Positions 1 through 32,782 of a stretch of 32,782 nt of DNA are shown piece by piece; position 1 is the first letter of the stretch, and every line of letters begins with the position of its first letter. Made by a program: the position numbers and the translations under genes. Source of the DNA: a virus; the IMG/VR virus record IMGVR_UViG_3300038954_000215, positions 1-32,782 of that record; one strand, 5' to 3'. The notes under the pieces are model-generated. The model was not told the DNA's origin. It did no database searches and worked only from the letters and a program-made list of their open reading frames with translations.

Positions 1-1093
1 ACGAGTAGACGATCCGATTGACACGCCCGGGCTCCTGCGGCCAGCCGCGCCCGTACCCGCTGGCGTCCAGCGTGCTATCCCACGCCCAGCCCAGCGTACC
101 CCCCGGTATGCACGTCGCACCATGCTCGGCCGTCTGGTAGCAGCGTGTCCCGCCGCTGTGTGTGTAGGTCGCGTCGGCGTCGGCGAGCTCGGTGTCGGCG
201 GAGTAGGCGTCGGAGGGATCTTGGTAGAGCGTGCCGCACCGTGCCGCGTGCTGCGCCTGTGTAATCGCAGCGCCGCAGTCGATAGCCAGCCGGTAGAGCA
301 TGACATTGCTGTCTGTGGCACTATGCCCGACGTACAGATCCATACCAGTCGCAGTCACACTGCCAAGGGCTGATGCGTCCCCCGTCCCATCTGCTGCTCC
401 GTCCAAATACCACGCCACCCCGTCGGTGATAGTGGTATCGACGGAGACGCTACGACAGTGTAGAGCCCCGTCCTCCGCGGTGCTAGCGTAGATCGTCGCG
501 TCGCTGGTACCATCCGACAGACCCACGCCCATCTTGTCAGTAGATGCGGGAATCAGCAGCTTGGTGTAGTGCAGCGTGGCGCCGCCAGTGTGCTCGTACA
601 CCAGCGCGTCTGTCGTACCATCGTACAGGTACCGGTAGATCACAGTGATCGAGATCTTGTCACCTGTGCAATACTCGGCGGGCGCCGTAAAATAGTGGCC
701 CCCGTCCACCCACACACCCGTTTCGTCCCACGCCACATCTCCGGTGGCGTCCTCTGTGGGCACGTACGCTGCGACCCCCTGACGCGGCGATCCCTGTGGG
801 CCCAAATCCCACGCCGTCGCATCGCCCGTGTCTGACATAGTACCGCTGGATTCCTGCATCAGGTAGCAGTGCTCAGCGTTACGGCCTAGCGTGCACCACT
901 CCGACCGCGCCGGCAGCGCGCCCATGTCGCGCGTGGCCAGCAGATGCAGCAGCAGTCCACTGACCCCAACTGGAGGATTTTGCTGTTCCGGCCCGCCGAC
1001 CATGACAGCGATCCCGATAGCAGCCGCCGCAGCCATCGCCGCGGAGCCACCCAAAATCGCATGACGTCTCGCACGACTCCTACGCCCCGGCAT
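1..1093 (-). CDS. Putative LamG/ConA-like tail or surface protein (C-terminus beyond window)
   Basis: The reading frame stays open from an ATG at 1093 to the left edge (at least 364 codons). The start overlaps the TAG stop of the preceding gene by 14 nt. Residues 1-8 are Arg-rich and are followed by an Ala/Gly/Ile hydrophobic stretch to about residue 32, resembling a signal peptide or membrane anchor. From about residue 75 the protein is rich in Thr, Asp, Gly and Tyr. The segments VAWYLDGAADGTGD and MDLYVGHSATDSNVMLYRLA look like the strands of a laminin-G/concanavalin-type fold, common in phage receptor-binding or carbohydrate-binding proteins. It follows three other unknown genes after the baseplate block, where fibre genes usually sit. 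The fold is inferred by eye. The receptor role is an inference from position. Confidence 0.6.
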   Translation of the reverse strand, partial: MPGRRSRARRHAILGGSAAMAAAAAIGIAVMVGGPEQQNPPVGVSGLLLHLLATRDMGALPARSEWCTLGRNAEHCYLMQESSGTMSDTGDATAWDLGPQGSPRQGVAAYVPTEDATGDVAWDETGVWVDGGHYFTAPAEYCTGDKISITVIYRYLYDGTTDALVYEHTGGATLHYTKLLIPASTDKMGVGLSDGTSDATIYASTAEDGALHCRSVSVDTTITDGVAWYLDGAADGTGDASALGSVTATGMDLYVGHSATDSNVMLYRLAIDCGAAITQAQHAARCGTLYQDPSDAYSADTELADADATYTHSGGTRCYQTAEHGATCIPGGTLGWAWDSTLDASGYGRGWPQEPGRVNRIVYS

Positions 1094-1583
1094 ATTTCCA
1101 CCCAGTCAATGGCCTCAGGCTCAGCCGCAGATCATCGGTCCCAGTCAGACCGGTCACCTGAAAATATGCATGCGTCGAGCCGCCCACACCGTCCAGCGTA
1201 AAGATGTTGCCATAATCCTCGGACAGCGCTGCATTGCAAACCATCCGCATCTCGCGCGTCGGGTACCACTCCTCGTCTGTGTCGTCGTACGTCCACAGTA
1301 CGACCGTCGCATAGCTCGAGGCGCTGTCTGCTGCCTCAAATCGCCCCTTGAGCTGCCACCACGGATGCACCTCTTTGCCGTCGTCGGCGACGGCGAACGC
1401 TCCCTGCACCGTAGACGGTGCGCCACTCGGCGCCGATGTGTCAGACGTAAAGGTCTGCGCTCCCTGCGCCGTTGCATTTGCCAGCCCCGACGCACCAGGG
1501 ATCTCGCACGTCAGCGGTGGCAGTCTGCGTGGGTATCTCGGATCGATCTGATTGGGCTTTTGCCCGGTGTAGTAGGTAGCCAT
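1080..1583 (-). CDS. Hypothetical virion-associated protein
   Basis: This 167-residue protein is not recognised. It starts at an ATG three bases after the stop of the gene before it. The sequence is soluble-looking and acidic, with many Thr, Ser, Ala and Asp residues and no membrane segment or Cys cluster. Aromatic patches such as HPWWQLKGRF, ATVVLWTYDD and HAYFQVTGL suggest a beta-rich domain. It lies between a BppU-like protein and the LamG-like protein in the string of genes behind the baseplate cluster. A structural, distal-tail or fibre-accessory role is therefore likely, but it rests on context alone. Confidence 0.6.
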   Translation of the reverse strand: MATYYTGQKPNQIDPRYPRRLPPLTCEIPGASGLANATAQGAQTFTSDTSAPSGAPSTVQGAFAVADDGKEVHPWWQLKGRFEAADSASSYATVVLWTYDDTDEEWYPTREMRMVCNAALSEDYGNIFTLDGVGGSTHAYFQVTGLTGTDDLRLSLRPLTGWKYAGA

Positions 1584-1586
1584 CCT

Positions 1587-2039
1587 CTAGCTCTCCGTGT
1601 GCTTGCGTAGTACCTCGAACACTCCCGCCGCTATCACATCGCCCTCGTAGGCAAGCTGCAGCGAATACACTCCGGGATTGAGACTGTCGGCGCTATCAAA
1701 TGCGGCCGTTATGATGTTGTTGACAGCGTCTACAGAGATATCTTCCGTCTGGCTCTTTGCAGCGTCGACAGTACCGCGCTCGTCTATCAGCAGCAGTGTC
1801 ACTGTGTCATCTGCAGACAGACTCGTGGTTGTGCTTGCGTCCGCAGCGTCAACAGTGACAAGGGTAAAATCGATCTTCCAGGTCTCGCCGCTGTAGTAGG
1901 CGATCCCGCCATTGCCCTTGATGCGCTTTGCCGTGATCGGTAGCGCCATCGGGTCTGACTCGTAAAGTGCAGACCATTTGGCAGTATCACTCCCGTCCGT
2001 CCACCGCCACCGCACATACTGTCTCGCGTAGGTCGTCAT
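1587..2039 (-). CDS. Putative baseplate upper protein, BppU-like domain
   Basis: This 150-residue protein begins MTTYARQYVRWRWTDGSD and ends with a beta-strand pattern (NPGVYSLQLAYEGDVIAAGV followed by FEVLRK). The ending resembles the immunoglobulin-like N-terminal domain of BppU-type baseplate proteins of Gram-positive phages. In the middle (about residues 50-110) it has alternating Thr/Asp strands and the segment DDTVTLLLIDERGTV, also typical of that fold. Such domains attach receptor-binding modules to the baseplate, which suits its place behind the gp48-like gene. The match is by pattern only and could be a generic beta-sandwich. Confidence 0.5.
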   Translation of the reverse strand: MTTYARQYVRWRWTDGSDTAKWSALYESDPMALPITAKRIKGNGGIAYYSGETWKIDFTLVTVDAADASTTTSLSADDTVTLLLIDERGTVDAAKSQTEDISVDAVNNIITAAFDSADSLNPGVYSLQLAYEGDVIAAGVFEVLRKHTES

Positions 2040-2099
2040 GTCGTAGTCCTGATCGTAGACTGGCGAGTGTGCGCGAGGCTGTCAAATCTGTGCGTTGTG

Positions 2100-2672
2100 C
2101 TAGTCGTCATTGCCAGTCTTGCACTGCACCTGTGCGTAGTACACCGTGCACGTGTTTCCCGTGGCGGGTTCTGGCGCCACGTACTGGATCGCATACTCGC
2201 TCTCGTCGTCGATGACTATATCCAGCGACGTACCATTGATAGTCTGCCTGCCAGTAGTGTCCCACGGAGAAGCATCCACGGTCGTCACCGCTGTCCATCC
2301 GCTCCCGCCTGCCACATCGGTCACGCTGCGCTTTACCACCTTGATAGACCCCGCTCCGGCGCCGCTGTTATTGTCTCCGGAGGAGGACTCGATGACCGTT
2401 TTTAATGCGGTGACGGTGTCTCCCGCTTTCGCAGGGATCGTCAGATACAGGATCGAGTCGTTGTCAGGGTTTGCGCCCGTCTGCCAGACCTCATCGTCCA
2501 GGCTCCACGCGCTGGCTGCGCCGCTAGTTTCTACGCCCGCACCAAGCGGAAGCGCCTGCCACCGCGCCTTCATCACATCCTTAAGCTGATCCTGCAGATT
2601 GTTGATGTCCGCGCTCGAGGCTGTGCCCGTCGCTGCGGTAAACACTCGGTTGCCATTACATAGCTCTGCCAT
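2100..2672 (-). CDS. Hypothetical tail fibre-type protein
   Basis: This 190-residue protein has a clear ribosome binding site (GGAGGAGACT directly before the ATG at 2672). Residues about 15-40 (SSADINNLQDQLKDVMKARW) look like a short helix. The rest is Ser, Thr, Gly and Asp rich with predicted beta strands, for example DSILYLTIPAKAGDTVTALK and YAIQYVAPEPATGNTCTVYY. There is no recognisable enzyme motif. It is the first gene after the conserved baseplate genes, the position of the fibre gene (gp49) in Mu. A short fibre or adaptor role is plausible but unproven. Confidence 0.6.
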   Translation of the reverse strand: MAELCNGNRVFTAATGTASSADINNLQDQLKDVMKARWQALPLGAGVETSGAASAWSLDDEVWQTGANPDNDSILYLTIPAKAGDTVTALKTVIESSSGDNNSGAGAGSIKVVKRSVTDVAGGSGWTAVTTVDASPWDTTGRQTINGTSLDIVIDDESEYAIQYVAPEPATGNTCTVYYAQVQCKTGNDD

Positions 2673-2681
2673 AGTCTCCTC

Positions 2682-3314
2682 CTATGTATCCCAGCATCCC
2701 TGGTCCCAACCACGTCCATCCGTGTCAAAGGCGAAGAGCTTTGCTCTTCCAACCGTCCACGTGTCGCCGCTGGGCTGCAGGCGCTTTGCCGTGTCCCACG
2801 CCTCGGTGTGATCAAAAGATGCCGTTCCGTCTGTGTCGTAGATGTGCAGATTCGTCGCGTTGGCCGTATACTGATTTGCCACGTCCGGACTGTAGGATGC
2901 CACTGTCGCCGCGCTCGGCGAGTGCACCCGCACGTCAGCAGGATCGAGCCCCATCGCCGGGCCCATGATCGAGCGCAGCTTTTCCAGCGTCAGGGTGCCA
3001 AAAGATCGTGCCTTAACCATCACACGATCCTGTCTCTCGTCGACAGTACCGCTGGAGCTCAGGCCATACGACCGCTCCCAATCAGGCAAAAAAAGATCAT
3101 CATCATCGAGCCACGGCCACACACGCTCGCCGATCCACTCCAGCCCTTTGCGACACCATGATAGTGCCAGGCCCATGACATCGTGATCTTTTCGCGCCTC
3201 CGCGTCGTCCGTCCACACACCAGGCGGAAAAAATCGACGCACCATGCCCTGATAGACAGTCTCAAAATCGCGCCACCCTGTAGGCCAAGATGGCAGCCAG
3301 CTCGGATCGCTCAT
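2682..3314 (-). CDS. Mu gp48/YmfQ-like tail protein (DUF2313)
   Basis: This 210-residue protein belongs by sequence and position to the YmfQ/DUF2313 family (Mu gp48), a small baseplate protein between gpJ and the fibres. The typical family pattern is visible: an early YQGMVRRFFPPGVW segment, a central W-rich helical part (CRKGLEWIGERVWPWLDDDD), LPDWERSYGL, and a helix with RQDRVMVKARSFG. The start was placed at the ATG at 3314 because it overlaps the stop of the gpJ-like gene as ATGA. A frame extending 54 nt further upstream would add an unlikely Arg/Gly-rich tail. The C-terminal 80 residues (beta, Asp/Thr rich) are less conserved and may contact the next tail protein. Confidence 0.85.
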   Translation of the reverse strand: MSDPSWLPSWPTGWRDFETVYQGMVRRFFPPGVWTDDAEARKDHDVMGLALSWCRKGLEWIGERVWPWLDDDDLFLPDWERSYGLSSSGTVDERQDRVMVKARSFGTLTLEKLRSIMGPAMGLDPADVRVHSPSAATVASYSPDVANQYTANATNLHIYDTDGTASFDHTEAWDTAKRLQPSGDTWTVGRAKLFAFDTDGRGWDQGCWDT

Positions 3315-4828
3315 GACTGATCCTCGTAGATTTGCACCTCGCCCGATTCCACTCCCGCGTACGGACACGCTACGACCAGATTGCAGCTAGTACCGCTGGT
3401 CTCCGTGGGCGATACGTCAGACGTGGCACCGTCAATCTCGCACGTCGACACCTCCAGCACGTCGCCGTCTGCCGCGTCGATCACTGCATTTTTTATCCAC
3501 GGGATCCGCATCGTGTCATCCCATGGTGACACGCTAGATGCGTCCGCGTAGCTGCTACGCTCGGGGCCGATCGTGTCTAGGTAGTCTACGATCGCATCGA
3601 GCATGTCAGCAGCGATGCCACCACCCGCACAAATCGCAAAAGACCCGCCGCTCGCGGTCGGCCCATCACTGGACAGCGATAGGTCCGTATCCCACACCCA
3701 CGACGACACCGTAAATCGATCATAGCTACCGCTGACAGGGGCGCTAGCGTTGCCAGGCTCCAGGTCTACTGTCGCCTCTTGGTTGGCTATGATGACCTTG
3801 TCGCCACTGCTGATCAGTCCTGCGCTGTATGCGCTGCTAGCTACGATCAGACTGTCTGCGATGGTCGTACTGCTGACTGTCTTTTGATTGCTGTACCCAT
3901 CCCAATCCACCTGCTTTTCGCTGCTGGCGTCGGGGGCGAGCTTGTAGGCCGCTTTGACGATGTGATAGTCGGCAGTCACTGTCAGTCTGCGTGACTGCTC
4001 CATCTGCCGCACGGGCATCGTGTCTTCGACCTGGGCGTCCAGTGCCGTCTGCTGTGTGCTGGTAGTGATACGATCTAGCCCGCTCTCGCCGCGCTGCAAT
4101 GCCACCCAATCCGTCGTACCGTAGCCGTACGGCTGATTGGCGCGCTTGCTCCAGACGTAGGCGTCATAGGCGCCCTGTGCAGTGGCCTCGATGGCCTGCA
4201 CCCAGTGGTCAGCATTGCCCGACAGTGACGGGCTCTGCAGCGCCCGCAGAAGCCGGCTCTGGCCCTCTGCGTCTGTCTCCTGATCAAGGCCTCCGTCGAG
4301 ATCTTTGACGAGCGTAGCCGTCTCCGAAATACCTGCGGGCGGGGACTCAAAAGTCAGCGTGTCGCCGCTCTCCAGATTGACAGCAGTACCAGTATCGATC
4401 GACACCACATCGGCATCGTAGGTGCCAGTGGCCGCAAAGCTGTAGGTCTCGTCGATCTTGTAGCGATTGCCAGCATCGTCTACCAGGGTCTCGTCTGTGA
4501 TAGTAGGCGTGCCGCTGGTGCACGTGACAGTCAGCGCGTCAGTCGCGCTGGATGTGTGTGGCAAGATTAGGCCATAGCCACCGGCACCATTGCTCTGGCC
4601 AAATAGGTGCAGCCATTTGTTTAGGTATGTGCCGGTGCTGCTCCACGGCATTAGCGCGCGGCGAAACGCCTCGATTCCGCCGTAGATGCTATGGACGATC
4701 CGACCCATCGTCTGTGCGTAGATCCACAGGTCGGAATATTTGCCATCGTCTGCGTCGGGGCGGTACGACTGCCACTGCGCGTACAGCTCCGCTCGTATGT
4801 CTGACAGTATGGGGCGAATCCAAGCCAT
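3311..4828 (-). CDS. Baseplate J-like protein (Mu gp47 homologue)
   Basis: This 505-residue protein has the layout of the baseplate J family, which forms the wedge of contractile phage tails. Residues 1-75 contain the helical N-terminus (ILSDIRAELYAQWQSYRPD... IVHSIYGGIEAFRRALMPW... YLNKWLHLFG). They are followed by a Thr/Asp-rich beta domain (TVTCTSGTPTITDETLVD, RYKIDETYSFAATGTYDADV, VNLESGDTLTFESPPAGI). Next come QSRLLRALQSPSLSGNADHW and AIEATAQGAYDAYVWSKR, the typical core motif region. An extra beta-rich part around residues 300-420 may be an insertion. It is flanked by gp46- and gp48-like genes, exactly the Mu order. Confidence 0.9.
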   Translation of the reverse strand: MAWIRPILSDIRAELYAQWQSYRPDADDGKYSDLWIYAQTMGRIVHSIYGGIEAFRRALMPWSSTGTYLNKWLHLFGQSNGAGGYGLILPHTSSATDALTVTCTSGTPTITDETLVDDAGNRYKIDETYSFAATGTYDADVVSIDTGTAVNLESGDTLTFESPPAGISETATLVKDLDGGLDQETDAEGQSRLLRALQSPSLSGNADHWVQAIEATAQGAYDAYVWSKRANQPYGYGTTDWVALQRGESGLDRITTSTQQTALDAQVEDTMPVRQMEQSRRLTVTADYHIVKAAYKLAPDASSEKQVDWDGYSNQKTVSSTTIADSLIVASSAYSAGLISSGDKVIIANQEATVDLEPGNASAPVSGSYDRFTVSSWVWDTDLSLSSDGPTASGGSFAICAGGGIAADMLDAIVDYLDTIGPERSSYADASSVSPWDDTMRIPWIKNAVIDAADGDVLEVSTCEIDGATSDVSPTETSGTSCNLVVACPYAGVESGEVQIYEDQS

Positions 4829-4831
4829 CTA

Positions 4832-5221
4832 TTATGTCCCCCATCGGTAAATCGTAGACGTGCTGACCTGACGCTGCGTCGCCATGTCGCGCCACGTCCA
4901 CGTGATTTCTGCGGATGACCCATCTGTGCTTTTGACAGTAGTCTCAAAAGTTTTGATCAGGCCGAGCTCCACGAGCGGTGACACCGCCTCCTCGCTCCAG
5001 ACTGCGATAAGAGCACGATCATTTTCTGTGTTGTGCAGTCGCTCGATCCACATCTGATTGCCAAGCTCGCCGTCATCGTCTGCCAGCCATTTGCCCTTGT
5101 GCATCAGTAGCAGACGCTCGACCTTGCCCACGCTGGAGGTCGTAGTGTGGTAATTTTTGTCATCGCCGATCGCGTTGTCGCGCGAGCGGCCGGAAAAATC
5201 TATGTAGCGATCTTGTGGCAT
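4832..5221 (-). CDS. Mu gp46-like baseplate wedge protein
   Basis: This 129-residue protein matches the short gp46 family, the baseplate wedge component that corresponds to gp25 of T4. It shows the expected features: an N-terminal D.R.. segment, GKVERLLLMHKGKWLADDDGELGNQMW (in parts), then a helix with the AVWSEEAVSPLVELGLIKTF motif and a final beta pair (TWTWRD). The usual family member is 130-150 residues, so it appears complete. It lies between the spike and gpJ genes with only three-base gaps, indicating translational coupling. The function in the wedge is known for the family. No catalytic activity is expected. Confidence 0.85.
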   Translation of the reverse strand: MPQDRYIDFSGRSRDNAIGDDKNYHTTTSSVGKVERLLLMHKGKWLADDDGELGNQMWIERLHNTENDRALIAVWSEEAVSPLVELGLIKTFETTVKSTDGSSAEITWTWRDMATQRQVSTSTIYRWGT

Positions 5222-5224
5222 CAG

Positions 5225-5911
5225 CTAGACATCAATATAGTTTTTTGTCGACAGAATCGCAGAAAGCCCCGTCAATAGCGTGCTTACAGCGGTACCAGTG
5301 CTATTGATGTAGGTGCTGGTATTTCCCGCTGTTACGTCGCCATCGTCCGCAATGTCTGTCTTCCAGCTCTCAAGTGCGCTCTGCCAATTGCTAAAGAATG
5401 TGTTGAACAGCGAGTAAAAATCTGTCCCCTTTACGATAGGTTGCGAGGCAGTCGCAGCCCCAATTTTTGTGGCAGTGGTACTGACCAGCTCGACTTTCGC
5501 CCCGTTCACACGGGCGTCATCAGTGCATGTCACCTGCCCGCCGTCATTTGATTCCATCACGATCTTGGCCGATTGCGCCTTGATGTGATGTCCCCATTGT
5601 GACAGGATCTGCAAGAACCCGCCTGGGCTCAAGTTGATCTTGTTGCCCTCCTTGTCCCACAGCATCACCTGTCCGTCAGTGGCAAGCTCTGGGCGATTCT
5701 CCGGCTCCTCGCCGATGATAGCCAGGTCTCCGCCCTCGGTGTGCGCGACGACCAGCGCAGTCCCTGCTGGGCTCCGACTGCTAAACCCATAGCCATCCGA
5801 AAATTTGCGCAGGTCCCCGCGCTGCAGTGTCTCCTCGGATCTGCCGTACGCCTGACACTGCCCGTCTGCGTCTACACTGATGACCTCGCCTTCGAACATT
5901 TGCGTCACCAT
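5225..5911 (-). CDS. Baseplate spike protein (Mu gp45-like, gpV type)
   Basis: This 228-residue protein fits the gp45/gpV spike family, the membrane-puncturing tip of contractile tails. An N-terminal OB-like part (FEGEVISVDADGQCQAYG, then PAGTALVVAHTEGGDLAIIG) is followed by GQVMLWDKEGNKINLSPGGF and a repetitive beta region (AKIVMESNDGGQVTCTDDAR, VNGAKVELVSTTATKIG) that would form the triple-stranded needle. A C-terminal helix (FFSNWQSALESWKTDIAD) follows. The start at ATG 5911 is preferred over GTG 5941. It has an AAGAGCAGAG sequence upstream and overlaps the hub gene by only 7 nt instead of 37. Confidence 0.85.
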   Translation of the reverse strand: MVTQMFEGEVISVDADGQCQAYGRSEETLQRGDLRKFSDGYGFSSRSPAGTALVVAHTEGGDLAIIGEEPENRPELATDGQVMLWDKEGNKINLSPGGFLQILSQWGHHIKAQSAKIVMESNDGGQVTCTDDARVNGAKVELVSTTATKIGAATASQPIVKGTDFYSLFNTFFSNWQSALESWKTDIADDGDVTAGNTSTYINSTGTAVSTLLTGLSAILSTKNYIDV

Positions 5912-7194
5912 GTCACTCTGCTCTTGATCCACTCGTCCCACTCGTCATCTGTCACATCGTCGTGATCCAAATGCAGCCAAATCTTGGCTGGTATCAGCGA
6001 CAGCACCGTGCGTGTGCCAGCGTCTACGGATTTCACGAACCGCCGCTCGACGATGTAGTGCTGTCCAGAGATGTCATTCCATTCGTCTGTGACGTTGACA
6101 CATGCATTCGGGGCCCACAGCAGACCGTCGCGCTCGTGGCCTGCGAGCTCCACCTCGTAGCGGTACGACCTACACGCAATCTCCTCGACCGTCGTACGCG
6201 CAAGCCGGCGCAGCAGTTTGTCGTTGTGACATCCCCGTGGCACACGTAGCGTCTGCGGCTTGTGCACACGGGCCTCCAGACTCCCATCGCTTTTCGTGAG
6301 CCAAAACGCCGGCGATGGATCGCGCACTTCGATACTGCGATTGTTGCTCCGGCCTTTGTGACTGCGCTTTTTTCGTCCCTGAGCTATCACTGTGTAGCTG
6401 GCGTAGCGGTCCCCGGTAGCAGGCCGCCAGTCTGCGGCCAGCACATTGCCACCCTTGGGACTGTAGACCAGATCGTCGTACTCCACACGGTCGTATGATG
6501 GGCGGCCGATGAACAGCTCGCCCTGCGCTGTCACGTATGCAATGCACGCTACCTGCCGCGCTACCTCGCGGATTTTTTCCCACCTGCTACTACCGGGCTC
6601 CACGCGCATCTGCCGCAGCTCGTCGACGTCTACCCCGCGGTAGTACGGCGATTTCTTCCCGGCCTTTTGTTGCGAGCCTTTGACGCGCACGCGCTTTGTC
6701 AGCCCCTCGCTCGTAGTGATCTGTCGATACCTCGAGCGCTGCTTAGCCGCCATCACATAGTGTGCAGGCGCATCGTCTGTCACCACCTCCGAGATGTAGT
6801 CCGGTCGCCACGGCTCGCTGGCATAATCGGCGAGTTTTTTCAGGGTCCACCCGCTCACACTTTTGCCCTCCGAAAATCCGACGTCTATCAGCCAGCGTCC
6901 CATGTCTCGGCCGGTCAGATCGAGATACGATCCTCCTACTGCATGACCACTCTCTCGGTCGTCGGTGACTCCCGTAAACTGCATGGCGTCATTGCACATG
7001 ATGCGCACGCGCTGCTCGCCGGAAAGAAAGATCTTGCGGATGTCAGCTGTGGGAGTAGGCTGCAGTTTGAACGTGCCCGCCTCACCCCACAGATTTTGGA
7101 TCACTTCGTACTGCTGAAACTTATCGACCGTGTGCCACACTGATGCGTCGTCTCTGTCCTCGACGTCTATCCACAAAAGATCCGCCATCACCAT
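5905..7194 (-). CDS. Baseplate hub protein (Mu gp44/gpP, late control D-like)
   Basis: This 429-residue protein resembles the gp44/gpD hub family, which forms the ring under the tail tube and carries the spike. The N-terminus (KFQQYEVIQNLWGEAGTFKL... GEQRVRIMCNDAMQFTGVTD) and the segment GSYLDLTGRDMGRWLIDVGF are typical. They are followed by SVSGWTLKKLADYASEPW, a GKSPYYRG.. region and, near residue 195, the RWEKIREVARQVACIAYVTA helix that recurs in the family. The start at ATG 7194 overlaps the upstream TGA as TGATG. A GTG at 7197 and an ATG at 7188 are alternatives. Gene order LysM protein, hub, spike, gp46 is Mu-like. Confidence 0.85.
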   Translation of the reverse strand: MVMADLLWIDVEDRDDASVWHTVDKFQQYEVIQNLWGEAGTFKLQPTPTADIRKIFLSGEQRVRIMCNDAMQFTGVTDDRESGHAVGGSYLDLTGRDMGRWLIDVGFSEGKSVSGWTLKKLADYASEPWRPDYISEVVTDDAPAHYVMAAKQRSRYRQITTSEGLTKRVRVKGSQQKAGKKSPYYRGVDVDELRQMRVEPGSSRWEKIREVARQVACIAYVTAQGELFIGRPSYDRVEYDDLVYSPKGGNVLAADWRPATGDRYASYTVIAQGRKKRSHKGRSNNRSIEVRDPSPAFWLTKSDGSLEARVHKPQTLRVPRGCHNDKLLRRLARTTVEEIACRSYRYEVELAGHERDGLLWAPNACVNVTDEWNDISGQHYIVERRFVKSVDAGTRTVLSLIPAKIWLHLDHDDVTDDEWDEWIKSRVTW

Positions 7195-7649
7195 CACGAC
7201 ACCCCCGCGTATGGCAGCGTCAGGACAGTGCCCGGCTCGATCGCAAGCGGGTCGATGATCCCATTTCGAGTCGTAATCTCTTCCGCCTTTTCCGTGTCTC
7301 CGTAGTAGTCAAGACACACAGAAAAAATGTCACTCCAGTTGATGATCTGCACCTCAAAAGATGCGGGGATTTTCGACAGCAGTGTGTCAACGAGCTGCGT
7401 TGCCACTCGTACCATCCGGTACGCACTGGACGTCACCACCTCGGCATTTTCGCGGTACTCTGTCATATCGTCGATCGTCTCGATCAGTGCAGTGGACGCG
7501 GCGCGAAACGATGACATCGTACGGCTCACATCGTGCGGCTCTGCCACACCATTGCGATAGTCGGTGACAGTCTCGTCGAGATCCTGATACGCCTCCGCCC
7601 AGGCGTCGTAGTCCGTCAGCACCGCTGTGTCGTCGTCAAAGATTCCCAT
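7194..7649 (-). CDS. LysM-domain tail protein (gpX-like, or C-terminal part of a split gp43)
   Basis: This 151-residue protein has a helical acidic N-terminal part (about residues 1-90, many Asp, Glu and Thr). It ends in a LysM-like fold at residues about 98-148: INWSDIFSVCLDYYGDTEKA, then EEITTRNGIIDPLAIEPGTV and LTLP. LysM domains in tail protein X and in Mu gp43-type proteins sit near the baseplate hub. Here the domain is encoded alone, directly after a small gene with the gp43 N-terminal domain. The pair therefore looks like one ancestral gp43 divided in two. The start and stop overlap both neighbours as TGATG, so translation is probably coupled. The domain call is by pattern. Confidence 0.75.
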   Translation of the reverse strand: MGIFDDDTAVLTDYDAWAEAYQDLDETVTDYRNGVAEPHDVSRTMSSFRAASTALIETIDDMTEYRENAEVVTSSAYRMVRVATQLVDTLLSKIPASFEVQIINWSDIFSVCLDYYGDTEKAEEITTRNGIIDPLAIEPGTVLTLPYAGVS

Positions 7650-8095
7650 CAGTCGTCATACACCAGCTCGTCGGCGTCGCTATAGATCGAGGCGAGCTCC
7701 TGCTGCTGTGCCGCAGGGCTTTTGCTCGCCTTCGGTGTCGCAAGAGCTGCCGTTTTGTGCTCTGTGAATGTGATCGAAAATGTGACCACGCCTGGCCTGC
7801 GCGCCTCTACGCTATCACTGTCGATGCTGGCTCGCGCCTGCCAACTGCCAAAAATCGGATGAGTGAAAAGTCGTGGCTTGCCACCATGCACGGCTTTGTA
7901 GAGATCGATGTAGCTGTCGTAGTCCATCCGCGCGCTGATCGTGTCACGTCGCGACGGTGCGCCGGTGTCCTCTGTATCACTGCCAGTCCTCCCAAAAGAC
8001 TGGTGCTCGATCACGCGTCGCGGGGCGCGACCGCTAACACTTTCGGCCCAAAAGCTGATACCAGCGTAGCTGGCTTTGACCGCAGTACGTGGCAT
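7649..8095 (-). CDS. DNA circulation protein N-terminal domain (Mu gp43-like)
   Basis: This 148-residue protein matches the DNA_circ_N domain found at the N-terminus of Mu gp43 (protein N). The matching pieces are YAGISFWAESVSGRAPRRVI EHQSFGRTGSDTEDTG, a RRDTISARM strand, YIDLYKAVHGGKPRLFTHPI and the closing VVTFSITFTEH. In Mu-like phages this domain is normally fused to a long C-terminal region of several hundred residues. Here the protein ends after the domain plus about 35 residues. The ATG follows the tape-measure stop with no gap. Despite its name, the protein is probably a tail/baseplate component. Confidence 0.85.
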   Translation of the reverse strand: MPRTAVKASYAGISFWAESVSGRAPRRVIEHQSFGRTGSDTEDTGAPSRRDTISARMDYDSYIDLYKAVHGGKPRLFTHPIFGSWQARASIDSDSVEARRPGVVTFSITFTEHKTAALATPKASKSPAAQQQELASIYSDADELVYDD

Positions 8096-10177
8096 CTAAA
8101 ATCCCACCATCGGCATCTCGTGACGCGACTCGAACGATTGGTTGCTTTCTTGGGTCACTGCAGCTTTCCCAACCGAAGTGGCCAGATCGCGCACCGCCTC
8201 GACACCTTGCTGTGCAGCACCAGCACGAGCACGTGTCCTTGTGGACGGAGTCGACACGTTTAGCGGAATCGTGATGCTGGGCTTAAAGGCGACGCCGCGC
8301 ATACCTTTGGCAATCGCTGGCTCAATTTTTTCGATCATCCGATCCATGATTTGCACGGCTGGGCTAGACTCTGCCACCTCTCGTCGTGATAGACCCAGAC
8401 CTTCTTTCCGCGCTTGCGCCATACCCACATCGACAGCAGCAGCTCGCAAGGCCCTGAGTTTGTGTAGCCGTTTCCGAGCCTGCCCCAATCCGCCGCCTTG
8501 CAGCACGTCAAACTCGTATGCACCCTTTGCTTGCGTGATGCCGGGTGCCACGGCTTTCAGGCCTCTTGCTACCTCTGCTCCACGCTCGGTGTTCAACCAC
8601 GCATTGCTTCGATAGAAGTGCTCGATGTCCCGCTGGGCGCCATATTTTTCCTCCAGCCCGAGTACACCACGCACGGCTGCAATCTCGCTGTCTAGCGCTT
8701 GCTGTCTGAGACGCGAAAGTTCCATGGTCTTCTCATGCGCCTTCCGCATCGATTCTGAAATCAGCGTACCAATGACTGTCACCGCAGTCGCAGCCGCGCC
8801 AAAGCCGCCGGCGACGCGCCCAGCGCGCATACCAGGCCCAGCACCTCTGCCCGTACTAGACGGTGTCCCACCTGTCTGCACCTGTGACAGCGCAGCCGTC
8901 GCCTGTATCACATTGCGCATGACACCCGACGCCTTCCACGCCAGCCACAGCTTGCCCAAAGTTTGCATGTTTTCGAGCAGCCACCCAGCCCCTCGCGCGA
9001 GTGTCGGCATCAGATCGATCAGCTTGTCTAGCAGGGGCAAAAACGCCTCGTGTGCCGTCGCCTCCAGCTCTGCCATGCGCCTGCGGAATCGTGCGCCGCG
9101 TGTCTGCATACGCCGCTCGTAGTCTGCGCTCAGCACATCTGCACTACCAGCGCCAAACAGCGCAGCAGCAGAGGCCCTCGAGCCGCTCGCCTTTGTCCAT
9201 CCGGTTCGCGCTACCTGTGATAGAACCGCAGCCGTCTTGACACCGCGAGTACCAAACCACTTGGCCATCTTGCCAATGTCTTTGGCCTCCATGCCCTTGA
9301 GACCCTCGCCGATCAGACGTGCGATCTCTGACAACCGCTTAAAATTTCCCTGCTCGTCGTACAGACTGATGCCCAACTTTTTCTCGATGTCTGGCGCTTT
9401 GCGCGCCACTTGCATCAAAAAATTCTTGGCTGCTGTCGTAGCCTCTGGCACCGATTCAGTGCCGCGCTTTGATAGCTGCAGCAGCGCGCCTACGTCCTTT
9501 GCCGCCCCAATGCCAGTCTGTCGAAACATCGCTCCGGCCAATGGCGCCAGTGTCGGGAGCGCTTGCGCAATCCCACGGAACCCAACCGCACCGAGCTTTT
9601 CCTGCTGCCGCAAAATGTTAAAAACATCGTACGCGCGATCCTTGCTGATCCCCAAAGAACCTGATAGCTGATCAAAAACAGATGCAAGATTTTGGATGTC
9701 TGCGCCAGTGGCTACTGCCACTTTCGACATGTCGTCCAGCAGGTCCACCGAGCTTTGCGCGTCACCCGTCAGCTCCGTGAATTTGATCGAAAACCCTGCG
9801 ATCTGATCCTTGCTGATTCCCGTAGCCCGTGACACATCCAGCATCTGTTCGCGCGCACGCGCCATCCATTCGTTGTTCTTGTTGCCGCGGATCGCCAGGT
9901 CAGCCAGCGAGTCTTCAAACTCCATCGTCTTTCGGGCAAGCTGCCCAAACCCATAAACGCCTGCAAGCCCTGTCAGCGTGCCGCCCAAGCCTTTCAGACG
10001 ACTCGTAAGCCTACCAATACCCAGCTTGCTCCACGCGGAGCGTATGCGGCTCGCAGACCGGCGCGTGTGCTTCTCAAATCCATCGACCTGCCGCTTACCT
10101 TTACGTAGTCCCTCGGAAAACGGGCGCGTGTCAGCGCGTAGCTCTGCGGCTAGTTTGTCATACCGCCTCTCCGTCAA
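8096..10177 (-). CDS. Tail tape measure protein
   Basis: This 693-residue protein is the tail length ruler. The N-terminus (YDKLAAELRADTRPFSEGLR, then KGKRQVDGFEKHTRR) and the alpha-helical core with GATGISKDQIAGFSIKF-like and EFEDSLADLAIRGN-like segments are typical of Mu gp42-type tape measures. A hydrophobic region around GFGAAATAVTVIGTLISESM could be a membrane or channel segment. The start codon is TTG at 10177. It has a strong GGAGGAAAT site upstream, and the preceding in-frame triplet but one is the TAG that ends the chaperone frame. At about 2.1 kb it predicts a short contractile tail. The start lies inside the -1 extension of the chaperone gene. Confidence 0.9.
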   Translation of the reverse strand: MTERRYDKLAAELRADTRPFSEGLRKGKRQVDGFEKHTRRSASRIRSAWSKLGIGRLTSRLKGLGGTLTGLAGVYGFGQLARKTMEFEDSLADLAIRGNKNNEWMARAREQMLDVSRATGISKDQIAGFSIKFTELTGDAQSSVDLLDDMSKVAVATGADIQNLASVFDQLSGSLGISKDRAYDVFNILRQQEKLGAVGFRGIAQALPTLAPLAGAMFRQTGIGAAKDVGALLQLSKRGTESVPEATTAAKNFLMQVARKAPDIEKKLGISLYDEQGNFKRLSEIARLIGEGLKGMEAKDIGKMAKWFGTRGVKTAAVLSQVARTGWTKASGSRASAAALFGAGSADVLSADYERRMQTRGARFRRRMAELEATAHEAFLPLLDKLIDLMPTLARGAGWLLENMQTLGKLWLAWKASGVMRNVIQATAALSQVQTGGTPSSTGRGAGPGMRAGRVAGGFGAAATAVTVIGTLISESMRKAHEKTMELSRLRQQALDSEIAAVRGVLGLEEKYGAQRDIEHFYRSNAWLNTERGAEVARGLKAVAPGITQAKGAYEFDVLQGGGLGQARKRLHKLRALRAAAVDVGMAQARKEGLGLSRREVAESSPAVQIMDRMIEKIEPAIAKGMRGVAFKPSITIPLNVSTPSTRTRARAGAAQQGVEAVRDLATSVGKAAVTQESNQSFESRHEMPMVGF

Positions 10178-10789
10178 GGCCTATTTCCTCCGCCCAGTCT
10201 GCAACGATCCCGTTGAGGACGAGCCATCCGAGGAGCCGCCTGTCCGACACTTCGCAAGCTCCGCAGCCAAAGTACGCACTAAGCTCACTGGCGTACCGCA
10301 ATCGAGTATGATCGAAATACAGGCGTCCTCGTCGCTTTTTTTTTCTGCTTCGATGAGTGCGTCGATGTCATCATCTGTGACACGAGCGATGTCATGTCGC
10401 GTCTGCCAGCTCGCCCACTTTTGATCCAGGATCTCAGCCTGCCACGGTAGCAGCGCTTCTCGCAAACGCCTGTAGCTAAAGGCCGGAGCGCGTCCGTTCT
10501 CGGAGTTGGGATCAACAAGAGCTTCCGCCATCAGGGAGCAAGATTGCTCGCGCTCAAGCTCTCGGAAATTCACCTGTCCGGCCAAAAGATCGTCGGGAAG
10601 ATCGTAGCGCTGGATCGTTCGCAGTAGCTGCTGCTCTGCCTCGATGTTGCACTCTGTGATCGCCTCGGCCGATAGGACCTTAAATGCCACCTCCACTTCC
10701 GCAGCCCCGATCTTGGCGCGGAAGGGAGGTGACACAGGTGGATCCTTGTCAAGTAGCTGATCGAGCGTGCCCAGCTTGTGCTTTGCCAT
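10158..10789 (-). CDS. Predicted -1 frameshift product of the tail assembly chaperone
   Basis: If ribosomes slip back one base on the A9 run (10336-10344), the first 151 residues are shared with the zero-frame product. Another 59 codons are then read to a TGA at 10160-10158, giving about 210 residues. The new tail reads, in pieces, RRGRLYFDHTRLRYASELSA, YFGCGACEVSDRRLLGWLVL and NGIVADWAEEIGLDGEAV. It is more protein-like (aromatic and hydrophobic residues spread along it) than the Gly/Ser tail of the zero frame. The +1 frame closes after about 19 codons. Ending just inside the tape-measure start is the usual arrangement for gpG-gpT-type fusions. No downstream pseudoknot was checked. Confidence 0.5.
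10181..10789 (-). CDS. Tail assembly chaperone (Mu gp41-like), zero-frame product
   Basis: This 202-residue protein lies between the tail tube and tape-measure genes, the fixed position of the tail assembly chaperone. The protein is acidic and helical, with a core VKVLSAEAITECNIEAEQQL-like helix and SYRRLREALLPWQAEILDQK. The ATG at 10789 was chosen because an AGGAGGG site lies 7 nt before it. In most tailed phages this gene makes two products by frameshifting. Here an A9 run at 10336-10344 (codons GAA AAA AAA AGC) could serve as the slip site. After it the zero frame ends in a low-complexity Gly/Ser tail. The family name is assigned mainly by position. Confidence 0.75.
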   Translation of the reverse strand: MAKHKLGTLDQLLDKDPPVSPPFRAKIGAAEVEVAFKVLSAEAITECNIEAEQQLLRTIQRYDLPDDLLAGQVNFRELEREQSCSLMAEALVDPNSENGRAPAFSYRRLREALLPWQAEILDQKWASWQTRHDIARVTDDDIDALIEAEKKSDEDACISIILDCGTPVSLVRTLAAELAKCRTGGSSDGSSSTGSLQTGRRK

Positions 10790-10810
10790 CACTGCCCTCC
10801 TGTCGTGTGG

Positions 10811-11194
10811 TTACCCTACGGTGTCGCCCGCACGAGCCACGAACGACACTGACAGCTCGCGGCCATCATCACCGCTCGAAAGCTGCCCGATGGACACACC
10901 GGTAAAAAGGATGCGCTGACTACGATTCTTTTTGATCGAGACGCGCCCCTCTGTGTCACTGTTTGCCAGTGCGTGCCAGTCCGTCGCCGTTTCCTGTGTC
11001 TGCGCAACGGTAAACTCACCGCTGTACTCCGGAGGCTCGCGTTGCACGAGCTTCCTGTCATGACTGGACGAAATCACATCGACCAGCGTTTTGTTGTACC
11101 CCCAATTGTAGGAGATCGATTTGATGTTAGGCTGCTCGACCCCGTTCCACCGGAGGTCTGGATTTACGATTCTGTGGCTGTATTCGCTAGCCAT
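10811..11194 (-). CDS. Tail tube protein (Mu gp40-like)
   Basis: This 127-residue protein directly follows the sheath gene, the place of the tube protein in Mu and related phages. The tube lines the contractile sheath and carries DNA to the cell. The sequence is all-beta in appearance: YSHRIVNPDLRWNGVEQPNI, then ISYNWGYNKTLVDVISSS, PPEYSGEFTVAQTQETATDW and a final RELSVSFVARAG strand. A length near 120 residues is normal for this family. GTAAGGTGGTGAAAC before the ATG supplies a ribosome binding site. The call rests on length, fold pattern and gene order. Confidence 0.8.
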   Translation of the reverse strand: MASEYSHRIVNPDLRWNGVEQPNIKSISYNWGYNKTLVDVISSSHDRKLVQREPPEYSGEFTVAQTQETATDWHALANSDTEGRVSIKKNRSQRILFTGVSIGQLSSGDDGRELSVSFVARAGDTVG

Positions 11195-11205
11195 GTTTCA
11201 CCACC

Positions 11206-12690
11206 TTACGGAATGCTGAGATACATCTGGAAGGTCGCATCGATCGACGCAAGCTGCGGTACGACAGTCGATGGCACCACCACCGTCACGTCGGACACGT
11301 CCTGCGTCACCGTGATCATGTCCTTGATCGTATCGACGCCCTGCACCTTGTCCTCTTGCTCCATGTCTCGAAGCACGCCCACACACACCTCGCGCACACC
11401 GCTCGGAGTGGTGCATTTCGTGGTGTAGGTCTTTTGTCCTTCCTCTTTGATCTTGACGTTTTCGAAAGCGACGGTCCACGCCTCGACGACACGCTCGCGG
11501 ATTTCGTCCATCGTCTCGACGGCTGTGATGTCCAGCACAGGATCGGCGCCCTTGTCAGTGGCAGCCGAGACGTACCGATCGATTTTCACATTGGAGCCGT
11601 CAGGCGAGTAGGTGATAGTGACACCCGCCTCGAGCTGCGTTTCGCGCTCCGTGTACGTCGGTTTGTATGTGTTTTGCGGAGCGTCCGCCTCGGTGAGGAT
11701 CTGGTTGTTGTTGGGGACGCTCACATCCTCTGTGGCAGCGCGCGCCACAGCCGCCTCCACAGCCAGCGCCGGCTCCCACATGGTACCGCCCTCGATTCCC
11801 AGCAGCACCAGCCTCGCCACGTCTCCCGCGTTCTCTAGCGTGTCCTGATCGTCCGTCTGCTGTGTGGTAGTCCCGCGCGTGCAGGCGACCATGATCGATC
11901 CCAGCATCTCTGGGCTATCGGACTTGCTCCGGATGTGGGTCATGTAAGCCTTCATGGATCCTGTCCCGTCCGATCCAGGATCGACGACAGATGACACCAG
12001 ATAGTGCGTACGCGTACCAGCGATCGCCGCCAGCGCATTGGTAGGATCCGGCACGCCAGAGCCTGGCGTCGTACCACCAAGCACGGCATTGTCGAAGCTG
12101 ACACCTGTACCAGCCGCGGTGTTACTCACCAGGCGCCATCCGGGCCCGCGTCGGGTACCATCGCCGGTGGCCTCGCCTTTGTTGTTTGCCGTCAGCTTGG
12201 CGATGTCGTCGGTAGTACCCGCAGCCGCCACATACGGCGGTTTGATCTCATCCCGGAGCGCATTGTAGGCCGCAGTAAATTTTGGTCCGATGTCAGTCGC
12301 CGCATCGCCGCTTGACACCGCAAAGCTAACCAGCACACCGCCGACCATGATCTTGATGGTACCGTCAGACGTCGCGGGGCCGGTAAAGGTCACCTGCGAA
12401 ACGCTCGCAGCGCCACCGCTAGCCTCAGTCATGCCCACGCCGTACATCGGCACACCAGACGCCCCCTCTTGCCGCAGAGCCTTGGCGGCAAGGTATGAGC
12501 CATTGCTACCAGCCCCAAAGAAATCCTCGGCGTCCTGATAGCTGGTGATCATGTCAGAGACACTGCCATCGCTGGCACTGCCAGCCGTCACGTACTCTCC
12601 GACGATGTAAACCGCTCGAGCCCCTGCGCCTGTCGACGCAGACGCATTGCTTAGATTCAAAGATCCCTCTACGCCAGGAATCGCGCCCAT
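11206..12690 (-). CDS. Contractile tail sheath protein (Mu gp39-like)
   Basis: This 494-residue protein is the sheath subunit that contracts to drive the tube through the cell envelope. The N-terminus (IPGVEGSLNLSNASASTGAG, then ARAVYIVGEYVTAGSASDG) and the segment YQDAEDFFGAGSNGSYLAAK ALRQEGASGVPMYGVGM are characteristic sheath motifs. The C-terminal part has the conserved helix ETMDEIRERVVEAWTVAFEN and a closing beta strand near TTKCTTPSGVREVCVGVLRD. The start at ATG 12690 overlaps the upstream TGA as TGATG, with AAGGGGAT behind it. The gene identifies the phage as having a contractile tail. Confidence 0.92.
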   Translation of the reverse strand: MGAIPGVEGSLNLSNASASTGAGARAVYIVGEYVTAGSASDGSVSDMITSYQDAEDFFGAGSNGSYLAAKALRQEGASGVPMYGVGMTEASGGAASVSQVTFTGPATSDGTIKIMVGGVLVSFAVSSGDAATDIGPKFTAAYNALRDEIKPPYVAAAGTTDDIAKLTANNKGEATGDGTRRGPGWRLVSNTAAGTGVSFDNAVLGGTTPGSGVPDPTNALAAIAGTRTHYLVSSVVDPGSDGTGSMKAYMTHIRSKSDSPEMLGSIMVACTRGTTTQQTDDQDTLENAGDVARLVLLGIEGGTMWEPALAVEAAVARAATEDVSVPNNNQILTEADAPQNTYKPTYTERETQLEAGVTITYSPDGSNVKIDRYVSAATDKGADPVLDITAVETMDEIRERVVEAWTVAFENVKIKEEGQKTYTTKCTTPSGVREVCVGVLRDMEQEDKVQGVDTIKDMITVTQDVSDVTVVVPSTVVPQLASIDATFQMYLSIP

Positions 12691-12935
12691 CACTTATCCC
12701 CTTTCTTCTTTGTCTTTTTGGCCGGGGCCTGAGCGGCCTTGAGAGCCGCCCTCAGCGTCGTCAATCCTTTGCCCGTGCTATCACACAGCAACACGTCTCC
12801 CCGCAGCACCTGGCGCTGCCAGTACTGCTGGTGTGCGTCCAGGTCGACCAGTCGCACCCCTGTCAACGCCGACTTCGCGTTGAGCGGGAATCTCGGCCGG
12901 CGACCAGCTCTCGGCTTGATGTATGCTTTTCGCAT
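12690..12935 (-). CDS. DUF2635-like small protein (Mu gp38 position)
   Basis: This 81-residue protein begins MRKAYIKPRAGRRPRFPLNA and contains the pattern LTGVRLVDLDAHQQYWQRQV LRGDVLL. That pattern matches the DUF2635 family, small basic proteins encoded immediately upstream of the sheath gene in Mu-like phages. Family members carry a variant of the PxYWxRxLxDGDV motif, seen here as QQYWQRQVLRGDV. The last 20 residues are Lys-rich. The role is not known, and its fixed place beside the sheath suggests an assembly role. It is coupled to the sheath gene by a TGATG overlap. Confidence 0.75.
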   Translation of the reverse strand: MRKAYIKPRAGRRPRFPLNAKSALTGVRLVDLDAHQQYWQRQVLRGDVLLCDSTGKGLTTLRAALKAAQAPAKKTKKKGDK

Positions 12936-12938
12936 GTC

Positions 12939-13565
12939 CTATCCCTCTGCCTCCGCGCTCATCGTCAGATCAAGCGCGGTGTCGATTGGTTGATACAGTC
13001 GTAGCGTCGCAGTGATCTTGTCGAGCAGCACCGGGTCGTATTCTTCGTAAATCGGCCCCAAGTGTGCCAGTGATAGCGACGCCTGAAATCCCAGCACGCC
13101 GTCGTCCCACACGCCGGCCAGCGCGTACGATTGCGGCAGTACATCGGAGATGCCAGACGCTGCGATAGTGTCAGGCTCCTCGAGCCCAAGACCCTCGATC
13201 ACCTCTACGAGTAGCTGCCACAGCACATCGGCCTTATTGACAGCCTGAGTCACCGCGTCATGGTCGCGACCGGCGGCCGGTATACGGTCGTAGTAGGACA
13301 CCTTCAGGTCCGCCACATGCTCACCTCCGCCTGCCCTCGACCGCTGCCATTTGCCACCCTCTCGCCACATGGCGAGCACAGGGCACTCGGGCATCCCAAA
13401 CCGGTACTCGCCCGACGAGCCGATGATGATCGGATTGCGCATCAGCGATCGATTGACCACCTTGTCAGGGTGGCCGTACATCTCGACAGCACGTGTGTGT
13501 GATCGCAGCGACTCTACGCAGTGCGCAAGCAGCGCGAGCACCTGCCTGTCGTACACATCCGCCAT
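12939..13565 (-). CDS. Mu gp37-like tail terminator-region protein
   Basis: This 208-residue protein occupies the position of Mu gp37 (DUF1834), near the sheath. The start at ATG 13565 overlaps the upstream TGA as TGATG. A conserved hydrophobic core is suggested by VYDRQVLALLAHCVESLRSH, FRFGMPECPVLAM-like strands, and a C-terminal beta part (LAGVWDDGVLGFQASLSLAH). Comparable proteins bind the end of the tail tube or join head and tail. Family assignment is based on gene order and approximate length, so a more distant neck protein remains possible. Confidence 0.6.
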   Translation of the reverse strand: MADVYDRQVLALLAHCVESLRSHTRAVEMYGHPDKVVNRSLMRNPIIIGSSGEYRFGMPECPVLAMWREGGKWQRSRAGGGEHVADLKVSYYDRIPAAGRDHDAVTQAVNKADVLWQLLVEVIEGLGLEEPDTIAASGISDVLPQSYALAGVWDDGVLGFQASLSLAHLGPIYEEYDPVLLDKITATLRLYQPIDTALDLTMSAEAEG

Positions 13566-13996
13566 CACGACCCTCGCATGATCGTCGGCCCCGCAGCACC
13601 GATATCAACGTCCTGCCCGGTGGGCGTAGACACGTCCATGGTGCCAAAGATCCGCTGATACTCTCGGTAGTACTTTTGGGCCAGGTACTCCGCAGCGTCC
13701 TCTTTCTTTTGCGAGCTGCGGTCGTACAGCAGGTACATCACAAGATTGCAGCAGGCTGCCTTGATACGGTCCTCATCGTCGGATGTAAGATCCGCGTCCT
13801 CGATGTCGTATCCCGCCTCCGCAAAATCGTCGACGCACCGCCGCCACGCCGCATCTTGCACCGACTCGGTGGCACCGCCCCCCAGCCCCTTGTCCCTGTC
13901 AGGCTGTGGGATTAGGCGCTCGAGCTCGTGCGCTGGGATGCCCCACCACACACTCACCCCGTCTAGCAAATCGTCGAGCGTAGTCAGACGCGCCAT
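13565..13996 (-). CDS. Mu gp36-like head-tail connector (DUF1320)
   Basis: This 143-residue protein has the signature of the gp36/DUF1320 adaptor family, which docks on the portal ring. It opens ARLTTLDDLLDGVSVWWGIP and has a helical middle (DEDRIKAACCNLVMYLLYDR). It closes with a KKEDAAEYLAQKYYREYQRI helix and a short tail. The start at 13996 overlaps the upstream stop as TGATG. A longer frame starting at 14047 would run through a Gly/His-rich, unlikely leader. The adaptor function is known for related phages and is inferred here. Confidence 0.75.
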   Translation of the reverse strand: MARLTTLDDLLDGVSVWWGIPAHELERLIPQPDRDKGLGGGATESVQDAAWRRCVDDFAEAGYDIEDADLTSDDEDRIKAACCNLVMYLLYDRSSQKKEDAAEYLAQKYYREYQRIFGTMDVSTPTGQDVDIGAAGPTIMRGS

Positions 13997-14547
13997 CACA
14001 GCACCTTCTCCGGTATGCGTGCCATGTCCTCCAAAAAGCCCGGCCACACGGTGTCATACGCAGGTGCAAAATGCGGACGTAGCTGCTTGTCGCTCCACGG
14101 GTGCCACACTGGCGTGCGCGAATACATCACCCTCTTTGCGCCAAAATCGTACCAGCGCAAAAAAGGCGACGTCTTACCGGGTGTGATCCACCAGCCGCTT
14201 TTTGCGTGCTGCGGTCCCCACTCGAGCACAGGCCCGTAGCGCTTGCCCCATCCCAGGTGGTACGCAGCCACGCTGCGTGACCGCGTGTTCACCCTCTTCT
14301 CCCACACCGTCGACGCGATAGGCACACGCGACGAGCGCGTCTGTGTGCGCCCCATCGCAGCGTCAGCCTCTCGCCTACGTGCCTCCGCGGCCTGGCCAAA
14401 CTCGACGAGCTTTCGCCGCGCCTCAGAGCGGATGCGGGTGGCGGCCACCTGTAGCAGTGACTCTGCTATCTCGGCGGCACGCCTGCCCGCTCGCTCCCAA
14501 CGCACGCGGAGCCTATCTGCGCCGCGTATGACAAGATCGACCTTCAC
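13996..14547 (-). CDS. Putative neck protein, HK97 gp10-like
   Basis: This 183-residue protein uses a GTG start at 14547 that overlaps the upstream TGA as GTGA, with GCGGAGCGAGCGGA ahead of it. Longer frames to 14685 are out of keeping with the coupled layout. A helical N-terminus (VIRGADRLRVRWERAGRRAA and RIRSEARRKLVEFGQAAEAR) is followed by aromatic segments (AYHLGWGKRYGPVLEWGPQH and TSPFLRWYDFGAKRVMYSRT) and RPHFAPAYDTVW. This is the general pattern of gp10-type tail completion proteins (RPxFxPAxD near the C-terminus). It lies between head and tail genes, which supports a neck role. Confidence 0.6.
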   Translation of the reverse strand: MKVDLVIRGADRLRVRWERAGRRAAEIAESLLQVAATRIRSEARRKLVEFGQAAEARRREADAAMGRTQTRSSRVPIASTVWEKRVNTRSRSVAAYHLGWGKRYGPVLEWGPQHAKSGWWITPGKTSPFLRWYDFGAKRVMYSRTPVWHPWSDKQLRPHFAPAYDTVWPGFLEDMARIPEKVL

Positions 14548-14861
14548 TCCGCTCGCTCCGCCTTGGTCTTCTTGCGGCGGCGACGCTTGGGCCTCTCCGG
14601 CGTGTCTACGTACACGCTGGGGGCTCTGTCGGGCCCGTCCGTCCACTCGACGCGCAGATCCGGTCGCCACTCGTAGAATCGGCACAACAAACCTGCCTTG
14701 AGCTTGCGCCCCATCTCAGCCGAAATGGGGGCCGACACGCTGTTGCGAAATCGTATCCCCTTGACCAGTTCGTTCATGCTCGGCCGATTGCACACCGCGA
14801 CGTAGGTCGTACCGGGTCGCAGGTCCAGCGTCGCCACAGGATTGAGTTCTGTCCTACCCAT
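14544..14861 (-). CDS. Hypothetical protein between capsid and neck genes
   Basis: This 105-residue protein is not recognised. It begins MGRTELNPVATLDLRPGTTY VAVCNRPSMNELVKG and ends in a basic stretch of about 15 residues (KRRRRKKTKAERAE). That highly charged tail could bind DNA or the capsid interior. It follows the major capsid gene with a 12-nt gap and overlaps the next gene by GTGA. By position it could be a head decoration or capsid-associated protein. Nothing in the sequence decides between these. Confidence 0.6.
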   Translation of the reverse strand: MGRTELNPVATLDLRPGTTYVAVCNRPSMNELVKGIRFRNSVSAPISAEMGRKLKAGLLCRFYEWRPDLRVEWTDGPDRAPSVYVDTPERPKRRRRKKTKAERAE

Positions 14862-14873
14862 GCGGGCCTCCCA

Positions 14874-16169
14874 TCAGTCGTTGATGCCGTCGACCAGCGC
14901 CGCGCACTGGGTGTTTTTGAGAATCGGCGCGAAGCATCCGGTGAGCCGCAAGAGATGGTCCGGATACGACTCCATCTCTCCGAGATCGCGGTAGTAGCCA
15001 GGGACTCCCACGGGGCCGCTTTTGACACCGCCGTCCGTCACGGTGTAGTTGCTGCCGCCTTCGTTCCAAAAGTACGTGCTGTAGCCGCCGTCCTCCTCGT
15101 CTCGCGCGAGCTTGACAAGCATGATCACACCGGCGTCAGTGATCGAGCCGCCCACGCCTGGCGTGCGATTGATTGGCATCGAGGAGTGCGCGTAGATTGG
15201 CACCCCTTCGTAGGCCAAAGCAGGCCTGGAAAGCGCCTCGCCGCGCCAATCACTCACAGTGTCAGCCGACCCCGCGAGGAGATGCTTGAGCGTCCGGCGA
15301 GTCCGCTTGTGACACAAAAAGAGCAGATCGTTCCTGTTGCCCGGCACCTGGTCGAGCAGCCAGTCGAGCTGCTTGAGAGACGCACCGTCACCTGTCGAGG
15401 TCGGAGAGTCGCTGAGCGTCCCCCACGTCCGATTGTCGGGATGCACATAGGTCAGCAGCCCGTCCGGCTCCTTGTTGTCCGACAGCGTCAGACCCGTCGC
15501 CGCGTTGGTAGTCGTCCAGTCACCACCGCCCTGCGAGTCGGAGACGTCCATCGTCAGCAGGATGTACAGCGACGTGTCGTCGCCGTCGTACACAGCGACG
15601 CCATCGAGATCTGACGATGCATCGACAGTCGCCCCGTACGAGCTGGAGCCAGGAGCTTTGTACTGGATGGTGTCGGCGGTATCGTCGAATTTCAGATACC
15701 CCGTTCCGGTTGTATTGTGCCCGGGCCCAAGCTCCACGCCGTCGATCCCATTGCTTGTCGCAGTAGCACCGATCGCCACCGACATACGAGCGCCATCTAC
15801 CATGACACCGCGCACGGCCTGTCCGTACGCCAGTGCCATGTCGTTTTGGATCCGCGCGAGCTGCGAGTACTGATCCGACAGGGGCTCTACGTGCCGCGGG
15901 GGCACCTGCTCCTGCACGTATACCTCCTTCAAACGCGTGTACCGCTGGATACTCGCGCCGGCGGTAGAGGACATCGAGTCGGTCGCATCGCGCCACGACG
16001 CGGTGGGCAAAGAGGTAATCTGATTCCACTGCACCGTCTTACCGCCCGGCCACCACGACAGTGGTAGCAACGGGAAGATCGGGTCGTCTTCCATCGAGGC
16101 ATAAAGCAGCTTGCCAATGAGATGATCTTGGGAGGCCTTAACGGCCTCCGACCAGGTAAAGATAGCCAT
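14874..16169 (-). CDS. Major capsid protein
   Basis: This 431-residue protein follows the scaffold gene, the usual place of the major capsid protein. It begins MAIFTWSEAVKASQDHLIGK, which suits an N-terminal arm. It contains QYSQLARIQNDMALAYGQAV (spine-helix-like) and, later, the segments GRNRNDLLFLCHKRTRRTLK-like and GVPGYYRDLGEMESYPDHLL RLTGCFAPILKN, which look like the P and A domains of the HK97 fold. Residues about 145-235 are Asp/Gly/Thr-rich beta sequence (GYLKFDDTADTIQYKAPGSS and so on) and look like an inserted domain. An AGGAG site lies before the ATG. The fold is inferred from position and pattern. Confidence 0.85.
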   Translation of the reverse strand: MAIFTWSEAVKASQDHLIGKLLYASMEDDPIFPLLPLSWWPGGKTVQWNQITSLPTASWRDATDSMSSTAGASIQRYTRLKEVYVQEQVPPRHVEPLSDQYSQLARIQNDMALAYGQAVRGVMVDGARMSVAIGATATSNGIDGVELGPGHNTTGTGYLKFDDTADTIQYKAPGSSSYGATVDASSDLDGVAVYDGDDTSLYILLTMDVSDSQGGGDWTTTNAATGLTLSDNKEPDGLLTYVHPDNRTWGTLSDSPTSTGDGASLKQLDWLLDQVPGNRNDLLFLCHKRTRRTLKHLLAGSADTVSDWRGEALSRPALAYEGVPIYAHSSMPINRTPGVGGSITDAGVIMLVKLARDEEDGGYSTYFWNEGGSNYTVTDGGVKSGPVGVPGYYRDLGEMESYPDHLLRLTGCFAPILKNTQCAALVDGIND

Positions 16170-16209
16170 GAGGTCCTACTCCTGATGAGCAGGACGGAAG
16201 GAGGTGCTA

Positions 16210-16935
16210 TTACTGCGGCTTGGCCTGCTCGGCCTGTGCGGCAGCGTGCGCTTTCAAGCGCTGGAAGCCCGTCATCCCGTCCTGCGAATCTTTGCCAGGG
16301 GTATGACCGGGCTCTCCGCCACGCTGCCCACTGCCTGAAGGCGCAGGCTGCGCAAAATGCGGATTGGACTCCAGCCATCCCTTGGCCATTTCCGCCAAGT
16401 CTTTTTCTTGCTGGAGCACGGGATCAATAGCTCTGAGCTGCAGTCCGTCGTCGGTGTCTTCGACCTGCAACGACTGGCCGAGCTGGGCTCTGGCCACCAG
16501 CTCAGCTTGTCCAATCGTCTGTGGATTTGCGCCATTCTGCAAAAGCGTTTCCTGGACTCGACGCGAGAGAAAATCGTTGCGCAAGCGCTCCTCGGTAGCC
16601 TTCGCACGCTGCTCGGCTTCCGCGGTTTTCTGCTGCCAGGCCTCGATGCTCTTTTGCGCTTTTTCGATTTCGGCCTGCAGCTTCTGCTCTGCGCTTTTGC
16701 CCCTGTTTTCCGCTTCGTCCTGGATGGCCTGGAGCTTCGCTTCGAGCTCGCTTTTGGCAGCCTCTTGTTGTGCCACCTGCTGTGCCAGCTCGTCGTACTT
16801 GCCCTTTTCCTTGGCCAATCTCTTTTGCACGATTTCGTTGACCTCGTCCTGTGATAGGACGCCGTCAATCTCGACGCTCTCTCCCTCGGCGCCTTCAAGC
16901 GCCTTTTGCAAGTCGTCTTTGCTCAGTGTCGCCAT
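16210..16935 (-). CDS. Capsid scaffolding protein
   Basis: This 241-residue protein is a long coiled coil rich in Ala, Glu, Gln and Lys (about residues 40-130), the typical composition of phage scaffolds. It also has an N-terminal acidic part (KDDLQKALEGAEGESVEIDG), a Pro/Gly-rich linker near residue 195 and a C-terminal helix (GMTGFQRLKAHAAAQAEQAK). It would organise capsid assembly and then leave the head. It is the first gene after a strong minus-strand terminator and directly precedes the major capsid gene by 40 nt. It has a GGAAAGGAGA site before the ATG. No protease domain is seen, so proteolytic removal is unproven. Confidence 0.85.
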   Translation of the reverse strand: MATLSKDDLQKALEGAEGESVEIDGVLSQDEVNEIVQKRLAKEKGKYDELAQQVAQQEAAKSELEAKLQAIQDEAENRGKSAEQKLQAEIEKAQKSIEAWQQKTAEAEQRAKATEERLRNDFLSRRVQETLLQNGANPQTIGQAELVARAQLGQSLQVEDTDDGLQLRAIDPVLQQEKDLAEMAKGWLESNPHFAQPAPSGSGQRGGEPGHTPGKDSQDGMTGFQRLKAHAAAQAEQAKPQ

Positions 16936-17020
16936 GTTTCTCGTGTCTCCTTTCCGCGTTTTGATGGGCCGCGTAGCCCTCCGCAGTTGACGGTTGCGTG
17001 CACCTGACTCGTATTTTTGG

Positions 17021-17026
17021 TGTCAA
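17021..17026 (-). promoter_or_regulatory. Possible -35 element of a promoter for the scaffold-capsid-tail operon
   Basis: Between the terminator at 17041-17072 and the scaffold gene, the minus strand has a perfect TTGACA at 17026-17021. No good -10 box lies 16-18 nt beyond it, so it may need an activator or may be fortuitous. A fresh promoter here would explain how structural transcription continues after the terminator. Confidence 0.25.
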
Positions 17027-17040
17027 TGCTCCGCGAGATC

Positions 17041-17072
17041 AAAAAAAAGGGGCGCCTCCGAAGAGACACCCC
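17041..17072 (-). terminator. Intrinsic terminator after the three-gene cassette
   Basis: On the minus strand the stem GGGGTGTCTC pairs over 10 bp (with two G-T pairs) with GAGGCGCCCC around a TTCG tetraloop. It is followed by T8 (plus positions 17048-17041). This is a complete Rho-independent terminator for leftward transcription. It stands between the cassette gene 17097-17525 and the scaffold gene. Confidence 0.85.
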
Positions 17073-17096
17073 AAAACTTGACAATCACGGCAGCGC

Positions 17097-17525
17097 CTAC
17101 TGGTCAGCGGACACCCATCCGTAGTAGTCGCCATTGCCATGGTCGCAAAAGTCATCCCATAGCTCGCGCATCCGCTCCTCGGTCATCTCCTCCAGGTATG
17201 CCAGCGCCCCGCTGTCACCGCCGTAGTTCACCGTGCACCCAGGCAGCTCACGCTGCCACCACCGGATCATCGCCGCGTAGACGTACCACGGACCGCGCCG
17301 GTATTCCTCGTGGTAGTGACGCCCCACCACTGGGCCCACGCTCAGCCCACGCTTTTGCTCTCTCTGGACTACCCAATCCCTAATCTCAATCTCGCCACAG
17401 CGACTCATCCACTCTCCCTCAAGCTCGCGCCAAAAGCACCACATAAAGCGTCGCCTCAAAGCAAGCAGCCGCTCGTCGCTGACACGCTCTTTGGGTATGA
17501 TTGTCATTACAGCATTGATTCCCAT
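17097..17525 (-). CDS. Hypothetical protein of the terminator-bounded cassette
   Basis: This 142-residue protein is not recognised. It begins MGINAVMTIIPKERVSDERL. Longer starts would overlap the upstream gene without a ribosome binding site, whereas AAGGGGAAAAATGAG precedes this ATG. The middle is aromatic and charged (RRRFMWCFWRELEGEWMSRC, then WYVYAAMIRWWQRELPGC). It ends in an acidic segment (YLEEMTEERMRELWDDFCDH). The pattern GCTVNYGGDSGALAYLEEMT is striking but matches no family I can name. It is the last of three small genes before the terminator, so it is probably an accessory (moron-type) gene rather than a virion component. Confidence 0.65.
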   Translation of the reverse strand: MGINAVMTIIPKERVSDERLLALRRRFMWCFWRELEGEWMSRCGEIEIRDWVVQREQKRGLSVGPVVGRHYHEEYRRGPWYVYAAMIRWWQRELPGCTVNYGGDSGALAYLEEMTEERMRELWDDFCDHGNGDYYGWVSADQ

Positions 17526-17526
17526 C

Positions 17527-17727
17527 TCATTTTTCCCCTTCGTTGTCCGACCGCCACCACCACGGCCATGGCGTGTCCCTATCAATCCACACCTTCGCCA
17601 CCCCTGAGCTAGGAAAGAGCGCTGCGCCCCGCTCTTTGTAGAGTGCCAGCCATCCATCAGACACCTCAAAAGCGTCAGCCTCTAGCCAGTGCTCCTTAGG
17701 CTCTGTGGTCTCCACTCGTATTTTCAT
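17527..17727 (-). CDS. Hypothetical protein, 66 residues
   Basis: This short protein begins MKIRVETTEPKEHWLEADAF EVSDGWLALYKE and contains a Trp-rich end (WIDRDTPWPWWWRSDN). Its ATG overlaps the upstream TGA as ATGA, with AGGAGGGAGAG ahead of it, so it is a coupled gene rather than a chance frame. It looks like a single small beta domain. No function is recognised. It belongs to the cassette bounded by terminators. Confidence 0.6.
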   Translation of the reverse strand: MKIRVETTEPKEHWLEADAFEVSDGWLALYKERGAALFPSSGVAKVWIDRDTPWPWWWRSDNEGEK

Positions 17728-18032
17728 AGCTCTCCCTCCTTTCTAGCTTCGCTGTGGCCCGCCGCCTCGCCCCCCTCATCGTATGTGATCCGTGCGATCA
17801 AGGAGGCGCAGGACGTGGGGTATGCGAGTCGCGAGGTCATCGCCCCCTCAGCCGCGTCGTCTGGCTCGCCACACACCATCGCCTGCCCCCACTGCGAAAT
17901 GACGCCATACTCTGTGGTCTTACTCTCACACCCAAACGGCGAACCCCAAAGCTCCCAGCCCTCTGCCAAAAATTCGTTCACCTCCTGTTCCGTCCTTGCG
18001 ATTCTGTAGTTGCAAATTTCCTCTTTCGTCAT
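17724..18032 (-). CDS. DUF1737-like small protein with a C-terminus built on antisense MuF sequence
   Basis: This 102-residue protein starts at the ATG at 18032, which has AGGAGGGA upstream. Residues 1-60 (MTKEEICNYRIARTEQEVNE FLAEGWELWGSPFG and onward) resemble the DUF1737 family, small proteins with a YRI...VN..I.EGW...GSP pattern. From about residue 67 the coding strand is the reverse complement of part of the MuF gene (17776-17835 against 18713-18772). The last 35 residues therefore look like an accidental extension of a normally short protein. A plus-strand frame in the same DNA reads YVIRAIKEAQDVGYASRE but is not a gene. Function unknown. Confidence 0.6.
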   Translation of the reverse strand: MTKEEICNYRIARTEQEVNEFLAEGWELWGSPFGCESKTTEYGVISQWGQAMVCGEPDDAAEGAMTSRLAYPTSCASLIARITYDEGGEAAGHSEARKEGEL

Positions 18033-18055
18033 TCCGTCCCTCCTAAAAAAAGAAA

Positions 18056-18099
18056 GCCCCCACAGGCTGTCATGCGCCAAGAGGCACGCCTGCGGGGGC
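18056..18099 (-). terminator. Intrinsic terminator between the MuF gene and the cassette
   Basis: On the minus strand a 12-bp stem (GCCCCCGCAGGC with GCCTGTGGGGGC, one G-T pair) carries an inner GTGCC/GGCGC hairpin. It is followed by TTTCTTTTTTT. Leftward transcription from the portal and MuF genes should end here, so the downstream cassette either depends on readthrough or has its own promoter. Confidence 0.8.
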
Positions 18100-18102
18100 C
18101 AA

Positions 18103-18129
18103 ATTGTCATCATAGCGGCGCATGACAAT
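18103..18129. promoter_or_regulatory. Inverted repeat around a TATGAT box, possible operator
   Basis: ATTGTCAT (18103-18110) and ATGACAAT (18122-18129) form an 8-bp inverted repeat with an 11-nt spacer. The minus strand reads TATGAT at 18114-18109, a good -10 box, but no good -35 is seen 16-18 nt upstream. A transcript from here would meet the terminator at 18099 at once. It may be a control site for the cassette or may be meaningless. Confidence 0.3.
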
Positions 18130-18157
18130 CACATAGTGCCGCTCATGCCCACCCTTG

Positions 18158-19252
18158 TCAATTCGCAAACAGCCGCTCCGTGTCCCACACCTCCTCGAGA
18201 TAGCACGAGCAAAACGGATGCACACCCCCGACGAGCTGCTCCGCCTGTTTGACTCGCAGTGTCTCCCCGTCGAGCGTCTCGCACTGACACCCAAAATCGC
18301 GCCCGGCACTGCGCGACAGGCGCCAGATGTAGCCTACCAGCGCACGATTGCCCTTGGTACGATCGATCTGCGACGCGCGAAACGCCGTGTTGGTCTCGGT
18401 CTCAATGATCCGCTCCGCGTAATACCTCTCCTTGTAGTGCACCCAGCGACCGACGGCCTTTTCCACCGCCTTGCCCGGCACACCCTTGCCCATGCGTCGC
18501 TGTACCACCAGCGAGTCGATCATCTCTCGATACGCTTTGCCGACAGTACCACCCTCGTTGATCTTTTTGATGTAGCGCTCGAGCTGCTTGATCTCTTTAT
18601 CCAGCCCACCATCCGTCCACCGATTCAGCTTGCGCGCCGACTCCTGCAGCTCTTTGATCACCTTTGGCAATCGTCCTGCCTTACCCCGCCCGATCCCACC
18701 AAGCTCTACCAGCTCGCGACTCGCATACCCAACGTCCTGCGCCTCTCTGATCGCACGGATCACATACGATGACACCTTGCGCGTCCGCGACTCTGACAGT
18801 GCGTGCAGTCTCTTGCCCAATCGCAGCTTGCCCTCGTACGGTGCCGTAGCACCAGCGCTGCGCCCGTACACCAGGCTTTTGGCGGCGTCGACGTTGCCAA
18901 GCGCCTGCGAAGACATCCACCTGATCTCCGATGGCGGTAGCGGCCGAAAATGCATCGGCGACAGCTCCTCGATCCGTCGTACGTAGTCCTCCGCGTACAA
19001 CGCCGAGTCCTCCACCATCTGGATCGCCTGTCGCTCCGCGCGCCCGTAGTGTCGCCCCATCAGCCACGACGTGTGCTTGCGCACCGCCTCGCGCGTCCAC
19101 CCATCATCCCGTAGGCGGCGCACATACGCCCTGACATCGCGTGCTAGCAGCTTGTCGGTGTCATCTAGCGCCTTGGCGAGATCACGCAGCATGGCGCGCC
19201 TCACGCGGTCGAGCTTGGCCCGCTCGCGCGGTGTGATGATGGCAGGTCTCAC
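18158..19252 (-). CDS. MuF-type head morphogenesis protein (Mu gp30/SPP1 gp7-like)
   Basis: This 364-residue protein uses a GTG start at 19252 that overlaps the portal stop as GTGA. It is helical and basic. The C-terminus carries the MuF signature ERIIETETNTAFRASQIDRT KGNRALVGYIWRLS, followed by a Cys pair (GCQCETLDG, about residue 321) and HPFCSC (about 345). These positions are shared by the minor head proteins that are encoded next to the portal and enter the capsid. A 60-nt stretch encoding residues 161-180 is present again in inverted orientation in the downstream cassette. MuF proteins sometimes carry toxin domains, but none is seen here. Confidence 0.9.
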   Translation of the reverse strand: MRPAIITPRERAKLDRVRRAMLRDLAKALDDTDKLLARDVRAYVRRLRDDGWTREAVRKHTSWLMGRHYGRAERQAIQMVEDSALYAEDYVRRIEELSPMHFRPLPPSEIRWMSSQALGNVDAAKSLVYGRSAGATAPYEGKLRLGKRLHALSESRTRKVSSYVIRAIREAQDVGYASRELVELGGIGRGKAGRLPKVIKELQESARKLNRWTDGGLDKEIKQLERYIKKINEGGTVGKAYREMIDSLVVQRRMGKGVPGKAVEKAVGRWVHYKERYYAERIIETETNTAFRASQIDRTKGNRALVGYIWRLSRSAGRDFGCQCETLDGETLRVKQAEQLVGGVHPFCSCYLEEVWDTERLFAN

Positions 19253-20820
19253 GGCGTCTCAGCGTCAGGCAGCTCTGGCACCTCGGGCGTCGCGCTGTCA
19301 TACCCTGACAGCTCGTCTGCCCGCGCGTCGGCGCCATCCTCCTGCTCCCATGTGCTAATCGCAGACTCGATCTTTTCCGTGGTCACGTCGTCGGCGTTGG
19401 GAAACAACGATAGCACGATCTTACGCATCACCTCGCCCAGCACCGGCCGAGGGGCTCCTACTGCGTCCATAGTGTCAAGCCCTTTCTGCAGGCGCTCCAG
19501 GTCCATCGCCTCAAACGTCCGCGGATACCGCGGCCGTAGCTCATCGTCCTCGTATTGCTTGCCCTTCCACGCCGCCACCGTCTGCAGGATTCGCTCCTCG
19601 GCGTCCTCCAAGCTCTTCGCCAGATTGGCGAGCTTCCGATCCGTGTTGCCAAATTTCACCAGGAGCGCTGCAGCGGTCTCCGGCGCGCCGAAAAAAGTGC
19701 TAGTACCGCCGATCTCTTTCAGACGACCGATCTCCGCATCGATCCGCTCGAGGTAATGCGCAAAAGGCCCATTTTGAAAGGACATCAGCTCGGGCGCGTG
19801 CTGCTGCATGTCATTGTATGCCAAGGCGTTCAGGGTCCCCGCTACGATGGATTGCTGCTTGTCCTCGCCCTGCTGCGGCCACAGCAAAATCGGAAAACAC
19901 GCGCCCCGCTCCAGCGTGCGAAGCTCCGACCCGAGGTTGTACAGCAGCGCACACAGAGGCCCAAGATCCTCCATGTACGACTCCCCGTCTCCTATCACCA
20001 CCTCGGTGACAGGCGGGCGCGCCTCCGGAAACTGCACCCGCCTGCGCTCGCCGCCCCACACGCCACTGTCCACCACCGTCCACTGCTGTCCCTTCTGCGG
20101 CTCGTCGCACACCCACCAGCCGTCTCCCGTCATCCACACATAGCGCGTGCGGTATGACACAGGGGACAGCGGTCCAGACTCCTCGATTTGCGTCCTGTAC
20201 TTGATCCACTCGTAGTGCCCCTCATCGTCTCTCTGCCAGTGTGTGACGCTGTCCGGGTGGATGACATCAAGGTAGACATCTCTTCCGCTCAGAGCCTGTC
20301 TCTCGGCTTCTGTGGTAGCCTGTGGTGTCGCATCGGTGTCGATTTTGACGGGCAGGCGCCCGTACACAAATCCGTATGGGAGCAGCGTGTCCCTGATCAG
20401 ATCGTCCAAGCTCTTGCCGTCCCGGCCAGCCGCCTTGATCCACTCCTTGGCCCACTCGGGATAGTGTCCCCTGTCCGGCGATTGCTTGGTGATATAGCCG
20501 ACCAGGACGTCTATCACAGCCTCCCGCAAAAAATTGTGGTACACCGCCGACTGCACGCGTCGCTCAAAAGCGTCCGGAGACTCTCGGACAAAGCGCGTCA
20601 GGTACGTCCGATCATCGTCATCATCTGTCGCACTCGTCGTCGCAGTGCGTCCGTCACGCTGCATGATCATCAGCGACGGCGACAGCGCAAAGCCGCCACT
20701 GCCAAGGTAGCAGTCGCGCCAGAATCGCACCCTTTTTGCGAGCGCATCGTAGTGCGGATGTGCGATCTCGACGATCTCCTGTCGTAGCGTCGTCCCTGAC
20801 TGTGGTATCTGTACTGTCAT
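19249..20820 (-). CDS. Portal protein
   Basis: This 523-residue protein lies between the large terminase and MuF genes with ATGA and GTGA overlaps. The portal is the dodecameric ring through which DNA is packaged. The sequence fits the DUF4055-like portal group. An N-terminal helix contains YDALAKRVRFWRDCYLGSGG. It is followed by FVRESPDAFERRVQSAVYHN, a clip/wing region rich in Trp, Tyr and Val (YVWMTGDGWWVCDEPQKG), and a long stem helix region (LVKFGNTDRKLANLAKSLED AEERILQTVAAWKG). The C-terminal acidic tail ends near GYDSATPEVPELPDAETP. Length and neighbours are as expected. Confidence 0.85.
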   Translation of the reverse strand: MTVQIPQSGTTLRQEIVEIAHPHYDALAKRVRFWRDCYLGSGGFALSPSLMIMQRDGRTATTSATDDDDDRTYLTRFVRESPDAFERRVQSAVYHNFLREAVIDVLVGYITKQSPDRGHYPEWAKEWIKAAGRDGKSLDDLIRDTLLPYGFVYGRLPVKIDTDATPQATTEAERQALSGRDVYLDVIHPDSVTHWQRDDEGHYEWIKYRTQIEESGPLSPVSYRTRYVWMTGDGWWVCDEPQKGQQWTVVDSGVWGGERRRVQFPEARPPVTEVVIGDGESYMEDLGPLCALLYNLGSELRTLERGACFPILLWPQQGEDKQQSIVAGTLNALAYNDMQQHAPELMSFQNGPFAHYLERIDAEIGRLKEIGGTSTFFGAPETAAALLVKFGNTDRKLANLAKSLEDAEERILQTVAAWKGKQYEDDELRPRYPRTFEAMDLERLQKGLDTMDAVGAPRPVLGEVMRKIVLSLFPNADDVTTEKIESAISTWEQEDGADARADELSGYDSATPEVPELPDAETP

Positions 20821-22211
20821 CCTGTCAGCCCCTCGATCATGCGCGCCGGGCTACCACTCCAGCCTGCCTCCGCCCCCATCACGTAGTACCTCAGCGCGTC
20901 CAGTAGGTGGTCCTCGCCGACGGCCTTCTCCGACGGCGTTTTGGTCTCGCTCTTTTCTTCTTCTCGATAGTCCCTGATCTCTGCGATCAGATTGACACAC
21001 CGATCGCTGATCAGTAGCCGCGGGCTTCCAGCCCGATTGCCCTCCGCCTTTGCAGGGTGATCAAGCTCTCCCACTCCCCGCAGCTCGAGCGCAGCCCGTA
21101 CTGCGCGCGTCCCCGCCATCCACTCGTTGTCTGCTGGTACAGCCGGCGCCACGTACTTTTTGCCCGCCACGTAGGCGCCCTGATTCCAGCGATCGATCTC
21201 TTTGGGGTCGCTCGGGTCGCAGTAGTACCGTCGCACGTAGTGCGGCGCCTGTGTGTAGCGCCACGCCTCGTACGGCTGCAGCCGCGAGCGCTCTCCCCGC
21301 TCGTAGAATTCGCCGATGACGACGTGCTGATAGTCCCCGGTACGCCCCGCGTAGATTGTGGCAGCCGGATTCGTCCATCCCCAATCTGCACCGCCCGCGC
21401 GAAAAACCGTGCGGTCGTATAGGCGCATCGCCAGAGCGTGCGGTATCACGTGCATGTGTTCGTAAAAATTTGGGTAGATGCGCCCCTCCTGCGATACGAT
21501 GTCACCCTCCAGCTCCTGCAGCGCATACTGCTCCCCGTACGCCTCTACGAGCCGCTCGTAGTACCCCTCCGCGTTGGCGCTGTTGTCCTTGGTACGCGCC
21601 GCCCGGATGTAGTACCCGGGCTTGGTCTCAACGCCGTGCTCCCAGGCGCTGGCCGGCAATCGATCCATCTGATCGAATGCCCGCGCAATCCAATTTGTGC
21701 CCCGCGGGGACCCGGTGACAAAAACCCCATTGTATTCGGCAGGCTGTCGGATGCGTCCCATCACCTTGTTAAAAGCCGTCTCGCCCTGCTGCATCCGCGA
21801 CGGCTCGTCAATCCACGCCCACGCCACTGTAGGACCGTCGATGCGCTGGACCACCTGCCGATTCATGGCGCTCCGTATCAGTATCTCGCTCACACCTTCG
21901 CCTGTCTGACAATAGATCTTCGGCCCACCCTGCTCGATGCGCACCTGGTATAGACTCTGTGGCCACAGCTCTTCGAAGAGCGGCTGAGACACGTCGCGAA
22001 AAGTCGCGTAGTCCGGCACCACGATCATCCCACGCTTGCCTGGACAGAGCCCCCACGCACACACCGCAGCCTCCACAGCCCCCGCAAACGTCTTGCCGCT
22101 ACCAATACCACCGCAGAGCCACCGCACCGCAGCCTCTCGCCGTCGGTGCCAGTCGGTCTGATGCTGATAGGGGTGATATGCCTGAGTAGGGATTGAGACT
22201 GACACAGCCAC
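20817..22211 (-). CDS. terL: Terminase large subunit
   Basis: This 464-residue ATPase/nuclease packages DNA into the head. Walker A is at residues about 33-41 (CGGIGSGKT) and the Walker B region is AWAWIDEPSRM (about 130-140). A GVFVTGSPRG coupling motif follows near 162-171. The C-terminal nuclease half contains GADWGWTNPA (Asp near 276), YYCDPSDP (near 332) and AVGEDHLLDALRYYVM close to the end, the usual acidic triad positions. The GTG at 22211 was chosen; GTG 22205 is an alternative. A frame to 22427 would overlap the small subunit by 200 nt. It ends with an ATGA overlap on the portal gene. Confidence 0.93.
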   Translation of the reverse strand: MAVSVSIPTQAYHPYQHQTDWHRRREAAVRWLCGGIGSGKTFAGAVEAAVCAWGLCPGKRGMIVVPDYATFRDVSQPLFEELWPQSLYQVRIEQGGPKIYCQTGEGVSEILIRSAMNRQVVQRIDGPTVAWAWIDEPSRMQQGETAFNKVMGRIRQPAEYNGVFVTGSPRGTNWIARAFDQMDRLPASAWEHGVETKPGYYIRAARTKDNSANAEGYYERLVEAYGEQYALQELEGDIVSQEGRIYPNFYEHMHVIPHALAMRLYDRTVFRAGGADWGWTNPAATIYAGRTGDYQHVVIGEFYERGERSRLQPYEAWRYTQAPHYVRRYYCDPSDPKEIDRWNQGAYVAGKKYVAPAVPADNEWMAGTRAVRAALELRGVGELDHPAKAEGNRAGSPRLLISDRCVNLIAEIRDYREEEKSETKTPSEKAVGEDHLLDALRYYVMGAEAGWSGSPARMIEGLTG

Positions 22212-22213
22212 TG

Positions 22214-22609
22214 TCAGCCCCCGCGTCCTGGGTCCACCACTGTCACACTGATCTCGCTGCCAACGCCGTGTGCCTTGTCTCTGTGCGCCAAGGCCTCGAT
22301 CCGGAGTCGCATCCATGTAGCAAGCAGCCGACTCCGTGACACCGCAGTGTCCACCTCGCGGCAGATGCGCACCATCTCCGCGTCTACGAAATCCAGGCAC
22401 CCATCCCAATCCTGCGCTACGGGGCAATCTGCTAGATCCTCCTTAAATTTTCGGTACTTTTCCTTCCTAGCACTGGCCCCTTTTCTCGCGTTTTCGCGAT
22501 GACGCTGACGACCACTCTCAGACCCATGCAGCCAGCAGTACCACTGCCCCGCCTTAGCACTCTTGCCACACTGCTTGCCCGTCTTTGTGGTCGCCTGACA
22601 CCGTGCCAT
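22214..22609 (-). CDS. terS: Terminase small subunit with zinc-finger-like N-terminus
   Basis: This protein (131 residues from ATG 22609) begins with a compact Cys/His pattern, RCQATTKTGKQCGKSAKAGQ WYCWLHGSES. It is the putative zinc-binding, DNA-recognising motif common at the start of small terminases of this type. After it comes a basic linker and helices with VAQDWDGCLDFVDAEMVRIC and SRLLATWMRLRIEALAHRDK. It would bind the pac or cos site and hand DNA to TerL. No strong ribosome binding site precedes ATG 22609. A GTG at 22696 just after GAGGAG TGA could start a 160-residue form whose codons 3-6 span a G10 run (22681-22690). Confidence 0.8.
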   Translation of the reverse strand: MARCQATTKTGKQCGKSAKAGQWYCWLHGSESGRQRHRENARKGASARKEKYRKFKEDLADCPVAQDWDGCLDFVDAEMVRICREVDTAVSRSRLLATWMRLRIEALAHRDKAHGVGSEISVTVVDPGRGG

Positions 22610-22680
22610 GGTGCTATTCTGGATTCGCTTTTTCTCGCCTGTCAAATCTCGCCGGGTACTACCACTCCCCCGCCTCGTAT

Positions 22681-22690
22681 CCCCCCCCCC
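22681..22690 (-). repeat. G10 homopolymer (minus strand) ahead of terS
   Basis: Ten C on the plus strand, so G10 on the coding strand, lies just after the stop of the gene ending at 22697 and before the ATG of terS. If terS begins at GTG 22696, the run is in codons 3-6 and a length change would shift its frame. It could also be a sequencing or assembly error site. Confidence 0.7.
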
Positions 22691-22696
22691 TACCAC

Positions 22697-23104
22697 TCAC
22701 TCCTCTGGCACCACAGGCGCAGGCGGCGCCACAGGCTGCCTGGGGGCGATCCCCACCTGTCGGTCCCCCTCGGTCATCTCCCGCTCGGACAGCACCACGC
22801 CGGTGTCCGTACGGACGGTCCACACCCGCCCTGCCCGGTAGTCCGCCCGCTCCTCCACGGGCACCCAATCCTCGCGCCGCCCTGTCACCAGGACAGTCCC
22901 CAGCCGTGCGATAGTCTCGGACGGCTCAACCTTGCGATTTTTGGCCTCGTCTCGCGCAGCCCGCAGCTCCTGCTCGATCTGCTCGATCTCCTGCACGGCC
23001 TCCGCGTACAGCCGTGCGTACTCCACCATCTCCTCCTCTGTCGCCGGTCGCGGCAGCCTCTCCTGCGTCTGCCTCCACACCTCGTAGTCGTCTCTCTCAC
23101 TCAT
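22697..23104 (-). CDS. Hypothetical coiled-coil protein upstream of the terminase
   Basis: This 135-residue protein is acidic, with a coiled-coil-like centre (EYARLYAEAVQEIEQIEQEL RAARDEAKNRK) and a Pro/Val-rich C-terminus (QPVAPPAPVVPEE). The ATG at 23104 was chosen over the ATG at 23110. AGGAGG touches the first but stands 6 nt before the second. It precedes the small terminase gene, with three more small genes upstream of it. No function is recognised. Confidence 0.65.
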   Translation of the reverse strand: MSERDDYEVWRQTQERLPRPATEEEMVEYARLYAEAVQEIEQIEQELRAARDEAKNRKVEPSETIARLGTVLVTGRREDWVPVEERADYRAGRVWTVRTDTGVVLSEREMTEGDRQVGIAPRQPVAPPAPVVPEE

Positions 23105-23160
23105 CGTCATCCTCCTTTCTCAGATGCTTTCCCTCGCTTTTTTCCGGAGCCTTTCTCCTC

Positions 23161-23718
23161 TTAGGCATATCGGCGTATCTCCCACAAGACTCGTGCCACA
23201 CCACCATTGCCAATGGGGTCGCGTTTGTCTCGCAGTTTTACACTAGATTCAGCCCATGATTTTCTCGGCGGCAGTTCTTTCACCCTCTTCCAGCCTGCCG
23301 CTCGTAAACTAGCCCCTGTCTCGTCGGCTTGCGTGTAGGTGATGCAGCGCATGTAACCCATAGCCTTGGCCGCCCTCCAAATCGCCCCGTATAGCTGGCT
23401 GTTGGCGTTTGGTGTGCCGTCGGTGCAAGTCCGATTCACTTCCAGCGTCAGACCATCGTCATAATGCCGTGCAACGGGCCTGCCAGCTGTCGCGACTCCC
23501 ACTAAGTCATCACCAACCTTCAATCCTACCCCGAATTGCCACCCTGTTGGTGGCTTGTTGTGCCTGTGGTGGAGGCCTATAAACTCCTTAGCCTCTCTTA
23601 GCGTGATAGGATGCAGTCTCGGCGTTGCCTCCCTCTTTTCTTTTTTCGCAGTTGTCAATCTGTCCCTGAAATCGCCTGCATACCGCCCAGTCGATCTCTG
23701 CATCTCTTTGTCACTCAT
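23161..23718 (-). CDS. XF1762/GNAT-like phage protein
   Basis: This 185-residue protein resembles the XF1762 family, small phage proteins with an acetyltransferase-like fold. The typical pieces are LHPITLREAKEFIGLHHRHN KPPTGWQFGVGL, DDLVGVATAGRPVARHYDDG LTLEVNRTCTDGTPN, SQLYGAIWRAAKAMGYMRCI TYTQADETGASLRAAGWKRV and a closing WEIRRY. Such genes are widespread in phages. Some have been linked to chemical modification of DNA bases or proteins, but its substrate is unknown. The ATG at 23718 was chosen because GGGAGG stands 6 nt before it, and it overlaps the upstream gene by 8 nt. Confidence 0.75.
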   Translation of the reverse strand: MSDKEMQRSTGRYAGDFRDRLTTAKKEKREATPRLHPITLREAKEFIGLHHRHNKPPTGWQFGVGLKVGDDLVGVATAGRPVARHYDDGLTLEVNRTCTDGTPNANSQLYGAIWRAAKAMGYMRCITYTQADETGASLRAAGWKRVKELPPRKSWAESSVKLRDKRDPIGNGGVARVLWEIRRYA

Positions 23719-23944
23719 CGTCATCCTCCCGTTGCTGTTGGCGCACAGTGCTCCCGCACACCTCCTCTGACAGCAAATCAGCCACAAATGCGAATAATGC
23801 GACCTTGGCGTAAATGTCCATATCATCATACGCCAGCGCGAAAGCTTCGTGCGCCCCTTTGATATCCGCCTCAAACCCGGCCAGAGCGGAATACGCTCCT
23901 TGGTCCTCGTGATTCTTGATCCATCGATCAATCACTCGACTCAT
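23711..23944 (-). CDS. Hypothetical small protein
   Basis: This 77-residue acidic protein has a strong GAAAGGAGG site before its ATG. It contains a helical middle (FEADIKGAHEAFALAYDDMD IYAKVALFAFVADLL) with some hydrophobic side, and an Asp/Glu tail. No family is recognised. It overlaps the GNAT-like gene by 8 nt and is overlapped at its start by a 33-residue frame. Confidence 0.6.
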   Translation of the reverse strand: MSRVIDRWIKNHEDQGAYSALAGFEADIKGAHEAFALAYDDMDIYAKVALFAFVADLLSEEVCGSTVRQQQREDDDE

Positions 23945-24029
23945 GTCTTCCTCCTTTCTCGCGCGCCATTTCGTGACTCTCGCGCGCCAGAGTGGTCAGT
24001 CCCTGCCTCAGCTTCTCGCCGTTATTCAT
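23928..24029 (-). CDS. Possible small ORF, 33 residues
   Basis: The minus strand has AGGAGG, then ATGGCG, then an ATG at 24029. The frame encodes MNNGEKLRQGLTTLARESHE MAREKGGRHESSD and ends in TGA at 23930-23928. The same AGGAGG-ATGNNN-ATG arrangement precedes three other genes here, which argues for translation. The 17-nt overlap with the following gene is modest. The product would be a short charged helix of unknown use. Confidence 0.45.
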   Translation of the reverse strand: MNNGEKLRQGLTTLARESHEMAREKGGRHESSD

Positions 24030-24096
24030 CGCCATCCTCCTTTGCGCCTCTCAGACGCTCTTGTGTCCATCTTTTTCCATCCGCGCTACCACACCC

Positions 24097-25167
24097 CTAC
24101 CCGCCCCTCTCCGCGCCATCTCGCGCCGCCTCACTCCCCTCTCCGTGCTCCTGCTCCACGATCCGCATGACCGCCGCCCTAATCGCCTGCTCGCCTGCCA
24201 CCTCTGGTACCATCGCACGCACCGGCGCCGTCTCCGCCTCTGCCCGCGCCTGGATGTCGGCCTGGGTGTCACTATCCAGCCGTCGCCACACCGCCGCTAG
24301 ACGCCGTCTGCGCTCCGCCTGCTCGGCACGTCGACGCTCTCGGTCGGCCTGCTCTCGCGCCTCGATCTCTGCGACAGCTGCGCCCGGTCTCTTGCGCGCC
24401 GCCCGCTGGGCCTCGGCCGCCTGTGCCGTATCGCGATCGTGCTGCAGATTGGCACAGATGCGGTGGCAGTACGACGCCGGATTCCCCCGGAATCCGTCCC
24501 GCCCTTTGACCAGCGTCTTTTGGATCGCCTCGTCGACGATGTCGGCATCATACTCTCGCAGGATCCCGAGCTCGTCCTGCAGCAGGATCTCCGACTCGTC
24601 GGTGTGTGTCATCGACAGGTACTCGGCGAGCATGTGCGGGCGGCGATACCGTGACATGTCTTCCGCAGGTATGACGGGACCACCACCCCCTGTTCCGCAA
24701 GAGTTGTTATCAGGATCAGGATGCTGCTGGCTGGCCAGTGCAGTGTCCACATCTCCACACCTGGGGGATCCTGATCTTATACCTACAGATACACGGTCAC
24801 CAGACCGGATCTTACTCTGCAGATCTTGTGACTGCGCGCGTGCGCGCACGGTCTGGGCAGCGATTGGCCTTTTGGTGGTCTTTTGGTGGTCTTTTGGTGG
24901 TCTTTTAGTGGTCACTTGCTGGCCAGACCGTGCGGGCGCGCGCGTGTACGCGCGCACGGTCTGGGCAGCGATTGGCCATTTGGTGGGCTCTTGGTGGCCA
25001 CCCTCACCCTCTGCGGATTCCAGCTCGTCGCACAGTCTGGACAGCGCGTACCCCACGACCTGACTGCGTGTCACTGCATGCAAGCCGAGGTGGCTACACA
25101 GCAGAGACTTCGCCGCCTCGGCCCGTGCTGCCACCTCGTCCTGCAGGGTGATCCGCCAGCGCGCCAC
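24097..25167 (-). CDS. Putative replication initiator carrying internal iterons
   Basis: This 356-residue protein starts at GTG 25167, overlapping the TAG of the upstream gene, with GGGGGAGGTG before it. Residues 1-50 (RWRITLQDEVAARAEAAKSL LCSHLGLHAVTRSQ) could be a small helical DNA-binding domain. Residues 60-150 are low-complexity and encode repeats (WPIAAQTVRA and RPIAAQTVRA). The region 165-250 (YLSMTHTDESEILLQDELGI LREYDADIVDEAIQKTLVKG) with FRGNPASYCHRICANL resembles helper-loader-binding parts of initiators. A coiled coil follows. Phages of the lambda type keep their origin inside the initiator gene, and the 24842-24977 repeats suggest the same here. No match to a named family was made. 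Confidence 0.6.
   Translation of the reverse strand: MARWRITLQDEVAARAEAAKSLLCSHLGLHAVTRSQVVGYALSRLCDELESAEGEGGHQEPTKWPIAAQTVRAYTRAPARSGQQVTTKRPPKDHQKTTKRPIAAQTVRARAQSQDLQSKIRSGDRVSVGIRSGSPRCGDVDTALASQQHPDPDNNSCGTGGGGPVIPAEDMSRYRRPHMLAEYLSMTHTDESEILLQDELGILREYDADIVDEAIQKTLVKGRDGFRGNPASYCHRICANLQHDRDTAQAAEAQRAARKRPGAAVAEIEAREQADRERRRAEQAERRRRLAAVWRRLDSDTQADIQARAEAETAPVRAMVPEVAGEQAIRAAVMRIVEQEHGEGSEAARDGAERGG
24842..24977. repeat. Iteron array, candidate replication origin
   Basis: A 28-bp direct repeat occurs at 24842-24869 and 24950-24977; its core reads CGCGCACGGTCTGGGC. A 12-bp part (CGCACGGTCTGG) is also present between them in inverted orientation (24922-24933, ccagaccgtgcg). Directly after the first copy lie four tandem 11-bp repeats (CTTTTGGTGGT three times, then CTTTTAGTGGT) at 24869-24912. 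Because 11 is not a multiple of three, the array was not built by repeating codons, so selection on DNA rather than on protein is likely. Confidence 0.6.
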
Positions 25168-25715
25168 TATCCCACCTCCCCCACATACGCCAGCGCTCGC
25201 TGGAGCTGCCACTCGCGCTCGGCTTCCCAGGCGGCGTACCTGGCGGCGGCCCTGGCGGCGGCCGAGGCGGCGTCCCAGGCGGCGGCCCAGGCGGCGGCCC
25301 AGGCGGCGGCCCAGGCGGCTTCCCAGGCGGCGGCCCAGGCGGCGTCCCAGACGGCGTCCCAGGCGACGGTCCTGGCGGCGGCAAGCTCTTCGTCCGTCGC
25401 CTCTCCGCGAGCATATGCCCGTGCTACGCGTACGGCGGCCCATGACCGCTCATCGGGCTCGCGGCCTGCCGCCCGCTCGCGCACTAGCGCCCGCTCGGCG
25501 CAATCGCAGGCCAGCAGACGGCGCTGCCTATCATCCATCCAGACGGTGGTGATCGCCCACAGTCGATCCACCGCCGGAATATCCAGCCGGGCGCACTGCG
25601 CTGCGGTGATCCCATCACCGACCAGCTCGGCGACCACTTCCCAGGTGTAGTCATCGCAGGGCCCCCGCGGCACCGCCGCCCTAATGTCAGATACGGTCTT
25701 GATGCTGTCAGCCAT
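25167..25715 (-). CDS. Ala/Trp-repeat protein, Imm5-like (paralogue A)
   Basis: This 182-residue protein is strongly similar to the protein of 26950-27543. The N-terminal 110 residues (DDYTWEVVAELVGDGITAAQ, then WMDDRQRRLLACDCAERALV) are conserved. The motif AAVRVARAYARGEATDEELA resembles the Imm5-type putative immunity domain. The C-terminal 60 residues are a four-residue repeat (AAAW, DAAW, EAAW) encoded by 12-bp DNA repeats, likely one long helix with a Trp stripe. The ATG overlaps the upstream gene by 8 nt with GAGGGGGTGG inside that gene's end. Function unknown; the immunity name is only a family label. Confidence 0.7.
   Translation of the reverse strand: MADSIKTVSDIRAAVPRGPCDDYTWEVVAELVGDGITAAQCARLDIPAVDRLWAITTVWMDDRQRRLLACDCAERALVRERAAGREPDERSWAAVRVARAYARGEATDEELAAARTVAWDAVWDAAWAAAWEAAWAAAWAAAWAAAWDAASAAARAAARYAAWEAEREWQLQRALAYVGEVG
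25250..25400 (-). repeat. 12-bp coding repeats (Ala-Ala-Ala-Trp) in paralogue A
   Basis: On the plus strand GCGGCCCAGGCG-type 12-bp units recur about ten times with point changes. They keep the reading frame and encode xAAW units, unlike the 11-bp iterons 350 bp away. Replication slippage probably sets the copy number. Confidence 0.7.
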
Positions 25716-26382
25716 GAGCCACCCCCTCCAATCGTACCGGCGTGTAGTCGTACACCAGCGTCTTGGCAGTCAGTGTGGTAGTGATACCTCGTCCGTCCTG
25801 ATCTATCCGTCGCACGACAGCACGCGATGCCATCAGATCGTAGTCAGCCTCGAGCGTCTCCGGCCATGACAACACTACGACATCCTTGACACGACAGTCT
25901 CTCCGCGGCACGAGGATTTCCCCGGCGTCTGGTATCATCAGCAGTGGGTCCGCGTCACACTCTGTCCATGCGCCCACCGCATCTCCCACCAGGCGATGGG
26001 TCGACCTGTGACGCACAATCCGACTGCCATCCCTCCGGACCCATGCGACACCGGTGCCCGCCTTGTCGTAGTACCACCCGGGCACCAGTGCATATGCGTT
26101 GCAAATCCCAGGCTCTGTGCTATCCGACACCGCCCGCTCCACCAGCAGCTCCTGTTGTCTCGCTGGCAGGTCGGAAAAGAATGGCGCCTCGCCCACGCGC
26201 TCGCCGAGTCGGCAGGCCACCCGCGACAGCCGCTCGGTCTCACCGTCTACCCGTTTGATCGCCTCCCACAGCCGCTCTAGCCCACCGTGGATCTCCTGCA
26301 CCGCAGCGGCGAAATCCGCCGCCTCAGCCTCCAGCTTTGCTAATCTGCGATCCATGGCAGCACACCACCATCTCCTTGTCAT
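25708..26382 (-). CDS. Hypothetical protein with N-terminal coiled coil
   Basis: This 224-residue protein starts at ATG 26382, with AAGGAGG 6 nt upstream. Residues 10-60 form a coiled coil (RRLAKLEAEAADFAAAVQEI HGGLERLWEAIKRVDGETER). The rest is a beta-rich domain with Trp and Asp (ICNAYALVPGWYYDKAGTGV AWVRRDG, then DAGEILVPRRDCRVKDVVVL). It ends EGVAHG, identical to the end of the DUF1937 protein upstream of the other Ala/Trp paralogue. That shared end is the part of the duplicated segment that carries the ribosome binding site. Function not recognised. Confidence 0.65.
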   Translation of the reverse strand: MTRRWWCAAMDRRLAKLEAEAADFAAAVQEIHGGLERLWEAIKRVDGETERLSRVACRLGERVGEAPFFSDLPARQQELLVERAVSDSTEPGICNAYALVPGWYYDKAGTGVAWVRRDGSRIVRHRSTHRLVGDAVGAWTECDADPLLMIPDAGEILVPRRDCRVKDVVVLSWPETLEADYDLMASRAVVRRIDQDGRGITTTLTAKTLVYDYTPVRLEGVAHG

Positions 26383-26383
26383 A

Positions 26384-26953
26384 TCATCCCTCCTTGTTTT
26401 TAGTCACGCACCTCGCGGCCACAAGCACCGGGTGTGTCTCCCAGCACGCGACGGCCGCTGCCAGCGCGTCTCCCGCGTCCTCGCGCCCTTTTTTTGTCGA
26501 CGGCCACATGTCATCGGCGATGTCATAGCGCGCCATCAGCGCGTCTCTGACAGCCTGCTTCGATGCGCTGTTTTTGCCACACAAGTGCTTTTTGATTTTT
26601 TGGGGCGATAGCTGATAGATTGGGATATCGTAGTATCCCCACGCTACTATCACACCCCAAGCCATCCCCACCTTGGCTGACGCCGCCGCATTGCGCGGCC
26701 ACGACTGTGCCTCGGCGCAGATCGCCTTGATCCGCGGTACGCCCCGGTAGCACATCTGCGTAGACAGCCACCCAGACATCCCCTGCGCCAAATCACGCGC
26801 ACGCCGAACATTATCGTCAGCCTTGTAGTGGTGTTTTCGATCTTTCGCCGGTTTTGTGCGGATCGTAGTCATCGCCCACACGCTAGTCGTGTCCGGCAGA
26901 TACAGCGCTAGGCCCAGGTGTGCTAGGCCGGGGTCGACCCCTAGGATCATCAT
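26384..26953 (-). CDS. RuvC-like Holliday junction resolvase
   Basis: This 189-residue protein has the RuvC pattern of catalytic acids: Asp7 in ILGVDPG, Glu81 in AICAEAQ, and Asp159 and Asp162 in EDAGDALAAA. RuvC-type enzymes cut four-way junctions. In phages they clear branched DNA before packaging or during recombination. The ATG at 26953 overlaps the upstream TGA as ATGA, behind a GGGGGGAGGTGA site. Longer frames to 27271 would run through the Ala repeat of the neighbour. It sits between the two Ala/Trp paralogues, near the RecE/RecT pair. Confidence 0.85.
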   Translation of the reverse strand: MMILGVDPGLAHLGLALYLPDTTSVWAMTTIRTKPAKDRKHHYKADDNVRRARDLAQGMSGWLSTQMCYRGVPRIKAICAEAQSWPRNAAASAKVGMAWGVIVAWGYYDIPIYQLSPQKIKKHLCGKNSASKQAVRDALMARYDIADDMWPSTKKGREDAGDALAAAVACWETHPVLVAARCVTKNKEG

Positions 26954-27543
26954 GATGTCACCTCCCCCCGCACGTACGCCAACGCGCGCTCGATCTGCCA
27001 CTCCCGCTCGGCGTCGATGGCAGCGGCCCCGGCGTCCCAGGCCGCGTCCCAGGCGGCGTACCTGGCGGCGGCCCTGGCGGCTTCCCAGGCGGCTTCCCCG
27101 GCGGCGTACCTGGCGGCGTCTCTGGCGGCCAAGGCGGCCAAGGCGGCCAAGGCGGCCAAGGCGGCGTCCCTGGCGGCCCAGGCGGCCAAGGCGGCGGCAC
27201 CGGCTGCCTCCCGATCCTCGTCCGTCGCCTCGCCGCGAGCGTATGCCCGGGAGACGCGTACCGCCTCCCATGACCGCTCGTCGGGCTCGCGGCCTGCGGC
27301 GCGCTCACGCCCCAACGCCCGCTCGGCGCAATCGGCCGCAAATAGCCTACCCTGCCCGTCGTCCATCCACACGTAGATGATCGCCCACAGGCGATCCTCC
27401 GCCGGGATGTCTAGCTGGGCGCACTGCTCGGCCGTGAGCCCATCACCGACCAGGTCGGCGACCACTTCCCAGGTGTAGTCATCGCAGGGCCCCCGCGGCC
27501 CTGCGGCCATGACGTCGTCCACGTCCTTGATACTGTCAGCCAT
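26950..27543 (-). CDS. Ala-repeat protein, Imm5-like (paralogue B)
   Basis: This 197-residue protein is the second copy of the Ala/Trp-repeat family. The first 110 residues differ from paralogue A at only about one in five positions (DDYTWEVVADLVGDGLTAEQ, GREPDERSWEAVRVSRAYAR). The repeat region differs: ALA units encoded by 9-bp repeats near 27121-27200 and AAR/AAW units elsewhere. Both copies start inside the end of an upstream gene (EGVAHG) and end in a Shine-Dalgarno-bearing tail for the next gene. The duplication therefore carried its own translation signals. Function unknown. Confidence 0.7.
   Translation of the reverse strand: MADSIKDVDDVMAAGPRGPCDDYTWEVVADLVGDGLTAEQCAQLDIPAEDRLWAIIYVWMDDGQGRLFAADCAERALGRERAAGREPDERSWEAVRVSRAYARGEATDEDREAAGAAALAAWAARDAALAALAALAALAARDAARYAAGEAAWEAARAAARYAAWDAAWDAGAAAIDAEREWQIERALAYVRGEVTS
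27050..27210 (-). repeat. 9- and 12-bp coding repeats in paralogue B
   Basis: On the plus strand five consecutive GGCGGCCAA-type 9-bp units (around 27124-27170) encode Ala-Leu-Ala. Neighbouring 12- to 15-bp units encode AARY and AAWD groups. All keep the reading frame. Copy number differs from paralogue A, which fits slippage after duplication. Confidence 0.65.
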
Positions 27544-27898
27544 GAGCCACCCCCTCTCGTCGACACCAGTCCGTGTATGTCATCCACGGACTGTCAGCGG
27601 CGACACGCTGCCAGAGCTCGATCTCGTAGCGCACCCCCGCCGACTCGTGCCATCCGTCGATGTCTAGCACTACTAGACTGTCAGTATTGCGCAGCAGCGA
27701 GGCTGCTGCGTGGCGCATCCAGTAGTCCCAATCCGGCGGGTGGTCCCCGGAGCAGTCGACGGCGTGTCCATAGACTACCGGTGCGTATACCAGATAGCCG
27801 CGAGCTGCGATCGTGTGTGCAGCCTGTGCGGCCAGTGTGGCGCGCTCCTCGCGCACCTCTGGGCGCGGGTGTGTGTACGGTGATGATAGATAGATCAA
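27536..27898 (-). CDS. DUF1937 protein, nucleoside deoxyribosyltransferase-like
   Basis: This 120-residue protein matches DUF1937: YLSSPYTHPRPEVREERATL AAQAAHTIAARGYLVYAPVV, an H near residue 45 (YGHAVD), DWDYWMRHAAASLLRNTDSL VVLDIDGWHESAGVRYEIEL. This is a Rossmann-like fold related to nucleoside 2-deoxyribosyltransferases, with the Glu of the SAGVRYEIE segment in the place of the usual active-site acid. It may act on nucleotides, but activity is unproven. The start is TTG at 27898 with GGGAGGCGATT before it. It overlaps the paralogue B start by 8 nt. Confidence 0.75.
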   Translation of the reverse strand: MIYLSSPYTHPRPEVREERATLAAQAAHTIAARGYLVYAPVVYGHAVDCSGDHPPDWDYWMRHAAASLLRNTDSLVVLDIDGWHESAGVRYEIELWQRVAADSPWMTYTDWCRREGVAHG

Positions 27899-27920
27899 AA
27901 TCGCCTCCCGTGCCTGTGCG

Positions 27921-28202
27921 TCATCTGTTGCCTCCTAACCGTCCATACACGTCGCGTCTCATCTGCTCGTATCTCTCCGCGAGGCTCTGGAGACACTCGC
28001 ATGCCTGCCGCCCCTGGTCGCCTGTCTCCAGCCCGAGCTCGCGGAGCAGCGATCCCACACGTAATGCGATGGAGCAGTACGCCTCTAGGGCAAGGCTCCG
28101 CCGCGTGCGCGGCATAGCAGATAGCAGCCCCGCAGACACGCTGGACAGTGTGGTATCAATGCCACGCAATAGCTGTCCGATGATCACTTCGTCGCCTTCC
28201 AT
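27921..28202 (-). CDS. Hypothetical protein, 93 residues
   Basis: This protein starts at ATG 28202, preceded by GGAGGTGTGAG inside the end of the recT-like gene. It is helical (VIIGQLLRGIDTTLSSVSAG LLSAMPRTRRSLALEAYCSI), followed by GRQACECLQSLAERYEQMRR. Two Cys occur close together, but no metal site is evident. No family is recognised. It lies between the RecT and DUF1937 genes, so it belongs to the early recombination block. Confidence 0.6.
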   Translation of the reverse strand: MEGDEVIIGQLLRGIDTTLSSVSAGLLSAMPRTRRSLALEAYCSIALRVGSLLRELGLETGDQGRQACECLQSLAERYEQMRRDVYGRLGGNR

Positions 28203-28203
28203 C

Positions 28204-29001
28204 TCACACCTCCAATCCCTGCAATTCCTGATGCTCGCCACCGATCTCCTCCAGCGCCTCCCGCCACGCATCGCGCAGCTTCTCCACGTCCTCTTGCGTG
28301 CAATCTGCCGCGCGCTCCCGGCCTGTCACAAGCCGGAATGTGTCCTCCCACGCCTTTTTGGGCGCCACGCCTGTGGCATCCGCGTAGCGCTGCACGTCTG
28401 GTGCTAGCTCAGACGCCAGATCTCGCACAGCGCTCACACCGTTCCACGGCTCCTCGATGTGTGCAGGCTCCAGGTGGACAGTCTCATCGCCGACCTCCTC
28501 GGGAATCGTAGTGCCACTAAGATCCTCCGGGAAAAGTTTTCGGATCAACCGTGCCCACGCGCACTTGCCCAGCATGATCCGCGGCTTGCCCTTCCACAAA
28601 GGCCCTCCGCGGTTTTGCTCGTCATAATACGCGCGCTGCGACACCTCGACCCACTCGCCGCACATCCGCACCCGGCCTCGTACTGTGCACACCAGCTCGT
28701 CGTCGATCACTGGGAAATCTTCCGAGACTGGCAGCAGCGGCCCGTTGCGCTGAGCGATTGCCCAATAGCCATCGATTGTAGGGGCGATGTATAGCCGCTT
28801 TCGCTTATCTTTTCCTACGTACTGTGAAAACACGTAGATCTGTTTTGTGAGCGGATCGAGCTGCATCCGCTCTGCCGCCTCCATGTACACCGCAAATTCC
28901 TCGCTGGTAAGGCCTGGCGCCATCGTATTGCGGATCAGCTCACGCTGCTCCTCGGTCCATGTCAGCGCCTTCTGCGGTTGCTGTGTCAGTGCCTGTGTCA
29001 T
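28204..29001 (-). CDS. RecT/Bet-family single-strand annealing protein
   Basis: This 265-residue protein matches the Bet/RecT group. ELIRNTMAPGLTSEEFAVYM EAAERMQLDPLTKQIYVF is the usual opening motif. It is followed by APTIDGYWAIAQRNGPLLPV, the RGGPLWKGKPRIMLGKCAWA segment, and an acidic, helical C-terminus. It anneals complementary strands made by the neighbouring exonuclease, giving phage homologous recombination. The ATG at 29001 stands 6 nt after AGGAGG; an ATG at 29007 touches that site directly. The RecE-like gene ends 11 nt upstream, the classic recET pairing. Confidence 0.88.
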   Translation of the reverse strand: MTQALTQQPQKALTWTEEQRELIRNTMAPGLTSEEFAVYMEAAERMQLDPLTKQIYVFSQYVGKDKRKRLYIAPTIDGYWAIAQRNGPLLPVSEDFPVIDDELVCTVRGRVRMCGEWVEVSQRAYYDEQNRGGPLWKGKPRIMLGKCAWARLIRKLFPEDLSGTTIPEEVGDETVHLEPAHIEEPWNGVSAVRDLASELAPDVQRYADATGVAPKKAWEDTFRLVTGRERAADCTQEDVEKLRDAWREALEEIGGEHQELQGLEV

Positions 29002-29011
29002 AGTCATCCTC

Positions 29012-29785
29012 CTAGTAGTACGCCCACCGTGGGGGCTCCAGTGTCTCCACGCGACCGCTGCTCAGCGGCCACTCGTCTATCAGTCTCTGGCCGGCAAATC
29101 GATCGGCTGTCTGCAAATACAGCCCACGGCCAAGATTGATCCAATCTTGCGAGCAGGCAAAAACCTCCACACAATGCGGAGGGGTCGATCGGACGAAAGC
29201 CCAGAAAAATGGAAGCCTCTCGCCCGTCTCGGCCTCCCATCCGTCTTGGTACATCGCGGCCTGTACGTGATACCAGCCGTCGAGCACCTTCCGCTGCAGC
29301 ATGTGATACTGCAAGGTGTTACTCGTCTTCAGGTCGACGATGCCATCCGCCAGGACCGTGTCAGGCCGGCCCTTGAAGCGCAGGCCGTGCGGTCCATCCC
29401 ATACCACAGACAGCTGGTGTCGGCCGTGCTCGATGTACCCGCGCGTCCTGTCCACTGTCAGCAGTGCGTCGTGCATCCCGCGCACGAGCTCAAGCTCGTC
29501 GGGCGTCAGATCGTCCGGCTGCTCGCGCGTCGCGGCCCACTCCTTGTAGGCCTTCGCTCGGCGGCTTTTTGTTGGCGCAACCCCAAAAGCCGCCTCGAGC
29601 CCCTCCTCGCCGCCAAAGGCCAGCGCGTCGACCGCAGATCCCAATCTCATCGGCTTCGAAACCTCGACTCCCTTTTGGCGACGCCACGCGTAGTCCGCCG
29701 GGGACTCCGCAAACGCTTTGAGATCGGAGCGACTGACAGCGTCGATCCGATCGTACTCTGCAAACGGCATGTCCTCATAAATCAT
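29012..29785 (-). CDS. RecE-like exonuclease (exodeoxyribonuclease VIII type)
   Basis: This 257-residue protein resembles the phage exonucleases that feed RecT. Early motifs SRSDLKAFAESPADYAWR and MRLGSAVDALAF come before the PD-(D/E)XK core: KGRPDTVLADGIVDLKTSNT, with Asp142, Asp151 and Lys153 as candidate metal-binding and catalytic residues, then WYHVQAAMYQDGW with Gln175. It would degrade one strand of double-stranded ends to give 3' overhangs. The ATG has AAGGAGGCTACAG upstream. Position next to the RecT gene supports the call. Confidence 0.85.
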   Translation of the reverse strand: MIYEDMPFAEYDRIDAVSRSDLKAFAESPADYAWRRQKGVEVSKPMRLGSAVDALAFGGEEGLEAAFGVAPTKSRRAKAYKEWAATREQPDDLTPDELELVRGMHDALLTVDRTRGYIEHGRHQLSVVWDGPHGLRFKGRPDTVLADGIVDLKTSNTLQYHMLQRKVLDGWYHVQAAMYQDGWEAETGERLPFFWAFVRSTPPHCVEVFACSQDWINLGRGLYLQTADRFAGQRLIDEWPLSSGRVETLEPPRWAYY

Positions 29786-30008
29786 CTGTAGCCTCCTTGT
29801 GGATTGCGAGGTTGATCTCGGTCCGCAGCGAGTGCAGTCGCAGACCTAGTGCCACCAGCACTCGCGCGAGGTCCGGGTCGTAGTCCAGCAGCGCCTCGTG
29901 TGCGCACCTGCACGCCTGCAGCGCGGCGACTATCTCCTTGCGCGCGCAGATGCGATTGTGTAGCTGCACATGCCGCGCCTCTCTCTCCCTGCACTCCTCT
30001 CTCCTCAT
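29775..30008 (-). CDS. Hypothetical small protein
   Basis: This 77-residue protein begins MRREECREREARHVQLHNRI CARKEI and continues with a helical stretch (ALLDYDPDLARVLVALGLRL HSLRTEINLAIHKE). The ATG overlaps the upstream stop as ATGA, and it overlaps the RecE-like gene by 11 nt. It has three Cys and no obvious fold match. Its place in the early operon suggests an accessory role. Confidence 0.6.
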   Translation of the reverse strand: MRREECREREARHVQLHNRICARKEIVAALQACRCAHEALLDYDPDLARVLVALGLRLHSLRTEINLAIHKEATDDL

Positions 30009-30175
30009 GGTGTCACCTCATCATGGCTGAGCGTCTTGTGCAGACGCTCTTTGTGCCGCTGGATAGCCAGCTTGATAGTACGATACCGTCTAAAACTGGT
30101 ACCACGATCTCGCTCGGCCTCGAGCTTGCGTATGCGCCGGCGGATTTGCCGTGCGCGCTTTGTCTTGGCGTCCAT
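30005..30175 (-). CDS. Hypothetical basic small protein
   Basis: This 56-residue protein is very basic (KTKRARQIRRRIRKLEAERD, then SFRRYRTIKLAIQRHKERLH). It has AAGGAGGG before the ATG at 30175. An ATG at 30217 would add a Gly-rich leader without a ribosome binding site. It could bind nucleic acid through its helix of Arg residues, but no family is recognised. Its stop overlaps the next start as ATGA. It may be the first gene after the promoter candidate at 30189-30217. Confidence 0.55.
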   Translation of the reverse strand: MDAKTKRARQIRRRIRKLEAERDRGTSFRRYRTIKLAIQRHKERLHKTLSHDEVTP

Positions 30176-30188
30176 AATCCCTCCTTGT

Positions 30189-30217
30189 TTATTAAATTCC
30201 CCGCCCTGGTTGTTCAA
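30189..30217 (-). promoter_or_regulatory. Candidate promoter overlapping an inverted repeat
   Basis: The minus strand has TTGAAC (30217-30212), a 17-nt spacer and TAATAA (30194-30189), close to a sigma-70 promoter. One arm of the inverted repeat at 30199-30245 lies in the spacer, so a protein bound there could block it. A start near 30182 would cut into the ribosome binding site of the first gene, which weakens the call. Confidence 0.35.
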
Positions 30218-30245
30218 AAACCCACGTTGGTATTACAGGGCGGGG
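30199..30245. repeat. Ten-bp inverted repeat, possible operator or terminator
   Basis: CCCCGCCCTG at 30199-30208 and CAGGGCGGGG at 30236-30245 are perfect inverted copies (11 bp with the flanking T-A), 27 nt apart. On the minus strand the second arm is followed by AATTTAATAAAC, poor for a terminator. An operator controlling the promoter candidate is the more likely reading. Confidence 0.45.
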
Positions 30246-30249
30246 ATTA

Positions 30250-30600
30250 CTACCACTCCATCCTCGTCCATCCCAGCCGCGCCTCTTCGATCAGCTCCAC
30301 AAGATCGGAGAGGCGGAGGGTCGCCAGTGGGATCCCGTCCTGACGCGACCCGGTCACAGCTACGGGTATGCGGGCTGTCTGGGTGCGATCCAAAGTGTCA
30401 TTCATCCGCACGTCCGCCTCCAGCCAGAGATCCCCTGGGGATGCCCGGCGGCTTACGTCCACCCACAATCGTGGGCACGGGACGTGTGTGTGTCCGACGT
30501 GTCGCCGGACTTTGACCTCCATTTCATGCCGGTCCTCTGGGCAGGCCGTCATGCGCAATAGCTCAAGCACCTGCTGCTCCCACCGTGCGTCCAGCCTCAT
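30250..30600 (-). CDS. Hypothetical protein
   Basis: This 116-residue protein has GAGGAGGAG before the ATG at 30600 and overlaps the upstream stop as ATGA. It carries TACPEDRHEMEVKVRRHVGH and PCPRLWVDVSRRASPGDLWL, with two Cys-His stretches that do not form a clear zinc site. It ends RLSDLVELIEEARLGWTRME. No family is recognised. It lies in the early region upstream of the promoter candidate at 30189. Confidence 0.6.
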   Translation of the reverse strand: MRLDARWEQQVLELLRMTACPEDRHEMEVKVRRHVGHTHVPCPRLWVDVSRRASPGDLWLEADVRMNDTLDRTQTARIPVAVTGSRQDGIPLATLRLSDLVELIEEARLGWTRMEW

Positions 30601-30914
30601 AGCTCCTCCTCATCAATAAATCGTGCGAGATCCACTAGTACAGTGCCGACCTCGATCAGCTCGTAGTAGTCGTCCTCGTCCCACCACCAGGGACGATCGC
30701 CTTGACGCCAATCGGTGGCTGGGATCATATCGCCACGCCGGTAGGCCACCATCGGTACCAGGCCGCAGGCGTCCGCATAGCAGGCGTGGGCGTAGACTGC
30801 CTCGTATAGGCTCTCCTCTTCCGGAAACTCGTAGCCCTCGACGCCCCACAGGTCAGCGACAGCCTCCAGTGCGTCGGCTTTCCGTGCGTCTGTCAGGATC
30901 CAGGTCATCGCCAT
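30597..30914 (-). CDS. Hypothetical acidic protein
   Basis: This 105-residue protein is strongly acidic: DALEAVADLWGVEGYEFPEE ESLYEAVYAHACYADACGLV, then DRPWWWDEDDYYELIEVGTV and a final ARFIDEEEL. Strong acidity is often seen in phage inhibitors that mimic DNA, such as anti-restriction proteins. Nothing more specific supports that. The start overlaps the methyltransferase stop as TGATG, with GGGGAGGAC upstream; ATG 30908 is an alternative. Confidence 0.6.
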   Translation of the reverse strand: MAMTWILTDARKADALEAVADLWGVEGYEFPEEESLYEAVYAHACYADACGLVPMVAYRRGDMIPATDWRQGDRPWWWDEDDYYELIEVGTVLVDLARFIDEEEL

Positions 30915-31660
30915 CAGTCCTCCCCGAGCAGCCCGAGCTGCTCGTGCGTCTGTCGCCGTCCCAGCAGCGACGGCGTATATCCCTCCGCCAGCCGCGCTCT
31001 AGCGGCCGTATACGTGTCTCGATCCATCTCCGCGCCCACCGCGCGCCTACCCTCGATCGCTGCGGCCAGTAGCGTCGTCCCCGCCCCTGCGGTGGGGTCA
31101 CACACCAGGTCGCCCGGACGTGTGTAGTCGCGTATCAGCGCGCGCATCAGCCACAATGGCTTACCGCCGATGTGCGGCTGTTCTCGGTCGTATTGCGGCA
31201 GCCCCCTGGGTAGGATGTAGGCGCCCGGCAGTGTGCCCCACGATGCATAGGGCTGACAGCGGGGGCGGGCAGTCACGATGTGCGTCACCCAGCAGGACGG
31301 ACCGTCGCCGCAGATGCGCACACGGGATCCCACCGCCACGTACGGCAGCGCGGCAAAATCGTAGTAGGGGACACCGTCGCGGCTGTGCAGGGTCCCGCCA
31401 CCCAGCGCCGTCCGCCACAGGTGGATAGACAGGTCGTCAGTGACGACTACGATCCACCCGCGCACCCGACGATGCATCCACGCCGTGCACGCCAGGATGT
31501 CGGCGTGCGTCCAGTGTGTGTAGTCCACCCGCCGACGGCCCGGGACACTAGGATCGCTGCCCGCGTGCGTCCGCGCGGAGTAGGGCGGGTCCACGATCAC
31601 CGCGTCGGGATAGACGTCGGACAGTACGTCCCGGTAGTCGCCGTGGCGCAGGTCAGTCAT
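30914..31660 (-). CDS. DNA methyltransferase, beta class (N6-adenine type)
   Basis: This 248-residue protein has the catalytic motif IV DPPY at residues 24-27 near the N-terminus and the AdoMet-binding motif DPTAGAGTTLLAAA near 188-200. That order (IV before I) defines the beta class. DPPY is usual for N6-adenine methylases. The intervening part includes the variable target-recognition region. The ATG at 31660 overlaps the upstream stop as ATGA. No partner nuclease lies nearby, so it is an orphan methylase that may protect phage DNA from host restriction or affect regulation. Its recognition site cannot be read from sequence alone. Confidence 0.88.
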   Translation of the reverse strand: MTDLRHGDYRDVLSDVYPDAVIVDPPYSARTHAGSDPSVPGRRRVDYTHWTHADILACTAWMHRRVRGWIVVVTDDLSIHLWRTALGGGTLHSRDGVPYYDFAALPYVAVGSRVRICGDGPSCWVTHIVTARPRCQPYASWGTLPGAYILPRGLPQYDREQPHIGGKPLWLMRALIRDYTRPGDLVCDPTAGAGTTLLAAAIEGRRAVGAEMDRDTYTAARARLAEGYTPSLLGRRQTHEQLGLLGED

Positions 31661-31851
31661 GACGCCACCCCCGCATCCTGCGCCCGCCGTGCTGCACCAG
31701 TCACCGCCAGCCACAGCGCGTCGCCCGCACGGTAGGCGTCCGCGTCGTATCGTGCACCGTCTACCGTGGCCCACGCCGTCCATACGCCGTCACTGTGCTG
31801 CAGGCGTATGTCTGTGGGCCGATACCTGCGTACCAGTGCATCGACAGTCAT
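31657..31851 (-). CDS. Hypothetical small protein
   Basis: This 64-residue protein (TVDALVRRYRPTDIRLQHSD GVWTAWATVDGARYDADAYR) has two beta-like segments and a final helix with ALWLAVTGAARRAQDAG. Both ends overlap the neighbours as ATGA, so it is a genuine coupled gene. It lies between the HTH regulator and the methyltransferase. No family is recognised. Confidence 0.6.
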   Translation of the reverse strand: MTVDALVRRYRPTDIRLQHSDGVWTAWATVDGARYDADAYRAGDALWLAVTGAARRAQDAGVAS

Positions 31852-32060
31852 CGTGTCCCCCTATTAAATGATCGCGCGCGCGGGCGTCGGTGTCGTCGCT
31901 GCCAGGCGATCAGATCGCGCAGCAGGTAGCGTACAGGTCCCCCGTCGTGGGGCTGTACGTAGGCAGGCCCGCGGCCCTGGCGGCGCCACCGCTTCAGGGT
32001 GGACGCTGCGTAGCCCAGATGGATCGCGGCTTGTCTGGTGGTCAGTGACGTGGTAGTCAT
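31848..32060 (-). CDS. Excisionase-like HTH DNA-binding protein
   Basis: This 70-residue protein has a MerR/AlpA-type helix-turn-helix: SLTTRQAAIHLGYAASTLKR WRRQGRGPAYVQPHDGGPVR, then YLLRDLIAWQRRHRR. The pattern TxxQAAxxLGxxxxTLxRWxxxGxGPxxxxxxGxxxRY is typical of the HTH_17 excisionase group. It could act as excisionase or as a transcription regulator of the divergent region. A GAGG ribosome binding site ahead of the ATG lies in the 3' arm of a hairpin (32063-32087). It is the first well-supported gene of the leftward operon. Confidence 0.8.
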   Translation of the reverse strand: MTTTSLTTRQAAIHLGYAASTLKRWRRQGRGPAYVQPHDGGPVRYLLRDLIAWQRRHRRPRARSFNRGTR

Positions 32061-32215
32061 GGGGCGCCTCGCTGGGACGGAGGCGCCGTCGCTACTGTCA
32101 GGGCACCCTGGCTGGCCAGGGTGCCGTAATATCTGATATCGGACGTCGTGTACATGTGCATGTCCTCTGCATGTCCTCCGCGGTACCTTTTGACCCTGTC
32201 TGATACCCCGGCCAT
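32057..32215 (-). CDS. Doubtful small frame ahead of the HTH gene
   Basis: A frame from ATG 32215 (or TTG 32260) stops at 32057, overlapping the HTH start as ATGA, as real gene pairs here do. The encoded SMAGVSDRVKRYRGGH is basic, and the end (ASQGALTVATAPPSQRGAP) is low-complexity. It has no clear ribosome binding site and runs through two perfect hairpins and a tandem repeat. I rate it less likely than a non-coding leader. Confidence 0.25.
   Translation of the reverse strand: MAGVSDRVKRYRGGHAEDMHMYTTSDIRYYGTLASQGALTVATAPPSQRGAP
32063..32087 (-). promoter_or_regulatory. Hairpin covering the HTH gene ribosome binding site
   Basis: GGCGCCTC and GAGGCGCC form a perfect 8-bp stem with a 9-nt loop. 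On the minus strand the 3' arm ends two bases before the ATG at 32060 and includes the GAGG ribosome binding site. Folding would hide it from ribosomes. Confidence 0.5.
32102..32125. promoter_or_regulatory. Perfect 10-bp hairpin in the leader
   Basis: GGCACCCTGG, loop CTGG, CCAGGGTGCC. There is no T-run on either strand, so it is not a standard terminator. It could be an operator or an RNA leader structure. Confidence 0.45.
32126..32154 (-). promoter_or_regulatory. Candidate leftward promoter
   Basis: On the minus strand TGTACA (32154-32149), a 17-nt spacer and TATTAC (32131-32126) each match the sigma-70 consensus at four of six positions. It would transcribe the HTH gene and the early operon. 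A weak match, supported mainly by position. Confidence 0.3.
32157..32178. repeat. Tandem 11-bp repeat, possible operator
   Basis: TGCATGTCCTC occurs twice in direct succession (32157-32167 and 32168-32178). An 11-bp step places both on the same face of the helix, as expected for cooperative protein binding. It adjoins the leftward promoter candidate. Confidence 0.5.
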
Positions 32216-32332
32216 GGACAAGACTTTTCCGCGACGTGGCCGTCCAGGCCCAAAATTCAAGCCGCTGGCCCTACCAAAACCGCAAGGATCCCAAGGGCTT
32301 ACAGGTTTTTAAAAAAAGTTTGTTTTTTTGGG

Positions 32333-32360
32333 TTGACTTTCTACGTAGGCGTCGTATGCT
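32333..32360 (+). promoter_or_regulatory. Rightward sigma-70-type promoter, near-leaderless
   Basis: TTGACT (32333-32338), a 16-nt spacer and TATGCT (32355-32360) lie just before the ATG at 32371. An AT-rich tract precedes it, resembling an UP element. Transcription should start about 32367, leaving a leader of only a few bases. Confidence 0.6.
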
Positions 32361-32370
32361 GGGTATAGAT

Positions 32371-32550
32371 ATGACGGACACGACGACACAACAAGCTGAC
32401 AAAAATGAGGCGCTGGTGAGCTGGGCCCGCGATGCTGGGTATCAGTCTCTGACCGATGTCCCAAACCTCAGGATCGACGAGCTCAAAATCGAGGAGGTTC
32501 TTGAGGATGAAATAGCCCATCGCGTCAGACGCTTGGCATCTATCTGGTAG
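32371..32550 (+). CDS. Hypothetical small protein, first rightward gene
   Basis: This 59-residue protein (TDTTTQQADKNEALVSWARD AGYQSLTDVPNLRIDELKIE, then EVLEDEIAHRVRRLASIW) is acidic with two helices. It has no Shine-Dalgarno sequence. The promoter at 32333-32360 would give an almost leaderless mRNA, as known for lambda cI. It does not resemble a repressor, and no DNA-binding motif is seen. In-frame upstream starts (32356, inside the -10 box, and 32236) are less likely. It is followed by a structured spacer and another rightward gene. Confidence 0.6.
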   Translation: MTDTTTQQADKNEALVSWARDAGYQSLTDVPNLRIDELKIEEVLEDEIAHRVRRLASIW

Positions 32551-32556
32551 CTACCA

Positions 32557-32637
32557 CGGGGCGTCATCCGCCCCGCTGAGCCTCCCCGCGGGGGGCTGAG
32601 CCGAGCGGATGACCACGGCCCGGGGCGACCGGGCCAA
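32557..32637 (+). other. Structured spacer between the two rightward genes
   Basis: Several stems can form: CGGGGCG/CGCCCCG (32557-32575); GTCATCCGC (32563-32571) with GCGGATGAC (32605-32613) around an inner AGCC-CCCC/GGGG-GGCT stem; and GGCCCGG/CCGGGCC with loop GGCGA (32617 onward). The first two share bases and exclude each other, as in attenuators. No T-run follows, so it is not an ordinary terminator. Confidence 0.5.
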
Positions 32638-32654
32638 CCACAAGGAGGTAAGAG

Positions 32655-32782
32655 ATGCAAGACGAACAGATCACCGAGATCCGAGCCACGTACTACCGCC
32701 ACACCATCACCGAGGCGCTGGAAGAGCACAACACGCCCGCCGCCACTGTCCAGCGGTGGACCGATCGCCTGCTTGCCGTTTG
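32655..32782 (+). CDS. Rightward gene, partial (runs off the right edge)
   Basis: An ATG at 32655 follows an excellent ribosome binding site (AAGGAGGT, 5 nt upstream). The frame is open for 42 codons to the edge: QDEQITEIRATYYRHTITEA LEEHNTPAATVQRWTDRLLA. It is a charged helical start. The product cannot be identified from this part. Confidence 0.65.
   Translation, partial: MQDEQITEIRATYYRHTITEALEEHNTPAATVQRWTDRLLAV

Follow-up and report, generated by a model that had tools for sequence, protein, structure and literature searches.

The window analysed here is the whole of the IMG/VR record, 32,782 bases in length, which is probably a fragment of a virus genome. Nearly all genes in the window are read leftward and, from right to left, their products include an excisionase/MerR-like protein, a DNA methyltransferase, RecE-like and RecT-like proteins, two Ala-rich paralogues, a RuvC-like resolvase, the product of the gene which carries the repeats described below (the array gene), a Mom-like protein, terminase, portal, capsid, tail sheath and baseplate proteins. 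The virus is a poorly known contractile-tailed phage, and the proteins of the window showed about 24-36% identity to those of the best phage records. Neither an Rfam family nor a tRNA was found in the window. The phage may be temperate, judging by a possible repressor gene near 32.37 kb on the + strand; the least stable segment of the window contains a promoter-like TTGACT...TATGCT which is directed rightward into this possible gene, and the segment is likely the point where transcription diverges. The two Ala-rich paralogues are 74% identical, belong to PHROG 18326, a family without assigned function, and flank the RuvC-like gene and one uncharacterised gene; 12-bp DNA repeats in both paralogue genes code for AWAA-type repeats. 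Other identifiable products were a Mom-like DNA modification protein (PHROG 1384), encoded between the array gene and terminase, and a nucleoside 2-deoxyribosyltransferase-like protein (PHROG 355).

The array gene belongs to an operon read leftward, in which RecE, RecT and RuvC precede it and terminase follows. A ribosome-binding site (GGAGGT) lies 6 nt before its GTG start, which overlaps the stop codon of the preceding gene (TAGTG). No family match for the 356-aa protein was found in Pfam, PHROGs, NCBIfam or the PDB, the protein showed no similarity to the PHROG O-like replication initiation proteins, and O-like and initiator profiles gave no match anywhere in the window. Searches of viral and genome collections with the whole protein and with its C-terminal part returned no homologue, and there was none among phage and plasmid records. 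The exact two-iteron DNA pattern was absent from the viral contigs searched. Searches with neighbouring genes (RecT, terminase, the Ala-rich pair and RecE) reached distant loci only, none of which had the array-gene protein. Two similarly placed cyanophage genes were considered and set aside, as they encode different proteins and are without comparable repeats. A single-sequence structure model of the protein, of low overall confidence, contained two N-terminal helices, a low-confidence stretch at residues 52-197 which is predicted to be disordered, and a confident helical C-terminus; most of the codons of the array fall within the predicted disordered segment. Nothing informative came out of PDB fold searches with models of the full-length protein and of its N-terminus.

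Table 1. Positions of the repeats, of the features beside them and of other elements of the window, with the intragenic repeats of five further contigs.
Feature	Position	Strand	Description
Array gene	24097-25167	-	356-aa ORF, GTG start at 25167; candidate replication initiator, without family match
A4	25029-25046	+	18-bp element CGCACAGTCTGGACAGCG, 2 mismatches; codons 41-47
B6	24989-24999	+	Degenerate 11-bp element, 2 mismatches
B5	24978-24988	+	Degenerate 11-bp element, 2 mismatches
Second perfect 28-bp repeat	24950-24977	+	Includes A3 (24953-24970)
23-bp alternating purine/pyrimidine tract	24936-24958		Longest of the window
A2	24917-24934	-	Inverted 18-bp element, 2 mismatches
B1-B4	24870-24913	+	Four tandem 11-bp iterons TTTTGGTGGTC, 1 mismatch in the last
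First perfect 28-bp repeat	24842-24869	+	Includes A1 (24845-24862)
18-bp alternating purine/pyrimidine tract	24833-24850		Second longest of the window
Low-stability 60-bp segment	24767-24826		Among the least stable 0.34% of 60-bp windows; candidate unwinding region
Lowest third-position G+C	24676-24795	-	Forty-codon window
Putative small-terminase ORF	22214-22696		
Mom-like gene	23161-23720	-	PHROG 1384
Ala-rich paralogue	25167-25715	-	PHROG 18326
Ala-rich paralogue	26950-27543	-	PHROG 18326
Nucleoside 2-deoxyribosyltransferase-like gene	27536-27898	-	PHROG 355
Least stable segment	32260-32442		Likely divergence point of transcription
Possible repressor gene	start near 32374	+	
L156, intragenic repeats	2743-2826		
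L161, intragenic repeats	2899-2958		
L014, intragenic repeats	7554-7827		
L027, intragenic repeats	296-353		
L158, intragenic repeats	6667-6797		

The repeat cluster lies in or beside codons 41-108 of the 356-codon gene and is built from two words (Table 1). The 18-bp word A is present in four copies, three direct and one inverted, and the 11-bp word B in six copies within the cluster, four near-perfect and two degenerate, with B5-B6 trailing the second 28-bp repeat as B1-B4 trail the first. The two perfect 28-bp direct repeats had been described in an earlier, sequence-only reading of this DNA and were found exactly as claimed, with a spacing of 108. The four tandem 11-mers of that reading are also present, the last with one change, and begin at 24870, the earlier start of 24869 being one base early. 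The inverted copy, given there as 12 bp, was confirmed but is in fact 18 bp long with two mismatches, and it forms part of 35-nt arms which are 83% complementary. The repeats claimed were thus in place, while A4, B5-B6 and the second of the alternating purine/pyrimidine tracts had been missed. These two tracts (23 and 18 bp) are the longest of the window and both overlap A elements.

The repeats are genuine and greatly exceed what chance would give. When the whole window was searched for the 18-bp core CGCACGGTCTGGGCAGCG with up to 3 mismatches, the core was found in exactly four places, all within 24845-25046 (202 bp) and none elsewhere; 0.09 copies were expected in the whole window and no shuffle yielded four. 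The longest direct repeat at a spacing of up to 150 was 10-13 nt in 20 Markov simulations compared to 28 and 27 nt observed. Folded as single strands, the array region did better than every one of 200 shuffles for both strands (z -5.2 and -3.4), which is to be expected with A1 and A2 being inverted copies.

The B copies occupy all three codon phases, while A1 and A3 share one phase and A4 is in another. A1 and A3, spaced 108 bp apart, are translated into the same peptide, and this pair alone could therefore be a peptide repeat, which A2, being inverted, and A4, being in another phase, could not. Given the mixed reading frames and the inverted A copy, neither a peptide repeat nor slippage alone can explain the cluster. 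The gene contains repeated binding-site-like words which codon repetition does not explain, a characteristic of a lambda-type intragenic origin.

Directly downstream of the array in the direction of the gene is a stretch of about 120 bp with the lowest third-position G+C (0.375) among 8,318 windows of forty codons taken across 40 genes (mean 0.71, sd 0.09). The codon-position G+C of the array gene is phage-typical at both ends and collapses in the middle only. An AT-rich, easily unwound tract adjoins the repeats, moderately so, with 52.5% G+C compared to 61% for the window. Lambdoid origins are located midway along O, next to an AT-rich tract (PMC7466680), and we put lambda O/ori through the same analysis as the array gene. 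The annotated iterons occupied codons 117-145 of the 299 codons of O and were in mixed phases; third-position G+C within O reached its lowest value directly downstream of them, with order and polarity as in the window. On the two stability measures lambda ranked at 12% and 4%, milder than the window, and these measures are therefore supportive, not diagnostic.

Tandem repeats within one ORF with a period not divisible by three were screened for in 1,686 ORFs of at least 150 aa from 168 sequences, which comprised the window together with loci reached through terminase, RecE or phage records. Besides the window, seven contigs were returned. Five of the seven flagged ORFs (L156, L158, L161, L014 and L027) match PHROG families for replication initiation, O-like proteins or DnaD-like helicase loaders and the other two (L126 and L077) are low-complexity; replication genes are over-represented in this screen because the choice of loci relied in part on a recombination gene. 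Five initiators in seven would be obtained by chance with a probability of about 2e-4, assuming at most one initiator ORF per contig, a base rate which is an upper bound and not a measured rate. L156 and L161 are related, and counting them once gave about 1e-3. In L156, L161 and L027 the lowest third-position G+C was found just downstream of the array; L158 had a weaker dip after its array and L014 was A+T-rich throughout. Lambda and the initiator genes from related loci thus share this layout. No sequence similarity between the window protein and these five loci was found.

The sequence-only reading had also named an inflection of cumulative GC skew at the array as a check, and there was none. 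GC skew falls steadily across the array, with a minimum at 31,861, where the genes appear to switch direction and transcription to diverge, and skew at four-fold sites did not change sign at the array. Since gene direction dominates skew, this test is confounded and was counted as uninformative rather than refuting.

Taking together the anatomy of the array, the lambda control and the screen, we consider that the array is probably a lambda-type intragenic replication origin which is bound by the product of its own gene. The protein encoded by complement(24097-25167) would act as the initiator, binding the A elements, the B elements or both within its own gene, and the bound protein would wrap or bend the array DNA. 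It would then open the adjacent low-stability stretch (about 24680-24830), where replication would start, and the helical C-terminal half may recruit a helicase loader or helicase. The likeness to lambda O which had been drawn earlier holds for the architecture, the lambda control and five of the seven screen cases, but does not extend to the protein, as no known initiator family matches the gene. Similarly, the designation of the gene as a putative replication gene had no support from homology and draws on architecture, position and analogy.

It is unlikely, in our estimation, that the array is instead a DNA-binding site, for the same or another protein, which serves in regulation or partition as an operator or a centromere comparable to ParR/parC. 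In plasmid R1 the sites bound by ParR are 11-bp direct repeats (PMC9426499), and ribbon-helix-helix adaptors occur together with iterons in some phage-plasmids (PMC6669507). The N-terminal sequence of the window protein also appeared ribbon-helix-helix-like by eye. However, ribbon-helix-helix profiles (RHH_1/Arc) gave no match, and the isolated N-terminus was modelled as two helices with no strand, although a single-chain model could miss a ribbon-helix-helix strand which forms only in the dimer. In addition, parC is usually upstream of parM, whereas the array lies within coding sequence. No partition gene was present among the window genes scanned, and a promoter-like site was not found near the array. 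The ParMRC arrangement of repeats upstream of parM with a ParR-like adaptor was not seen in this contig, itself probably a fragment.

We also find it quite improbable that the repeats have no role at the DNA level and arose by slippage and duplication in a fast-evolving disordered linker. The B copies are nearly identical, as if from recent slippage, the region is predicted to be disordered and may tolerate many peptides, and the two Ala-rich genes of the window also hold long codon-length repeats. Slippage, however, produces neither an inverted copy such as A2 nor a separate copy in another frame such as A4, and general linker slippage would not favour initiator genes, yet such genes made up five of the seven screen cases.

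Packaging sites commonly consist of repeats close to terminase genes, but it is very improbable that the array is a pac/cosB-like site for the terminase small subunit: although it is located ~2.1 kb upstream of a putative small-terminase ORF, itself before the large subunit, such sites are usually in or beside the small-terminase gene and here the Mom-like gene and others lie between, packaging needs no adjacent low-stability region, and no terminase was among the flagged ORFs of related loci.

For most uncultured phages the sites where replication starts are not known, and the rapid evolution of initiators puts them beyond homology searches. If mixed-frame linker repeats with an easily melted stretch just downstream prove to be a reliable mark, both initiator and origin could be read from sequence alone, and the gene in the window would encode an initiator which no family model finds. 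We propose tentatively, as a possibility somewhat short of an even balance, that the array gene founds an unrecognised family of phage initiators with a composite intragenic origin, and that intragenic repeats with a non-3n period may serve as a sequence-only flag of initiators in uncharacterised phages, even those lacking detectable homology. The proposed composite origin would consist of the two word classes, the inverted copy and the alternating purine/pyrimidine tracts.

Compared with known systems, the 11-bp direct repeats of the window resemble those of R1 parC, being about one helical turn apart (PMC9426499), but unlike R1 parC, which lies upstream of parM, the array is intragenic, and partition genes or a ribbon-helix-helix match were not found. 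The Lin1244/DnaD-like and HTH-type initiators returned by the screen (L156, L161, L014, L027 and L158) likewise have non-3n tandem repeats inside the gene. The period is 11 bp in four of the five, and in most of them the repeats come after the N-terminal domain and A-rich DNA lies downstream; unlike the window protein these five initiators have recognisable N-terminal domains, and most have one word class. In contrast to lambda ori, the window has two word classes (the 18-bp A and the 11-bp B), one copy in inverted orientation and tracts of alternating purines and pyrimidines, and unlike lambda O its protein is without similarity to O or to any initiator family. As in lambda ori, several mixed-phase iterons are found mid-gene in an early operon, with low third-position G+C directly downstream and the same polarity. 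The layout, in which the origin would lie inside the gene for the protein that starts replication, is shared with phage lambda and several other phages.
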